NCBI RefSeq assembly: GCF_007754425.1
Contig: NZ_CP037452.1
Coordinates: 3,323,164 to 3,387,163 of the forward strand
Origin: Gimesia fumaroli
Lineage (GTDB): Bacteria; Planctomycetota; Planctomycetia; Planctomycetales; Planctomycetaceae
DNA length: 64,000 nucleotides
Direction of reading: 5' to 3'
Below the pieces are notes generated by a model. It had not been told where the DNA came from and ran no database searches. It worked only from the letters and a program-made list of their open reading frames with translations. Shown here piece after piece: positions 1 through 64,000 of this stretch. The number at the start of each line of letters is the position of its first letter. Positions within the stretch are counted from its first letter, which is position 1. A program made the translations under genes and the position numbers.

Positions 1-290
1 GAATAGTCAGCAAAAGCGATCGAATGCACCAAGCCATGAATCGTGTCGTATTGTTGACTGATATCTACAGCTAACTGGTCAATTTCCTGCTGATGTTCTA
101 CATCGCAGATAAAAATCGGGGCGTGTTTTAACAGCTTGGCTAATGAATCGCGGCGTGCTTCCGAACGAACGACATAAATGACTTCCGCCCCTGCTTCTTC
201 CAGCACCTTGCCGCTCTGGTAGGCAACACTTTTTCGGTTGGCGACTCCAAAAATCAGAATCCGTTTTCCAGCCAATTGCAAAAAATCCAT
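1..290 (-). CDS. fabI: Enoyl-[acyl-carrier-protein] reductase (NADH), N-terminal part
   Basis: Catalyses the last, NADH-dependent reduction of each fatty acid elongation cycle in the cytoplasm. Only about 96 N-terminal residues are present because the gene runs off the left edge. It begins with ATG at 288-290 on the minus strand. The start reads [20 protein letters not shown], the FabI-type opening in which the usual GxxxGxG dinucleotide loop is replaced by GVANxxSVA. It is followed by [20 protein letters not shown] and later by [12 protein letters not shown], both typical of FabI rather than FabG. The gene is divergent from the GspF-like gene to its right. The catalytic Tyr/Lys lie outside the window, so the assignment rests on the N-terminal Rossmann part only. 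Confidence 0.85.
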
Positions 291-487
291 CAAGCATCTT
301 TCCAAAGATCGATAAAACTAAACAAATCCGGTCTACCGAGGGTTCACTCTGACAAATTTTCTTTTTTTTCGCAATGTGGAAGAGATTGTCACTCTCAGAT
401 ATACCGTAATTCGCAATAATGAACAGTATCTCAAGATTTTCTTCGACATTCTGTCTGTTTCTTAACGAATCCCTGAAAGTTGTTTTC

Positions 488-1531
488 ATGTTTAGAGCAC
501 GCGCTTCACTGAAATCATTATCGCTGTTTTGCCGATCATTGAGCACGATGCTGGAATCGGGAGTTTCGATTACCAAAGCATTTCAGTTAGCCGGGAAAAA
601 GATGGGGGATCATCGCATGCAGCAATCCGTGCGAGAGATCACCGTCGAATTAAAATCCGGGAATGATGTCACTTCAGCCATGCGCAAACAGGGATCGTTC
701 TATCCTGAACTGCTGGTAAATATGATCAGTGTGGCAGAACAAAGTGGTGGTTTGCCCGAAGTCCTGAAGGCGCTGGCAGATCACTATGAGCATCTCATGC
801 AAATGCGGAAAAACTTTGTGCGGCTCATAGCCTGGCCTGTCTTTCAGTTTATTGTGGCGATTCTGGTGATCGCTTTGATGATCCTTGTTTTGGGCCTGAT
901 CGCCAGCGGACAGGGCGGGCAGCCGATTGATGTGTTGGGGCTGGGGCTTTCCGGGCCGAGTGGTGCGATGATCTGGCTGACGTGTACGTTTGGTTCGATT
1001 TTTGTGTTGTTTGTTACCTATCAGTTAGTGGATCGCTTGTTCGGCGGGAAACGCTATTTTCACCGTCTGTTTCTGAGAATCCCTGTTATTGGCGGCTGTA
1101 TGCGATCGTTTGCGATTGCCCGGTTTTCCTGGGCATTTGCACTGACTCAGCAAGCGGGTATGAATATTCTTGATTCGCTGGACGCCAGTCTGAAAGCAAC
1201 GGGAAACGGGGCATTTATCGCTGAGATTCCCCAGGTCAATGGCGCAGTCAACGATGGGGAGCACCTTACCGAGGCCTTAGCGGAAACGCATCTGTTTCCA
1301 GAAGAATATATTCATATGGTGGATGTGGGAGAGACTTCAGGGACCGTACCAGAAACTCTGGAACGATTGAGCCCGCGTTTTCAGGAAGATGCCCAACGGA
1401 GTCTGGCGACATTAGCTGCGGTACTTGGCTGGTTGATCTGGGCACTGGTCGCTGCATTTATCATCTTCGTTGTCTTCCGGATCGCTTTCTGGTATCTGGG
1501 GATAATCAACGATGCATTGAAGCATGTCTGA
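488..1531 (+). CDS. Type II secretion system F (GspF/PilC) family membrane protein
   Basis: Inner-membrane platform protein of a type II secretion or type IV pilus type assembly machine. The protein (347 aa) shows two T2SSF repeats. The first (about residues 10-130) has the LCRSLSTMLESGVSI-like helical start and the AEQSGGLPEVL motif. The second (about 215-330) contains FAIARFSWAFALTQQAGMNI and VGETSGTVPETLERLS. Hydrophobic segments lie near residues 115-140, 155-180 and at the C terminus, as expected. I chose ATG 488 because the T2SSF fold starts right there; an in-frame ATG at 419 would add 23 unrelated residues. No other secretion gene (GspE, GspG) lies beside it, so its partner machine is elsewhere or unknown. 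Whether it serves pili, secretion or pseudopilins such as the DUF1559 proteins cannot be told. Confidence 0.85.
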   Translation: MFRARASLKSLSLFCRSLSTMLESGVSITKAFQLAGKKMGDHRMQQSVREITVELKSGNDVTSAMRKQGSFYPELLVNMISVAEQSGGLPEVLKALADHYEHLMQMRKNFVRLIAWPVFQFIVAILVIALMILVLGLIASGQGGQPIDVLGLGLSGPSGAMIWLTCTFGSIFVLFVTYQLVDRLFGGKRYFHRLFLRIPVIGGCMRSFAIARFSWAFALTQQAGMNILDSLDASLKATGNGAFIAEIPQVNGAVNDGEHLTEALAETHLFPEEYIHMVDVGETSGTVPETLERLSPRFQEDAQRSLATLAAVLGWLIWALVAAFIIFVVFRIAFWYLGIINDALKHV

Positions 1532-1595
1532 ATCGCTGGGTTCCGCATCTTTTGAATAACGATAAACAAAATATTCTTCTGAAGAGAAAGTTAAA

Positions 1596-2714
1596 GTGTC
1601 TCATTTTCAATTTGAACTGATCCATACCGATTCTAAAACCGGAGCACGTGTCGGACGCTGGCATACGCCGCATGGAATCGTGGAGACCCCTGCTTTTATG
1701 CCTGTTGGAACTTTGGCCTCGGTGAAAGGGTTGCTGCCGGAGCAGCTCAAGCAGGTGGGAACCCAGCAGGTTTTAGCAAATACCTATCATTTGGCGCTTC
1801 GTCCCGGAGCGGAAATTGTCGAAGAGCTGGGCGGGCTGCACAGATTCATGAACTGGGACGGGCCGATTCTGACCGACAGCGGTGGTTTTCAGGTCTTCAG
1901 TCTGGCACAGTTGACTAAGATGGATGACGAACAGGTTGTATTTCGTTCTCATATCGATGGCAGTTTATTTGAATTGTCCCCCGAAAAGGCAGTGAAGATT
2001 CAGGAGCAACTAGGGGCGGATTGCATAATGTGTCTGGATGAGTGTCCGCCGCATGATGTGCCACTGGAAAAAATGAAGGATGCCGTTGATCGGACCACCA
2101 ACTGGGCGGCTCGCTGCCGGGACGCCCAGAAACGGGATGATCAGGCGCTGTTTGGGATCGTTCAGGGAGGAACTGATCAAAAGATGCGCGAACGCTCTGC
2201 AAAGGGCTTGCTGCCTCTGGAATTTCCGGGATACGCGATAGGTGGTTTGAGTGTGGGGGAAAAGCCTGAGGATATGTACTCTACGTTGGACTTTACAGCT
2301 CCCATGTTGCCAGTAGAGAAACCCCGGTATTTGATGGGCGTGGGCCGCCCTTCCGATCTGATCGAAGCAATTATCCGAGGCGTTGACTTGTTTGATTGTG
2401 TGATGCCGACCCGAAATGGGCGAAATGGGATGGCTTTTACCAGTCAAGGCCGCGTGAATTTACGTAATCAAAAGCATGCCAGAGATCCGAATCCGCTGGA
2501 TCCTGAATGTGATTCACCGGGGTCACGGGACTATAGTCGGGCTTATTTACGGCATTTATTCATGTCGAGAGAGATGCTGGGACCGATTTTGATTTCTCTG
2601 CACAACATTGCCTTTTATCAAAAATTGTTGAGAGACTTGCGCCAGGCGATCCTCAACGATCAAGTTGAGGAGTTTAGGGCGGTTCACCTTGCCCGTTGGA
2701 ACGCATCTTTCTAA
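1596..2714 (+). CDS. tgt: Queuine/preQ1 tRNA-guanine transglycosylase
   Basis: Exchanges guanine 34 for preQ1 in tRNAs with GUN anticodons during queuosine synthesis. The GTG start at 1596 has a GAAGAGAAAG Shine-Dalgarno just upstream. The protein (372 aa) is of normal family length. Motifs in order: [10 protein letters not shown] (substrate-binding Asp), [23 protein letters not shown], and [14 protein letters not shown] with the nucleophilic Asp. Oddly, the C-terminal zinc site is degenerate: where bacterial Tgt has CxCxxC, this protein has C-D-S-P-G-S (about 2506-2523), while the later His of SLHN is kept. The catalytic residues are intact, so activity is likely but zinc binding is doubtful. 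It is followed by yajC and secDF, the order known from many bacteria. Confidence 0.96.
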
Positions 2715-2907
2715 GATACAGCTTACAAGATCGTTTGATAACTCCTGAAATTGTTTAGGTTTGGGCCAATTCAGATTCGTTTACTCAGTCTTTCGATGTA
2801 GAATTGCTTCTATATACGGGCACGCGTAATCAAGAATCTAGTTCTCCTAAGTAGTTAGAAATTATTACTTTAAGGGGATGGCTTTACAGCCCTTGGAAAA
2901 GATTTTC

Positions 2908-3261
2908 ATGAACATTCTATTGACTACAATCTATTTCTTTGCTGAAGAAGCACCTGTGAAAGAGGGGCCTGCCCCTTCACCGATTTTTCAATTTCTGCCG
3001 ATCATTGCGATCGTCATTTTCTTTTATTTTATCATGTTTCGCCCCCAGCAAAAAGAACGGGCGCGTCGTGAGAAAGCGCTTGGCGAACTCAAAAAAAATG
3101 ATCGCGTCGTGACCATCGGCGGAATCATTGGCACGATTGCGAATATCTCGGAAAAAGAGCAGGAAGTGACTTTGAAAATCGATGATAACACGCGAATTAA
3201 AATGCGACGGAGTGCCATTCAGGGGCTCTATCAGGTAGAAACCAAAGAATCGACCAGCTAG
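2908..3261 (+). CDS. yajC: Preprotein translocase accessory subunit YajC
   Basis: Small single-span inner-membrane protein that associates with SecDF and the SecYEG translocon. The 117-residue product has an N-terminal hydrophobic stretch, a FLPIIAIVIFFYFIMFRPQQ segment with the YajC signature PQQKE immediately after the membrane span, and a cytoplasmic domain with NDRVVTIGGIIGTI. I prefer ATG 2908 because GGAAAAG lies six bases upstream. The in-frame ATG at 2878 has an AAGGGG only one base away, too close for normal initiation, although it would add just ten residues. It lies between tgt and secDF in the classic arrangement and is probably co-transcribed with secDF. Confidence 0.94.
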   Translation: MNILLTTIYFFAEEAPVKEGPAPSPIFQFLPIIAIVIFFYFIMFRPQQKERARREKALGELKKNDRVVTIGGIIGTIANISEKEQEVTLKIDDNTRIKMRRSAIQGLYQVETKESTS

Positions 3262-3369
3262 TTTCTAAAAATTCTTTGAGAATCAGTATCTGGCACCAAT
3301 GTGTCAGTTTAAATCTTCATTGCCGAATGAATCGGCCCATACAAACAGAATAGTATTGGGACTAATTGA

Positions 3370-6342
3370 ATGACAGGGATTGATTTCCACTCAGCAACGT
3401 TGCTCGCCGCAGAAGTGACTGAAAAGACGACATCACAAGTATCCGGGTGGGGTATCTTACTCGTTCTTTTTGTCGTATTTGTATTGCCGTTCCTTCTAGG
3501 AGGCCTGATTGCTCGGGCTCTCAAGCTCAAGGACTTTTCACGCAAAATTGGTCTGGTGTTATTCACTGCCATGATTGCCTCGACCCCCTTTGCCTGGCAG
3601 ATTGCCAATGGGCACGACTGGCGCAATGCCATTCGTCTCGGGATTGACCTGGCCGGTGGTTCGAACATGGTATTCGAAGTGGATGAAGGCCGAAGTGAAA
3701 AAGAGCTTTCCAACGAAGTGATGGATCAGATGGTCGGAGCAATTGGCCGCCGAATCAATCCTTCCGGAACGGAAGAAGTCACCGTTCGTAAAGTCGGACA
3801 AAACCGGATCGAAGTCATCGTTCCCGGAGCAGACAGTGATGATGTTCAACGCATCAAGTCTTTAATTACCCGATTGGGAAGTCTGGAATTTGATATTGTA
3901 GCGAATCGCCGCGATCATGCTACAATTGTTAATCGTGCTTTGGAGAGCCCGGGGAAAGATATTCGGGACGGCGAAGGTCGTGTCATTGCCAGTTGGCGTG
4001 AAGTGAATGGCGATGAATCTTATACCGATGACCAAATGGTATCACGCCCTTTCACACGCGAAGACGGAACCCAGGGTGAAGAGGTTCTGGTGATTATTGA
4101 ACCGAATCCAGAGCGACGCGTGACCGGGAAATACCTGGTACGTGCCCGACAGTCAACAGACCAGAACGGCTCTCCTGCTGTAGCTTTTACCTTTAACGCT
4201 CGTGGCGGAACACTGTTCAGTCAGCTCACATCGAAAAACCGACCCAGTAAAGACGGCTTTCATCGGCACTTGGCTGTCTTACTGGATGGCAAAGTTCATT
4301 CCGCACCACGTTTAATTACGACCATTAGTACCGAGGGACAAATTACAGGACGGTTTACACAGAAAGAGATTTCTAACCTGTTAAATGTATTGAATGCCGG
4401 AGCATTAGAAGTTCCCTTGAAACCAGAGCCCGTTTCTGAATTCTCTATCAGCCCTCTGCTGGGAAGTGATGTTCAGGAAAAAGGAAAGCGGGCGATCATC
4501 ATTGCGGCGATCGCCGTCATTCTGTTCATGCTGATTTACTATCGTTTTTCCGGCCTGGTTGCCAATATCTGTTTGACATTGAACTTATTGCTGGTGATGG
4601 GAACGATGTCGTTTATTAATGCGACATTTACCCTGCCTGGTTTGGCCGGTTTGGTATTAACCATTGGTATGGCCGTAGATGCGAATGTGCTGATTTTCGA
4701 ACGAATTCGGGAAGAGAAAGCGCGTGGCTCCAGTTTAAGGATGGCTATTAACAACGGCTTTTCACGAGCCTTCACGACGATTGTCGACGCCAACCTGACA
4801 ACACTGATTGTCGCCGTTGTGTTATATATTATCGGGACCGATCAGGTACGTGGGTTTGCTGTCACGCTCTTTATCGGGATTGTGATGAGTATGTTTACCG
4901 CATTGTATGTCGGACGTATCATTTTTGATATTTTCGAACGGAAACGCTGGATCAGCGACCTGAAAATGATGAGTATCGTCGGCAGTACCAGCATCGATTT
5001 CATCGGCAAAAAATCGCTTGCTGCTGTATTCTCGATTGCACTGATTGTGATCGGAATGGGTGTTGTCATTACACGTGGTGAAGATAATCTGGATATTGAT
5101 TTCACCGGTGGAACGATGGTGACATTCGAATTCGAAGAAAAGCAGAACATCGATGACATTCGTGGACTGCTGCAGGCTGAATTCGGGAATAGTTTAACTC
5201 TTGAACAACTTCAGCTTTCCAATGATCCTGCCTCTGAAGGGCGATTTTTCCGCCTGCGAACTACAATGAATGACGCTGATGCAGGAGAAGGCAAAGCGGA
5301 AGCAACAAAGACGATTCGTAAGAATCTGAATAATGCTTTTGATGATGCAGATCATAATCTGCGAAAAGTAACAATGAGTTTCGGTGAGGTCAAGCAGTTG
5401 GAAGGGAGTGAAAATACTCCGGCTGGTACGGAAGTCGAGTTGACCTTCAGTGGTGAAGTCAAGCCTTCCACTATCGATAATTATCTCAAAGAAGCCGTTG
5501 CCGCGATCGAAAATACAGATGGAACACCAAAATACGAACGTGTTCCTGAAATTCGGTTGACGGGAATCTCTGATGAAAAGGGCGAAGATGCGGCTGCAGA
5601 AGTGAAACGGTTTAAAAAGATGAATGCCCAGGCTGGTCCGGATTTGCTGGCGGATGATCTGAAAACGGCACTCACGGATATGCAAGAGGTTATGGCAACA
5701 ACGGCAATTCTGGACGAAGTCAACAGCTTCGATAGTTCGGTCGCCAGTGAAATGCAGGAATCTGCCTTGATGGCCATGTTGATCAGTTTAATCGCGATTG
5801 TGGCTTACGTCTGGTTCCGATTCCAGAGAATTACCTTTGGTCTGGCAGCCGTTGCTGCCCTGGTTCACGACGTACTTGTGGTGTTAGGTCTGGTTGCTTT
5901 GGGCGCCTACTTAAGCAATACCGCTTTGGGACCTGTGCTGGGGCTGAATGACTTTAAGATCAACCTGCCGATGATCGCAGCCTTCCTGACAATTGTCGGT
6001 TATTCTTTGAATGACACGATTGTTGTCTTCGACCGAATTCGCGAAGTGCGTGGCAAAAACCCTGCCCTGACTTCTACGATGGTCAATGAGAGTTTGAATC
6101 AGACACTTTCACGAACCTTGCTGACATCGATCACGACTCTGATTGTAGTCTTGATCCTGTATGCTATCGGGGGTGAGGGAATTCATGGGTTTGCTTACTG
6201 TCTGGTGCTTGGTGTGTTTGTTGGTACTTACAGTTCGATCTTTATTGCCAGCCCGGTTCTGATCTGGTTGATGAATCGTCCCGGAAGTGCAACGGCTCGT
6301 GCCACTCAGCAAAGTGAGAAACAGGCGAGTGTCAGCAGTTAA
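3370..6342 (+). CDS. secDF: Fused SecD-SecF protein translocase subunit
   Basis: Uses the proton gradient to help complete export of proteins through SecYEG and to pull them from the periplasmic side. The 990-residue protein is a natural SecD-SecF fusion. The SecD half (about 1-520) has an N-terminal span, the LGIDLAGGSNMVFEV motif, a long periplasmic domain and a five-span block with GLAGLVLTIGMAVDANVLIFERIREE. The SecF half (about 530-980) has its own span, the NLDIDFTGGTMV motif, a periplasmic domain with a long acidic insert, and the LTIVGYSLNDTIVVFDRIRE motif in its membrane block. Both functional signature motifs of SecD and SecF are intact. An intrinsic terminator follows at 6393, closing the tgt-yajC-secDF group. 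Confidence 0.97.
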   Translation: MTGIDFHSATLLAAEVTEKTTSQVSGWGILLVLFVVFVLPFLLGGLIARALKLKDFSRKIGLVLFTAMIASTPFAWQIANGHDWRNAIRLGIDLAGGSNMVFEVDEGRSEKELSNEVMDQMVGAIGRRINPSGTEEVTVRKVGQNRIEVIVPGADSDDVQRIKSLITRLGSLEFDIVANRRDHATIVNRALESPGKDIRDGEGRVIASWREVNGDESYTDDQMVSRPFTREDGTQGEEVLVIIEPNPERRVTGKYLVRARQSTDQNGSPAVAFTFNARGGTLFSQLTSKNRPSKDGFHRHLAVLLDGKVHSAPRLITTISTEGQITGRFTQKEISNLLNVLNAGALEVPLKPEPVSEFSISPLLGSDVQEKGKRAIIIAAIAVILFMLIYYRFSGLVANICLTLNLLLVMGTMSFINATFTLPGLAGLVLTIGMAVDANVLIFERIREEKARGSSLRMAINNGFSRAFTTIVDANLTTLIVAVVLYIIGTDQVRGFAVTLFIGIVMSMFTALYVGRIIFDIFERKRWISDLKMMSIVGSTSIDFIGKKSLAAVFSIALIVIGMGVVITRGEDNLDIDFTGGTMVTFEFEEKQNIDDIRGLLQAEFGNSLTLEQLQLSNDPASEGRFFRLRTTMNDADAGEGKAEATKTIRKNLNNAFDDADHNLRKVTMSFGEVKQLEGSENTPAGTEVELTFSGEVKPSTIDNYLKEAVAAIENTDGTPKYERVPEIRLTGISDEKGEDAAAEVKRFKKMNAQAGPDLLADDLKTALTDMQEVMATTAILDEVNSFDSSVASEMQESALMAMLISLIAIVAYVWFRFQRITFGLAAVAALVHDVLVVLGLVALGAYLSNTALGPVLGLNDFKINLPMIAAFLTIVGYSLNDTIVVFDRIREVRGKNPALTSTMVNESLNQTLSRTLLTSITTLIVVLILYAIGGEGIHGFAYCLVLGVFVGTYSSIFIASPVLIWLMNRPGSATARATQQSEKQASVSS

Positions 6343-6392
6343 GAGACTGATTTGACTGCAAGTCTAAAAACGATTCAACATAGAATCATCGA

Positions 6393-6429
6393 AGCGGGGG
6401 TGGATCAAATGATCGGCCCCCGCTTTTTT
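6393..6429 (+). terminator. Rho-independent terminator after secDF
   Basis: AGCGGGGG at 6393-6400 pairs perfectly with CCCCCGCT at 6417-6424. An inner GATC/GATC pairing extends the stem, and a run of six T follows. It lies 50 bases after the secDF stop and marks the end of this transcription unit. Confidence 0.88.
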
Positions 6430-6513
6430 CCTTTGGTATAGTGAAGGCAAAATTTACCTGCTGCTTTGGTGATGGTACTTCGTGGTGACTGCCGGAAAGC
6501 ATTGCTGAGATGC

Positions 6514-7740
6514 TCAGCGGACCTTGCGACCTTCAATGAATACCGCTTCTACTGAACCCGGGAATGTAATCCCTTCAAAGGGGGACCAGCCGCATTTCGT
6601 TTTCAGGTCTTCCCGTTTGATTGTCACAGGCTGGTTCAGGTTGAGAACCGTCAAGCTGGCGGTATAGCCAGGTTCGATCTTGCCGAATTTCTTTGGGGAT
6701 GTGTATGGATTTACAAAATCGCCTGGGTTTTCCGAGCAAAACAGAGCTGCCTGCTCCGGAGTGAATTTTTGATCCAGAATTAACCAGGTGACAAAAGCGC
6801 CAAATGTATCCAGGTGTGGTTGGCCTGAAATTCCCTGCTCGTTTTCTTCCAGCGTGTGTGGGGCATGGTCGGTTGCAAGATAATCGAGTGTGCCCTCGCG
6901 CAGTGCCGCCAGCATGGCTTGACGATCTGAGATCGTGCGTAAAGGCGGATTCATTTGCATTTTTCCACGGTTTTCATCGGTCAGATCGCTCTGGTCAAAG
7001 TAGAGATGGTGCGGAGTAACTTCACAAGTAACTCTCACTCCGCGGCTTCTGGCTTCCCGAATGAGTGGCAAACCTTCCCCTACCGAATAATGGCATAGCT
7101 TGCCTTTGAGATCGTACTTCTCGATCATCTGCAGAGCAAAACGCGTTGCTGAGATCTCGCACTCTGCTGGCCTTTTTGCCTCATGTGTGGCTGCATTAGC
7201 GTGTTCATCCAACAGAATTGGATCTTCACAGTGGAAACTGACATTGCAACCACGATAGTGGGAGAGCGTTTCGTCAAGTTGCTCCAGTGTTTTGAAAAAC
7301 AGGTCTCCCACACTGGGGCCCATGTATGCTTTATAAGGGACTGCGAATGAAAGTGGTCGAGTTCCCGGCCCGATGCCCGCATACAGCGTGAAATGAATTG
7401 GTGGGTTGCGTTTTGCCAGATGCCGGGCTTTTTCGTGGTAGCTTTCATCTGTGATGGGCGGGACCGGATTGTTCGGCATGTCAGCGACGTGGACGACTCC
7501 TCCGTTGATGGCAGCTGCACCTGCGGTACAGAAATCTTCTTTGTAGGTTTGGGACTCACTGACATCATCGCGGGCATGGATATGAATATCACCCATGCCA
7601 GCGAAGATCAGGCAATCATCAGAAAATGTGATATCTGCCTGGCCCAGGTTGGGGCCTACTTCGACAATATAATTACCGTCGACTCGAATCTGGCTTTTGA
7701 ATGTGCCTGAAGAACTGACGAGCGTTCCCTGTATGATCAT
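6514..7740 (-). CDS. pyrC: Dihydroorotase (amidohydrolase superfamily)
   Basis: Catalyses reversible cyclisation of N-carbamoyl-aspartate to dihydroorotate in pyrimidine synthesis. The 408-residue protein has the amidohydrolase barrel with HIH (H53, H55) in GDIHIHARDD, ADMPNNP (substrate Asn), SFHCEDP, CEVTPHHLYFDQSDL, and LATDHAPHTLEE bearing the catalytic Asp. The C-terminal beta domain reads KIEPGYTASLTVLNL. The DMPN and TDHAPH motifs favour dihydroorotase over hydantoinase or allantoinase. It is transcribed toward secDF and sits downstream of a small L7/L12-like gene, 58 bases apart. No other pyrimidine genes are adjacent. Confidence 0.9.
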   Translation of the reverse strand: MIIQGTLVSSSGTFKSQIRVDGNYIVEVGPNLGQADITFSDDCLIFAGMGDIHIHARDDVSESQTYKEDFCTAGAAAINGGVVHVADMPNNPVPPITDESYHEKARHLAKRNPPIHFTLYAGIGPGTRPLSFAVPYKAYMGPSVGDLFFKTLEQLDETLSHYRGCNVSFHCEDPILLDEHANAATHEAKRPAECEISATRFALQMIEKYDLKGKLCHYSVGEGLPLIREARSRGVRVTCEVTPHHLYFDQSDLTDENRGKMQMNPPLRTISDRQAMLAALREGTLDYLATDHAPHTLEENEQGISGQPHLDTFGAFVTWLILDQKFTPEQAALFCSENPGDFVNPYTSPKKFGKIEPGYTASLTVLNLNQPVTIKREDLKTKCGWSPFEGITFPGSVEAVFIEGRKVR

Positions 7741-7798
7741 CGGATAGAAGTCGTTCTGTTTGTGCTATGTTCTTGGTCTGATGTGGTCTTGCTTTTGA

Positions 7799-8122
7799 TT
7801 ACCAGCCGACTGACATATTGGTTTCGATTGCGAGCTGGGCCTCGTGTAAGTCGGCACCGGTATCGCGCATATAAAGCCGGATCGCGTGTACTTTGTCGCC
7901 GGATGCCTTAAACAGACATTCGCGTGCCATATCGCAGGGTTCGGTATGCCCTTCGATGCCCAGCAGACGTTTTGAAATGACCCACATGTCGCGCGGACGA
8001 CGTGTGACTCTCAGGATTTCATCCTCAGGGTAATTCTCTTGAGCAGCATGCTCTGCTTCCTCTTGAGTATTAGCCCAGCCCACCATGATATGTGCGTTTG
8101 TTTCAATCTCATAAAGAGCCAT
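7799..8122 (-). CDS. Small protein with ribosomal L7/L12 C-terminal-like segment, function unknown
   Basis: A 107-residue acidic, soluble protein with no signal peptide or membrane span. I do not recognise the N-terminal part, which has the pattern TNAHIMVGWANTQEEAEHAA. The C-terminal segment KVHAIRLYMRDTGADLHEAQ resembles the helix-turn-helix core of the ribosomal L7/L12 C-terminal domain (KVxAIKxxRxxTGLGLKEAK). A second protein with this motif is encoded at 29698. The gene lies on the minus strand between tsaB and pyrC, with 58 bases to pyrC, so it may be co-transcribed with pyrC. The function cannot be inferred. The fold similarity suggests a protein-protein or translation-factor binding role, but that is speculative. 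Confidence 0.72.
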   Translation of the reverse strand: MALYEIETNAHIMVGWANTQEEAEHAAQENYPEDEILRVTRRPRDMWVISKRLLGIEGHTEPCDMARECLFKASGDKVHAIRLYMRDTGADLHEAQLAIETNMSVGW

Positions 8123-8387
8123 AATTCAACTCCAGTCTGAACAATGGAAAAGTGAAAATCTGACGAACGACGACGAATAACAGGACTCTTTTGAATTTGT
8201 CGCAGCAGTTCATAAACGCAGGAGTCTGAAATCGAATATTTACCAGACCCGTATTATAGCCAAGCGGGATTCCGGGTGAGAGTGTCTTCTTGGAATTGTT
8301 TCGAGAAAAAAACAAATCCAGCATTCCGAATTGATCTGCCCTCTCGCGGCTCAAGACAGCATCAGCCTGACTGGAAATGTTTCTGGA

Positions 8388-9116
8388 TCAATCTGTCTGG
8401 TCCTTCTGCTGTGCGTCCCATTTTTCTTCGGCAGCACTTTTCCGTAAATAAAAGGGAGTCAGATTCCAGGTTTCCGAAAGTATTTCATGTTGCTTGGGTA
8501 GACAGTTTTGAAGGATTCTTGCTGTAATCAGGGAGATCTTCGCTGCTTCAGGTAAGCGATATTCCGGTTCCAGAAGACGGACGTCACTGAAGGAAGATGC
8601 ATCTAGCAGCGTAACTCCAGGGCCGGAAATTGTCTCGCCCGGGTTCAGTAAGCGACAAAAATCATCTATTTCACACAAGCCGATTTCCGATATTTGTTGC
8701 CACTGACTATCTGAAATTCTGGTGTATTTGCCGACAAACAGGTCACCCCGTTGGGCATTGGAAATCACATAAGTTTCTTGAATCTCTGGTGGACAGTTGA
8801 GGGCAATCGCCTCAAATGAGTCTATTCCCAATACCGGACAGCCTGTAACGTAGCCGAATGTTTTGGCGAATGTAGTGCCGATTCTCAGTCCGGTGAAGCT
8901 GCCCGGACCACGGCTGACGCCAATCCCGGTGATTTGGCTGGGGGATAAATCGAGCTGATCCAGCAGTTTTTTGACTTCGGCAACCAGGGTTTGTGCATGC
9001 TTCCTCCCCTGTTGTTGTAAATCAACTTGCACAATCTGGTGCTGGGGACCATGAATTGCGACGGACCCAGAATGTCCGGACGTCTCGACACCTAAATAAA
9101 ACTGGGAATTTTCCAC
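8388..9116 (-). CDS. tsaB: tRNA threonylcarbamoyladenosine biosynthesis protein TsaB
   Basis: TsaB (YeaZ) is the scaffold partner of TsaD in forming t6A37 of ANN-decoding tRNAs. The 242-residue product has the ASKHA-type opening YLGVETSGHSGSVAI and the segment GRKHAQTLVAEVKKLLDQL. It also carries the diagnostic GIGVSRGPGSFTGLRIG motif, followed by VLGIDSFEAIA. The start is GTG at 9116 with only weak Shine-Dalgarno complementarity upstream. The family is usually about 220-235 aa, so the length is normal. No tsaD, tsaE or rimI lies next to it. The long spacing (265 bases) to the next minus-strand gene suggests a separate transcript. Confidence 0.92.
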   Translation of the reverse strand: MENSQFYLGVETSGHSGSVAIHGPQHQIVQVDLQQQGRKHAQTLVAEVKKLLDQLDLSPSQITGIGVSRGPGSFTGLRIGTTFAKTFGYVTGCPVLGIDSFEAIALNCPPEIQETYVISNAQRGDLFVGKYTRISDSQWQQISEIGLCEIDDFCRLLNPGETISGPGVTLLDASSFSDVRLLEPEYRLPEAAKISLITARILQNCLPKQHEILSETWNLTPFYLRKSAAEEKWDAQQKDQTD

Positions 9117-9346
9117 ACTGACTCAATTAATAGACATCGAAAAGGAGACGCAAATCGGTTAAAACCAATGAAAGTATGACAAACTCCGGTAGTCCTTCCA
9201 AGTCTTCACGCTCAAATTTGTCCGAGTGAGTTTGATAAAGCAACAGCGAGAGTTGCCACCGAGGATCGTCAAACGCGCAGAATGAAATTCGGTCTTCTGA
9301 CATACAGGAGATTTTCTAATCACCTTCCAGATTGTTACCTTTAACG

Positions 9347-11215
9347 ATGGCTTATTTTAAAACATTTGGTCAGTTTCTCACATCATTCGATCTAAAAACG
9401 AATGGTAAATGGTTCGTACTGTCCCTGTTGATAGGCGTCGTCGCTGGCTTAGGCGCTATTGTATTTGATGTGTTAACACAAGTGGTTCAGCACAATACGC
9501 TGGTTTCAATAGCTGGTTTTGATCACCCGCAAACCGTAGGTGAGCATTCCATCTATGAAGACTCAACCAAGGTGACCAGCTTTTCCCCGTGGGTGATGTT
9601 GGTGGTGATTACTGCCGGGGGGCTGGCTTCAGGGCTGATTGTCTATAACTTCGCACCTGAAGCCGAAGGTCATGGGACCGATGCGGCCATTGACGCATTT
9701 CATAATAAGCGTGGGATCATTCAGCCGCGCGTTCCCCTTATTAAAACCATTGCCTCTGCTCTGACTTTAGGGACAGGAGGTTCCGGTGGTCGTGAAGGTC
9801 CGATTGCGCAGATTGGTGCCGGATTTGGTTCCTGGGTAGCGAGTACGTTAAAACTTTCGGCCCGGGATCGAAGAATCATGCTTGCTGCCGGTGTGGGAGC
9901 TGGAATTGGGGGGATCTTTCGTGCCCCGCTGGCAGGTGCCTTATTCGCAGCGGAGATTCTCTACAGCAATGCTGACTTTGAATCGGATGTGATTGTACCG
10001 GCGGCGATGTCTTCGATTATCGCTTATTCCGTTTATTGTCTTTCACTGCCTCAGCACCTGCGATTTATGCCTTTGTTTGGAGATAGCCTGCATCATACGG
10101 TCGATTCGCATGGAGAATTGATTCCTTACACGATTTTGTCAATCGTGCTCAGTCTGGCTGCCATCTTTTATGTGAAGACATTTTATGGTACCAACCGCGT
10201 GTTTAAGTCATTGCCGGTCAAGCCGATGTTCAGGCCAGCCATTGGTGCTTTTCTGACGGGACTGGTTGGTATCGGCATGTATTATTATTTTGAACAAGAT
10301 GTGCGTGCATTATCAGTCCTGTCAACCGGTTATGGAGTTCTGCAGGAAGCGTTGACTTCGGCGGCTGGTCTCAGTATTCCTCTACTGCTCACAATCGCTT
10401 TTGTCAAAGTCTTTACGACTTCATTTACAATTGGCTCTGGTGGTTCTGGTGGGGTCTTTGGACCGTCAATGGTGATAGGAGGCTGTGTAGGTACCGCGAC
10501 TGGTCGCTTATTACAGCAGCTTTGGCCTGACCTGGTGACACAACCGGAGGCATTTGGATTGGTGGGCATGGCTGGTTTTTTTGCCGGAGCCGCCCACGCG
10601 CCGATTTCGACGATTATTATGGTTTCTGAAATTACGGGAAATTATTCATTGCTGCTGCCGACGATGTTGGCCTCAACTCTCTGCTTTGTACTGTGTCAGA
10701 GAGTGCACTTATATCAGAAACAATATCCCAGTCGTCTGGAATCACCCGCGCATCGTGGGGACTTTCTGGTGGATGTCCTTGAAGGCAGTCGGGTTTCTGA
10801 TGTCTTTGATCCGGAACGAAAAATTCAACTGATCCATGAATCGAAATCATTGGATGAAATTGTGCATTCGCTGGCGGGAACTCAGCAGCACTATTTTCCC
10901 GTTGTTGATGACAATGAAAGAATTGTCGGTATTTTTTCAGAAGATGACGTGCGGGCATATCTGTATGATGAGACCATCTGGAAGCTGGCTGTGGCACGCG
11001 ATATTATGCGTTCTGATTTCGTCAAAGTGAGTCCGGATGACGATTTGAATACGGTGATGCAACGTTTTACTTCGATCAATGTTGAGGTCTTACCAGTGGT
11101 TGATGAGCATGATTCCGGGATTCTGCTGGGCATGCTGAACCGCAAGGAAACCATTGGGTACTATAATCAGCAGTTAATGAAGTGTAAGCGTGCTGGTGAG
11201 GAGAATGACGAATAG
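9347..11215 (+). CDS. CLC-type chloride channel/antiporter with C-terminal CBS pair
   Basis: Membrane protein that moves chloride (and possibly other anions, with or without proton exchange). The 622-residue chain has about ten membrane helices. The three CLC selectivity motifs are visible: GTGGSGGREGP near residue 145 with the gating Glu in GREGP, GSGGSGGVFGPS near 365, and a GIGGIFRAPLAGALFA stretch between them. After residue 450 come two CBS domains, with FPVVDDNERIVGIFS and LPVVDEHDSGILLGM, which in related proteins bind adenine nucleotides. I chose ATG 9347; a TTG at 9332 in frame would add five residues, and neither has a clear ribosome site. It is a single-gene unit, facing the convergent helicase gene. 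Confidence 0.93.
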   Translation: MAYFKTFGQFLTSFDLKTNGKWFVLSLLIGVVAGLGAIVFDVLTQVVQHNTLVSIAGFDHPQTVGEHSIYEDSTKVTSFSPWVMLVVITAGGLASGLIVYNFAPEAEGHGTDAAIDAFHNKRGIIQPRVPLIKTIASALTLGTGGSGGREGPIAQIGAGFGSWVASTLKLSARDRRIMLAAGVGAGIGGIFRAPLAGALFAAEILYSNADFESDVIVPAAMSSIIAYSVYCLSLPQHLRFMPLFGDSLHHTVDSHGELIPYTILSIVLSLAAIFYVKTFYGTNRVFKSLPVKPMFRPAIGAFLTGLVGIGMYYYFEQDVRALSVLSTGYGVLQEALTSAAGLSIPLLLTIAFVKVFTTSFTIGSGGSGGVFGPSMVIGGCVGTATGRLLQQLWPDLVTQPEAFGLVGMAGFFAGAAHAPISTIIMVSEITGNYSLLLPTMLASTLCFVLCQRVHLYQKQYPSRLESPAHRGDFLVDVLEGSRVSDVFDPERKIQLIHESKSLDEIVHSLAGTQQHYFPVVDDNERIVGIFSEDDVRAYLYDETIWKLAVARDIMRSDFVKVSPDDDLNTVMQRFTSINVEVLPVVDEHDSGILLGMLNRKETIGYYNQQLMKCKRAGEENDE

Positions 11216-11231
11216 CAGACGCGGAGAAAGT

Positions 11232-13202
11232 TTACTCTTCGTCGGTGTTTCGCATTTCAAACAGGAAACGAGATGGGAGTGTGGGCTGTTTCTTTCCCCA
11301 TTTTGTGCGTGTGGCTGCACGGCTTAATGTCAGGTAATCCTGTGCTCTGGTAATACCGACATAGGCAATTCGTCGTTCTTCCGCAATTTCTGAGTCCGTG
11401 CCCTCTACCGAACGTTTATGCGGTAACAGGCCTTCCTCCATGCCGACTAAATAGACTCGTGCGAATTCCAGTCCTTTGGCGCTGTGCAACGTCATTAGCT
11501 TGACGGCGTCTTGTGCCAGTTGATCTTCTTTTTCGTTTAAGTCATCCCGATCTCCGAGCGCGGTTTCTTCCAGAAAACCGATGGGGGTGGGATTGTTGGA
11601 GCGTTTACAGTATTCATTAATGGATTCAATGAATTGCTCAAGGACCACGATACGGGACTGTTGTTGTTCTGACGTTTTATATTGTTTTTTGATTTCTGCT
11701 TCGTAGTCGATCTCTTTGATCAGGTCATGCATGATCCGAGCGAGATCATGAGGAGACTGTTCGAGCCGCGTGCGATAGCGTTTGACTAAATCGTGAAACG
11801 AGTTGAGAGCCGTACTGGCGCGAGCGCTCAATTCGTTTGTGTTTTGTGCCGAAGATACCGTTTCCCAGAAGCGGTCCCCTGCTTTGACTGACTGATTCAC
11901 CAGCTTTTCGATGGTGCTATTTCCAATTCCCCGAGTCGGAGTATTGATAATTCGCAGCATGGACAGCTCATCGTGAGGAAATGCCAGCGTTTTAAGATAG
12001 GCCAGCAAATCACGGATTTCACGGCGATCAAAAAATGACTGACTGCCGATGAGTTGGTAGCGTACATTCGTGCGACGTAATTCCGTTTCAAAGACGCGCG
12101 GTTGTTCATTGGTCCGGAACAGAATCGCAAAATCTCGCAAGGGAATCTCTTGTGCTTCGTGAAGGTATCTGATTTCACCGATGATTTTTTCTGCTTCGGT
12201 TAATTCATCTTCCAGTTCCAGGAATCGAACAGGGGACCCCATTTTCTTATGGGCGATCAATTTTTTTTTGTGTCGATCGCGATTGTGAGCCACGAGGCGG
12301 TTAGCCAGGTCAATAATTTTATCTGTGCAACGGTAGTTACTTTCAAGCCGAACGACTTTGGCGCCAGGGAATTGTTGTTGAAACCCGAGGATATGCTTTA
12401 CTTCAGCGCCGCGCCAACCATAAATGGATTGATCGTCATCACCTACCACACAAAGGTTCTGGTGTGGTTTCACCAGTGCGCGAATCAGGTTGAACTGCGA
12501 GAGGTTTGTGTCTTGATATTCGTCAATCTGGATATAGTCGAATTTGCTTTGGGTACGTTCCAGTGCCTCGGGGGAAAGAGAAAACAGCTCGTTGGTCAGC
12601 ATTAACAGGTCATCGAAATCGACCGCGCCGCTGGAGCGTAACTTAGTCTGGTATTTTCGATACGCCATTGCAGCAAGGAAGTCAAAATCGTTTTCCGTAT
12701 GATTGGTCGCCTGTTCCGGAGTCACATTAGCCATTTTCCAGTTACTGATCCGATTTAATAGATCGCCGGGCCTCAGGCTTTTGTCGTTCACTCGTATGTC
12801 GCGGAGTGCAGAGCGCGCTGCCGATTCCTGGTCGCCTCGGTCATAAATGACAAATTTCTCGGGATATCCCAGCGCTGAGATCTCTTCCCGCAGGACTCGT
12901 ACGCAGAGGGAGTGAAAGGTTGAGATAAACGGCTTTGCAGGCAACCGTTTTCCCAGTAATTGATTCATTCGCGCCTGCATCTCCTTGGCTGCTTTGTTCG
13001 TGAATGTCACAGACAGGATTTTATTTGGGGGGACACCTTGTCGAATGAGTTCGACCATGCGATAGGTAATCACTCTTGTTTTGCCTGTACCAGCACCTGC
13101 TAAGACCAGAAGCGGGCCTTTGAGAGTCGTGGCTGCTTCACGCTGAGCAGGGTTGAGTGAAGACAGGTGGCTCGACTGATTCGGACTAGTAGAAAGGGAC
13201 AT
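11232..13202 (-). CDS. pcrA: UvrD/Rep/PcrA superfamily 1 DNA helicase
   Basis: ATP-dependent 3'-5' DNA helicase of repair and replication restart. The 656-residue protein shows the ordered SF1A motifs. These are the Q motif LNPAQREAA, Walker A AGAGTGKT, TFTNKAAKEM (Ia), IDEYQDTN (Walker B), VGDDDQSIYGWRGA (III), LESNYR (IV), LMTLHSAKGLEF (V) and ERRIAYVGITRAQ (VI). It ends soon after the last helicase motif, so it lacks the longer C-terminal tail of many UvrD/PcrA proteins. PcrA, UvrD and Rep cannot be separated from sequence alone, hence moderate confidence in the symbol. Its start lies 81 bases after the kinase gene on the same strand, and the two could share a transcript. Confidence 0.92.
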   Translation of the reverse strand: MSLSTSPNQSSHLSSLNPAQREAATTLKGPLLVLAGAGTGKTRVITYRMVELIRQGVPPNKILSVTFTNKAAKEMQARMNQLLGKRLPAKPFISTFHSLCVRVLREEISALGYPEKFVIYDRGDQESAARSALRDIRVNDKSLRPGDLLNRISNWKMANVTPEQATNHTENDFDFLAAMAYRKYQTKLRSSGAVDFDDLLMLTNELFSLSPEALERTQSKFDYIQIDEYQDTNLSQFNLIRALVKPHQNLCVVGDDDQSIYGWRGAEVKHILGFQQQFPGAKVVRLESNYRCTDKIIDLANRLVAHNRDRHKKKLIAHKKMGSPVRFLELEDELTEAEKIIGEIRYLHEAQEIPLRDFAILFRTNEQPRVFETELRRTNVRYQLIGSQSFFDRREIRDLLAYLKTLAFPHDELSMLRIINTPTRGIGNSTIEKLVNQSVKAGDRFWETVSSAQNTNELSARASTALNSFHDLVKRYRTRLEQSPHDLARIMHDLIKEIDYEAEIKKQYKTSEQQQSRIVVLEQFIESINEYCKRSNNPTPIGFLEETALGDRDDLNEKEDQLAQDAVKLMTLHSAKGLEFARVYLVGMEEGLLPHKRSVEGTDSEIAEERRIAYVGITRAQDYLTLSRAATRTKWGKKQPTLPSRFLFEMRNTDEE

Positions 13203-13283
13203 GAAACCTGGTCATTTGTCGAAAGATGAAACGAAGACGAAATCTATATCATCGAAAGATGAATCATTTTAGATGAGTTGAAT

Positions 13284-14408
13284 TCAGGAATTCTCATCTG
13301 GTTTCTTGCGTTTTGGTTTTGGTTTTTTCGGTGAAGGACGATCGTTTTTTAGGGGAGCGTCTTGAGCATCGTTTTTTTTAATTCGTTTTTCCGCATGCGG
13401 GGAACGTTTTGTCTGAGAAGTGGTCTGGTCGCCAGCCTTTTTTTTTCTGGGAGGCGAAGTGGTTGATTTTGATGTCGCTGTCTGCGGTTTTGCCGACGGT
13501 GTCGCACTGGGTTTTGCTTTTGATTCTTTTAGATGCTCGTGGCTCGACTGATAGGCCTGCTTGAGAGGCTCGAGCATTGCTTTCATGGTCTGCCAGCGAT
13601 CCTGGGGGTAAAGCTCCAGACCTTTCATGATTGCTTCAGCTACCTGGGGATTCAGATCAGGGAGCAGGTTTTGAATATTTTCAGGTGGCGTATTAATGTG
13701 TTGCAGGACAGCATCAAGAGTTTCGGCTGCTTCCCATGGTAATCGTTTACTGAGCATTTCGTAGCAGGTCACAGAAAAAGAGAAGATGTCGATCTTCTGG
13801 CTGGTTTTCTGGCGTTTGATCAGTTCCGGGGCCATGTACGCGGCTGTACCCGTTCGGTTGCCCGGTTGCAGAAAGGCAGCTGTATTCGGGACCACCAGAC
13901 CGAAGTCGATCAGCTTCAATTGGTGCGCATTATCGACCATAATATTGCGCGGGCAGATATCACGATGAATCCAGTTTTCCTGATGGAAATAGTTGATTGC
14001 CTCTCCCAGTTGGATCATGTACTTAAGGCAATTCGTCCGCATGTCCTCATTTTGCGCTTCGACCAGATAGCTGAGGCTGTAGCCTTCAATGAATTCCATC
14101 ACGAGAAACTGTTCATTGTCAGTTGTGATGCCATGCTCAAAGGTTTTGACAATATGTGGATGGTGAAACTGAACTGCAATTTCGCCTTCTTTGGGCTTGT
14201 TGAGTCCAACAAAACGTGCTTCCAGTTCCTCTGTTTTTTCTTTGTGGAGCACTTTGAGGGCCACAATTTTGCCGGTATTGTAGTCGCGGGCGCGCCAGAC
14301 CTTGGACATGCTTCCCTGGCCAACGCGTCCGATCAGCTCAAAACGTTGTTTGATATTCACGCGAGGAATGCGGGACTGTTTTGAAAAGAGACGCTTTAGA
14401 AAGTTCAT
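13284..14408 (-). CDS. Serine/threonine protein kinase with Lys/Pro-rich tail
   Basis: Hanks-type kinase, cytoplasmic (no membrane span seen). The product is 374 aa from ATG 14408, chosen because GGTGA lies upstream; an in-frame TTG at 14426 is an alternative. The kinase domain spans about residues 20-290: GRVGQGSMSKVW (glycine loop), VALKVL with Lys52, HRD at 148-150, LIDFG at 167-170, and TAAYMAPEL. In the catalytic loop the usual HRDxKPxN is HRDICPRN, so the loop Lys is a Cys, a change worth noting although the Asp and Asn are kept. The last 80 residues are low-complexity, rich in Lys, Pro and Ser, and likely disordered. No substrate is evident from neighbours. Confidence 0.92.
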   Translation of the reverse strand: MNFLKRLFSKQSRIPRVNIKQRFELIGRVGQGSMSKVWRARDYNTGKIVALKVLHKEKTEELEARFVGLNKPKEGEIAVQFHHPHIVKTFEHGITTDNEQFLVMEFIEGYSLSYLVEAQNEDMRTNCLKYMIQLGEAINYFHQENWIHRDICPRNIMVDNAHQLKLIDFGLVVPNTAAFLQPGNRTGTAAYMAPELIKRQKTSQKIDIFSFSVTCYEMLSKRLPWEAAETLDAVLQHINTPPENIQNLLPDLNPQVAEAIMKGLELYPQDRWQTMKAMLEPLKQAYQSSHEHLKESKAKPSATPSAKPQTATSKSTTSPPRKKKAGDQTTSQTKRSPHAEKRIKKNDAQDAPLKNDRPSPKKPKPKRKKPDENS

Positions 14409-14619
14409 GCATTCACCAGAAAGCAAAGGGCGAATTCAGAGCAAATCCGAATTCTCCGCTTAGTAGAAAAGTAACCAGCCCACTCTCGATAGTATAATTG
14501 TCTTAACGGAGATACGCAAAGCGTTACTACCCAAAGCTTTTGATTCTGCAGGCGAAACTTCACCGGGATGGATGAGCAGTGAAACCATCTATTGTCAAAT
14601 CAATAAACTCTCGGGGAGG

Positions 14620-15474
14620 TCACACGCAGTAGTCAATCAGGCGTGCTAATTCTGATCGCAATTTGGGCCTGGGAATAATTCGATCGACAAACCCATGTTC
14701 CAGCAGGAATTCGCTGGTTTGGAACCCATCAGGGAGAGTCATTTTGACAGTTGCCTGCACGACGCGTGGTCCCGCGAAGCCGACGAGTGCCTTGGGCTCA
14801 GCGACGACAATATCCCCTAGAGAAGCGAAACTGGCAGCCACCCCCCCCATAGTGGGGTTGGTTAGTACTGAGATAAACAGGCCTCCTTTTTCATGGTAGC
14901 GTCCCAGTGCAGCCGAGACTTTTCCCATTTGCATCAGGGAGAAAATGCCTTCATGCATCCGGGCACCTCCTCCAGAGCCGCTGATGATAATCAACGGGAG
15001 TTTTAATTCGGTGGCCTGCTCAATAGCGCGTGTCAGTTTTTCGCCGACAACAGAGCCCATGCTACCCATGATGAATGAAGAATCAGTGATCCCAACTACC
15101 AGAGGGCGACCTCGCATATATCCCCGGCCGACCACACAGGCGTCTTTCATGCCTGTTTTCTTCTGTTCAATAATAAGGCGATCTTTATAGGTTTTGTTTT
15201 TGTCTGCAAATTCCAGGGGATCTCCCGCTGTTAAGTCGGGAAACCATTCCTCAAAACTATCCGGGTCCAACAACTGTTGAATCCGGGTTTGGGCAGAAAT
15301 ATAAAAATGGTGATCACATTCAGGGCAGAGTCCCAGTCCCTGCTCGACCTGTTTCCGGAAAACTGTTGCATTGCACTCGACGCAACGTAGCCACAGCCCT
15401 TCCGGCACGCCACGTTTGGGGCGGGAAGAATGGCTTAACCATGAATCAACATTAGACTTGGGAGCAGAACTCAT
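14620..15474 (-). CDS. accD: Acetyl-CoA carboxylase carboxyltransferase subunit beta
   Basis: Forms with AccA the carboxyltransferase that makes malonyl-CoA for fatty acid synthesis. The 284-residue protein has an N-terminal zinc ribbon (CVEC and CPEC pairs near residues 30-55). The crotonase-fold carboxyltransferase domain follows, with [40 protein letters not shown] and [10 protein letters not shown]. Start ATG 15474 is supported by GGAGG eight bases upstream, which itself lies in the last codons of the preceding gene. The stop of that gene and this ATG are one base apart, so translation is probably coupled. It ends an rpe - phosphatase-like - accD operon. accA is not in the window. Confidence 0.96.
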
Positions 15475-15475
15475 T

Positions 15476-16150
15476 TCACTTAGCCTCCTCGAATCGCCAT
15501 TTTTCGTCATGGCTTCCCTGATCTTGTTGCGAATCCTTCTTTTCAGATTGATCGTCAGAACTTACCTGTTTTGAATCACTTTTTTTCGGAGGTGACTCAA
15601 GAATTTCAAACATTTCATTCTGACAAAAGCGACCGCTGTGCTCAAACGAAATTTTTTCTTTTTGCTCATTTCGCAGTAGGCAGGAAATGATAGTGGCCAG
15701 TGGCTCGGAGGCAACGATTGCAAAGTTTTGTTTCTTCTTCAAATACTTCTGAAGTGTTTTTTCAACACGTTTTACCGCTTCTGAAGCGAGTTCCCCTTCC
15801 GGAGGGCAGACCGTTTCAGGGGATTCAGACCACTGCTTGAGTAGTTTGGGGTATTTACGTCGGACTTCTTCATATTCCAGCCCCTGCCAAAGCCCCTGGT
15901 TGAGATTCTTGAGCCCCTCTTTTTCTTTGACTGGTACGCCGAGGGTTTCGCCGAGTTGTTCGGCTGTGGAGCGTGCGGGTTCTGAAGAGGAAGTGATAAT
16001 TGTTTCAATACCGGAATTCTCGATCTTGGGCAGCAGATCTTTGACCTGGGATTCCCCTTCTTCGTTCAAGGGAAGGTCCAGGGTTCCCTGAATTCGTTCA
16101 TCTTTATCAAAGTCTGTGCAACCAGGACGGATAAGTACCACAATGGGCAT
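15476..16150 (-). CDS. Histidine-phosphatase-fold protein lacking the catalytic histidines
   Basis: A 224-residue protein with the phosphoglycerate mutase-like fold. The N terminus aligns with the family as [20 protein letters not shown] where active enzymes read LVRHGET...RIQG. The catalytic His is therefore replaced (RHG to RPG). The second conserved His (VSHG) is replaced by ASEP in [11 protein letters not shown], and the WEG acidic position is Gln ([10 protein letters not shown]). All three changes point to a non-enzymatic or altered role. The last 50 residues are charged, low-complexity and likely disordered. It is coupled one base before accD and 15 bases after rpe. A link to carbon or lipid metabolism is suggested by position only. 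Confidence 0.85.
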
Positions 16151-16165
16151 TGTTTCAAATCTCTT

Positions 16166-16870
16166 TTATGTTAAGGAAGCTGTCTGGCTTCTGGCCTTTT
16201 CAACCAGCTCGTTTACAGCAATCGAATAATCTGCTTGACTGAACAGAGCACTGCCGACAACAAAATAGTTTGCACCAGCAGCGGCTGCTTCAGCGATTGT
16301 TTCCATGCCAATTCCACCATCAACAGAAAGGATGGTGGAATTGGCAATCATGGTCTTCAGCTGTTTGATTTTGGGTAAGCTTGATTCCATAAATGACTGG
16401 CCGCCAAATCCTGGTTCGACACTCATCACCAGAATCAGGCCACAGGATTCAAGGTAAGGTTCAATCATCTCGACGGGAGTTTTGGGGCTGATCGCTAATC
16501 CTGGCACGACTCCCGATTTATTCATGTGATCCAGGATGTCTTGAGGATCAGGTACGGCTTCGATATGGACGGTGATTGAATCGCAGCCTGCTTTGATATA
16601 CTCATCGATATACTCTTCCGGATTGCTGACCATTAAATGGGCGTCGAAGAACATTTTCGTTAGAGGTCTGACTCGTTCGATCAGCAGTGCCCCATAGGAG
16701 AGATTGGGGACGAAGTGCCCGTCCATCACGTCCCAATGAAGGACCGAGGCTTCAGCCGCCTCCAATAATTCAACTTCCCGATGAAGATTACCGAAGTCGC
16801 ACTTCAGCATCGACGGGGCAATGACTGGAAAAGGGGTATTCAATTTACTCTGAAGTTTTTGGTTTATCAT
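16166..16870 (-). CDS. rpe: Ribulose-phosphate 3-epimerase
   Basis: Interconverts ribulose-5-phosphate and xylulose-5-phosphate in the pentose phosphate pathway. The protein (234 aa from ATG 16870) is a TIM barrel with all family motifs: PSMLKCDFGNL, HWDVMDGHFVPNLSYG (metal-binding His and Asp), DAHLMVSNPEEYI, MSVEPGFGGQSF, SVDGGIG and NYFVVGSALF. A TTG at 16909 would add 13 residues with no family match, so I prefer the ATG. No good Shine-Dalgarno is visible. It is the first gene of the operon with the phosphatase-like protein and accD. Confidence 0.96.
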   Translation of the reverse strand: MINQKLQSKLNTPFPVIAPSMLKCDFGNLHREVELLEAAEASVLHWDVMDGHFVPNLSYGALLIERVRPLTKMFFDAHLMVSNPEEYIDEYIKAGCDSITVHIEAVPDPQDILDHMNKSGVVPGLAISPKTPVEMIEPYLESCGLILVMSVEPGFGGQSFMESSLPKIKQLKTMIANSTILSVDGGIGMETIAEAAAAGANYFVVGSALFSQADYSIAVNELVEKARSQTASLT

Positions 16871-17062
16871 AGAATTCAGGAATAATATACAATTCAAAGC
16901 CAAAAGCAAGTTCTTTGAATCATGAGATCGAGTAGATCATTGGGTTTCAAATGTGAGAGGAGACGTCGATTTCATTATAAGCGGGCTATTTTGACGATCT
17001 TGTTGAGCAACGTCTAGTCGAAAATTAAAATGCATGTCCTAATGAATAGTGTCTGTGAGGTT

Positions 17063-17093
17063 GAAAAACAGCCGAGATGTTTCCATCTCGGCT
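17063..17093 (-). terminator. Rho-independent terminator of gap
   Basis: A perfect 10-base stem, AGCCGAGATG (17070-17079) with CATCTCGGCT (17084-17093) and a four-base loop. Read on the minus strand, GTTTTTC follows. It lies about 50 bases after the gap stop codon. Confidence 0.85.
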
Positions 17094-17145
17094 GAAGTCT
17101 CAGTTTCTAATTCAGCTTTTAGATAATTAAAAGCCCTTTTATGGA

Positions 17146-18686
<1,541 letters not shown>

Positions 18687-21347
18687 ATGGACGACATTCT
18701 GCAGGAGTTTTTGGCAGAAAGCTGGGAGAATTTAGGCCAACTTGACTCAGAAATTGTTGAGTTGGAGAAAGATCCGCAGAATGCGGAGCTCATTGCCAGT
18801 ATTTTTCGTACCATACATACCATAAAAGGGACATGTGGATTTCTCGGGCTGACGAATCTGGGAGCAGTTGCTCATTCTGCAGAAAATGTTCTGGGGAAAA
18901 TGCGCGAGGGGCTGCTGGATGTCTCCCCGGGAGCAATTTCTCTGGTTCTGGAAGCGATTGACAAGATCAAAGAGCTTTTACAAGGTCTGGAAGCGACGGG
19001 TGAAGAACCGAAGACCGATCATTCGACTTTAACGTCGATGTTGGATGACCTGGCCGAGTTTGCAACCAATGGAGGAGGAGACGCATCAGCTGGGGAATCA
19101 GCTCCTGCCGAAAATGCGACCCCGGCGGAAGCAGTTGCAGATAGCAATCCACCAACGGAAAGCAGCGAGGCTCAGGCAGAACCGGTTGCAGCCAGTCCGG
19201 AAACGACTCCTGAGGTAAAGCCGGAAGCACCAGCGGAGCCTGCGGTTCCCGCGTCGGTAGCAGAAGATCCTGCAGCGAAATCCTCCAAAGTCAGTGTGGC
19301 TGACCTGTCCATTCGTGTGAATGTGAATGTGGTTGACAGTCTGATGAATCTCGTTGGTGAGCTTGTATTAACAAGAAACCAGTTACTGCAACTTGCTCGA
19401 GGCGATGAAGAATCAAAATATGCCGCCCCAATCACTCATTTGAACCGGGTGACTACCGACCTGCAGGAAGGGGTCATGAAAACGCGCATGCAGCCAATTG
19501 GTAATGCATGGAACAAGCTGCCTCGCCTGGTTCGCGATTTATCGCAAGTCACGAATAAACATATTGAGTTGATCATGACAGGAGCAGAAACCGAGCTGGA
19601 TCGGACTGTTCTGGATGCGATCAAAGACCCTCTGACCCATATGGTCCGAAACTCTGCAGACCATGGGATCGAAACACCAGATATTCGCAAAGCGAATGGC
19701 AAGCCTGAGTCAGGAACGATTCATCTCAATGCCTACCATGAGGGGGGGCATGTTATCATTGAAATTCAGGATGACGGGGCAGGAATCAGCCGTGAACGCG
19801 TTTTGAAAAAAGCGATTGCTCAGGGCCTCATCAAAGAAGCAGATGCTGCGAACGTGGCAGACAGTCATGTGTTTTCAATGATTTTTCAAGCCGGTTTTTC
19901 AACGGCAGAACAAGTCAGTTCGATTTCCGGACGTGGCGTCGGAATGGATGTGGTTCGAACCCAGATCGAGAAAATTGGTGGTACCGTTGATCTCTCTTCC
20001 AAAATGGGAAAAGGGACAATGGTCCGAATCAAAATACCATTAACTTTGGCGATTGTCTCTGCCCTGGTACTGGAAAGCGGTGAGCAGCCGTTTGCGATAC
20101 CTCAGTTGGGTGTTGTGGAACTGGTACGGCTTTCAGCAGAAGACCGCAAGAAAATCGAAACGATTCATGATAAGAAGGTCTTCCGGTTGCGAGATCGGTT
20201 GCTACCTCTGGTTCATCTGAACGAGGTGCTGGGTCTGGAAGAGAAAGCACCGGAGGATGACGACTTGCACGATACCAACATTGTCGTCGTTCAGGTAGGT
20301 GAAGATCAGTTTGGTTTGATTGTCTCTCGTATTTTTGATACCGAAGAAATCGTGGTTAAGCCGGTCGGTCGTTTGTTGAAAAACATTGGTCTGTATCAGG
20401 GAACCACGATCCTGGGAGATGGGCGGGTTGTGATGATTCTTGATGTTGGTGGAATCTTCAATCAGTGTGGCGGTAGTTCAGCTCATTCCCAGACTGTGGC
20501 GGATGAAGCGACTTCAGGGGCAAATCGAGACACGATCAGCATGCTGTTGTTTGGTGCCGGTGAAGGTGAAACGATGGCGGTGCCATTGTCTCTGGTTGCC
20601 CGGTTGGAAGAGTTTCCCTTGGACAGTATTGAACTCAACAGTGGTCGTCAAGTGGTTCAGTATCGGGAAAATCTATTGCCCTTACTGTCAGTGGAAGGTG
20701 TGGGTTATGGTGGAGGCGAACAGATTGATCCTCAACCGGTGATCGTCTTTTCGGAAAACAATCGATCGATGGGTCTGATGGTCAATGAAATCAAAGACAT
20801 TATTGACGAACAACTTGTGATTCGCATGCAGTCAGATCGTCCAGGTGTTTTAGGAACAGCGATTATTGGCAAAAATGCCATTGATGTGATTGATACTCAG
20901 TATTATGTCACGCGTTCGACACCCAACTGGTTTGATAAAGTGGAAGATAAGAAATCCTTTCGCGTATTAGTCGTTGATGATTCCATGTTCTTCCGTCAAT
21001 TGGTGGCGACGGCCCTGGAAACAGAAGGCTTCTCTGTGGTGACCAGTGACAGCTGTGTTACTGCCGTTGAAATATTAGAGAAAGACTCTCATTTTCAGGC
21101 AGTTGTGACTGACGTTGACTTGCCGATGATGGATGGTTTTGAGTTTTGTGAATGGCTCAAAACGAATGACTCTCTGAAGGAGCTTTGTGCGATTGCTTTG
21201 ACCGCATCGAATAATTCTGCGAATCAGGCAAAGGCATCAGAAGTTGGGTTTGATCAGTTCCTGACCAAGTTCAATTCTCAGGAGCTCGTATCTTGTCTGG
21301 ATGAGTACTTTGCCAGATTGAAATTAAACGCAGGAGTGAATGCATGA
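18687..21347 (+). CDS. cheA: Chemotaxis histidine kinase CheA with C-terminal receiver domain
   Basis: Central kinase of the chemotaxis pathway. The 886-residue protein has an N-terminal HPt domain with phosphorylatable His44 ([13 protein letters not shown]). A long Ala/Pro/Glu linker (about 130-205) stands in place of a recognisable P2 domain. Next come the dimerisation helix ([16 protein letters not shown]), the HATPase domain ([30 protein letters not shown]) and a CheW-like P5 domain. A second CheW-like region (about 610-740) and a complete receiver domain ([10 protein letters not shown], phospho-Asp in [10 protein letters not shown]) close the protein. I chose ATG 18687, where the HPt fold begins; an upstream GTG at 18618 adds unrelated residues. 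The cheW start overlaps the stop. Confidence 0.95.
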
Positions 21348-21814
21348 GTATGGCAGCGACTGATTCCGGCAGTGGAATGGAATCACAATTAGATTACTCA
21401 AGCCAGTACGTTTCGTTCTGGGTTGATGGCCAGCTATTGGGCATGCCTGTCAATATGGTGCAGGAAGTGCTCACGGAGCAAGTGATTTCACCGACGCCTC
21501 TGGCGCGTGCCGAGATTAAAGGACTCTTAAATCTTCGCGGCCAGATTGTGACCGCAGTCAGTCTGCGAAAACGTCTCGGTTTACCGGCTCTGGAAGATGA
21601 TCGTTCGATGAACGTTGTGACCCGGGTCATGGGAGAATCTTACAGCCTGCTGGTCGATGAGGTGGGGGATGTGATCAATGTCTCAGGGCGTTCGATGGAA
21701 CCCGTTCCTCGTACCTTAGACCCACACTGGCGATCTGTGACCATTGGTGTCTTTCAATTAGAGGAAGGCCTGTTTGTCATTCTTGATGTTGAAACCATAT
21801 TAAATTTTGACTGA
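21344..21814 (+). CDS. cheW: Chemotaxis coupling protein CheW
   Basis: Adaptor that links receptors to CheA. A 156-residue single CheW domain: [22 protein letters not shown] at the start (beta-strand core), then [29 protein letters not shown] with the family hallmark NLRGQ, and [14 protein letters not shown]. The ATG overlaps the cheA stop (ATGA), indicating translational coupling and equal expression. The N-terminal 20 residues are a Ser/Gly-rich extension. Confidence 0.95.
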
Positions 21815-21854
21815 TGTTCCCACTTTATTCGGCTGATTTTTAAGGGCCATTCCC

Positions 21855-24764
21855 GTGGATTTAAATGTGACCGCACTTCGAGACTCGTTCGAGCTGATTG
21901 CACCGCGTGCAGATCAGTTGGCAGAACAGTTTTATGAGAAGTTATTTGAAGATTATCCCGACATACTGCGTTATTTTACGCATACCGATTTCTCAGAACA
22001 ACGCGGTAAATTGATTCAGTCATTGGTTCTCGTGCTGAAGTCACTAGAGAACCCCCCTGCTCTCACCAAGGTATTACACCAGTTGGGGAAGCAGCATGGG
22101 GAAATGGGTATTCAGGATGATGATTATCCACCTGTTACCAGTACGCTCTTGAGTGTACTGGCTGAGTTTGCAGGTGATCAATGGAGTGAAGAATTAGAAG
22201 AGTCCTGGCGTCAGGCACTCGAAACGGTTGCATCAACCATGATTGAAGGTGCCAAAGACTCTAGTCGCGCAAAACAGCTTCAATCGGCGGCTGTATCAGG
22301 CTCACAGGGAGCCAGCTTTGAAGAAGTGGATTCCGATGCAGGGATTTCACCTGTTTCAGAGGAACAAGACAACACACAAACCGAACCATCTTTAAGATCT
22401 GAAGAGCAGATCAATAATCCCAAGGAGAATAGTGATATGTCGATTGATTCAGTACAGAATACGGGACAGAGCGCGGCTACTGAACAGTCGCAGAATCTCG
22501 AACAGTTTTATGGTATCGTTGAATACAGCCCACAGGCGACTCTGTTTCTGGATACAGAAGGAACAGTGACTTATCTCAATCGTAAAGGGCAGGAGTTAAT
22601 TCAACTGCTTAGCGGTGAATTAGGGGTTCGACCACAACAGCTTGTGGGTGGATCAATCAGCCAGCTGTATCAGCAGATTCCAGAGTTGCAGTCTGAATTG
22701 TCAGGGCTTGCAGGAGAGAAGACGATTACAGCCAAATTAGGCGAACGATCCGTTGAGATCGCATTGAGTCCCGCCAAATCTGAGAATGGTGATGTGGTAG
22801 GGACCGTTCTTGTCTGGGAAGAAAATACGGAACAGGAAAAACTGGAAGAAGAAAACTGTGATTTTGGCGGTCAGTTGGGGGCCATTAGTGACTCTCAGGC
22901 AGTCATTGAATTCAACATGGATGGTACAATCCGGACAGCGAATCAGAATTTCTGTGTCACACTGGGGTATTCACTAGATGAAATTCAAGGGAAACACCAC
23001 CGGATTTTTGTCGATCCTCAATACGGCAACAGCAACGAGTACACCGAGTTCTGGGAAAAACTGAACGCAGGACAGAATCAGGTTGCTGAGTACAAACGCT
23101 TCGGCAAAGGTGGGAAAGAGGTTTGGATTTCGGCCTCTTATAATCCTATAAAGAACAGAGATGGTAAGCTGTTCAAAGTCGTGAAGTATGCGACTGACAT
23201 TACCGCGAAGAAAATAGCCGAGCAGGAAATGGCCCGTGTACAGAATATGATGGAAAATATTCCTGTCAATGTAATGATGGCCAACAAGGATCTGGAGATT
23301 ACGTATGTGAATCCGGCATCTAAGAAGCAATTAGGTGCTCTGCAGCAATTCCTGCCAATCAAAGTTGAAAATCTGCTTGGCCAGAATATCGATATCTTCC
23401 ATAAGAATCCTGCCTATCAGAGAGGGATTTTAAGTGATCCTTCCAATCTTCCTTCACGTGCTGTCATTAACGTTGGTCCAGAAAAGCTGGACCTGCTGGT
23501 CAGTCCTGTGGAGGATGGTGATGGAAATTACATTGGACCTATGGTGACCTGGGAAGTGATCACGGAGAAGCTGCGGCTTGAGAATGAAATGGTCCGTATT
23601 CAGAATATGATGGAAAATATTCCGATCAATGTTCTGCTGGCAAATCGAGATTTTGAAATGGTCTATATGAATCCTGCTTCATATAAACAGCTCAAAGAAA
23701 TCGAGCATTTATTGCCTATGCCGGTGGACAAGTTAATCGGACAGAGTATCGATATCTTCCATAAAAATCCGGAAATGCAGCGAAAAATGCTATCCGACCC
23801 TTCCAATCTGCCACACCGGGCCAAGATCAAGGTCGGAGACCAAACGCTGGATCTGGAAGCAACTGCTATTTTTGATAGAGACAAGAATTATATCGGCCCG
23901 ATGGTTTGCTGGTCGGTAATTACAGACCAGGTCAAACTGGCCGATGATTTCGAATCGGAAATTCAGGGTATTGTGAGCGTCGTGACTTCTTCTGCCACTG
24001 AGATGCAAGCCAGCTCTAAGAGCTTGTCTGACATGTCAGATGAAACGGCTCGTCAGTCACAGGTAGTGGCTGCTGCCAGTGAAGAAGCCACCCGCAACGT
24101 GGAAACTGTTTCTTCTGCTGCAGAAGAATTAAGTGCCTCCATCAGCGAAATCGCTCGCCACGTACAAGAGCAGTCACATATGACTTCACAGGCTGTGGGT
24201 GAAGCGGATCGTACCAACGACACGATTAAAGAGCTTGGCGATGCCAGCAGCGAAATCGGTCAGGTTGTTAAGGTGATTACATCCATCGCTCAGCAGACAA
24301 ACCTGTTGGCTTTGAACGCAACTATCGAAGCTGCTCGTGCCGGTGAAGCCGGTAAAGGGTTTGCTGTTGTCGCGAACGAAGTCAAAGAACTGGCTCGCCA
24401 GACTGCTCGGGCGACGGAAGAAATCAGTGAGAAGATTGGTGCCATTCAAGGTTCAACGAACATCGCTGTTTCTGCCATTGGTTCGATTGGCGAGAGTATT
24501 CGCAAGATCAATGAAATCTCCACAACGATTGCCAGTGCAGTTGAAGAACAGACCGCAGCAACCAACGAGATTTCACGGAATGTTGCGGAAGCCGCTCGCG
24601 GGACTGCTGAGGTTACGAACAATATCTCAGGTGTTTCTCAGGCAGCGACCGACAGTGGAACAGCAGCAAACGATATGTTGGCGGCTGCTCAAGGTCTGAC
24701 TCAGGAATCTGTCAAACTGGACGAAGCTGCCGCTTCCTTCCTGACACGCATGCGAGCAATCTAA
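21855..24764 (+). CDS. Soluble chemoreceptor: globin - four PAS - MCP signalling domain
   Basis: Predicted cytoplasmic oxygen/redox receptor controlling CheA, 969 aa, with no membrane span or HAMP visible. Residues 1-135 look like a Vitreoscilla-type globin: Tyr27 (B10) in QFYEKLF, Phe41 (CD1), Gln49 (E7) in SEQRGKL, and proximal His81 in LGKQHGEMG. After an acidic linker come four PAS-like regions (about 215-325, 335-450, 459-578, 579-697). The last two are a tandem 120-residue duplication sharing [15 protein letters not shown] and LSDPSNLP. The MCP domain from about 700 carries the hairpin tip [20 protein letters not shown]. Start is GTG 21855. It sits directly after cheA and cheW, so it is almost surely their dedicated receptor. 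The ligand (oxygen, NO or other) is inferred from the haem residues only. Confidence 0.93.
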
Positions 24765-24827
24765 TCCATTTTAGTTTGTTTAGATTGTAGCCTGTTTGGG
24801 CCAGCAATCACTGAATTGAAAAATAAT

Positions 24828-24881
24828 ACCGCCAGAGTAAGCATATGTTTATGTGCATCGGTTTAGTCTGGCGGTTTTTTT
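24828..24881 (+). terminator. Rho-independent terminator after the chemoreceptor gene
   Basis: ACCGCCAGA (24828-24836) pairs with TCTGGCGGT (24867-24875), followed by seven T. A second small hairpin, ACCC-GAA-GGGT with its own T run, follows at about 24884-24905. Together they separate cheA-cheW-receptor from cheY-cheB-cheR. The rest of the gap up to cheY (about 200 bases) presumably holds the cheY promoter, but I see no clear boxes. Confidence 0.85.
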
Positions 24882-25102
24882 CTACCCGAAGGGTGGGTTT
24901 TTTTGAGGGAAAACGCTCAAAATAGCTAAAAATGAACGATTTTGCAGTTTGATCACTTCCTCATCAGAAACGTGTCCTAGACTTCGTTTAGAAATCTAAT
25001 CAACCGTTATTTCAAGAGACTATTATGCATTTAATGCATTCATCACTTGAGCTACCGGCTATTAACAAAGAGCTAATTTTACATACTGGGAGACCGGTGG
25101 AA

Positions 25103-25471
25103 ATGAAAACGATATTACTTGTTGACGATTCCAGGGCAGTTCGACTTGTCGGACGTCGTATGATGGGAACTCTGGGACTTGATGTTCTTGAGGCGGAAGA
25201 TGGCAAACAAGCTTTGGAAGTGGCGCGAGCCAATCCCGATCTTGATGCTGTGCTTTTGGATTGGAATATGCCCATCATGGATGGAATGGAGTTCTTAACT
25301 GCACTTCGTGCTGACGATCGGGCAAAGCAGCCGATTGTGGTGATGTGTACGACAGAAAACGATATGCCGCAAATTGTGCAGGCCATGCAGGCCGGTGCAA
25401 ATGAGTATATTATGAAGCCGTTTACGGAAGACATTGTCCGCGACAAGTTAGAAGAAACAGGTGTTTTGTGA
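25103..25471 (+). CDS. cheY: CheY-like single-domain response regulator
   Basis: Receiver-only protein expected to carry the phosphoryl signal from CheA. 122 residues from ATG 25103, where the fold starts with ILLVDDS (acidic pair Asp8/Asp9). The phospho-acceptor is Asp53 in VLLDWNMPIMDG, and the conserved Lys is in YIMKPF. The upstream ATG at 25025 would add 26 residues unlike any receiver, so it is less likely. Its last codon overlaps the GTG of cheB (GTGA), making cheY-cheB a coupled pair. Whether the output is a flagellar motor or another process cannot be read from this window, because no motility genes are present. Confidence 0.9.
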   Translation: MKTILLVDDSRAVRLVGRRMMGTLGLDVLEAEDGKQALEVARANPDLDAVLLDWNMPIMDGMEFLTALRADDRAKQPIVVMCTTENDMPQIVQAMQAGANEYIMKPFTEDIVRDKLEETGVL

Positions 25472-26517
25472 GCCCTTCGGTCATCAAAGTACTCGTGGTC
25501 GATGACTCAGCTGTGATTCGGGGATTAATGACTCAAGCCATCAATATGGACTCTGACTTGAAAGTAGTCGGATCTGCCATGCATGGTCAGACTGCCCTTA
25601 CCTGGCTTCAACAGAACCAGGCGGATGTAGTTGTTCTTGATGTTGAGATGCCTGTCATGGATGGGATCAGTTGTTTGAAGCAACTGAAGCAGGATTATCC
25701 TGATCTGCCTGTCATCATGGCCAGTGCCCTGACTCGAGCCGGCGCAGAGATTACTCTACAGGCGCTTGATCTTGGTGCTGCAGGTTGTATTCCCAAGCCC
25801 GTGGCTACGAATCCTTCTGAGGCGATTAAGCAGGTCGCTCGTGATTTGATTCCGTTAATCAAAGCATTAGTGCGATCAGCCCAGGCAACTCCTCAACCGA
25901 GGTTCACAAATCACAGTCAGAATACAACAGTACTTCCTGCGAAGACTCCGATGGTGTTAGTCATTGGGTCCAGCACAGGTGGTCCTAATGCATTGAAGAC
26001 GGTGTTGTCTGCAATACCTGAGAAATTTTCGTTACCAATATTGATAGCACAGCACATGCCCCCTTTGTTTACAAAGACGCTGGCTGAGCATATTCAAAGG
26101 GAAACGAATCGTCCGACAGCGGAAGCCGTTGATGGAGAGTTAATTGAGAGAGGCCATATTTATATTGCCCCGGGTGATTTTCATATGGTGATTGATAAAC
26201 AGGATGATCGAATGGTGATTCGTTTGAATCAAGATGATCCGGAACATTTTTGCCGGCCTTCTGTGAATCCATTATATGCATCAGCAGCAAAATGGTATGG
26301 CAGTTCGGTTTTGGCAGTGATGTTAACAGGGATGGGAGAGGATGGGATTGAGGGAGCGCAATCGATCAGTGAGCGTAAAGGTTATATTATCGCACAAGAT
26401 GAACAGAGTAGTGTTGTCTGGGGAATGCCTGGTGCGATTGCCAATGCAGGACTGGCCAGCCAGGTTTTACCGCTCAGGAATATTGCTCCTGAGTTAGCCC
26501 GACTTTGTTCTTTATAG
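25468..26517 (+). CDS. cheB: Protein-glutamate methylesterase/response regulator CheB
   Basis: Removes methyl groups (and deamidates Gln) on chemoreceptors for adaptation. 349 aa, GTG start overlapping the cheY stop. N-terminal receiver (KVLVVDDSAVIRG, Asp58 in VVLDVEMPVMDG, Lys in IPKPV). The C-terminal catalytic domain has the triad region: Ser in VIGSSTGGPNALK, His in IAQHMPPLFT and Asp in TGMGEDGIEGA. Both domains are complete, so a full adaptation cycle with CheR is expected. Confidence 0.96.
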   Translation: MSPSVIKVLVVDDSAVIRGLMTQAINMDSDLKVVGSAMHGQTALTWLQQNQADVVVLDVEMPVMDGISCLKQLKQDYPDLPVIMASALTRAGAEITLQALDLGAAGCIPKPVATNPSEAIKQVARDLIPLIKALVRSAQATPQPRFTNHSQNTTVLPAKTPMVLVIGSSTGGPNALKTVLSAIPEKFSLPILIAQHMPPLFTKTLAEHIQRETNRPTAEAVDGELIERGHIYIAPGDFHMVIDKQDDRMVIRLNQDDPEHFCRPSVNPLYASAAKWYGSSVLAVMLTGMGEDGIEGAQSISERKGYIIAQDEQSSVVWGMPGAIANAGLASQVLPLRNIAPELARLCSL

Positions 26518-26531
26518 AAAGTGGTGATCTC

Positions 26532-27374
26532 GTGTCTCCAGAAGATTATAGATATATTACAGATTTTTTATTGGAAACAACTGGACTCTCGCTCGGCGAG
26601 AATAAAGAGTATTTACTGGAAGCCCGCCTGATTCCACTCGCCCAAGCTCACGGCATGAACGGTATTCAAGATCTGGTGTTGAGTTTAAGATCTGGTATTG
26701 ATCCCACTCTGCGTCAGGATGTCATGGAAGCAATGACCACCAATGAATCTTCGTTCTTTCGGGATCGACGTCCATTTGATGAACTCAAGAATTCGATCTT
26801 GCCGGATATTATTGCAGAACGCAGTATGACTCAAAAACTGCGTATCTGGTGTTCTGCCTGCTCCCATGGTCAAGAACCATATAGTATCGTGATGACTCTG
26901 CGAGAGCACTTTCCAGAACTGGCTGACTGGAACATTCAAATTGTGGCAACCGATTTGTGTACGAAAGCCTTGAATCGCGCCGAAGAAGGAGTTTATTCCC
27001 AGTTTGAGGTTCAGCGCGGTTTACCTGTCCAACTTTTGATGAAATATTTTGAGCAGTGCGAACAAGGCTGGAAAATCAAATCTGATTCAGGCGTCAATAT
27101 TCAATGGAAACGCTTGAATCTCCTGGAAGATTTCAAACATTTGGGAATGTTTGACATTGTCTTCTGTCGCAATGTTCTGATTTACTTTAAACCGGAAATG
27201 AAGAAGGATATTCTGAATCGCGTCAGTGAGCAAATGCATTCTTCCGGAGTATTGTTGCTGGGCGCTGCTGAAACAGTGTTGGGCATTTCTGACAATTACA
27301 GCAAACTGTCCGGATGTCAGTCTGCCATTTATCAGCTAGCAGGCCGCAACGTGGCAAATCAGGCAATAAGCTAA
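26532..27374 (+). CDS. cheR: Chemotaxis protein methyltransferase CheR
   Basis: S-adenosylmethionine-dependent methyltransferase of receptor glutamates. 280 aa from GTG 26532, with a GTGGTGA ribosome site; a TTG at 26505 would overlap cheB but adds nothing recognisable. The N-terminal helical domain contains MTTNESSFFRD. The catalytic domain has IWCSACSHGQEPYSI (SAM-binding), IVATDLCTKALNRA and DIVFCRNVLIYF. In the SAM motif a Cys and Ser stand where many CheRs have Ala-Gly (WSAACSTGEE), a mild deviation. It closes the chemotaxis gene set. Confidence 0.94.
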   Translation: MSPEDYRYITDFLLETTGLSLGENKEYLLEARLIPLAQAHGMNGIQDLVLSLRSGIDPTLRQDVMEAMTTNESSFFRDRRPFDELKNSILPDIIAERSMTQKLRIWCSACSHGQEPYSIVMTLREHFPELADWNIQIVATDLCTKALNRAEEGVYSQFEVQRGLPVQLLMKYFEQCEQGWKIKSDSGVNIQWKRLNLLEDFKHLGMFDIVFCRNVLIYFKPEMKKDILNRVSEQMHSSGVLLLGAAETVLGISDNYSKLSGCQSAIYQLAGRNVANQAIS

Positions 27375-27598
27375 TCCTGTGCTGTTCTAAGAATCTGTGA
27401 TGTTTCAGTGTGATCATAAATTCTTACCGGTTCTCTCTTTACATATGAGCCGGTTACGAGTTGAATCTTGTAAAAAAAATCTCTTCCCTTATTTGTATAT
27501 ATGTGATATGAGAACGCAAGTAGGGGCTGTTGTAGGCTTTCCAGATTCATCGAACTGAATAGATTCTGCTGATTTCGCACAGGGAAGTGCAGAGAATA

Positions 27599-28903
27599 AT
27601 GCGGCTTGCCATATTTGAGGATCGTTCTGCGCTACAATTCGCGCCGATTTCATTATTGAGACCGGTGTTTGAATTGCTGTGCGGGCAGTTTTCTCTCCGT
27701 GAACGACTATTCGAGTCTGTCCAGATTGAGGAGTGGGGCGCTCTGATACGCCCTGCCCTGACAGAAGTCTATGCAGAACACCATCCTGATGCCCGGATCA
27801 ATGACGCGATCTGGTTGAGCGAAGGACCCACACTGCTGATCAATGGTCGCTGGCTTCCTACCAATGCTGAGCTCGTGCGGCTGGCACAAGTTTCTTCCGA
27901 CACCGTAGGCATGATAGGGGAATCTGTTGCTTACTTGCTTCTGGAACCAGAAGAATCTGCGCTGTTAACAACAGATGCCTGGGATGATGCGATTCAAAAA
28001 ATTGCATCAACTAGAACGTCTGTTGTCGCAGAAGGGGTCGAGTTGCACTATCCCTGGGACCTGGTAAATCAGAATCGCCAACAGTTGCTCGCTGATTTTT
28101 CTTTCAGTCAGTCCGTAAACTCGTCAACGGGTGATGCCAGGAACTTAACCATTGTAGGACCCCCTGAACAGGTACGGGTAGCGGCTTCCGCCGAGATCGA
28201 CCCCTTTGTTGTATTGGATACGCGACAGGGGCCTGTGGTGATTGAGGAAGAAGCTGTGATTCAAGCTTTCACTCGGATTGAAGGCCCCGCTTATATCGGG
28301 AAAGGGACGCAGTTGTTTCGTGCGAATCTCAAAGCAGGGACAACAGCCGGACCCTATTGCAGGCTGGGGGGGGAAATTGAAGAGTCCATTATTCATGGAT
28401 ATGTCAATAAATATCATGACGGTTTCCTGGGGCACTCTTATATTTGTCCCTGGGTGAATCTGGGAGCGCAAACCAGTAACAGCGATCTCAAAAATGATTA
28501 TTCCGAAGTCAAAGTTCCCCTTGCGGGAATACCTGTTGAAACGCAGTCGGTTAAAGTCGGCTGTTTTATCGGGGATCATACTAAGACTGGATTAAACAGT
28601 CTGTTTAATACGGGAACCTCTGTCGGTGTGATGTCGATGGTACTGCCAACGGGAGAATTGCTCCCGAAGCATATTCCCTCGTTTTCTCGGTTTTGGCTGG
28701 GACGAATCGATTGTCAGATCAATCTATCCGACCTCTTTCAACTGGCCGAAACTTCCATGCAGCGGAGAGGGCTGTCACTCTCTGCCGGTCAGCGCAAGCT
28801 TCTGGTTGCTTTGTTTGATGAAACCAGTGGAGAACGCGATCAAGCCATCCGGTGGTGGGATCAAAAGCAGGCAGCACGCTCTGTACCTCAGAAAATCAAA
28901 TAA
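27599..28903 (+). CDS. GlmU-like bifunctional sugar nucleotidyltransferase/acetyltransferase (alternative type)
   Basis: 434 residues, resembling the putative sugar nucleotidyl transferases described as alternative GlmU. The N terminus MRLAIFEDRSALQFAPISLL with RPVFELLCGQFSLRERL is the family hallmark and differs from standard GlmU. The C-terminal half (about 200-390) has the left-handed beta-helix hexapeptide pattern, for example IGKGTQLFRANLKAGTTAG and PWVNLGAQTSNSDLK. Such proteins are expected to make UDP-GlcNAc or another activated sugar for the envelope, but the substrate is not certain here. ATG 27599 follows AGAGA; GTG at 27587 is an alternative. No cell wall genes are adjacent. Confidence 0.78.
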   Translation: MRLAIFEDRSALQFAPISLLRPVFELLCGQFSLRERLFESVQIEEWGALIRPALTEVYAEHHPDARINDAIWLSEGPTLLINGRWLPTNAELVRLAQVSSDTVGMIGESVAYLLLEPEESALLTTDAWDDAIQKIASTRTSVVAEGVELHYPWDLVNQNRQQLLADFSFSQSVNSSTGDARNLTIVGPPEQVRVAASAEIDPFVVLDTRQGPVVIEEEAVIQAFTRIEGPAYIGKGTQLFRANLKAGTTAGPYCRLGGEIEESIIHGYVNKYHDGFLGHSYICPWVNLGAQTSNSDLKNDYSEVKVPLAGIPVETQSVKVGCFIGDHTKTGLNSLFNTGTSVGVMSMVLPTGELLPKHIPSFSRFWLGRIDCQINLSDLFQLAETSMQRRGLSLSAGQRKLLVALFDETSGERDQAIRWWDQKQAARSVPQKIK

Positions 28904-29341
28904 GCTTCCTCGTTTCTGGGGAAAGAGAACTCGAAGCCGAACTTGGTGCAGGCTTGTGTTGTCATATTGATAAACGCCAACTCTGGTAAGAAACAGGCAG
29001 AAACTTGAGGGAAATCTACGGGAATCCATCGAGTTCGTAAGATTTATCATCTTGATGTAAGAATGTCCCAAATTGATGACAGTAATTGCATGTCCTCTGC
29101 AGGTTTGTGATTTTTTCAATTTGTGTTTTACGTTACAGATGCGGAGTCCATAAGCATTTAGGATGTGCCATGACGGGAATTCATTTTTTCAGTCCGTTTG
29201 GTACAGCCCTTGCGATTCATTCAGTCATTCAGCTTTTCCAGAGGTGGAAAGCAGCAGCGTCGTTCGAATCACAAAATTCGAGGCTGCCAAAATAGATTTT
29301 CAATACAAAGTCGTGAATAGTCAAAGTAGGAGAAGAGGGTC
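28904..29341. other. 438-base intergenic region
   Basis: No convincing gene on either strand. Short open frames here have no ribosome sites and no recognisable composition. A good Shine-Dalgarno (AGGAGAAGAGGG) at its right end serves the small gene at 29342, so that gene's promoter probably lies here. No terminator-like hairpin was found after the GlmU-like gene. Confidence 0.4.
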
Positions 29342-29569
29342 ATGTCAGATCAGGTCATGGAAGAATTGTGGAATGGATTATCACCAGCGGCAAGTAGCGC
29401 AGAGCTGGCCAATGCGGTCGTTGATCGATTGGTTGAGCTGAATATTGATCTGCAGGAAGTCTCTCTGGCAGAGATGAAAACCCTGTTAGCAAGTGCCTAC
29501 AGGCGGAGTGTGCGAGGAGAGGCGCAGGCGAGAAACCGTCGCGTTTCTGATTGTGTGATTGCTTCTTGA
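29342..29569 (+). CDS. Small hypothetical protein, 75 aa
   Basis: I do not recognise this protein. It is predicted to be helical and soluble, with ELANAVVDRLVELNIDLQEVS resembling a helical repeat and a basic C terminus (RRSVRGEAQARNRR). Support for it being real is a strong AGGAG-type ribosome site with correct spacing before ATG 29342 and codon use like its neighbours. There is no signal peptide or membrane segment. The next gene on the same strand is 128 bases away. No function is proposed. Confidence 0.6.
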   Translation: MSDQVMEELWNGLSPAASSAELANAVVDRLVELNIDLQEVSLAEMKTLLASAYRRSVRGEAQARNRRVSDCVIAS

Positions 29570-29697
29570 ATTGTGCGAAAGCTGAGGCGATTCTGCATAA
29601 TTCCAAGAACCTGCCAAGTCAGTCCTTGAACAAGTCAAGCTCCTGGTGGTAGAACTTATGGGTAATCCATTTTTCTCTACCCCAGGAAACGCTGGTT

Positions 29698-29973
29698 ATG
29701 AACGATTCTGATTCCCATCCACCAGAAGAATCTGGCGCGGCCGACGATCAATCTGAGCTTGTGGAACAGATCGTAAATTCACTCAAGCAGGGCAATAAAA
29801 TTCAGGCCATCAAAGATTACCGGGAATCCACGGGCGCTGGCTTGAAAGAATCGAAAGAAGTGATCGACGAATTGATTCAGAAGTATGATATTTCCATGAA
29901 GTCCGGATGTGCTTCGATGATTCTGGTGACCATTTCCGCTACATTTCTACTCGTGTATGCGCTAGGCCGATAA
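29698..29973 (+). CDS. Small membrane-anchored protein with ribosomal L7/L12 C-terminal-like domain
   Basis: 91 residues. The middle segment NKIQAIKDYRESTGAGLKES closely matches the conserved core of the ribosomal L7/L12 C-terminal domain (KVxAIKxVRxxTGLGLKEAK). It is followed by one hydrophobic helix (residues 72-88) and a short Gly-Arg end. This gives a soluble L7/L12-like domain tethered to the membrane by its C terminus. It is not the ribosomal stalk protein itself: the N-terminal dimerisation domain is absent and replaced by an acidic Ser/Asp stretch. AGGAAA precedes ATG 29698 at good distance. Function unknown; a docking role for a cytoplasmic partner is conceivable. See also the related motif in the protein at 7799. 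Confidence 0.75.
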   Translation: MNDSDSHPPEESGAADDQSELVEQIVNSLKQGNKIQAIKDYRESTGAGLKESKEVIDELIQKYDISMKSGCASMILVTISATFLLVYALGR

Positions 29974-30325
29974 AGTAATCTACCTAAATTATAGATGCTT
30001 CAATGTGTCTTTCACGGACCATGTACCCCCCGCTTTTTCTTCTGCGATTCACTCTTGATTCGTATTGAGGCCCCTTTTCAGGTATTTTAGTCGAACGATA
30101 GTTTTTTTATAAAACTATTAAACAAAGCGAATTTCGTTCTTGAGGTACTGATTTTCATAAGTATACTTAATAAATAAAGCTGCTCGGCGATTAACTTTCA
30201 TCTCTTTTTTATCTCTATTTCATGATCACTCATCTGGCATAGATCGCTTGATTTTCATGGTCAGGTTTTATTGCTCAGAACTTAATAATTAATGTTTTTT
30301 ATCGTTTCTTTATTGGGAGATCATT
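29974..30325. other. 352-base AT-rich intergenic region before the DUF1559 gene
   Basis: No gene is supported. The stretch is clearly AT-richer than its surroundings and contains an ATAGTTTT/AAAACTAT inverted repeat (30098-30105 and 30111-30118). It likely holds the promoter and leader of the DUF1559 gene, whose ribosome site GGGAGA sits at its right end. Confidence 0.4.
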
Positions 30326-31318
30326 ATGTTTTCATGCCAAACTAGGCGTCGGGGTTTTACTCTGATCGAGTTGTTGGTCGTGATTGCGATTATCGCGATC
30401 TTAATTGCCCTGCTGCTGCCTGCTGTTCAACAGGCCCGAGAAGCCGCCCGGCGAGCAAGTTGTAAGAATAAGATTAAGCAGATTGCACTTGCTTTGCATA
30501 ATTACAATGAAACACACAGCGTGTTTCCCCCTGGTGGGATCAATTATGGTTGGTGTACTCCCGACCCAAATCAAGCCCCTGGTGATACAACTCACAATAA
30601 AAACGGGTTTTCCTTGTTGCTTCCTTTTCTGGATCAAGCACCGTTGTATAACAAGATTAACCAGGATACTGCCAATAGTTCTCAGGATACCGGCTACTGC
30701 TGTAGTTATCCAGGTCGTGGTGCTCCTCTTGCAGGGAACCCTGCGGATAATGCAGATGCGATGTCTACTCTTCTAGATGTTTTTCTGTGTCCTTCCGATG
30801 ATGGTAGCACGCAATTAACTCCCGCAACCACATATGAGCAGGCCTATGGGACACTCACTGGATCTGGCCCTGCTCAGACAAATTATGAATTCAGTGCGGA
30901 TCAATCGATTAATTGTAACAATTGGTCGAGACAAGCTCCGAATGCTCGAAAAATGTTTGGTGAAAACAGCAGGACCAAGATGAAGGATGTCAAAGACGGC
31001 ACCTCTAATACACTTATGGTTTGCGAAACGGCACGTGAAGTCGCTAACGGCGAGGCACCTGCCTGGGGAATGCGCGGTTGGGTCACTACGGGGGGAGACA
31101 TTGATCCCGGGATCAACGTGTGGGATGTTCCCACTGGCTGGACTCGTCCCGATGTCGGAAACTTAAATAGCTGGGGACAAGTTGGAAGCCTGCATACCGG
31201 GGGAGCTCATTTCGGACTTGGTGACGGAGCTGTGCGATTTATTTCAGAAAATACGGATCTCACTTTATTAAGACGCCTGGGAACAATGTCTGATGGATTG
31301 GTAGTGGAATTACCTTAA
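30326..31318 (+). CDS. DUF1559 domain protein with prepilin-type N-terminal cleavage/methylation motif
   Basis: Secreted pseudopilin-like protein of a family greatly expanded in planctomycetes; its molecular role is unknown. 330 aa. The N terminus RRRGFTLIELLVVIAIIAIL is a class III (type IV prepilin) signal with the invariant Glu at +5, followed by LLPAVQQAREAARRASCKN. The extracytoplasmic DUF1559 region ends with the C-terminal HTGGAHFGLGDGAVRFISE motif (the H-X9-DG pattern). Many Cys and Asn/Gly-rich loops suggest an extracellular fold. ATG 30326 has GGGAGA upstream. A small lipoprotein gene follows 48 bases later, a pairing repeated near 53 kb. Confidence 0.93.
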   Translation: MFSCQTRRRGFTLIELLVVIAIIAILIALLLPAVQQAREAARRASCKNKIKQIALALHNYNETHSVFPPGGINYGWCTPDPNQAPGDTTHNKNGFSLLLPFLDQAPLYNKINQDTANSSQDTGYCCSYPGRGAPLAGNPADNADAMSTLLDVFLCPSDDGSTQLTPATTYEQAYGTLTGSGPAQTNYEFSADQSINCNNWSRQAPNARKMFGENSRTKMKDVKDGTSNTLMVCETAREVANGEAPAWGMRGWVTTGGDIDPGINVWDVPTGWTRPDVGNLNSWGQVGSLHTGGAHFGLGDGAVRFISENTDLTLLRRLGTMSDGLVVELP

Positions 31319-31366
31319 GTCTAAAGACTTTTCCCATTAATGAATCTAATCAGAGTGAGGTTTCCA

Positions 31367-31831
31367 ATGCGTTTCGATTTCTGTAGGCAGATTATTTCTG
31401 CTGTCGCTATGCTTCTGTGCTACTTCTGTGTGGGGTGTGGCCCTGCAACAGAACCGGGACCTGAATTGACGCTAACGACAGGTACTGTTTTGCTAAACGA
31501 AGAACCATTAGTCAATGCCGATCTCTATTTTGTTCCGTTGGAAGGCACACCAGGTGTGGGCGGTCAAGCGCGAACTAAAGAAGCTGGTGAATTCCAGGTG
31601 ATATATCGTCGTGGTGGTGAAGGACTCCCTGCAGGAACTTACCGGGTTGCCGTCAGCTACCGCTTGATGCCGGATGGTACTCCCGTTCCTGAAGGAGATA
31701 CGACTCCACCGATTGAATCGCCGGCAAGAGAGACATTACCCCGCAAATATGCAGACCCTGATCAGTCTGAATTGAGAGCAACTGTTGCTCCCGGGCAACC
31801 GATTGAGTTGAAGCTCACTACCAAAAAATAA
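31367..31831 (+). CDS. Lipoprotein with carboxypeptidase-regulatory-like (transthyretin-type) fold
   Basis: 154 residues from ATG 31367, which has GTGAGG upstream; an in-frame ATG at 31340 adds nine residues without a clear site. The N terminus is a lipoprotein signal with a Cys-containing end (CYFCVGCGPATEPG). The mature part looks like a beta-sandwich of the carboxypeptidase-regulatory kind: TGTVLLNEEPLVNADLYFVP, KEAGEFQVIY, LPAGTYRVAVSY. Such small proteins commonly follow DUF1559 genes in planctomycetes; the function is unknown. It is probably co-transcribed with the pseudopilin gene just upstream. Confidence 0.8.
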   Translation: MRFDFCRQIISAVAMLLCYFCVGCGPATEPGPELTLTTGTVLLNEEPLVNADLYFVPLEGTPGVGGQARTKEAGEFQVIYRRGGEGLPAGTYRVAVSYRLMPDGTPVPEGDTTPPIESPARETLPRKYADPDQSELRATVAPGQPIELKLTTKK

Positions 31832-32232
31832 CAGCCGGCGGTCAGCATCGACCAGGTAGCTTAAGAATGAGTTTCGTTCGCAGAATCAAATCCGGGGTAT
31901 GTCATTTTTCATATCCCGGATTTGAAGTGAAATTCCAGTTGTGTTTCTAATGCGATCTGGATATTGGCTATTTCTGTGCCCCCCCCCTTTAATACTGTAA
32001 ATGCGGTATACAGGCTCAGCCGGTTTGTTTCATTTTACCTGTCTGTTTTGCAGTCATTGCAGATCCAATAAAACTTTCCTATTGAAATCATCTTTTCTTC
32101 ACAATTACCAAACAATTTGTCATCATAGTATGTTGTTGATTCGATTCACGGGATTTGCAGGATTGCAGCTCTTGTCTTATCGCATTGAAACATCTACCCG
32201 CCCGAAAGCTACCCTCCTCGAAAGGTGAATTC
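31832..32232. other. Intergenic region with a long stem-loop
   Basis: No gene is supported. At 31886-31925 there is a 16-base stem, with TCAAATCCGGGGTATG facing CATATCCCGGATTTGA (one G-T pair) and an eight-base T-rich loop. It has no T tract after the stem in the plus direction, so it is not a standard intrinsic terminator, but it lies where the DUF1559/lipoprotein transcript would end. The right end probably contains the promoter of the long cluster that starts at 32233. Confidence 0.5.
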
Positions 32233-33498
32233 ATGAGACGGTTTCTCACTTCTCTGGCAGTCCTTGGTGCCCTGTTGACATCAACGGTGATCTGGGCGTG
32301 TTCTGTTCCCGTCTTCCGTTATGCATTGGAGCGGTGGCCTGCTGACAAATATAACGCTGTTGTATTTTACCGGGGAGCACTCAATGCAGATCAGAAAAAG
32401 CTGGTAACGCAATTCGACAAAGAAGGCGCGATAGGGCAGAAATCGGCGAATGTGGAATTGCGTCTGGTCAATCTTGAAGAAAAAACAGCTCCAGAAGATC
32501 TCGAGCTCTGGAAAAAACAAAAGTCAGAAACACTACCTTTACTGGTTGTGCGAACTCCCCTGCCTGCTCCCGTTCCCAATGGTTTCTGGTCGGGGGAATT
32601 GAGTGAAGAGAATCTGGTACGCTTGATTGATTCTCCTTTGCGTCAGAATATTGCCCGGCAGTTGATTAAGGGACAAACTGCAGTCTGGGTTTTCCTGGAA
32701 AGTGGCAATCCTGAAAAAGATAAAGCAGCATATGAGCTTTTGGCCAAAGAGCTCAAACGTATGGAAAAAACGCTGAAGCTGCCTGAAATCGAGCAGGCAG
32801 ATATAGAACAGGGGCTGGTCAGTGTTTCTCCAGATAGTTTAAAGTTGCAGTTCAGCGTCGAAAAATGTTCGCGCGACGATTCTGTTGAGAAGTACTTCAC
32901 ACAGATGCTCCTGGCGACAGAGAACGATCTGAAAGATTTCGGCGACGAACCGATGGCACTCCCTGTATTTGGGCGGGGACGGGTTTTGTATGCTTTAATT
33001 GGGAAAGGGATTAATCCCGGGACAATCGAGCAGGCGTGCCGAGATCTGACTGGCCCTTGTACCTGTCAGGTGAAAGATCAGAATCCGGGGACCGATTTAT
33101 TGATGGCAGTGAACTGGGAAAATCTGGTAACACCAGCCACGCAGGACGAAAAAGAATTACCCCCTTTGACCGGGTTGATTGGTTTTTCCAAAGAGACTAA
33201 CGAAACGTCAGAAGCGATCAAGATGCCTGCAGCTCTGAAAAATGGTCAGGCGGAGAATAAAACAGATTCAAAACAGACTGAACCAACCGATGGCGCAAAC
33301 AAGTCGACTCCGACTCAGGAAGTGACCGCAGCCAGTGGTGCAGCCGCGTCGTCGTCGGCGGAGCAACCGAGTGCCAATGCGACAGAGACTTTGGAGAGTA
33401 GTCAGGGCAGCACACTGTTTCGAAATTTGATCATAATGGCATCATTAGTGATTGTTCTGATTCTGGGGGCCAGCTACATGCTAATGGTTCGCAAGTAA
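32233..33498 (+). CDS. Exported, membrane-anchored protein of unknown function (first gene of transport cluster)
   Basis: 421 residues from ATG 32233 (AAAGGTG upstream; the longer in-frame start at 32155 adds residues before an obvious signal peptide). It has an N-terminal signal sequence ending near WACSVP, a long extracytoplasmic part and one C-terminal membrane helix (about 397-416) with a short basic tail. Between them is a Ser/Thr/Ala-rich stalk (about 335-395). The start of the mature region, WACSVPVFRYALERWPADKY, carries a Cys, and a CTC pair occurs near residue 275. Segments such as AVVFYRG and AVWVFLESGN have a thioredoxin-fold feel but no CxxC active site. It is not recognised. Location in front of two ABC modules suggests it assists substrate delivery or membrane assembly. 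Confidence 0.85.
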   Translation: MRRFLTSLAVLGALLTSTVIWACSVPVFRYALERWPADKYNAVVFYRGALNADQKKLVTQFDKEGAIGQKSANVELRLVNLEEKTAPEDLELWKKQKSETLPLLVVRTPLPAPVPNGFWSGELSEENLVRLIDSPLRQNIARQLIKGQTAVWVFLESGNPEKDKAAYELLAKELKRMEKTLKLPEIEQADIEQGLVSVSPDSLKLQFSVEKCSRDDSVEKYFTQMLLATENDLKDFGDEPMALPVFGRGRVLYALIGKGINPGTIEQACRDLTGPCTCQVKDQNPGTDLLMAVNWENLVTPATQDEKELPPLTGLIGFSKETNETSEAIKMPAALKNGQAENKTDSKQTEPTDGANKSTPTQEVTAASGAAASSSAEQPSANATETLESSQGSTLFRNLIIMASLVIVLILGASYMLMVRK

Positions 33499-33559
33499 AA
33501 CGGGACGGTGGATAGCGTCGGAGTTGAATCCCAATTTTGATTTTAGAAGAGTATGGGCC

Positions 33560-34840
33560 ATGTCATTATTTCGGTTAATTATTCAGGAAATACAGCATCG
33601 TAAGATGAATTTTCTGCTGGGGCTGTCCTCAGTTGTAGTTGCAGTTGCTTGCTTGATTGCTGCGTTAACTCTGTTGCAGGCGGATGAAATTCAGACGACT
33701 TTTATCCTGGAGCAGAAAGAGAAGGAAGTCACACAGGCAGGCACTGAACTGAAAGACTCCATGCGAAAAATTATGAAAGGTCTTGGGTTTAATATCCTGG
33801 TCCTCCCGGCAAATCAGGATTTGAGTGAATTCCATTTAACTGGGGTAGTTTCCGAAACGATGCCGGAAGCATACGTCAAAGAACTGGCAGAGTCGAAGAT
33901 TGTTACGGTCAATCATCTACTGCCGATGGTCGCCAAAAAGATTACCTGGCCGGAACAAAAATGTGATGTGATTTTAACGGGTACACGTGGTGAAGTTCCC
34001 ATTTTACATCGCGCTCTCAAGAAGCCGCTCCAGCAGCAGGTCCCCAAAGGCAGCATGGTGCTGGGTTTTCAGATCCAGAAAAAACTCGGATTAAGTAAGG
34101 GGGACGAAGTTCAACTGATGGGGAAAAACTTCAAGGTGACTCAAACTTATCCAGAACGGGGAACCGCTGATGACAGTACGGTTTGGATCAACTTGGAAGA
34201 AGCACAGGAATTGCTGGGAATGCAAAACCTGGTGAATGCGATTCTGGCTCTGGAGTGTAATTGTGCAGCCGAAGACCGTGTGGCTCAGATTCGCGATGAA
34301 ATTGGCAAAATCCTGCCCGGAACTCAGATTATCGAACGCGGCCCCCCTGCTCTGGCCCGCGCAGAGGCGCGTAACAAGGCACATGAAACGGCCGTTGCTT
34401 CACTTGAGCAGGAGAAGGCCAGTCGAATTCAAATGATTGAACGTCGTGCTGATTTTGCGGCAGTGCTGGTTCCGCTGGTAGTGCTTGGCTGTGGTGCCTG
34501 GATCGGCTTTCTGTCATTGGAGAACGTCCGGCGTCGCGCGACGGAAATTGGGATTTTGCGGGCGATTGGCTTACGGTCTTCACAGGTCTTTGGGATCTTT
34601 ATCATCAAGGCGCTTGTGATTGGCGTGATTGGTGCCTTGATCGGATATTTTCTGGGCTACGGAATTGGAATCATCTGGGGGAACCTGCCGGCCTCTGTTA
34701 ATCCTGAAGCAGCTTTATTTTCAGGTCGATGGTTACTGTTAAGTCTGGTATTTGCACCAGTGCTGGCCGGCTTATCCAGCTGGATCCCGGCGTTGTTGGC
34801 GGCAAGACAGGATCCTGCCACGATTCTGCAGGAAGGATAA
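33560..34840 (+). CDS. ABC transporter permease, FtsX/MacB type
   Basis: 426 residues with the FtsX-like arrangement: one N-terminal membrane helix (about 20-42), a large periplasmic domain (about 45-300) and three C-terminal helices. The FtsX core motif appears as TEIGILRAIGLRSSQVFGIF. I chose ATG 33560, where the protein begins SLFRLIIQEIQHRKMNF, a typical cytoplasmic lead. It pairs with the ATPase at 34852, only 11 bases downstream. Members of this family (MacB, LolCE-type) do mechanical work on the periplasmic side or extract lipoproteins rather than import solutes. The periplasmic domain has a CxC (ECNCAAE). The substrate is unknown. Confidence 0.9.
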   Translation: MSLFRLIIQEIQHRKMNFLLGLSSVVVAVACLIAALTLLQADEIQTTFILEQKEKEVTQAGTELKDSMRKIMKGLGFNILVLPANQDLSEFHLTGVVSETMPEAYVKELAESKIVTVNHLLPMVAKKITWPEQKCDVILTGTRGEVPILHRALKKPLQQQVPKGSMVLGFQIQKKLGLSKGDEVQLMGKNFKVTQTYPERGTADDSTVWINLEEAQELLGMQNLVNAILALECNCAAEDRVAQIRDEIGKILPGTQIIERGPPALARAEARNKAHETAVASLEQEKASRIQMIERRADFAAVLVPLVVLGCGAWIGFLSLENVRRRATEIGILRAIGLRSSQVFGIFIIKALVIGVIGALIGYFLGYGIGIIWGNLPASVNPEAALFSGRWLLLSLVFAPVLAGLSSWIPALLAARQDPATILQEG

Positions 34841-34851
34841 TCAGAACAAAT

Positions 34852-35541
34852 ATGTTATTGGAATTAGTTGAGTTATCGAAGTCGTTCAAGTCTGGCTCCC
34901 AACGGGTTCAGGCCGTGGATGGAATCAGTCTGACTGTGGACGCAGGGGAATTTCTGGCAATTAAGGGCCCAAGTGGCTGTGGGAAGTCTACCTTGTTGTT
35001 AATGGTCGGGGGATTGTTGAGCCCTGATACGGGAAAGGTTCTGATTGAGGGGACCGATCCTTATGCACTTTCGAATGATCAGAGAGCCCGGTTCCGGTCG
35101 ACTCATCTGGGGTTTGTGTTTCAGCAGTTTCATCTCGTGCCTTATTTAAGCGTGTTGGATAACGTGTTGACACCCGCGCTGGCAACCAATTTGGCAGAGG
35201 CGAAAGAACGGGCGAATGCATTGATTTCACAGTTTGGCTTAGAGCATCGTTTGCACCATACGCCCGTGGAATTGAGTACAGGAGAAAAACAGCGGGTGGC
35301 TTTAGCGCGAGCACTGTTTCATCAACCCAAAGTACTGTTGGCAGATGAGCCCACTGGGAATCTGGATGCTGAAAATTCTGAGATCGTGTTGAACACCCTC
35401 AAGCAATTTACCCAGAATGGGGGCTGTGTGCTGATGGTCTCTCACGATGATCAAGCTGTTCAGTCGGCACAGAAAGTGTTGGGCATCAAGGATGGTCGTT
35501 TACAACCGCATAGCGAAACTGAAACGTTAATTAATTCTTAA
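34852..35541 (+). CDS. ABC transporter ATPase, MacB/LolD type
   Basis: 229 residues, ATPase partner of the FtsX-type permease. Complete motifs: Walker A GPSGCGKST, Q-loop FVFQQFH, signature LSTGEKQRVALARAL (variant of LSGGQ), Walker B LLADEPTGNLD, and the switch His in MVSHDDQ. The GNLD ending of the Walker B loop is the usual form in LolD/MacB ATPases. ATG 34852 is placed where the domain begins (LLELVELSKSFKSG). It overlaps no gene but follows the permease closely and lies 29 bases before the binding-protein gene. Confidence 0.94.
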   Translation: MLLELVELSKSFKSGSQRVQAVDGISLTVDAGEFLAIKGPSGCGKSTLLLMVGGLLSPDTGKVLIEGTDPYALSNDQRARFRSTHLGFVFQQFHLVPYLSVLDNVLTPALATNLAEAKERANALISQFGLEHRLHHTPVELSTGEKQRVALARALFHQPKVLLADEPTGNLDAENSEIVLNTLKQFTQNGGCVLMVSHDDQAVQSAQKVLGIKDGRLQPHSETETLINS

Positions 35542-35570
35542 GCATAAACTAACCAAACCAATTGGATGGA

Positions 35571-37238
35571 ATGATGAGATACCCCCGCAGAGGTCACTGG
35601 AAACAGGTAGTTCAGTTCAAGTCCCGAAGAGGAAAAATCAGTACTGGAATCGCTTTTGTCGGAGGCTCTCTGGCTTTCCTGGTCATTATGTTGGGGGTCT
35701 TGATTTATGCTCCCCCAAAAGAGAACCCAGAGACGTCGGTAAATACGGCTCAGAATTCTGGTGACCAATCGAGTGCGAAGAGTGAAGCGGGGGAAACTGA
35801 TTCCGGTTCAGCGAACCAAGAGAGCGAATCCCTGGTAATGTACTGTGCTGCCGGGATCAAACCACCGGTCGCTGAAGCGGCTGCTCAGTTTGCAGCAGAA
35901 GAATTCGGCGTGCCGATTCAATTGCAGTATGGCGGATCCGGGACACTGCTTAGCAATTTACAAGTCGCGAAAAAAGGAGATTTGTATCTGGCAGCAGATA
36001 CCAGCTATATCGAAATTGCCCGAAAGAAGAACCTGCTTAAAGAAGCGGTTCCCGTGGCGCAAATGCATCCTGTGATCATGGTCAAAAAAGGGAATCCGAA
36101 ACAGATACAATCGATTGATGACCTGATCAAAGAGGGAGTGACCGTTTCCCTGGCGAATCCTGATGCCGCCTCCATTGGAAAACTGACAAAAAAAGAACTG
36201 GAAAAAGCCGGGAAATGGGACGCTCTGTCAAAGTCAGCACGCGTCTTCAAGCCCACCGTTTCGGAAGTGGCCAATGATGTTCTGCTGGGGGCAGTCGACG
36301 CAGGCATTGTCTGGGATGCGACGGTCAATCAGCATGCAGACAAAGTAGAGATGATTGAGGTCCCCGAATTCTCACAGGCGATTAAAAATGTGACAGTGGG
36401 AGTTTTGAATTCTTCCGCACATCCTCAGGAAGCGTTAATGTTTGCCCGTTACCTGCAGGCTCCTGAGAAAGGTCAGGAATTGTTTGCAAAACAGGGATAC
36501 CAGACGGTCAAAGGCGATACCTGGGAGCCACATCCGCAAATTCTGCTTTTCAGTGGTGGCGTGAACCGGCTGGCAATTCAAGATACTTTAAAAGAGTTTG
36601 AGAAGCGTGAAGGCGTTTCAATTAATGTGGTGTATAATGGCTGTGGCATACTGGTGGGGCAAATTAACAGCGGGCAAAAGCCAGACGCTTATTTTGCCTG
36701 TGATACATCCTATATGGTGCAGGTACAACCCAAGTTCACCCTGCCTTTAACCGTTGCTGAAACAGACATGATTATCATCGTCGAGAAAGGCAATCCCAAG
36801 AAGATTAAATCCGTTTATGATCTGGCAGGCGATGATATCAAGGTGGGGATCGCGCACCATGAGCAAAGTGCATTGGGGGCGCTGACCAAAAAATTACTGG
36901 GTCCCCTGGTACAGAATGATAAAAGTCTGTACGACGCCATTCAACCAAACGTGAAAACCAATACACCAACGGCCGATCTTCTGGTGAATCAATTGCGAAC
37001 CGGTTCTCTGGATGCAGCAATTGTTTATCGGGCAAATATTGCAAAGGTCGCAGATAAACTGGATGTCGTGGAAATCAAAGAGGGGCGTCCTCTGGCAGAG
37101 CAGCCGATTGCGATCTTGAAGTCAACAAAATATCCCAACTTGATGCAGCGTCTGGTTGATCAGCTAACATCTGACTCGTCTCGAGTGATTTTTGAATCGC
37201 GAGGATTTCGCTGGCGTATCACTCCGGAGTCAATATGA
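35571..37238 (+). CDS. Membrane-anchored tandem ModA-like substrate-binding protein
   Basis: 555 residues with one N-terminal membrane helix (about 28-46), an acidic Ser/Gly-rich linker and then two solute-binding domains in one chain. The first (about 88-315) has QYGGSGTLLSNLQVAKKGDLYLAADTSY in pieces matching ModA (GSG oxyanion loop, then the ADxFxxAD-like strand). The second (about 328-555) repeats the plan with YNGCGILVGQINSGQKPDAY and ends DTSYM. Both keep the DTSY word, so the tandem comes from internal duplication. In the second copy the Ser of GSG is replaced by Cys. ModA, WtpA and sulfate-type binding proteins are the nearest relations. A tungstate/molybdate or similar oxyanion is expected, unproven. 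The stop overlaps the next gene (ATGA). Confidence 0.88.
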   Translation: MMRYPRRGHWKQVVQFKSRRGKISTGIAFVGGSLAFLVIMLGVLIYAPPKENPETSVNTAQNSGDQSSAKSEAGETDSGSANQESESLVMYCAAGIKPPVAEAAAQFAAEEFGVPIQLQYGGSGTLLSNLQVAKKGDLYLAADTSYIEIARKKNLLKEAVPVAQMHPVIMVKKGNPKQIQSIDDLIKEGVTVSLANPDAASIGKLTKKELEKAGKWDALSKSARVFKPTVSEVANDVLLGAVDAGIVWDATVNQHADKVEMIEVPEFSQAIKNVTVGVLNSSAHPQEALMFARYLQAPEKGQELFAKQGYQTVKGDTWEPHPQILLFSGGVNRLAIQDTLKEFEKREGVSINVVYNGCGILVGQINSGQKPDAYFACDTSYMVQVQPKFTLPLTVAETDMIIIVEKGNPKKIKSVYDLAGDDIKVGIAHHEQSALGALTKKLLGPLVQNDKSLYDAIQPNVKTNTPTADLLVNQLRTGSLDAAIVYRANIAKVADKLDVVEIKEGRPLAEQPIAILKSTKYPNLMQRLVDQLTSDSSRVIFESRGFRWRITPESI

Positions 37239-38179
37239 CTGAGAAGAAAACTGACGAACATTCCAGCGCAATAAAATCTCGCTCAGATCTCCCTTTTTAT
37301 ACGATCTTCATTGCCATCAGCGCCGTTTATGTGCTGTTGATTGTGGCGATGTTGTCGGCGGAGACGACTTACACCACTCCCGATCATATCTGGGGCGCTT
37401 TTGCTAAGCCGGAAATTCGCTATGCGATCTGGTTGAGCCTTGTTTCCTGCGCAATTACGACGGTGTTGTCGTTGTGGGTCTCGGTGCCGATTGGATATTT
37501 AATGTCCCGTCACAATTTCTGGGGCAAAACACTGGTGGATGCGATTCTGGATATACCCATTGTGTTACCACCTCTGGTGATTGGTTTATGCCTGTTGATT
37601 TTGTTTCAGGTGGAAATGCCACAGATTGAATGGGTGAATAATATTCTGAAGTCGGTTTCAGGAGCTTTGTTTGGTAAGGAAATTTATGTTGCCCAGGGAG
37701 ACTCGCTGGATGACATGATTCGTAAAATGACGGGCCTGATTTTCAGTAGACCAATCGGTGTGACTTATGAAATTCCGAGTGTCATCCTGGCGCAATTTAT
37801 GGTGGCGTGTGCGTTTGCAGTTCGGACGATGCGGGTGACTTTCGATCAGATCGGACCTCGCTACGAGCAAGTCGCTTTAACACTGGGTTGTAATCGCGGG
37901 CAGGCTTTCTGGCGTGTGGTATTTCCCCAGGCTTATCGTGGATTATTAGCGGCGGGCACACTGGCCTGGGCACGTTCGCTGGGGGAGTTTGGGCCGATTC
38001 TGGTGTTTTCGGGGGCCACACGCATGAAAACAGAGGTTCTGCCAACAACCGTGTTTTTAGAGCTGACTGTTGGTAACATAGAAGGTGCAGTTGCGGCTTC
38101 CTTGATTATGGTCGTGTCTGCATTAATTGTTTTAGTCATCGCCCGGATGTTCGGGCTGACACGTGGCGCGGCAATTTAA
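37235..38179 (+). CDS. ModB-like ABC transporter permease
   Basis: 314 residues. Membrane subunit of an oxyanion importer, with about six helices. The inner-membrane EAA loop appears as EQVALTLGCNRGQAFWRVVF, and the adjoining LGEFGPILVFSGATRMKTE is typical of molybdate and sulfate permeases (ModB, CysT). Compared with ModB (about 225 aa) it is long. It has an N-terminal extension (about 20 aa) and a hydrophilic insertion of about 55 residues after the second helix pair (around EMPQIEWVNNILK to RPIGVTYE). The ATG lies within the stop of the binding-protein gene, so the two are translationally coupled. The ATPase follows 60 bases on. Confidence 0.92.
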   Translation: MTEKKTDEHSSAIKSRSDLPFYTIFIAISAVYVLLIVAMLSAETTYTTPDHIWGAFAKPEIRYAIWLSLVSCAITTVLSLWVSVPIGYLMSRHNFWGKTLVDAILDIPIVLPPLVIGLCLLILFQVEMPQIEWVNNILKSVSGALFGKEIYVAQGDSLDDMIRKMTGLIFSRPIGVTYEIPSVILAQFMVACAFAVRTMRVTFDQIGPRYEQVALTLGCNRGQAFWRVVFPQAYRGLLAAGTLAWARSLGEFGPILVFSGATRMKTEVLPTTVFLELTVGNIEGAVAASLIMVVSALIVLVIARMFGLTRGAAI

Positions 38180-38239
38180 ATGGTTGTTCCCCTAGTGCCT
38201 CTGCGTGACAGAGAAATCTGCGAGCTGATTTGATAAGAA

Positions 38240-38947
38240 ATGATTTCAGTAAATAATCTTTGTGTACAAGTTGGTGAGTTCAGCTTGAAGGATATCAGCT
38301 TCGAAGTGCCTCAGGGGCACTACGCGGTATTAATGGGCAAGACGGGGAGCGGGAAGACGACGATCCTGGAAACCATTTGTGGTTTGAAGAAGGTCCTCTC
38401 CGGAACCATTCATCTGAATGGAAAGCTGATGACGTATGCCAAGCCCTCTGAGCGTGAAATCGGTTATGTCCCCCAGGATGGGGTGCTGTTTCATACAATG
38501 ACGGTCCGGGACAATCTTTCGTTTGCTTTAGAATTACGAAAATGGAGCAAACAGAAAATTAAAGATCGTGTGGAAGAACTGGCCGACCTGCTGGGGATCA
38601 CGGAGTTACTCAATCGGACTCCGCATGGATTAAGTGGTGGAGAAACGCAACGCGTTGCGCTGGGGCGGGCGCTGGCTGCGAAGCCTGCTTTTTTATGTCT
38701 GGATGAGCCCTTAAGCGCATTGGATGAAGTCACACGCGAGGAAATGTGTGTATTGCTGAGCAATGTCCAGCGTTTGACCCGCGTTACGACATTACATATC
38801 ACGCATAATCTTTCGGAGTCTGATCGACTGGGAGATATCAAGTTGCGTATTGAAGGGGGCGCGGTTCACCAGATCGGAGCAGCCAGTACGGAGAAATTAG
38901 CGGGACAGCCGAATCAAGTCATTCAGAAAACGAAATCAACCCCGTAA
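38240..38947 (+). CDS. ModC-like ABC transporter ATPase
   Basis: 235 residues. Motifs: Walker A GKTGSGKTT, Q-loop YVPQDGVLF, signature LSGGETQRVALGRAL, Walker B FLCLDEPLSALD, and switch His in THNLSESDR. The LDEPLSALD form belongs to ModC/CysA/PotA-like importers, unlike the GNLD ATPase of the neighbouring FtsX module. It lacks the C-terminal TOBE (molybdate-binding) domain of classical ModC, and the protein ends soon after the ATPase fold. Together with the permease and binding protein it completes an importer. MoaD- and E1-like genes follow. Confidence 0.93.
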   Translation: MISVNNLCVQVGEFSLKDISFEVPQGHYAVLMGKTGSGKTTILETICGLKKVLSGTIHLNGKLMTYAKPSEREIGYVPQDGVLFHTMTVRDNLSFALELRKWSKQKIKDRVEELADLLGITELLNRTPHGLSGGETQRVALGRALAAKPAFLCLDEPLSALDEVTREEMCVLLSNVQRLTRVTTLHITHNLSESDRLGDIKLRIEGGAVHQIGAASTEKLAGQPNQVIQKTKSTP

Positions 38948-38974
38948 AATCTGCGAAAATGAAAGCGGAATCCA

Positions 38975-39253
38975 ATGAAGATTGTAGTGGAGTATACGGC
39001 ACAGGTTAAAAAAGCCGCTGGTGTCGGCAAAGAAGAATTTGAAGTCAACGAGGGGAGCACTTTGCAGGATCTCGTCAAGCAGGTGGCTGAGCAGCATGCG
39101 GCATCTCTGAAATCCATTCTATTCCCGAATTCGGAAGAGTTACATCCTTCGATTTTGTTGTTTGTTTCCAATCAGCAGGTATTGTGGGGGGAACCTTTTA
39201 CTTTAGAACCGCATCATGTCGTGACGATTCTCTCGCCGATTTCCGGGGGATAA
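38975..39253 (+). CDS. MoaD/ThiS family sulfur carrier protein
   Basis: 92-residue ubiquitin-like protein. It ends in SPISGG, the diglycine C terminus that is adenylated and thiocarboxylated in MoaD and ThiS. The body is a beta-grasp: KIVVEYTAQVKKAAGVG, FEVNEGSTLQDLVKQVAEQ, PFTLEPHHVVTILSPISGG. ATG 38975 has GCGGAA nearby. MoaD supplies sulfur for molybdopterin; in this cluster it sits after a ModABC-like importer and before an E1-like protein, consistent with cofactor synthesis or another sulfur-transfer pathway (ThiS and others cannot be excluded). The moaE gene is not in the window. Confidence 0.9.
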   Translation: MKIVVEYTAQVKKAAGVGKEEFEVNEGSTLQDLVKQVAEQHAASLKSILFPNSEELHPSILLFVSNQQVLWGEPFTLEPHHVVTILSPISGG

Positions 39254-39301
39254 TTTACATTTTTATACAACGGTAATCAATTTTAGTAAGAGACAGGAGT
39301 C

Positions 39302-40054
39302 ATGATGTCTGGTTTCGCTCCCCTGACTGATGAAGAACGGGCAGTTTATGAATGGCAGATCTGGGTACCGGAGTTTGGTGAGGCCGGCCAGGAAAAATTA
39401 AAAAATGCGTCGGTGCTGGTCTCGCGTTGCGGGGGGCTGGGCAGCGTGGTGGCATATGAACTGGCAGCGGCCGGCATTGGCAAACTGGTGATTGCCCATG
39501 CAGGAAATGTCAAGCCGAGTGATCTCAATCGCCAGTTACTGATGACGCATGACTGGTTGGGAAAACCGCGTGTGGAGTCGGCCGAACGTCGTCTGAAAGA
39601 GCTTAATCCCCGGTTGGAAATCGTCGCCATTCCAGAAAATCTGAATGAAGAAAATGCGGAACAGATTGTGAATCAGGTTGATCTAATCGTCGATTGTGCC
39701 CCGCTCTTCCCTGAACGTTATGCGATGAACCGTCAATCGGTTTTACAGAAGAAACCGCTTGTTGAATGCGCCATGTATGATCTGGAAGCACAGATTACCA
39801 CTTTTATTCCTGGCCAAACGGGCTGTCTGTCTTGTTTATTCCCCGATGATCCGCCGGCCTGGAAGAGGGAGTTCCCTGTGTTTGGCGCGGTTTCAGGAAC
39901 CGTCGGCTGTATGGCGGCAATGGAAGCGATTAAGGTTCTTTCTGGATTAGGAGAGCCATTGATCGATCAGTTGATGATGTTTGATTTGCGTGATATGACG
40001 TTTCACCGAAATACGATTCAACGCCGGACAGATTGCCTCGTCTGTGGAAAATAG
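39302..40054 (+). CDS. MoeB/ThiF/HesA family E1-like protein, divergent adenylation site
   Basis: 250 residues, homologous along its length to MoeB: LNRQLL with the Arg finger, GKPRVES with the conserved Lys, two Cys pairs for zinc (CLSC and CLVC near the C terminus), and GTVGCMAAMEAIKVLSG. Two conserved acidic positions are different. Where MoeB has LLDFDTV the sequence is VIAHAGNV, and DCTDN is DCAPL, so the Asp residues for ATP ribose and magnesium are lost. The glycine loop is RCGGLG rather than GLGGLG. The protein may therefore be a non-adenylating or altered partner of the MoaD-like protein. ATG 39302 or 39305 follows AGGAG. Confidence 0.85.
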   Translation: MMSGFAPLTDEERAVYEWQIWVPEFGEAGQEKLKNASVLVSRCGGLGSVVAYELAAAGIGKLVIAHAGNVKPSDLNRQLLMTHDWLGKPRVESAERRLKELNPRLEIVAIPENLNEENAEQIVNQVDLIVDCAPLFPERYAMNRQSVLQKKPLVECAMYDLEAQITTFIPGQTGCLSCLFPDDPPAWKREFPVFGAVSGTVGCMAAMEAIKVLSGLGEPLIDQLMMFDLRDMTFHRNTIQRRTDCLVCGK

Positions 40055-40092
40055 AAGATACTGCATTTGAGTTAGTCGAAAAGGAATATCTT

Positions 40093-41523
40093 ATGAGGAT
40101 TCAGAACCGTCCGTTTTTGTTTTTCATTGTCTATTTGATTGGTATCTCTTTTGGTATTGATGGCTACTTGCAGTCTGCTGTGATTGCCAAAGAGCCTGAA
40201 TGGCGGGCCGCGGCTGGTTCGGTTGTCATCACTCCTGAAAAGTCCATGTGGATGTCGGGCTACGCTGCTCGAACCAAGTCTTCCGAGGGGAAGGTTCATG
40301 ATCTGTTTGCAAAGGCGCTGATCATTGAGGATGCGAAAGGACAAAAAATTGTTCTGATTACGACTGACCTGATCGGAATTACTCCGGCACTCCGCGATCC
40401 CATTGCTGCGCGATTGGAATCAGAGTACCAGATTCCCTCTGCTGCATTATTGATGAATGCCTCGCATACACACTGTGGCCCTGAGTTGAGGGAAAAGAAA
40501 GCATCTCGTCGAGGATTGGGGGGAGATCGTGGTGCTGAGGCGCGCGAATACACGCAAGCTCTGGCTAAGAAAATCGTGAAACTGGTAGGCGAAACGCTGC
40601 CTCGGCTGGAACCGGTAACATTAAAGTATTCATCCGGGCGGGCCGGGTTCGCGATGAATCGGCGGCTGCCGACATCTAAAGGTGTGATTAATAGCCCGCA
40701 TCCTGAAGGGCCCGTAGATCAGCGGGTACCGGTGTTGATGGTCTCGCGTCCGGATGGTTCTTTGATGGCGGCACTCTTTGGATATGCCTGCCATAACACG
40801 ACGCTCAGTTTTTACCAGTTTTGTGGAGACTATGCCGGGTTTGCTCAGGAATACCTGGAAGCCGACCATCCGGGAATGGTGGCATTATTCATGATGGGCT
40901 GCGGCGGCGATCAGAATCCGTATCCGCGCCGGTCGTTAGATCTGGCAAAGCAACATGGTCGCGCGCTGGCCAATGCTGTCGAGACTGCGTTGTCGGTCAA
41001 GCAGCCTCGCTTGATTCATGGTCCGCTGGGTATTGCCAAGGATGATGTGGAGTTGGAATTCGCCACTCCCCCTTCTCGTGACGAATTACTCAAATCGCAA
41101 GAGACGGGCAATAAGTATGAGAAAAGCCATGCGACACGACTGTTAGCCCAATTGGAAGAACGGGGCGGAATTCAAACGACGTATGCCTTTCCATTACAGG
41201 TAATTCAATTTGGCCATGATCTAACGCTGGTTGCCATTTGTGGTGAAACGGTCGTTGATTACTCGTTGCGACTGCAATCAGAGTTGAAATCCGGGTTTGG
41301 CGTCATCGGCGAGACAGAGCCCATCGTCTGGGTTGCCGGTTATTCGAATCATGTGTTTGGATATCTGCCCAGCTTACGCGTGTTAAAAGAAGGTGGCTAC
41401 GAAGGTGCTCGTGCGATGATTTACTCTTCGTACCCGGGACCGTTTGCGGATTCGGTCGAAAACCGCGTTACCTCAAAAATTCACGAACTCACCGAGAAAG
41501 CCCGCCAGGCTGTGAAGAAGTGA
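40093..41523 (+). CDS. Secreted neutral/alkaline ceramidase-like protein
   Basis: 476 residues from ATG 40093 (AAGGAA upstream), with an N-terminal signal sequence ending near residues 28-32. The mature part follows the neutral ceramidase N-terminal domain: AAGSVVITPEKSMWMSGYAART, MNASHTHCGPE (His cluster of the zinc site), FGYACHNTTLS and MMGCGGDQNPYPRR. These match the zinc-binding and catalytic segments of neutral ceramidases. Planctomycetes carry many such proteins, and the real substrate is unproven. It lies 38 bases after the E1-like gene, perhaps as the last gene of that cluster. A paralogue is at 57134. Confidence 0.88.
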   Translation: MRIQNRPFLFFIVYLIGISFGIDGYLQSAVIAKEPEWRAAAGSVVITPEKSMWMSGYAARTKSSEGKVHDLFAKALIIEDAKGQKIVLITTDLIGITPALRDPIAARLESEYQIPSAALLMNASHTHCGPELREKKASRRGLGGDRGAEAREYTQALAKKIVKLVGETLPRLEPVTLKYSSGRAGFAMNRRLPTSKGVINSPHPEGPVDQRVPVLMVSRPDGSLMAALFGYACHNTTLSFYQFCGDYAGFAQEYLEADHPGMVALFMMGCGGDQNPYPRRSLDLAKQHGRALANAVETALSVKQPRLIHGPLGIAKDDVELEFATPPSRDELLKSQETGNKYEKSHATRLLAQLEERGGIQTTYAFPLQVIQFGHDLTLVAICGETVVDYSLRLQSELKSGFGVIGETEPIVWVAGYSNHVFGYLPSLRVLKEGGYEGARAMIYSSYPGPFADSVENRVTSKIHELTEKARQAVKK

Positions 41524-41709
41524 GTTGAGAACCTCTGGGGCCGGCCAGACCGCGGCATAATCCGAATTTGTTATACATTTTCTCTAATTTGGTGGAATTT
41601 TGTATTTTAAGTTCTCTTTACTAACCCAAATATTTAGAATAGGTTAATACAAAATCAAGACATTGAGATCTGTTTAGATCGAACCACTTTTCTTCTGGAG
41701 TAGACAGTG

Positions 41710-43920
41710 ATGCGCTATCGCCATTTTAAAAATACCTTACTCGTACTTGTTGCTATGTTTTCAACGGTCATGTTTACCGTTGTGGCACAGGCTCAGACGG
41801 ATGAGGAAGTGACAGACTCTCGTTTGAAGGGGGTTGAATTTCTGAAATCCCAACAGCAAGAGGATGGGAGTTGGGAATACGAGGGACACCCTGTAGGGAT
41901 TACGGCACTCTGCACAATGGCACTGCTCGAAAACGGCATTCCAGTGAATGACCCCGTGATTCAGAAGGGCCGCGAGTTTGTTCTGAAAGAGTCGGACAAA
42001 TTGAAGTCGACTTACGATCTGGCACTGGCGATCTTATTACTTTCGCGTGTGGGAGACCGGGAAGACAAAGTTCAGATTCGCAGGTTCGCCGCACGGTTGA
42101 TTGCCGGGCAGACGACGACCGGAGGTTGGACTTACAGTTGTCCCCTGGCCTCTGCCAGTTCCTTGAATAATCCGAGAGCACGTCCCAAATTAGGGACTTC
42201 ACCAGGCGATAACAGTTGCACACAATTTGCCGTGCTCGGCTTATGGACTGCTTCCCGCTCGAATATCAATATCGAAAATTCGATGATTGGTGTGGCCCGA
42301 CGATTTGTTGAAACACAGAATGAAGATGGTGGCTGGTCTTATAAGTTACCCACAGAAGAGATGAAAGAACCGTCTAAGAATTCTATGACCTTGGCGGGTT
42401 TGTTTTGTCTGACGGTTGCTCGTGCAGCCAAAATTCGGGCACTACAGGAAGAACAGGAGAAGGACGGAGAATCCAGAGCGACAGAGCAGAAAGAGGGTGA
42501 GACATTAGTGTCCGATCCGATTTTTGCCAAAGGCCTTGAAATGGCGGGAAAATACGCGTCCGGAATCAGCACTTCTTCAGCACGCTATTTCCTCTGGTCA
42601 ACGGAACGCGTGGGGGTTTTGCTGGGACTCGAACAACTGGGTGACACTGACTGGTTTTCAAAAGGTGCCAGCGCGCTGATCAAAACTCAGAAAGAAGATG
42701 GGAGCTGGGAAAATTCCAGGGGAAAACTGGCTGATACTTCGTTTGCGATTCTGTTCCTGCGGAAAGCGAATCTCGGAAGTGATATTTCACGGATGTTGAA
42801 TGGAGAGCCACAAAAGAAGTTTCAAATTTATACTCAGGCAAAGAAACCGACATTTGAGAAACTGGAAGACGCTGTAGCGGCAGCGAAAGCCGGTGACTTG
42901 ATTCGCGTCAACGGCGATGGTCCTTTCCGGATTCCCCATATTGAAATTGATAAAGACTTGAGTATCGAAGCAGGCTTTGGTTATTCCCCGGTTTTTGTAT
43001 ACGCCAGAGGACGGAATAAGCTGGGATTGCGGGCACGCCCGGAACGAGATCCAAATGTGCGGCACATCTTGCGGGTTTCAAAAGGAACGCTGGCACTGGA
43101 AGGCATCGCATTTGAATTTGACCCGCCTGAAGTAGGGAAAGATGTTCCCTGGGCGGCAATCGTTGTGAATGGCGGAGATCTGAAAATGCTGAACTGCACC
43201 ATTTCAGAACAAAACGACAAAGGAATGGCTGCTGTTCAATTTTTGAAACCGACTGATTCTTCGATTACGAACAGCTTTTTCGTAGGTGGACGGGCTGCGA
43301 TTGAAATCGAAGGAACCGGGAAACAGACTGTGCTGGTCGATGGTTCCGTATTGTTTTCGCGAACAATATTTTCTGTTCTTAAGAGTTCCGGCTCAACAGC
43401 TGGTGGCGACATCAATCTAGACATTTCGCACTGTACGATTCAAGGGAAAGATGTCTTTGACTTCGAACGCTTTGTCAAAAACATTCATATTAAGAGTGAT
43501 CACACTGCCTATAAAGTTGAGAACCTGGGATTGTCGATGTTGTCTTTAAAGTCGTCTAAAGAAAATCGATCCTTCGAAGGCGATGGAAATGTTTATGATG
43601 TCGATGAATGGCTGGGAATGAGCGGTAAAGCCGATCCCAGTGTGAAAGATGTCAAGAGCTGGAGTCGCTTCTGGGGCAATACGGATGACAACTCTTTAGA
43701 AGAAACCATCGCGTTTGTGCAGCGTCGACCCAATACTTCCTTTAATCATCGATACAAGCCTGAGGACTGGGAATTGTCTGAAGATTCGAAGGTTGCAGCC
43801 CGACAGTATGACCTGGGAGCCAAGTCATTCAATGTCGGAGCTGGCCTGGGCTTCAGCCGTTTTCGCAGCAGTATTCTGTATAACGAATGGAAGCAGAAAC
43901 AGGTGGCTGAAGCCAAGTAA
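41710..43920 (+). CDS. Secreted protein: squalene-cyclase-type alpha-barrel plus parallel beta-helix
   Basis: 736 residues. N-terminal signal peptide cleaved near VAQAQ (residues 27-31). The first 350 residues carry QW-like repeats of the prenyltransferase/squalene cyclase alpha-alpha barrel (QQQEDGSWEYEG, TTGGWTYS, QNEDGGWSYK, QKEDGSWENS). I see no DxDD catalytic motif, so it is probably not a cyclase. From about 370 to 650 the pattern (LIRVNGDGPFRI, GTLALEGIAFEF, GDLKMLNCTISE, AAVQFLKPTDSSITNS, AAIEIEGTGK) suggests a right-handed parallel beta-helix. This combination points to an extracellular binding or scaffold protein. ATG 41710 follows GGAG; the GTG at 41707 is an alternative. Function not known. 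Confidence 0.82.
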   Translation: MRYRHFKNTLLVLVAMFSTVMFTVVAQAQTDEEVTDSRLKGVEFLKSQQQEDGSWEYEGHPVGITALCTMALLENGIPVNDPVIQKGREFVLKESDKLKSTYDLALAILLLSRVGDREDKVQIRRFAARLIAGQTTTGGWTYSCPLASASSLNNPRARPKLGTSPGDNSCTQFAVLGLWTASRSNINIENSMIGVARRFVETQNEDGGWSYKLPTEEMKEPSKNSMTLAGLFCLTVARAAKIRALQEEQEKDGESRATEQKEGETLVSDPIFAKGLEMAGKYASGISTSSARYFLWSTERVGVLLGLEQLGDTDWFSKGASALIKTQKEDGSWENSRGKLADTSFAILFLRKANLGSDISRMLNGEPQKKFQIYTQAKKPTFEKLEDAVAAAKAGDLIRVNGDGPFRIPHIEIDKDLSIEAGFGYSPVFVYARGRNKLGLRARPERDPNVRHILRVSKGTLALEGIAFEFDPPEVGKDVPWAAIVVNGGDLKMLNCTISEQNDKGMAAVQFLKPTDSSITNSFFVGGRAAIEIEGTGKQTVLVDGSVLFSRTIFSVLKSSGSTAGGDINLDISHCTIQGKDVFDFERFVKNIHIKSDHTAYKVENLGLSMLSLKSSKENRSFEGDGNVYDVDEWLGMSGKADPSVKDVKSWSRFWGNTDDNSLEETIAFVQRRPNTSFNHRYKPEDWELSEDSKVAARQYDLGAKSFNVGAGLGFSRFRSSILYNEWKQKQVAEAK

Positions 43921-44058
43921 CCCGCTTTCGAACTACTCGGAATTGATTTTTCGTTCGATTCCGCTAGAATTCCTATGAGCCTGGCTTTCAGGGGCGTCCC
44001 TGAAAGCTCTTTCATTTCTATCTTCGCTTCGACGGTGAGAAAGTTCACCGCTATTTGA

Positions 44059-45162
44059 ATGAACGCCAGTAAATTGCGCCGCCAGATTATCTTTGAGGCG
44101 GCACGACTGATGTATTCCCGGCAAGAGACCGAATATTATCGAGCTAAAATGAAGGCAGCCCGCAAAGTCTGCCAGGGGTGGGTGAAGCCGGCCGACCTGC
44201 CTAGTAATCGCGAAATTCGAGACGAAATCCAGCGATTCGCCTGCACTTTCGAAGGGGACACGCGTACTGAGAATCTGCTTTCCATGCGCTTGCAGGCACT
44301 CCGCTTTTTACGGATGTTTGCTCCCTTTCATCCCAAATTGATAGGCAGTACCCTGACCGGTCATATTCGCAAAGGCTCCGATATTGACATTCACGTCTTC
44401 TCACATAGTTGTGAAGCGGTGACCGCGCGACTGGACGAAGAAGGGATTCCTTATCGTGTCGAACATAAGACCGTGAAAAAACATGGTGAAGAACGTATTT
44501 TTACCCATATCCATGTACAAGATGAGTACCCTGTTGAATTGACCGTTTATTCTACGGAGAAATCGAGTTATGGATTTAAATGTTCGATTACTGGTAAACG
44601 AATTGAACGGGCAACACTGCCGGAATTCGAACAGATTCTGCAGAAAGAATATCCGGGTATCGATCTGGATCAGCGACTGGCAGAGTTAGAGCAGAGTCTG
44701 GATCGATTTCAGATTTTTCGCCTGTTGCTGTTACCATTGGCGGGGGTTAAGCAGTCACGAAAGTATCATCCTGAAGGCGATGCCTTGTATCACAGCCTGC
44801 AGGTGTATGATCTGGCCTGTGATGAGCTGCCTTACGATGAAGAATTTCAACTGGCGGCTCTACTGCATGATGTCGGAAAAGCCATTGATGCCAAGAATCA
44901 TGTCGAAGCAGGCTTGCAGGCATTGGAAGGTTTGATTACAGAGAGAACAGCCTGGCTGATTCGGCATCATATGGACGCCCATGCCATCAGAGATGGAACG
45001 ATCGGGGCACGTGCCCGGCGGCGACTGATGGCAAATGAAAACTATGAAGACCTGTTGCTGCTGGAAGAATGTGATCATGCTGGTCGGGAGCCCGGCGTTG
45101 AAGTACCTGACGTTGATGATGCTTTGGAAGCCGTTCGTGAGTTGGCCCGGCTTTGTGACTAA
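44059..45162 (+). CDS. Nucleotidyltransferase - HD hydrolase protein
   Basis: 367 residues joining two domains. The N-terminal part (about 70-180) is a pol beta-type nucleotidyltransferase, shown by LIGSTLTGHIRKGSDIDIHVFS with the GS and DxD motifs. The C-terminal part (about 245-350) is an HD domain, with HSLQVYDLACDE, HDVGK and IRHHMDAHA carrying the metal ligands. The layout recalls tRNA CCA-adding enzymes and other NTase-HD fusions, but the RNA-binding domain of CCA enzymes is not evident, so another nucleic acid or nucleotide substrate is possible. It is followed by a degenerate receiver protein, 60 bases away. No clear Shine-Dalgarno before ATG 44059. Confidence 0.82.
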   Translation: MNASKLRRQIIFEAARLMYSRQETEYYRAKMKAARKVCQGWVKPADLPSNREIRDEIQRFACTFEGDTRTENLLSMRLQALRFLRMFAPFHPKLIGSTLTGHIRKGSDIDIHVFSHSCEAVTARLDEEGIPYRVEHKTVKKHGEERIFTHIHVQDEYPVELTVYSTEKSSYGFKCSITGKRIERATLPEFEQILQKEYPGIDLDQRLAELEQSLDRFQIFRLLLLPLAGVKQSRKYHPEGDALYHSLQVYDLACDELPYDEEFQLAALLHDVGKAIDAKNHVEAGLQALEGLITERTAWLIRHHMDAHAIRDGTIGARARRRLMANENYEDLLLLEECDHAGREPGVEVPDVDDALEAVRELARLCD

Positions 45163-45222
45163 GACAGAACTCGATTCAAATTTGAAATACTAAGACAGAA
45201 TATCTCTGAGAGGATCTACCTG

Positions 45223-45594
45223 ATGCCAAAGCGTGTACTGAGTGTGGGGCAATGTATGCCGGATGCAAATGCGATTGCTCGTTTTCTGACGAGTCATTTT
45301 GATGTGGCGGTTGAAGAGTCCGATATTGAAATAGATACAATGGAAAAATTGAAACAACAGTCTTATGACCTGGTGATGATCAATCGGAAACTGGATGCTG
45401 ACTACAGTGATGGAATTGAACTGATTCAAAAGATCAAGAAATCGTCTGATGTGAAACCGTGCCGCTTGATGCTCGTTTCCAATTATCCTGAGTATCAGGA
45501 ACAGGCGGTTCAAGTGGGAGCAGAATACGGCATCGGAAAAAATGAATATCGGAATCCGGAGACCGTGACGCGATTAGCGTCTTATCTGGGTTGA
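45223..45594 (+). CDS. Degenerate receiver-domain protein (pseudo-response regulator)
   Basis: 123 residues with the overall fold of a response regulator receiver but altered active site. The N-terminal acidic pair is absent (RVLSVGQCMPD in place of VLxVDD), and the phospho-acceptor position is Asn in LVMINRKLDADYSDG. The Lys of the last strand may survive (GIGKNE). Such pseudo-receivers act without phosphorylation, often as protein docking modules. GAGAGGAT precedes ATG 45223. The 3' end overlaps the convergent amidohydrolase gene by 13 bases. The neighbouring NTase-HD protein is a possible partner by position only. Confidence 0.75.
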   Translation: MPKRVLSVGQCMPDANAIARFLTSHFDVAVEESDIEIDTMEKLKQQSYDLVMINRKLDADYSDGIELIQKIKKSSDVKPCRLMLVSNYPEYQEQAVQVGAEYGIGKNEYRNPETVTRLASYLG

Positions 45595-47186
45595 TAACGG
45601 ACGTAGCGGCCGGGGAGTTTTTCCGAATTGATATCGAGTGGCTGATTATTGTGCACGATTGGGACGCCGTTGGACAGAACGTATTCGATTCCGCTCGAGA
45701 ACTGTTGTGGATTGTCGTAGGTAGCGTTGTCTTGTACGGTCTCTGGATCAAACACGACAACGTCGGCGAAAAACCCTTCCTTCAACTGGCTGCGTTTACC
45801 AAGTCCGAATCGCTGGGCAGCTGCGCCGGAAAGCTTATAGACAGCATCTTCCAGTGAGAAGAGTTTGTGGTCTCTGACACAGGGGCCAAGCAGTCGTGCC
45901 GCCGAACCGAACTGTCGGGGGTGAATCATGCCCCCCTCCATATATATGCCATCGGTGCCCATCATATACAAGTCGTGTTGCAGCACGGGGTCAACCAGAC
46001 GGTCGTCTCCCATATTGAATACGAGCAGCACGGCCATCTGTTCTTCGATGAGCAGATCGATTAAGGCTTCTTCTTTGGGGAGGCCGCTCTCTTCGACATA
46101 CTGGCTCAGTGACTTGCCTTGGTGATGCTTGTTTTTCTCCGTCAGAACCCAGGCGATCTGAATTGCCGAGATATCAAGCAGATAGTTTTCCAGCCCATAT
46201 TTGAAACGTTGCTGCATTTCCGGCTGTTTTAATTTTTCGACTGCTTTCAGAGGCCCATCTTCAAACACTTCGTAAGGTAACAAAAAGTGCAGCATGGTTG
46301 AACCAGGCTGGTAGGGATAGACATCGAACGAGATATCGACTTCGTGGCGGGCAATCTGATCGATATATTCGAGTGCTTCCTCCGCCTGACCCGGGTGCTG
46401 GCCTTTCATGTGTGAAATGTGCACTTTGACCCCTGCCCGTTTCCCGATTTCGACCAGCTCCTTAATCGCGGGCATTAAGGTTTTTTTATAGCGAATGTGG
46501 GAAACATACAGTCCGTCATATTCGGCCATTGCCTGGCAGGCTTCGACGAGTTCATCGGTTGTGGAAAAACATTGCGCGACATAATCGAGGCCGGTGGAAA
46601 TCCCCACTGCTCCTGCTTCCATTCCCTTATGGACTTCACTACAGATCTGTTTCATCTGAAAATCATCGACGCGCTGGCGGCTGAAGCCGCAGTTCATCGC
46701 CCGCAGATTGGCGTAGGGAATGTGTGTCATGACATTCTGCACATTCTTGCCGTCGATGAGATTCATATAGTCTTCCAGAGATTCCCAGCCCGTATATTCT
46801 TCCGGATAAAGTCCGTCCAGTGACAACAGGTAGTGGATCCAGTCTTGCGCCGTGCAGCGATCGACGGGGGCGTAGGAGATTCCGTCTGCCATGATGACTT
46901 CGGTGGTGAAGCCCTGTGATGTTTTCGAAATAAAGTTGGGGGTATTCAGCAGCCAGCTGTCAGAGTGGTTGTGTACATCGACAAAGCCGGGACAGACAAT
47001 TTTCCCCTGAGCATCGATCGTGTGCGATCCGGTCGCATTCTGCAGGTCTCCCAAAGCTGTGACTTGATCCCCTTTAATGCCGACGTCTGCACGATATCGG
47101 GGAGAGCCGGTGCCATCGATGACAGTACCGCCTTGAATCAGGACATCAAAATCAGGATTGGGGGAGGAAGAATCGTTGGTGTTCAT
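45582..47186 (-). CDS. D-aminoacylase-like amidohydrolase (N-acyl-D-amino-acid deacylase family)
   Basis: 534 residues, amidohydrolase superfamily. The start ILIQGG-type beta domain (DVLIQGGTVIDGTGSPRY) leads to the metal motif FVDVHNHSD, then GISTGLDY, KVHISHMKGQH, FDVYPYQPGS and GTDGIYMEGG. The C-terminal beta domain reads LKEGFFADVVVFDPETVQD, a standard ending in D-aminoacylases. It likely removes acyl groups from D-amino acids or dipeptide-like compounds, perhaps from cell-wall turnover, but the substrate is unproven. No signal peptide, so cytoplasmic. It converges on the pseudo-receiver gene and starts with ATG 47186. Confidence 0.86.
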   Translation of the reverse strand: MNTNDSSSPNPDFDVLIQGGTVIDGTGSPRYRADVGIKGDQVTALGDLQNATGSHTIDAQGKIVCPGFVDVHNHSDSWLLNTPNFISKTSQGFTTEVIMADGISYAPVDRCTAQDWIHYLLSLDGLYPEEYTGWESLEDYMNLIDGKNVQNVMTHIPYANLRAMNCGFSRQRVDDFQMKQICSEVHKGMEAGAVGISTGLDYVAQCFSTTDELVEACQAMAEYDGLYVSHIRYKKTLMPAIKELVEIGKRAGVKVHISHMKGQHPGQAEEALEYIDQIARHEVDISFDVYPYQPGSTMLHFLLPYEVFEDGPLKAVEKLKQPEMQQRFKYGLENYLLDISAIQIAWVLTEKNKHHQGKSLSQYVEESGLPKEEALIDLLIEEQMAVLLVFNMGDDRLVDPVLQHDLYMMGTDGIYMEGGMIHPRQFGSAARLLGPCVRDHKLFSLEDAVYKLSGAAAQRFGLGKRSQLKEGFFADVVVFDPETVQDNATYDNPQQFSSGIEYVLSNGVPIVHNNQPLDINSEKLPGRYVRYQPR

Positions 47187-47511
47187 GGATCACGTCAATT
47201 TCAGTATGAGGAGTGACACGGGGGGAGAACGCGGGATTTCCAGTTTACTTTGACATTTTTGGTGCTGTGAGAAAAGCCTCTTTAGAAAATATTTTAAAAT
47301 AATTAAGACCTGATCAGGGGAAATGGGCATCTGTCCCGATTTGGTGATCATTCCCATTTCCCACCTAATTCTGTTTTCTTTCGTTCAGGCAGTAACTACA
47401 ATAAATAGAACTTTCCTGATGTAAGTTTCGTAAAAGTTAAGAAACGTTTTAACCGACTAAAGTAAAATGACGTAAGAAGATTACTTTAGAACATTCAAAC
47501 AGGAGCACTTC
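47187..47511. promoter_or_regulatory. Divergent upstream region with an inverted repeat
   Basis: 325 bases between the amidohydrolase (minus) and the oxidoreductase (plus), so promoters for both should lie here. GGGAAATGGG (47318-47327) and CCCATTTCCC (47353-47362) form a 10-base inverted repeat spaced by 25 bases, which may be an operator or a leader stem. AGGAG sits before ATG 47512. No -35/-10 pair was clear enough to mark. Confidence 0.4.
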
Positions 47512-48837
47512 ATGAGTCAACGTTCAACTCGTCGCGAGTTTATTAAGCAATCATCGGCATTAGGCGCAGCCTTCTGGGTGGGTGGTCAAAGCCTGCTGGC
47601 AGCAGAGAAATCTCCCATGGAGAAACTGAATTTCGCTTCTGTTGGAGTGGGAGGAAAAGGTTCCAGCGACTCAGCGAGTGCCGCCAAGCATGGTAATCTG
47701 ATTGCCATTTGTGATATCGACGACAAGCGCCTGATGAAAGCGGCCGCCCGCTATCCCAAAGCGAAAAAATTTAATGATTATCGTGAAATGCTCACGGAAA
47801 TGGACGGAAAGATTGATGCAGTCACTGTGAGTACTCCCGACCACTCGCATGCGCCCGCCAGTGTAATGGCGATGAAAAAAGGAAAGCACTGTTTTACACA
47901 GAAGCCTTTGACCTGGTCTGTGAGTGAAGCACGTGTCATGCGTGAAACAGCAAATGAACATGGTGTCGCTACCCAGATGGGAAATCAGGGAACTGCTAAG
48001 AACGGGTTCCGTGAAGCCGTTGAAGTGATCCGTTCCGGAGTTCTGGGTAATGTTCGCGAAGCCCACGTCTGGACGAACCGCCCTGTCTGGGGAAAAGGCG
48101 TCGACCGTCCACCTGAAGGCGAGCCAGTACCAAAGCACATCCACTGGGATCTGTTCCTGGGGCCTGCTCCCTATCGTGAATTCAGTACGCTGTATCATCC
48201 ATTTGAATGGCGTGGCTGGCTCGATTTTGGAACCGGTGCTCTGGGGGACATGGCCTGTCATACGATGAATATGCATGTGATGGCCCTTGATTTGTACGAT
48301 CCCGAGTCGATCGTTGCAGAACAGGAAGGGATGATCGAAAACGAGACTTATCCCAAATCGACCAAGATTACATATCAGTTCGGCGAACGAGGTGAAGGTA
48401 AGAAGCTTTGCCCGCTGAAATTGACCTGGTACGATGGTGGTAATAAGCCACCTGAAGAACTGCTGATGGGCGAAAAGATGAAGTCCAGCGGCGTGGTACT
48501 GGTTGGTGATGAGGGGAATCTTTACACCCCCGATGACTACGGTGCAGAATACGTTCTGCTGCCTCGGGACAAATTCAGCGACTTCAAAAAGCCTGAGCAA
48601 AGCTTACCTCGCTCACCTGGCCACTTTGAAGAATTCGTGGTTGCCTGCAAAGGCGGCGATCCCGCGATGTCCAACTTCAATTACGCCAGCCGCTTGACGG
48701 AAACCACATTGCTCGGTAATGTGGCAATTCGTGCCGGCAAGAAGCTGGAATGGGATGCCAAGAAAATGGAATTCACAAACGCTCCCGAAGCGAATAAGTT
48801 TCTGAGCCGTGATTACCGTGATGGCTGGACTCTCTAA
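47512..48837 (+). CDS. Tat-exported Gfo/Idh/MocA family oxidoreductase
   Basis: 441 residues. The N terminus has the twin-Arg motif STRREFIK (Arg7-Arg8) and a hydrophobic stretch to about LLAAEK, a Tat signal expected to export a folded NAD(P)-containing enzyme. Rossmann part: [13 protein letters not shown], then [35 protein letters not shown] in parts, and the lysine-containing [14 protein letters not shown] (EKP in other members). The C-terminal half contains [20 protein letters not shown], the His-rich substrate region. Such secreted paralogues act on sugars or sugar alcohols; the true substrate is unknown. A strong terminator follows at 48873. Confidence 0.92.
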
Positions 48838-48872
48838 GTCAATATCACTGGTTAAAAATGATGTATCTCATC

Positions 48873-48903
48873 CCCGCAGAGTTAATGCTCTGCGGGTTTT
48901 TTT
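48873..48903 (+). terminator. Rho-independent terminator after the oxidoreductase gene
   Basis: CCCGCAGAG (48873-48881) with CTCTGCGGG (48888-48896), a six-base loop and seven T. It ends 33 bases before the convergent minus-strand gene's stop codon. Confidence 0.88.
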
Positions 48904-48935
48904 CTTTTACAGGCTATTTTTTTGTTTGGTCTATG

Positions 48936-49214
48936 CTATCGAATAATATCATCCAAAGAGGAGAGCGAGACGACTTCCGTTCGGGAAACAAGAATTCGTT
49001 TTCGATTGGCGGCGACGCCGTGCATACCCATTTCGTGGACGTATAACTCACGGGTCGTAGTTGTGTCCCGCAGATCATGGACGTCGGCATCTTCCAGAAC
49101 CAGATAATGCTGGTCTTGTCCGATTAACGTACCGGCGATGACATACCGGCTGGACAGGTCAACCACGATCGTCTTTCCGATGAGTTCATCAAAATATTGG
49201 CAGGCATCACTCAT
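48936..49214 (-). CDS. Small LSm-like protein
   Basis: 92 residues from ATG 49214. The earlier in-frame start at 49364 would add 50 residues of unlike composition. The N-terminal half fits the Sm1 motif of Sm-like folds: LIGKTIVVDLSSRYVIAGTL, then GQDQHYLVLEDADVHDL (the usual GxLxxxDxxxxLxLxx pattern). The C-terminal half, RILVSRTEVVSLSSLDDI, resembles an Sm2-like strand. No membrane or signal sequence. Bacterial LSm-like proteins can bind RNA or form rings, but Hfq's RNA-binding residues are not evident. It stands alone, convergent with the oxidoreductase gene. Confidence 0.72.
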   Translation of the reverse strand: MSDACQYFDELIGKTIVVDLSSRYVIAGTLIGQDQHYLVLEDADVHDLRDTTTTRELYVHEMGMHGVAANRKRILVSRTEVVSLSSLDDIIR

Positions 49215-49534
49215 GAAGGTATCCGCAATAAAATAAAAGGGGAATCGAACGCAGAGCAGGTGCACTCCAGAAAAACCAAGCCTATTCTGACTGGTTTTCA
49301 ATAGAAAGCAACCGAAGGTAATCTGACCTTGCCAGAGGCCCAGTGGAAACCCGGGTTGACCCAAATGGAAAAATTGAATATGAGACGAGTCTCAAATCAT
49401 CCTCTCGGTGCCTCTCAATAATTCGATTTCTGTGAAATAACTCTAAGTTCAGATGAGTCATTTGCTTAGGTGAGTTTCAAGCCCTATGGCTGAGGCTATC
49501 CTGTGCTTGTATTCATATCAGTCAGCGATTTCCA
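49215..49534. other. 320-base divergent intergenic region
   Basis: Lies between the LSm-like gene (minus) and the CHG-motif secreted protein (plus). No gene is supported. A GAGAC/GTCTC inverted repeat occurs near 49382-49393. Promoters for both flanking genes are expected here, but none is clear. Confidence 0.35.
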
Positions 49535-50707
49535 ATGATGAATAATCTCTCTACAATCAGATCCCCCCTTCTGGTGAAGCTGCTCTCCCTTTGCGCGATA
49601 GTAATGGGCTTGGGGACGCCAACTTTCATTTCAGCTCAGGAGACGGCTCAAACCAGCAAAACCTCTGTGCTCTTGATGAGAACCGGCAGAATCCTTTCCG
49701 GAGAGATTGGCGAAAGTGCAGGCGGCTATTTTGTGAAAAACCCGGCTGGTAATATCCTGGTTCCTTATGACAGTGTACTGTTCGAAGCGAAGGACCTGCA
49801 TGAGATTTATGTCAAACAACGGAATTCTATGAAATTTCCGACCGCGAATTCGCATATTGAACTGGCACGCTGGTGTGTTACGAACCGATTGTATGACGAA
49901 GCAAAAGTGGAATTACGTGATGCAATCCGATTGGAACCAAAGCGGTCGGAACCACAATTGATGTTACGCCGATTAACACAACCTTCCGCAAACAATCAGC
50001 CAACGGTCGAAGAAAAAATCAAAGAAGCCATTATCAAGAAGCAACTCTCGCAGTCGGAAGAGGCGACATCCTTAACAGGAATCTCACGCGAGCAATCGGC
50101 TCTCTTCGTGAGGAAAATTCAACCGATTCTATTAAACAAATGTGGGAATGCGAACTGCCATGGGAGTGCTGGAAAATCGGAGTTTCGTTTGACACAGGTG
50201 AGTCGTCGTTATGGTAATCATCGGGTTTATGCAGAGAAAAATCTGGCCGAGGTCTTGAAATGGATTGATCTGGATGAGGCAGCCCGCAGTCAATTACTGG
50301 TCAAACCAGAGCAGGAACATCCACAACAGGGAATGGTAGTTTTTTCCGGTTACGGTGGACGAAAGCAGAAGCAGCTCATTCAAAAGTGGGTTGGGGAAGT
50401 CGTAGCGGATCGTTTGAAGCAGGATCAGCTTCGTGCAGAACGTTTGACGCGCCGTGCACAACGTCGAAAAGGTCAGGCAAGAGAGAATCTGCTGGAGCAG
50501 GCAGCGGCGATTCAGACAAAGAACCCGGTACAGCAGGCTGCGATGGAAGTCGATCCCGCTCCTCTGAAAGGCGACATTTCTCTGATCAGCGGTTTTGAAC
50601 CGAAAAATTTGTCAGACCAACAGATCAATGAACTGGTGAAGCCGAAGCCAGCAGATCCCTTTGACCCGGCGCTGTTTAATAATGCCGCTCTACCTGCAAA
50701 GCCTTGA
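49535..50707 (+). CDS. Secreted protein with planctomycete cytochrome-like CHG motif
   Basis: 390 residues. Signal peptide ends near FISAQ (residue 34). After a beta-rich segment (SVLLMRTGRILSGEIGES) and a helical repeat-like region (ELARWCVTNRLYDEAKVELRDAIRLEP), there is FVRKIQPILLNKCGNANCHG near 190-210. This resembles the planctomycete cytochrome (PSCyt) region, but the spacing is C-x4-C-H instead of C-x2-C-H. So covalent haem is possible but not assured. The C-terminal 100 residues are basic and Gln-rich, then acidic and Pro-rich. The ATG at 49535 is followed by another ATG at 49538. Role unknown. Confidence 0.75.
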   Translation: MMNNLSTIRSPLLVKLLSLCAIVMGLGTPTFISAQETAQTSKTSVLLMRTGRILSGEIGESAGGYFVKNPAGNILVPYDSVLFEAKDLHEIYVKQRNSMKFPTANSHIELARWCVTNRLYDEAKVELRDAIRLEPKRSEPQLMLRRLTQPSANNQPTVEEKIKEAIIKKQLSQSEEATSLTGISREQSALFVRKIQPILLNKCGNANCHGSAGKSEFRLTQVSRRYGNHRVYAEKNLAEVLKWIDLDEAARSQLLVKPEQEHPQQGMVVFSGYGGRKQKQLIQKWVGEVVADRLKQDQLRAERLTRRAQRRKGQARENLLEQAAAIQTKNPVQQAAMEVDPAPLKGDISLISGFEPKNLSDQQINELVKPKPADPFDPALFNNAALPAKP

Positions 50708-50722
50708 TCTCGCCTTAGTGTC

Positions 50723-51850
50723 TTAGCAGCACCAGTTTTCAATCAACTGAGAAAACTTTTCAGTCCCCTGCTCCAGTTGTTCGAGTTCGATGAATTCATC
50801 ATGCGTATGCGCCTGTCCGATATCACCGGGGCCGAATACCACGATATTTTTCATCTCTGTGAACTGACTTCCGTCCGTCCCATAAGAAACCGTTCTGGCC
50901 TGTTCTTTACCGGCAATCTGCAGCACTTCTTTGACAAAGGGGGAACCCGGTTCGGTATAGACCGGCTGGCCACCGCACTTGAACTGGAATTCAATACCGC
51001 ACTTTTCAGCCGCTTCGCGGGCGCGTGAGACCAGTTCTTCGGGATCTTGTCCCGGCATGGGGCGGAAGTAGACGGTGCAAATACTTTGAGGTGGCGTAAT
51101 GTTGACGGCATTGGTCCGGTCATTGATGCCGATGTTCCAGCCATTGGTGGGAGGATCAAATTCGGCATTCTGCCAGCGGGGATCGGTCATGCATTCCTCG
51201 TACAGTTTTTTCATTTCAACGAGGAACGGAATCATGGCGAGGTTCGCATTGATACCGGTACTCAAGCTGGAATGGGCGGCCCGACCGTGTGAGATGGCCT
51301 GGAAGCCGTAGGTGCCTTTGTGCGCGTAGACCACGTTCAGCATGGTCGGCTCGCCGATGATGCCATGGGCTTCGCCGTCTACCATTTCTCGGTACATACT
51401 CGACTTTTCAGCGACGTTCCGGGCACCGTGATAGCCGACTTCTTCATCAGCGGTACAGGTAATATAGAGCGGGTGCTTCAAGTCGCGATCGACATACTGT
51501 TTGGCTGCTGCCAGCATGCAGGCGATCGAACCTTTCATATCACAACTGCCGCGGCCATAAAGCTTGTCGTCTTTCAGCGTGGGGGTGAAAGGACCGAATT
51601 CGTCTGTGAACCAGGGATCAGCGGGCACGACATCGGTGTGTGCGAAATAGGCCATGCCCCCCTGACCTTGTCCGCGGCGTCCGATGATGTTCGCTTTGCG
51701 AACACCTTTGGTATCGTCGTATTCCAGTCGTTCGATTTCGAATCCCAGGCTCTTCAGAGCCGCTTCGACATAATCGCTGACTGCCAGATTGGAAAGGTTA
51801 CTGGTAGACTCAAACGCCACAAGTTCCTTCGTATAATTAAGTGCATCCAT
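50723..51850 (-). CDS. argE: M20 family deacylase, acetylornithine deacetylase/succinyl-DAP desuccinylase type
   Basis: 375 residues. Zinc-dependent amidase of the M20 family: metal-binding YFAHTDVVPADPW, GRGSCDMKGSIACMLAA, TADEEVGYHGA, and the later His of AHTHDEF. The lid domain insert is present (about 175-290). ArgE, DapE and related enzymes share these motifs. The GSCDMKG and DEEVG words fit ArgE best, so the symbol is a moderate guess. It starts 21 bases downstream of the alpha/beta hydrolase, on the minus strand, suggesting a two-gene operon. Cytoplasmic, no signal peptide. Confidence 0.85.
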   Translation of the reverse strand: MDALNYTKELVAFESTSNLSNLAVSDYVEAALKSLGFEIERLEYDDTKGVRKANIIGRRGQGQGGMAYFAHTDVVPADPWFTDEFGPFTPTLKDDKLYGRGSCDMKGSIACMLAAAKQYVDRDLKHPLYITCTADEEVGYHGARNVAEKSSMYREMVDGEAHGIIGEPTMLNVVYAHKGTYGFQAISHGRAAHSSLSTGINANLAMIPFLVEMKKLYEECMTDPRWQNAEFDPPTNGWNIGINDRTNAVNITPPQSICTVYFRPMPGQDPEELVSRAREAAEKCGIEFQFKCGGQPVYTEPGSPFVKEVLQIAGKEQARTVSYGTDGSQFTEMKNIVVFGPGDIGQAHTHDEFIELEQLEQGTEKFSQLIENWCC

Positions 51851-51871
51851 GAGAGAATTCCGAATTCGTAT

Positions 51872-52816
51872 TTATGATTGTTGAGGCTTTAAATGGCGCT
51901 GGAAGTGGGATAAGGTTTTGTCCCACATGACGGGAGAGAGGACATGCCCTGATCCCTCTTCAATATAATAAGTGAAATTCTTTTCTGCATGCTTGGCGGC
52001 GTAGTTGTTTGCAATTATTTTGACACCATTCCGCACTTCGTCGATCGGGCTGCCTCCATCCAGTTCCCCGAAATTCATATGCAGCGGTCGCGGTGCAATC
52101 AAAGCGGCGATGTCGGGAGTGTCCCCGTATTCATAAATTCCCGGAATAAAATTGGGAAAACAGTGCAGCATGTGTTCGCGATGAATGCCTTTGTAAGTCG
52201 GCAGACAGCAGTTTCCGATCAGGCATTTGATGCGTGGTTCCCACGGGCCGACCAGCCAGGTGTGCGTGGAACCCATCGAATGACCATAGCAGCCGATGTT
52301 CTCGTCGAAGACTTCGGGGCGGCTTTGCAGAAAATCGATGGCCCGTTTCATGTCCAGGATATTTTTCCAGGCCATACATTTGCCCGCGACGACATACCGC
52401 AGAAACTCAAACCGCTCAAATTTTCCGGCTTTCAATTTTTCGGTCGGATCCTGGCGCTCTTCAAAACAGAGTGCATCGGGACAGAGCACGACAAATCCTT
52501 CTTTGGCGAGAGCAGCGCCCGTGTGATGCATCGGGTTGCCTGCCAGCCCCGCCGGTTCGCTTTTGCCCAGATGATACTGACCGGCATGCTGATGCCAGAC
52601 CGCGACCGCCGGAGCAGGATGCGCGGGCGAAACCATATCGGGAATCAGCAGCATGGCCGGAATCGCATCGCCGGGCTCAGCTTCGTAAGTCAGCGATTCA
52701 ATCCGGTAACCGTCTTTTTGAATCGTCTCACGGTGTTTGACATTCAGCGCCGGCGGCTCAGGCCATTCACCACCTAAACCTTGTAGCAGCTTCTTTTGAA
52801 AATCGGCGGGAGGCAT
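51872..52816 (-). CDS. Alpha/beta hydrolase (acetyl xylan esterase/dienelactone-hydrolase-like)
   Basis: 314 residues. Nucleophile elbow GCYGHSMGSTHTW near residue 175 (GHSMG). Other fold marks: DAIPAMLLIPDMVSP for the first strand, MKRAIDFLQSRPEVFDE, and a late GSGHVLSPVMW that may bear the His. The relation to acetyl xylan esterases and to secreted plant-polymer hydrolases is by overall pattern. It lacks a visible signal peptide. AGGAG sits eight bases before ATG 52816. The deacylase at 50723 follows in the same operon; the joint pathway is unknown. Confidence 0.82.
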   Translation of the reverse strand: MPPADFQKKLLQGLGGEWPEPPALNVKHRETIQKDGYRIESLTYEAEPGDAIPAMLLIPDMVSPAHPAPAVAVWHQHAGQYHLGKSEPAGLAGNPMHHTGAALAKEGFVVLCPDALCFEERQDPTEKLKAGKFERFEFLRYVVAGKCMAWKNILDMKRAIDFLQSRPEVFDENIGCYGHSMGSTHTWLVGPWEPRIKCLIGNCCLPTYKGIHREHMLHCFPNFIPGIYEYGDTPDIAALIAPRPLHMNFGELDGGSPIDEVRNGVKIIANNYAAKHAEKNFTYYIEEGSGHVLSPVMWDKTLSHFQRHLKPQQS

Positions 52817-52946
52817 GAGGAAGGCTCCTGTAAATAGTACGATACAGATTCAAGCGACCATGGTTCTTTCCTTTATAACGATATAAGGCTTGGCAATAAA
52901 GGAAATCAGGCTGAATGAACGATGTATTGGCTCTATTTGATTTGCC

Positions 52947-53237
52947 TTATTTTTTTATTGTCTCCAACACTTGCGCCGCCTGCTTCTTCACATCCTCTGG
53001 ATCAGAAATTTCCTGAAAGCTCTGGACGGCGACCGCCTGTTGCATGTGGCCGGCGTTTTCTAAACCGACGGTCAAGTCCTGCAGGACGTCATCATATTTG
53101 CCGGTCTCGGCGATTTTCTGGAGTGTGGGAACCAACTGGGCTTCGGTAAGGCCGGGACTGACTTCCGGTGCGGCGGGAGTACTGTTGCTACAGCCGATGA
53201 GTGTGAGTGTCAGTAAACAGAGTGCAATCAATTTCAT
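52947..53237 (-). CDS. Small lipoprotein paired with a DUF1559 gene
   Basis: 96 residues. The N terminus is a lipoprotein signal with lipobox LIGC (Cys16). The mature part has two helical stretches (VPTLQKIAETGKYDDVLQDL and AVAVQSFQEISDPEDVKKQA), suggesting a small helical bundle. I do not recognise the family. It follows the DUF1559 gene on the same strand after a 104-base gap, mirroring the DUF1559/lipoprotein pair near 31 kb, although the two lipoproteins are not alike. Confidence 0.72.
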   Translation of the reverse strand: MKLIALCLLTLTLIGCSNSTPAAPEVSPGLTEAQLVPTLQKIAETGKYDDVLQDLTVGLENAGHMQQAVAVQSFQEISDPEDVKKQAAQVLETIKK

Positions 53238-53341
53238 GAGAGTGAATTCAGTCTTTGGGGAGGAGAATCAGGAAAGAATCAGCTGCGTCGTTTGTCAAAG
53301 TCGACGCAACTGGTTGAACAGGTTCGGAATGGATGAGTCGA

Positions 53342-54226
53342 TTATGGTAGTTCTACGACATTACCATCTGCGATGTATCCCAGATCGCGATAGGTTGTGA
53401 GATCAATGTTTTCACTGAGGAAGCGGACGGCACCATCACCCATCAGGAAGTGGCAGCCTCCGGTGTGTGAACTGGTGAAGTTCCAGGAGCCGGCAGTTCC
53501 GTTGATTCCATAATAAGCTGACGCAGAGGTGATCGCGTTTTGTGTGTAATAAGCACCATCGGAATAGTTGCCAATCCAGATCGTACCGTTTTTTGTGCCT
53601 TCGGTTCCCCGCTCGCCGATGATGATCGTATTGCTGAGCCCGTCGCGGTAATCGCGGAATCGAACATTGGAGTTATCATAAAATGAACCGGTTGGTCTGG
53701 TGGAGCCGGAACTTCTGTATGTATTTCCCGCGACACCGGTGTAATTGGATTTTCCATAATTGCCAACGTCCGAGTTGATGCCGCCCATTGGATCGGAGGG
53801 GCAGATGTAGGCTTTCAGAACGACTTTCGAATAGGGAGTGGGCACGGTTGCACTGGCGGTGGTCATCTCGCTGATGGTGGTCCAGTTGTTATCCAGCGCG
53901 CCGACTTCGGCAATCGAATTATAGAGGGCACTTTGCTCGATGTAGGGCAGAATGAATGTTCCCCAACCGAGCAGATTGTGGTTTGTGACATTGGCGGTCG
54001 GGTCGTCGTCCAGGTAACCGGGAGGCAGCGTGTTATGTACATCGTGGTAGTTGTGCATGGCAATGCCGATCTGTTTGATGTTGTTTTTACAGGAACTGCG
54101 GCGGGCGGCTTCTCTGGCCTGTTGCACTGCAGGCAGCAGGAGCGCGATCAGAATCGCAATGATGGCGATGACGACCAGTAGTTCGATCAGAGTAAATCCG
54201 TTTCTTCTTCGATGTTTAAACAGCAC
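53342..54226 (-). CDS. DUF1559 domain protein with prepilin-type N-terminal motif
   Basis: 294 residues. RRRNGFTLIELLVVIAIIAI opens with a prepilin cleavage site and the Glu+5, then LLPAVQQAREAARRSSCKNN, nearly identical to the protein at 30326. The C-terminal HTGGCHFLMGDGAVRFLSE is the same H-X9-DG ending as the other. GTG start at 54226 with GGGAGAG upstream. Part of the planctomycete DUF1559 expansion; secreted and probably surface-associated, role unknown. The lipoprotein gene downstream is likely co-transcribed. Confidence 0.93.
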   Translation of the reverse strand: MLFKHRRRNGFTLIELLVVIAIIAILIALLLPAVQQAREAARRSSCKNNIKQIGIAMHNYHDVHNTLPPGYLDDDPTANVTNHNLLGWGTFILPYIEQSALYNSIAEVGALDNNWTTISEMTTASATVPTPYSKVVLKAYICPSDPMGGINSDVGNYGKSNYTGVAGNTYRSSGSTRPTGSFYDNSNVRFRDYRDGLSNTIIIGERGTEGTKNGTIWIGNYSDGAYYTQNAITSASAYYGINGTAGSWNFTSSHTGGCHFLMGDGAVRFLSENIDLTTYRDLGYIADGNVVELP

Positions 54227-54687
54227 GAGTTTCTCTCCCTGGAGGATTGATTATTAAAAGTGAGGACATTTCGGCGGGTGAAACGAGTTCTCATTTCACG
54301 AAACTGACACAGCACAGGCTGGAGGAAGACATCAAACACATGCATCAAACCGGAAGGTTGAAGTTGTTTTGAGTCAAGTTGAGGTGCCTTTTATCAGGCT
54401 TGTTTAAAAATTGTATTGTCGAAATATTAATTGTTGGCGAAGGCGTGTTTGATCTCTCTGAAATAGGAGACGTATCATACTATTAAGCTTGGTAAGAGGG
54501 CTGGCAGGACTTTATGCGAACTCGGTTTTTCAAGAGCGAAAACCATCGCACTCAGACGTGGCATTGAGTACCTTCTATGCAAACGAATTATTTGCCAACA
54601 GATTTGAACCATCGGGCGTTATTGAGCGTTGTGAAAGAGTCCACCTAAACATATTAGCTAAGTTGCACCCTTAAATGAGTGAGCAGG
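54227..54687. other. 461-base divergent intergenic region
   Basis: Between the DUF1559 gene (minus) and a zinc-ribbon membrane protein (plus). A 61-codon open frame at 54489-54674 has no ribosome site and no recognised product, so I do not call it. Promoters for both flanking genes should lie here. Confidence 0.4.
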
Positions 54688-55710
54688 ATGACGATTAAAG
54701 TAAGCTGCGGGATGTGCGGAAAGAACTATAAAGCCCCTGATAAAGCGGCAGGCAAGCGGCTGCGCTGCAAGGAGTGTGGAGAAAGTATCAAAATCCCTGA
54801 GCCGGAAGTTGAATATGGTGATGACGACGACGGCTTCTCCAACCTGCTTGCTGATGCGGTCGAACTGGAATCCAAATCGAAAACCATTCGTCGGCCCGTT
54901 CGCAAGCCAATGGTCAAAGCGGAAAAATATCAGGGCGACGAAGATGGCCCCGTGACGCGTAAAAAGGAAAATAACTACACGAAAGATCTGATGGAGACGT
55001 TTCTGTTTCCGCTGGATCCCGCCAACATGTTTACATTTGTGATGATTTGGGTTCTGCTCTGTATGCGTGATCTGATTCTCCCCTACGGAGGACGCCTCGG
55101 ATTTATGGGCTACATCATCATCCTGGGGTGGTATAGCAATTATCGTTTCAGCGTCATTTATGAAGCGACCTCGGGGCGAAAAGAGCTGCCTGAACTGGCT
55201 CCCGAAGAAGGCTACGTGATCCCCATGCTGAAATGGGCCGGCACCTGGCTGCTCGTGCATCTGCCTGCATTTCTCTATATGGGCGTCGTGATCTATTTAT
55301 TATTCAGTAATCTGGGTGACGAGGCGGTGCCCTTTCTGACTCCGGAAGAAATTGTAGAAGCGATGCCCTTCTTTCACTTGGGGGTCTTCGTGTTTCTCTA
55401 TTGTCTCGGCCTGTTTTTCTGGCCGATTCTCGCATTATGCGTGGCGGTGGGAGGCTTCGAGACCGTTTTCCGAATCGACTTGATGCTGCTGACGATCTGG
55501 CGCTCCAAAGTTGCCTATTTCTTTACAGCGGGCGGAATGTTTTTGACATCCGTCGTCTATACCTTTACTGCCATCGTGGCACTTCAATTGGGATTTTTCG
55601 GGATCATTATTATGATGGCGATCGTGCTTTACATGGAAATTGTGGCGCTGCGCATGATCGGTCTGTACTACCACCATTTCAAAAAGCGTTTTGCCTGGCA
55701 CTGGGGTTAG
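54688..55710 (+). CDS. Zinc-ribbon multi-pass membrane protein
   Basis: 340 residues from ATG 54688 (GTG 54679 in frame would add three). An N-terminal cytoplasmic zinc ribbon has two CxxC pairs (CGMCGKNYK, RCKECGESIK). An acidic then basic linker follows (to about residue 95). About five membrane helices lie between residues 110 and 325, including VIWVLLCMRDLI, WLLVHLPAFLYMGVVIYLLF, FLYCLGLFFWPILALCVAVG and GFFGIIIMMAIVLYMEIVAL. I do not recognise a transport family. The convergent gene at 55725 encodes another zinc-ribbon membrane protein. Confidence 0.82.
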   Translation: MTIKVSCGMCGKNYKAPDKAAGKRLRCKECGESIKIPEPEVEYGDDDDGFSNLLADAVELESKSKTIRRPVRKPMVKAEKYQGDEDGPVTRKKENNYTKDLMETFLFPLDPANMFTFVMIWVLLCMRDLILPYGGRLGFMGYIIILGWYSNYRFSVIYEATSGRKELPELAPEEGYVIPMLKWAGTWLLVHLPAFLYMGVVIYLLFSNLGDEAVPFLTPEEIVEAMPFFHLGVFVFLYCLGLFFWPILALCVAVGGFETVFRIDLMLLTIWRSKVAYFFTAGGMFLTSVVYTFTAIVALQLGFFGIIIMMAIVLYMEIVALRMIGLYYHHFKKRFAWHWG

Positions 55711-55724
55711 CCGATCGAGGCGCT

Positions 55725-56675
55725 TTACTTCTCGTGAATGGTTTTCACAACCTGGTCAAAGGCCGGACGCATTTTGTCAAACAGGCCTTCATCACACAGG
55801 CAGATCAAATTGAACTGCACGCGGCCCGTGAGGAATGTCACGCGTAATCCTTTTTGTTTGCCGCCGAGAAAGCTTTTGGTCGTAAAAATCGAACTGCACG
55901 TATCCCCCATTTTGCTTTTGAACAACTGAAAGTTGCCGATCTCTTCGTAGTTCGGGTAATCATCAGAAAATTTTTGCTCCATCAAACGATGAATATCCAC
56001 GACGGGAGGCTCGATTTCATCTTCCGCACCCTGCGACATTGCCAGTCCCGCTCCTCCCAGCGCAGACCCCGTCATGTTTCCGCGAACGGAAATCGTCGTG
56101 CTTTCATCTGGAGAAATAAACTTCGCCCAGCTTTGAACGCCCCCCTGCCCGCCCCCGCTTTTCTCGGTCCAGCCTTCGGGATATTCACAGCCAAAATCGC
56201 CGACTTCAGGTTCAAATTTGACAAATTTTGCCGGTACGACCGCCTTGTCATTGGCGGCACCTCCCGGATTCAGAGCGCTCCCTTTGGAAAAGATGAAGTA
56301 AGCCAGCCCCACCATCAGGCACATCCCCAAAACACTGCCTCCAATCAGCAAAGGAAGCGGCAATTTCGGATCGCCGTCCTTAGATGATTTCTTCTTGCTC
56401 GAAGACTCTTCCGGCTTACTTTTTGTGCTGGAACCGCCTTTGCGTTTTCGTAAACGGCGGGCGCGAATCTGTGAAGAATCGTAGGCATCATCGAAGTCAG
56501 ATTCGAAATCCGCTGATGGTTTTTTGCGAGACGTTTTTGATTTTTTCGGGCCGTCTGCTTTGAGTACGAAAGGACTTTCACAATTTCGGCAGTTGATTTT
56601 TTTGCCCAGCATTTTTTCGCTTTTGAGTTTGACTCGTTTCTGGCAGTGGGGGCATGTGGCGGTGACTTCTGGCAC
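55725..56675 (-). CDS. Zinc-ribbon single-span protein with extracytoplasmic domain
   Basis: 316 residues, GTG start at 56675 with GGAGAGG upstream. An N-terminal zinc ribbon (CPHCQKRVK, NCRNCESPF) is followed by a long Lys/Ser-rich basic linker (about 40-105), then one membrane helix near residues 107-130. The remainder (about 150-316) is presumably extracytoplasmic: FGCEYPEGWTEKSG, ISVRGNMTGSALGG, LRVTFLTGRVQFNL. The architecture suggests a membrane-bound sensor or docking protein. Convergent with the gene at 54688, 14 bases apart, and alike in its N-terminal layout. Function unknown. Confidence 0.8.
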   Translation of the reverse strand: MPEVTATCPHCQKRVKLKSEKMLGKKINCRNCESPFVLKADGPKKSKTSRKKPSADFESDFDDAYDSSQIRARRLRKRKGGSSTKSKPEESSSKKKSSKDGDPKLPLPLLIGGSVLGMCLMVGLAYFIFSKGSALNPGGAANDKAVVPAKFVKFEPEVGDFGCEYPEGWTEKSGGGQGGVQSWAKFISPDESTTISVRGNMTGSALGGAGLAMSQGAEDEIEPPVVDIHRLMEQKFSDDYPNYEEIGNFQLFKSKMGDTCSSIFTTKSFLGGKQKGLRVTFLTGRVQFNLICLCDEGLFDKMRPAFDQVVKTIHEK

Positions 56676-57133
56676 GATTGCAACCTCTCCTTAAGCAATT
56701 TATTTCAGGCACTTCAATTCGCCCCGACAGTAAAAAACTGCCGCTTTGACTGGACCATTTCGATTGTCAGTAAAAAAAGACGGTAAGTAATACTGATATA
56801 CAGAACAAGAAGGGATTTCAAGATCTGTTAAAGATAATCAAATGTGAATTTTGGATGATTATAAATCGCATTTCAAAAAAATAAAGCAGACAAATACAGG
56901 CCAGCAACAGGTCATGTCAGTAACAAAGCTCATCGATTTGTGAGTGTGACTCACTGGCGCGACGACACCACATCGATGGGCTTTGTTATTTCTTACAGTG
57001 ACTCATATTCCACAGTCACTTGGGAACCGGAAACAAGCTGGTTCACATCGGCAGACATTTATGTCATAATCAAAGTAATGATCCCTTTAAGGTCGTCTTG
57101 TCAAGAACTGTGTCTGACTGCCAGGAGACTCCG
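56676..57133. repeat. Intergenic region with a 17-base inverted repeat and nested hairpin
   Basis: 458 bases with no gene. TAACAAAGCTCATCGAT (56921-56937) and ATCGATGGGCTTTGTTA (56972-56988) are inverted copies with one mismatch, 34 bases apart. Inside lies a perfect GTGAGT-GTG-ACTCAC hairpin (56940-56954). It may be a small mobile-type repeat (MITE-like), a structured RNA or an operator; no direct target-site copy was seen. The ceramidase-like gene starts 145 bases further. Confidence 0.45.
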
Positions 57134-58534
57134 ATGCTTCCGTTACTGCAAAAAAATGTGTTCTGCTGTGTGTTGGTTTTTATTTTCGGGTTGGGACTTG
57201 GCTCTCAACCTCAACTGCAAGCCGCCGATACTTCTTGTTCGTTTGGCTTTGCGAAAACAGATATCACGCCGGAAGAACCCCTGCGACTGTCGGGGTATGG
57301 AAACCGTGCCGAAGTCTACGAAGGCATCGATGAGCCGCTTTACATTCGCGCGATTGCCATTCAAACGCCGGATCAAAAAATCTGTTCGCTGGTGTCCCTC
57401 GATTCGATCGGCTTTGCCGCTTCGTTTATAGACCGTATCGCGCAGCAGCTCAAACAGAAGTATGGCATGAACCGCGATCAACTGATGGTATGCAGCACGC
57501 ACTCGCATACCTCTCCCCAGCCGGTTGAAGGCTTGTCGAATATCTTTTCCACACCCATGACCCAAGCAGAACAACAGGCAGCACAGAAATACTGGAACCG
57601 TGTCGAAGCACACGTTGTCAAAACGGTGGGTGACGCGATTCAAGACCTGCAGCCGGGAACCTTGTCGCTCGTTACGGGGAAAGTCGGCTTTGCACAGAAT
57701 CGGCGTGTATTGAAGGACGGAAAGTGGACCGGCTTTGGTGTGAATCCGGATGGTCCCGTCGATCATAGTCTGCCGGTTCTCAAGATAACCGACGAAGCCG
57801 GGAAATTGCGTGGCCTGATCTTCAACTATGCCTGTCACTGCACAACATTCGGCAGCGATTACAATCGGCTGAATGGTGACTGGGCGGGCTATGCTGCCAA
57901 ATACATCGAAGAACAGAACGGCGATATTGTCGCCGTCTGTACGATTGGCTGTGGCGCGGATCAAAATCCCATCCGAGGCAAAAAAGACGTCGCGAAAGAT
58001 CTGGCGGTTGGTCACGGACGCGCCATTGCCCTGGAAGTCAATCGGCTTCTGAAACAGCCGGCCCAGAAACTGACGGCGGAACTGAAGACCGCATTTGGCT
58101 TTGCCAACCTGCCCATTGATGCGCCTCTGGAAAGTGCGTTGAAACAGGCCTTGGAGCATCCGCGCCCTCAGGTCAGACAGCATGCGAAAAATATGCTGGC
58201 GATTATTAAAACAGCCGGTGAGCTTCCACGCACCTACCCGGCTCCGGTTCAGGTCTGGAAATTCGGGAACCAGCTCACCATGGTCTTCCTCGGCGGCGAA
58301 GTCGTCGTCGACTATGCATTGCGGCTCAAGAAAGAAGTGAAGAGTGAAAATGTCTGGGTGACCGCGTATGCCAACGATGTCTTTGGCTATGTCGCCTCCG
58401 AACGCATGCGGGATGAAGGCGGCTATGAGTATGACTTCTCCATGATCTACTACAACCAGCCAGGCCCATGGGCCAAAGGGACCGAAGAACTGTTGATTCA
58501 TCGCATTCACCAACTGGTAAAACAGGCCCGTTAA
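57134..58534 (+). CDS. Second secreted ceramidase-like protein
   Basis: 466 residues from ATG 57134 (AGGAG upstream), with signal peptide ending near LQAAD (residue 32). Ceramidase-type zinc motifs: CSTHSHTSPQPVEG, FNYACHCTTFGSDY, TIGCGADQNPIRG. It follows the same plan as the 40093 protein (opening FGFAKTDITPEEPLRLSGYG and ending with VWVTAYANDVFGY), so the two are paralogues. It lies apart from other genes, upstream of tRNA-Arg. Substrate unproven. Confidence 0.88.
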   Translation: MLPLLQKNVFCCVLVFIFGLGLGSQPQLQAADTSCSFGFAKTDITPEEPLRLSGYGNRAEVYEGIDEPLYIRAIAIQTPDQKICSLVSLDSIGFAASFIDRIAQQLKQKYGMNRDQLMVCSTHSHTSPQPVEGLSNIFSTPMTQAEQQAAQKYWNRVEAHVVKTVGDAIQDLQPGTLSLVTGKVGFAQNRRVLKDGKWTGFGVNPDGPVDHSLPVLKITDEAGKLRGLIFNYACHCTTFGSDYNRLNGDWAGYAAKYIEEQNGDIVAVCTIGCGADQNPIRGKKDVAKDLAVGHGRAIALEVNRLLKQPAQKLTAELKTAFGFANLPIDAPLESALKQALEHPRPQVRQHAKNMLAIIKTAGELPRTYPAPVQVWKFGNQLTMVFLGGEVVVDYALRLKKEVKSENVWVTAYANDVFGYVASERMRDEGGYEYDFSMIYYNQPGPWAKGTEELLIHRIHQLVKQAR

Positions 58535-58797
58535 CAGTCTGTTTGGGTTGATTGATCGCATCCAGTCATCGTTCGTGTTCCCGCGAAAGGGATCAGTTCG
58601 AGCCGCCCCAGTCCCGGATTTTGCGCGATTTCCTAATGAAGAGTCGCATGATGTCCAGTTTTTTTGAAATCCGCCCCTGCAATCGGCGTTGTAAGTATTG
58701 AGAATGAAAGCACTTTCCAGTTAAAATCACGCACCAGTTCAAGAAGGCTCCCAAGGGCGAACTGAATCCGCCTCAAATGGGTCATAAACAAACACAA

Positions 58798-58871
<74 letters not shown>

Positions 58872-58965
58872 TTTTTTCTGCTTACCTCTTCTGCTCTGCT
58901 ACTGTTGACGCGTTTTGCCCATGTGGTACTGAATCGATAATAAGGCACTTAAGCAGAGGTATGGA

Positions 58966-59670
58966 ATGGATTTCCGCTACGTCACAGTACCTGTCTCTTT
59001 CGTCTTATTGTGTACTTGTTTTTCCAGTTGTTCCCGTGGAATCACGACCGGCTCCTCCAGGCCGACCGACGAATTACCCGAGCTGACAGAGACGTCCGAG
59101 ATCCCCGCTGAATGGTTCCGCGAGCCCGTGATTGCCGTTTTTCAAACTCGTTTTGCATCATATAATCGCGATCTGTTTCAACCCGAAATTACCTTTGCCG
59201 TCTGGGACGATGGCACGTTTTTGCTCAAAGAAAATCGAAACTATCGCACCGGCTCGCTTTCTGATGAATCGATGTCCTTCGTCAACCACTTCAGAAACAA
59301 CGCCGAATATCAGTCCTGTTTATCGCAGCCACTGCCCGCCTATCCGCATTCCTATCTCTACAGCACAATCCTGTCGACGGCAAACAGCAAGTATAAAGCC
59401 GAATCCTCTTTCAGGCTCACCGGCCCCGAAAATCTCGATGACATAAGCGACTTTCTAAGCTTCACCGAGGGGCGTGGCGGTGAACATCTTCTCGAACTCC
59501 GTAAAATGAACAACACCCTCTACGAGCATTTGAAACAGAGCACCACCTCTGCGACCGTGCTCTCGCTTTCTGAAGCAAGTATCAGTGAGATCAGCAGAAA
59601 ATGGATGCTCGGCCCGCGGTATCTCAGCCCTGAAGAGATCAACGAAATTATGAACAGCCCCCTCGAATGA
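58966..59670 (+). CDS. Putative lipoprotein, function unknown
   Basis: 234 residues. The signal sequence ends at a Cys (CTCFSSCSRGI), although the lipobox is not perfect (FSSC). The mature protein is a mixed alpha/beta polypeptide with VIAVFQTRF and EITFAVWDDGTFLLKENRNY, the latter like a beta-hairpin-rich fold. AGAGGTATGG precedes ATG 58966. I do not recognise the family. It lies after tRNA-Arg and before a long non-coding stretch, and is not part of an evident operon. Confidence 0.7.
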   Translation: MDFRYVTVPVSFVLLCTCFSSCSRGITTGSSRPTDELPELTETSEIPAEWFREPVIAVFQTRFASYNRDLFQPEITFAVWDDGTFLLKENRNYRTGSLSDESMSFVNHFRNNAEYQSCLSQPLPAYPHSYLYSTILSTANSKYKAESSFRLTGPENLDDISDFLSFTEGRGGEHLLELRKMNNTLYEHLKQSTTSATVLSLSEASISEISRKWMLGPRYLSPEEINEIMNSPLE

Positions 59671-60506
59671 TCACAGTCCACAAATAAGACTCCTTTCCAC
59701 TTTTTCTATGCTGAACTTCCACAACCGACCAGTGCACAAACCGGACTTGACTGCCTCACGCCGATCGGCATGATCTCTAGTTATGCGTCGCGCGCGAGAA
59801 CAGTACTGGTTCAGGTAGAGAACCGGCACCGCTGCGAAAACCAGCACCATAAAAGTCCCTTGTTTCAGCCACATTGAAAAAAAATACCCCCAAAAAGTTA
59901 TGCGGGTCGACACATACCAACGCATAACGGCCCCATAACAACCCGCCCCGCCACTCACCCGGCACCTCCCGACGCACTTCTCCACAGAACCATTCCCATA
60001 TTCCCTTGACCGGCAGCCGCCATTCACAACAATCCATTTCACAATCATGATACGTTCTCCTGTAGGAGCGAACCCATGTGTTCGCCCACCTCACGACATA
60101 CAAATACTGACAACAGATCAAACGGAACCAGTAAAAAAGTGAGCGGAACGGCCCTAGCCGCCGGTGTTGTTCCATCTCATCAGCCGCAGGGCCTTCGCCC
60201 CGGTTTCTATTTTGTGTAACACCAGTGCGAATAAAAAAAACGCACCCCGGCCACCGATAGAAACCAGTTCCAGGAAAACAACCCCCGGCAAACAAATCCT
60301 ACCAGATATCACCAGCAACAACTTAGATGAACTTTCCGCACCAGTTTCCGTCTCTGAAATCAGTCGTATCTCCCGTGTTCAGAACCACATAGCTCACATT
60401 CTTCTCCTATCTGCCTTTTGTTTAGTTTTGAATCAGGGTATGCTGGTTGAAAATCAGTATATAGGGTTTGTTGGTCGCTCAGGCCATCGCTTCAGAAGCT
60501 GCTAAC
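59671..60506. repeat. Palindrome-rich non-coding region (REP-like)
   Basis: 836 bases without a supported gene. It contains several palindromes. GTTATGCG and CGCATAAC lie at 59897-59904 and 59921-59928, with another GTTATGCG near 59780. A GCGAACCCATGTGTTCGC sits at 60068-60085 inside TGTAGGAGCGAACC, the style of bacterial REP elements. GGTTTCTAT/ATAGAAACC lies at 60202-60210 and 60257-60265. Open frames across it are odd in composition (Trp, Arg and Cys rich) and look like translated repeats. The hsdR promoter must lie at the right end. Confidence 0.5.
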
Positions 60507-62909
60507 ATGACAATCAACAAGAAATCACTCAGCGAACGCGATATCTGTTCCAAATACATTACGCCTTCACTCACCCAGGCCGGTTGGGATCTGCAGACAC
60601 AGGTGCGGGAAGAGGTTTCATTTACTGACGGGCAGATCATCGTCAAAGGGAAAACCGTCAAACGGGGCAAGCCCAAGCGAGCCGATTATATTCTCTATTA
60701 CCGTTCCAACATTCCGCTGGCAGTCATCGAAGCGAAAGACAATAACCATTCCGTGGGCGACGGAATGCAGCAGGCATTAGCTTATGCCGATGATGACAGT
60801 GCCCTCTCCCTCCCGTTTGTGTTCAGCAGTAATGGCGATGCCTTTCTGTTTCACGACAAAACGGTGAAAACAGGTGACGTCGAACAGGAACTTTCCCTCG
60901 ATCAGTTCCCTTCACCCGATGAACTCTGGGAACGCTACTGTCGCTGGAAAGGCTTTAAAGAGACCGCTCTGGAAGTGGTCACCCAGGATTTCTATTCGGA
61001 TGGCAGTGGAAAGGAACCCCGTTATTATCAGGTCAACGCCATCAATCGCACCATTGAAGGCATCGCACAGGGGAAACGCCGTTTGTTGCTGGTGATGGCA
61101 ACGGGAACCGGAAAAACTTATACCGCGTTTCAAATCATCTGGAGACTCTGGAAAGCCCAGCAGTGCAAGCGTGTGCTCTTCCTGGCAGATCGTAATATTC
61201 TGGTCGACCAGACGAAAAACAACGATTTCAAGCCGTTTGGCAAGGCCATGCATAAGATCGTCAAACGGACTGCCGACCCCGCATATGAAATCTATCTGGC
61301 CCTGTATCAGGCACTGACCGGGACGGAAGATGATAAGAACATCTACAAGGAGTTCTCACCCGATTTCTTCGATCTGATTGTGATTGATGAATGCCATCGG
61401 GGCAGCGCCAAAGAAGACAGCCAGTGGCGGGAGATTCTGGAATACTTCGATTCCGCCATTCACATCGGACTGACGGCGACACCCAAAGAAACCAAGTATG
61501 TTTCGAACATTCATTATTTCGGCGATCCAATCTACACCTACACTCTGAAACAGGGGATCCAGGACGGCTTTCTGGCTCCCTACCGCGTGGTTCGGCTCGA
61601 TTTTGATAAGGATCTGGCAGGCTGGCGCCCGGAAGAAGGTAAGACGGATAAGTTCGGTCACGAAATCGAGGACCGCATCTACAACCAGAAAGACTTTGAC
61701 CGGAATCTGGTGCTGGAAAAACGGACCGAACTGGTTGCCAGAAGTATTACCGAATTCCTCAAAGGGACCAGCCGCTACGATAAGGTGATCGTCTTTTGTG
61801 ACAATATCGACCACGCCGAACGGATGCGGCAGGCGCTGGTCAATCAGAATGCCGACATGGTGCAGGAGAACCGGAAATATGTGATGCGGATCACAGGCGA
61901 TAACGATGAAGGGAAAGCGGAGCTGGAAAACTTCATTGACCCGGAAAGCCGTTACCCTGTGATCGCGACGACCTCCAAGCTGATGACCACAGGCGTCGAT
62001 GCCAAGACGACGAAACTGGTGGTCCTGGACAGTCGGATTCAATCGATGACCGAGTTCAAACAGATCATTGGCCGCGGAACCCGTATTAATCCTGATTATG
62101 ACAAATACTTTTTCACAATCATGGATTTTAAAAAGGCAACCGAACTGTTTGCCGACGAAGATTTTGACGGGCCGCCGATCTGCATCTATGAACCGGGAGC
62201 CGACGAGTCCCCCGTTCCACCAGAGGATTTGGATGAGACGATAGAAGACGAATCACTGGCGGAAGAATTCGCAGAGGGAGAGACTCTGGTTGATGGAACG
62301 ACTCCGCCCGACATTGATCTCGATACAAGCCCGGTGAAACCGCGGCGGTATTATGTCAAAGATGTGGAAGTGAGCGTCGTCGCCGAGCGGGTGCAGTATT
62401 TTGATCCGCATTCGGGGAAACTGATCACGGAATCTCTCAAAGATTATACAAAGAAGCGGGTCGGTGAAGAGTATTCCACCTTGACCGACTTTATTCAGCA
62501 GTGGACAACCGCAGAGCGAAAACAGGCCATCATTGAAGAACTCGAAGAGCATGGTATCCTGTTTGATGCACTGGCGGATGAGGTCGGCAAAGATTTCGGT
62601 CCCTTTGATTTAATTTGCCACGTTGCCTTCGATCAGCCCCCGCTCACCCGGAAAGAACGCTCGGAAAATGTGCGCAAGCAGAACTATTTTACCGAGTATG
62701 GCGAACAGGCGCGGCTGGTGCTGGAGGCGCTGCTCGATAAATACGCGGATGAAGGCATCAGCAATCTGGAAGATATCAGTGTGCTGAATGTCGACCCCTT
62801 CAGCCAGTGGGGGACGCCTGTGGAAATTATCCAGGCGTTTGGCGGGAAATCCCAGTTTCTGGAAGCCGTTAATAAATTGAAAAACATGCTGTATGACGCA
62901 GCCACTTAA
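60507..62909 (+). CDS. hsdR: Type I restriction enzyme R subunit
   Basis: 800 residues from ATG 60507. Cleaves unmethylated DNA after ATP-driven translocation, in complex with HsdM and HsdS. The N-terminal nuclease has PD-(D/E)xK residues: Asp60 in KRADYIL and Glu75/Lys77 in VIEAKDN. Helicase motor: Walker [16 protein letters not shown] in [23 protein letters not shown], and motif [16 protein letters not shown]. The C-terminal part resembles the EcoEI-type R subunit end. An in-frame TTG at 60468 is possible. The hsdM start follows 33 bases after the stop. The palindrome-rich DNA before it may mark an island edge. Confidence 0.94.
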
Positions 62910-62942
62910 GCAGATGTAAGAAAGCGACTTTGAGATTACAAC

Positions 62943-64000
62943 ATGGTAAGCAGTACACAGATCAAGACGATCCAGGACATCATGCGCAAAGATGTCGGCG
63001 TGGATGGAGACGCACAACGTATCGGCCAGCTGACCTGGATGATTTTTCTCAAGATCTTTGAAGACCGTGAACGGGAATTCGAACTGCTTGACGACAAATA
63101 CAAGTCCCCCATTCCCGAACCCTTTCGCTGGCGGAACTGGGCTGCTGACCCGGAGGGCATGACCGGCGACGAACTGCTTGATTTCGTCAACAATCACCTG
63201 TTTGCTAAACTCAAAGAACTGCGCGTCGACAAGAGTCCGATGGCGTACGTGATCCGCTCTGCCTTTGAAGACGCGTATAACTATATGAAGTCGGGCCAGT
63301 TGTTGCGGCAGGTGATCAATAAACTGAATGAAGACCTCGACTTCAACCGCACCGAAGACCGGCATCTGTTTAATGACATTTACGAACAGATTCTGAAAGA
63401 CCTGCAGTCCGCCGGCAATGCGGGCGAATATTATACGCCGCGGGCGGTCACACAGTTCATGGTGGATATGGTTGATCCCCAACTGGGGGAGAAACTGCTT
63501 GATCCCGCCTGTGGGACCGGGGGCTTCTTGACCTGCTCTATCGAGCATGTTCGCAACAAGTATGTCAAAACGGTGGCCGACCGGGAACTGCTGCAGCAGT
63601 CGATCCACGGCGTGGAAAAAAAACAGCTCCCGCATCTGCTGTGTGTGACGAACCTGTTATTGCACGGCATCGATGTCCCCTCCAATGTGCGGCACGAGAA
63701 TACTTTGTCCCGTCCGTTGACCGACTACGGTCCTAAAGACCGCGTGGATGTGATTGTGACGAATCCACCGTTCGGAGGGATGGAGGAAGATGGCATCGAA
63801 TCCAACTTTCCGGCCACGTATCGCACACGGGAAACTGCCGACCTGTTTCTGATTTTGATCATGCGTCTGCTCAAAGACGGGGGACGGGCAGCGATTGTCC
63901 TGCCGGACGGGACCCTGTTCGGCGAAGGGGTCAAAACGCGGATTAAGGAAAAGCTGCTGGAAGAATGCAATCTGCATACGATCGTCCGGCTGCCGAACGG
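62943..64000 (+). CDS. hsdM: Type I restriction-modification DNA methyltransferase (M subunit), cut by the right edge
   Basis: Open from ATG 62943 to the end of the window (about 352 codons, no stop). N-terminal helical domain reads IQDIMRKDVGVDGDAQRIGQ, then WMIFLKIFEDRE, typical of HsdM. The methyltransferase domain shows the FxGxG-type SAM motif as DPACGTGGF and the catalytic NPPFGG, of adenine N6-methyltransferases. GEYYTPRAV precedes them, as is standard in HsdM. hsdS and the remaining part lie beyond the edge. The hsdR gene is directly upstream, so the operon order is R-M. Confidence 0.93.
   Translation, partial: MVSSTQIKTIQDIMRKDVGVDGDAQRIGQLTWMIFLKIFEDREREFELLDDKYKSPIPEPFRWRNWAADPEGMTGDELLDFVNNHLFAKLKELRVDKSPMAYVIRSAFEDAYNYMKSGQLLRQVINKLNEDLDFNRTEDRHLFNDIYEQILKDLQSAGNAGEYYTPRAVTQFMVDMVDPQLGEKLLDPACGTGGFLTCSIEHVRNKYVKTVADRELLQQSIHGVEKKQLPHLLCVTNLLLHGIDVPSNVRHENTLSRPLTDYGPKDRVDVIVTNPPFGGMEEDGIESNFPATYRTRETADLFLILIMRLLKDGGRAAIVLPDGTLFGEGVKTRIKEKLLEECNLHTIVRLPN

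Follow-up and report, generated by a model that had tools for sequence, protein, structure and literature searches.

A single polypeptide encoded at 35571..37238 on the forward strand of the window (the whole 64,000-nucleotide stretch of Gimesia fumaroli DNA analysed here) carries two ModA-like binding domains on one membrane anchor, beside the genes of a single importer, as the initial annotation had claimed. The architecture and fold of this tandem receptor, the pocket positions and invariance of two cysteines in its second domain, the order of the surrounding genes and the co-occurrence of the receptor with a thioredoxin-fold protein are directly established. ModA-type receptors are textbook oxyanion binders, holding their ligands through hydroxyl and backbone NH groups, and planctomycetes abound in marine and other habitats in which molybdenum supply affects nitrogen metabolism. 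An old branch of the ModA fold here has a two-cysteine pocket, is joined in every case to a normal ModA head and is inherited along with a thioredoxin-fold protein. This combination points to a chemistry of molybdenum or metal uptake outside the current picture, and suggests an undescribed sulfur- or metal-dependent uptake of molybdenum or of a second nutrient. The tandem receptor also makes a clean test system, in which each head should be expressible alone.

Architecture of the tandem receptor

The reading frame is intact, opening with an ATG at 35571 and specifying 555 residues in the order anchor, first domain (D1), short fixed linker and second domain (D2). The Pfam family SBP_bac_11 matches it in two stretches (299.7 bits in total; 176.6 and 128.8 bits for the two stretches in the genome scan), and D1 and D2 align with each other at E 2e-29 and 29% identity across 221 columns, a resemblance far above chance. 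In an AF2 model built from 42 homologues (mean pLDDT 86.7, with D1 and D2 mostly above 90), each half is predicted to form a complete two-lobe (Venus-flytrap) receptor fold with a cleft of its own; neither a single domain nor a half deprived of its cleft was seen. The repeat plan drawn at residues 88-315 and 328-555 by the initial annotation stands but its exact limits do not, since the model and the structural alignment place D1 at residues ~86-314 (35826..36512, forward strand) and D2 at residues ~322-550 (36534..37220, forward strand). Anchoring through an uncleaved membrane helix is supported by the model, in which residues 26-46 (35646..35708, forward strand) form the helix and residues 47-84 a disordered spacer between it and D1; a lipoprotein anchor was ruled out because the window protein has no Cys, hence no lipobox, before residue 92. 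The linker (residues 314-323; 36510..36539, forward strand) occupies 10 columns of the alignment, is of equal length in 42/42 sequences and contains invariant Asp316, Trp318 and Pro322, so that the two heads may sit in a set orientation.

By structural alignment, D2 (321-550) matches 7tav with Z 22.7 and E. coli ModA (1wod) with Z 22.1, and D1 (85-314) matches 4kd5 with Z 20.5. WtpA and archaeal ModA (3cij, 3cfx, 2onr) match similarly well, being tied with ModA at Z ~20-21, but the receptor domains described here are shorter and the sequence search gave no match to the WtpA receptor family. Both heads share the fold, domain size and cleft topology of ModA (TIGR01256, SBP_bac_11). D1 alone scores above the curated TIGR01256 equivalog cut-off of 62.5 bits (73.9 bits, E 1.7e-20) and, like ModA, retains the equivalent of Ser39 and is encoded next to ModB- and ModC-like partners, whereas D2 alone falls under that cut-off (47.1 bits, E 2.7e-12) and has Cys where ModA has Ser39 and Ala58. 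In further contrast with ModA, which has one domain per chain and is free in the periplasm, the receptor has two domains and is held on a membrane helix.

For the whole chain, the top Foldseek match is the SBD1-SBD2 tandem of GlnPQ (6h30), an L. lactis system in which two non-identical tandem receptors likewise serve one importer (PMC8025302). The arrangement had been called unusual, which is only partly so: tandem receptors are already known from GlnPQ (PMC8025302), and 48/392 sampled Planctomycetota genomes carry the present one. GlnPQ is, however, an amino-acid system whose receptors are fused to the permease, and its linker is flexible and 14 residues long (PMC8025302), whereas the planctomycete linker is invariant in length and the ModA-like receptors stand on a separate polypeptide; a GlnPQ-type fusion is absent, as receptor and permease are separate open reading frames (35571-37238 and 37235-38179). 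A histidine-kinase sensor of the BvgS/EvgS type, also high in the Foldseek results, was ruled out because the chain stops after D2 and Pfam finds no kinase domain.

Two cysteines in the pocket of D2

The initial annotation had pointed to a GSG loop in the first half, a GCG loop in the second and DTSY after both, and these motifs were found as described, at residues 122-124 and 357-359 for the loops and 143-146 and 378-381 for DTSY, with identical spacing in the two domains (S123+20, C358+20). Across homologues the Asp alone of DTSY is invariant (D143, D378), so that the T-S-Y shared by D1 and D2 is partly lineage-specific. The change from Ser to Cys is real: among the 42 aligned receptor homologues, of which 40 extend over the D1 loop (the rows include near-copies, and L005 and L035 are apparently one contig), Ser123 (35937..35939, forward strand), which corresponds to Ser39, an anion ligand in E. 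coli ModA, is invariant in D1 (40/40), and Cys358 (36642..36644, forward strand) occupies the same position in every D2 sequence. A second cysteine, missed earlier, is Cys377 of an ACD motif (36699..36701, forward strand), at the position of E. coli Ala58 and P. aeruginosa Ala79. Both residues are present in 42/42 aligned D2 sequences and in 11 additional ones from other genomes, the most divergent (G342 and G348) included, and in the window protein they are exactly the cysteines that D2 possesses.

Alignment to solved ModA proteins is gap-free and equates C358 with E. coli Ser39 and C377 with E. coli Ala58. In P. aeruginosa ModA, Thr60 hydrogen-bonds the anion and Ala79 is listed among the anion contacts (PMC9171197); the same 19-residue spacing suggests that C358 and C377 correspond to this pair. 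As the equivalents of both cysteines contact the anion in solved ModA, C358 and C377 should line one small pocket of D2. The pocket positions also vary elsewhere: at those of E. coli Ser12 and Tyr170, D1 has mostly Gly (95) and Trp (248), and D2 has Val/Met (331) and a retained Tyr486. The Ser12 and Tyr170 hydroxyl ligands are not conserved throughout ModA, and the fifth ligand is also missing in P. aeruginosa ModA (PMC9171197). D1 and D2 differ consistently, at C377, at the S12, S39 and Y170 positions and in their ModA scoring, and these data are compatible with the earlier proposal of different anions for the two sites. Within D2 the invariant cleft positions are G329, GCG, CD, Y486 and Q511. 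When plasmid records were searched with D2 by tblastn for such a Cys pocket outside planctomycetes, the matches listed were ModA proteins of at most ~28% identity; those inspected, one from Azospirillum and one from Proteus, show GSG and lack Cys at the D2 positions.

In a tree of 108 domains, D2 forms one clade (100/100) on a long branch (0.92) and D1 lies in a separate cluster; a recent internal duplication was ruled out, the two being old separate clades. A third clade, "HDP" (100/96), has His at the Cys377 position, and its sister relation to D2 is not fixed by this tree, which was rooted at the midpoint. HDP domains come paired with D1-like domains, encoded by adjacent genes or, in reverse order with HDP first, within one fusion (G145, G041, G160); together with the D1/D2 pairing, this recurrence suggests some use in having two unlike receptors side by side. 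Opposite-order ModA-fold fusions of this kind, HDP first and D1-like second, were observed in other planctomycete families at L038:1679-3304, L043:1447-3207 and L044:5411-6976. When 392 Planctomycetota genomes were scanned with a D2 profile, 48 gave a D2-type match of at least 238 bits and all others stayed at or below 138 bits; except at contig ends, every D2 lay in a tandem-length frame with D1. Some D1 proteins lacking D2 are nested within the tandem group (L049, L051), which indicates a loss of D2. Certain related planctomycetes (L049, L052) have no D2 but retain both D1 and the importer, so that D2 is dispensable for import. The source genome encodes a further SBP_bac_11-related receptor (L106:4809-7312; 347 aa) adjoining a permease, outside the tandem system.

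Importer genes and thiol partners

The start codon of a ModB/CysW-type permease (37235..38179) overlaps the receptor stop codon (ATGA), and family matches then identify a ModC/WtpC-like ATPase devoid of the C-terminal regulatory domain (38240..38947), a MoaD-like sulfur carrier with a GG end (38975..39253) and a MoeB/ThiF-like activating enzyme (39302..40054); upstream of the receptor lies a LolD-like ATPase (34852..35541), all on the forward strand. The permease and ATPase are of ModB/ModC type by family match, although neither reaches its equivalog cut-off. Running from the thioredoxin-fold protein through the FtsX permease and the LolD-like ATPase to the tandem receptor, and on to the ModB-like permease, the ModC-like ATPase, MoaD and MoeB, the gene order recurs with variations in several families, MoaD and MoeB being often, not always, part of the conserved locus. 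The permease is directly downstream of the receptor in 35/39 loci, often with a 4-base overlap; for the remaining 4/39 it is elsewhere in the genome in three (G130, G105 and G200) and the fourth meets a contig end. No second close copy of the permease was found in the source genome. As this genome has a separate MoaD-MoaE-MoaA cluster elsewhere (L103), the MoaD-MoeB pair at 38975-40054 is an extra pair. It also encodes molybdopterin oxidoreductases, one of which adjoins an iron-sulfur/membrane subunit gene. A tungstate-specific system was set aside, the genome search having given neither a TupB above cut-off nor an AFOR enzyme. No paper describing this arrangement was found in the open-access literature.

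At the upstream end of the locus, a 421-residue protein (32233..33498, forward strand) matched no Pfam family; its model shows two thioredoxin-like folds followed by a C-terminal membrane helix. Similarity of the second fold to thioredoxins is moderate (Z ~9) and only generic thioredoxin/PDI folds were matched, the aligner having barely probed the first domain. Cys23 and the pair Cys276-x-Cys278 are invariant among 22 homologues, and the family carries the motifs ACxVPVFRYALERW and GxCxCqvK. The next gene encodes an FtsX/MacB-type permease (33524..34840, forward strand; Pfam), in which the homologue alignment reveals a comparable pair, Cys245-x-Cys247, in the extracytoplasmic domain; C245 is present in 26/26 homologues and C247 in 25/26, one having a longer spacing. 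Of the 392 genomes, 47 have both the thioredoxin-fold gene and a double receptor (of D2 or HDP type, the HDP set being hand-listed), 11 the receptor alone, 7 the thioredoxin-fold gene alone and 327 neither (Fisher p ~2e-42, ignoring phylogeny); the two co-occur even where they are not adjacent. In several of the 11 receptor-only genomes, a divergent CxC relative of the thioredoxin-fold protein lies just upstream of FtsX; for that of G342, profile comparison with the thioredoxin-fold protein gave 97.6% probability with the CxC aligned. Divergent relatives (CRYTVRDIGFV ... ESCECD) were also recorded at L148:2071-3255, L076:3135-4304 and L147:8968-10227, in genomes without the main form.

The source genome contains a paralogous FtsX-LolD module (L173:3323-9801) with vicinal Cys at the same place of FtsX, so that a Cys pair in FtsX is not confined to the tandem-receptor system. 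Close to this module are encoded a small protein rich in Cys and His, a regulator with iron-dependent-repressor domains and a protein that looks thioredoxin-like on inspection of its sequence and has no Pfam match; this neighbourhood is a circumstantial hint at metals.

Possible roles of the second head

The explanation favoured here, tentatively and at a little short of even probability, is a two-specificity receptor resembling GlnPQ, in which D1 would bind molybdate and D2 a different, thiophilic ligand, with thiol partners assisting and one ModBC-type importer serving both. The membrane-tethered, two-headed receptor would feed this importer, both heads presumably docking on the same permease. 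D1, the ModA-like head, would most likely take molybdate. D2 would be a specialised version of the same fold and cleft, in which the anion-ligating Ser and a nearby Ala on the pocket floor have given way to two invariant cysteines; its ligand would therefore most likely be thiophilic, for example a soft metal ion or complex, or a thio-oxyanion. These thiols would probably be loaded, maintained in reduced form or unloaded, by thiol exchange, through the co-inherited double-thioredoxin protein together with FtsX-LolD; CxC is conserved in both the thioredoxin-fold protein and the FtsX permease.

Weighing against this reading are the planctomycetes that manage without D2, the three genomes in which tandem receptor and permease are apart, the FtsX paralogue with its own Cys pair, and the chance that C358 and C377 form an ordinary disulfide in the oxidising periplasm. 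The same residues could instead constitute a redox gate: D2 would bind the oxyanion of D1, a reversible C358/C377 disulfide would shift its affinity and the thioredoxin-fold protein would reset it. This is considered unlikely, although there is precedent in A. baumannii ModA (8zj6/8zj8), likewise of ModA fold and with two Cys close to the site, where oxidation to the redox-sensitive disulfide C141-C189 lowers molybdate affinity (PMC11734730). The restriction of D2 in the window protein to just these two cysteines and the double-thioredoxin protein encoded at the receptor locus also agree with such a gate. However, the A. baumannii pair is placed elsewhere (lobe B) and is described as unique to that organism, in a single-domain protein for which no thioredoxin-fold partner is reported (PMC11734730). 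Moreover, replacing Ser with Cys removes a first-shell hydroxyl ligand, other ligand positions differ too, and the His found at the 377 position in the HDP clade makes a disulfide impossible there.

A broader variant, about as unlikely as the gate, is an undescribed extracytoplasmic thiol/metal relay of Planctomycetota, in which the double-thioredoxin protein, the CxC-bearing FtsX-LolD and the receptor, its second head gripping the ligand between the two cysteines, would take up thiol-bound molybdenum (or one of its partners, for instance copper or a thio-molybdenum species) and hand it to the ModBC importer. Rather less probable again is that D2 serves the thioredoxin-fold protein and FtsX-LolD for docking or hand-over and not transport, the importer being served by D1 alone. 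The co-occurrence of double receptor and thioredoxin-fold gene also when apart, the related genomes with D1 and importer but no D2, and the loci of G130 and G105, where the receptor adjoins the LolD or thioredoxin-fold gene and the permease is elsewhere, would all fit this role, but the two-lobe fold of D2 is complete, its cleft is conserved at the positions given above and in many loci the receptor and permease frames overlap at stop and start. A degenerate D2, held by a structural disulfide and binding no ligand, would accord with its long branch and its score under the ModA cut-off but is improbable, as the cleft loops are strongly conserved and the Cys pair has been lost in 0/53 sequences.
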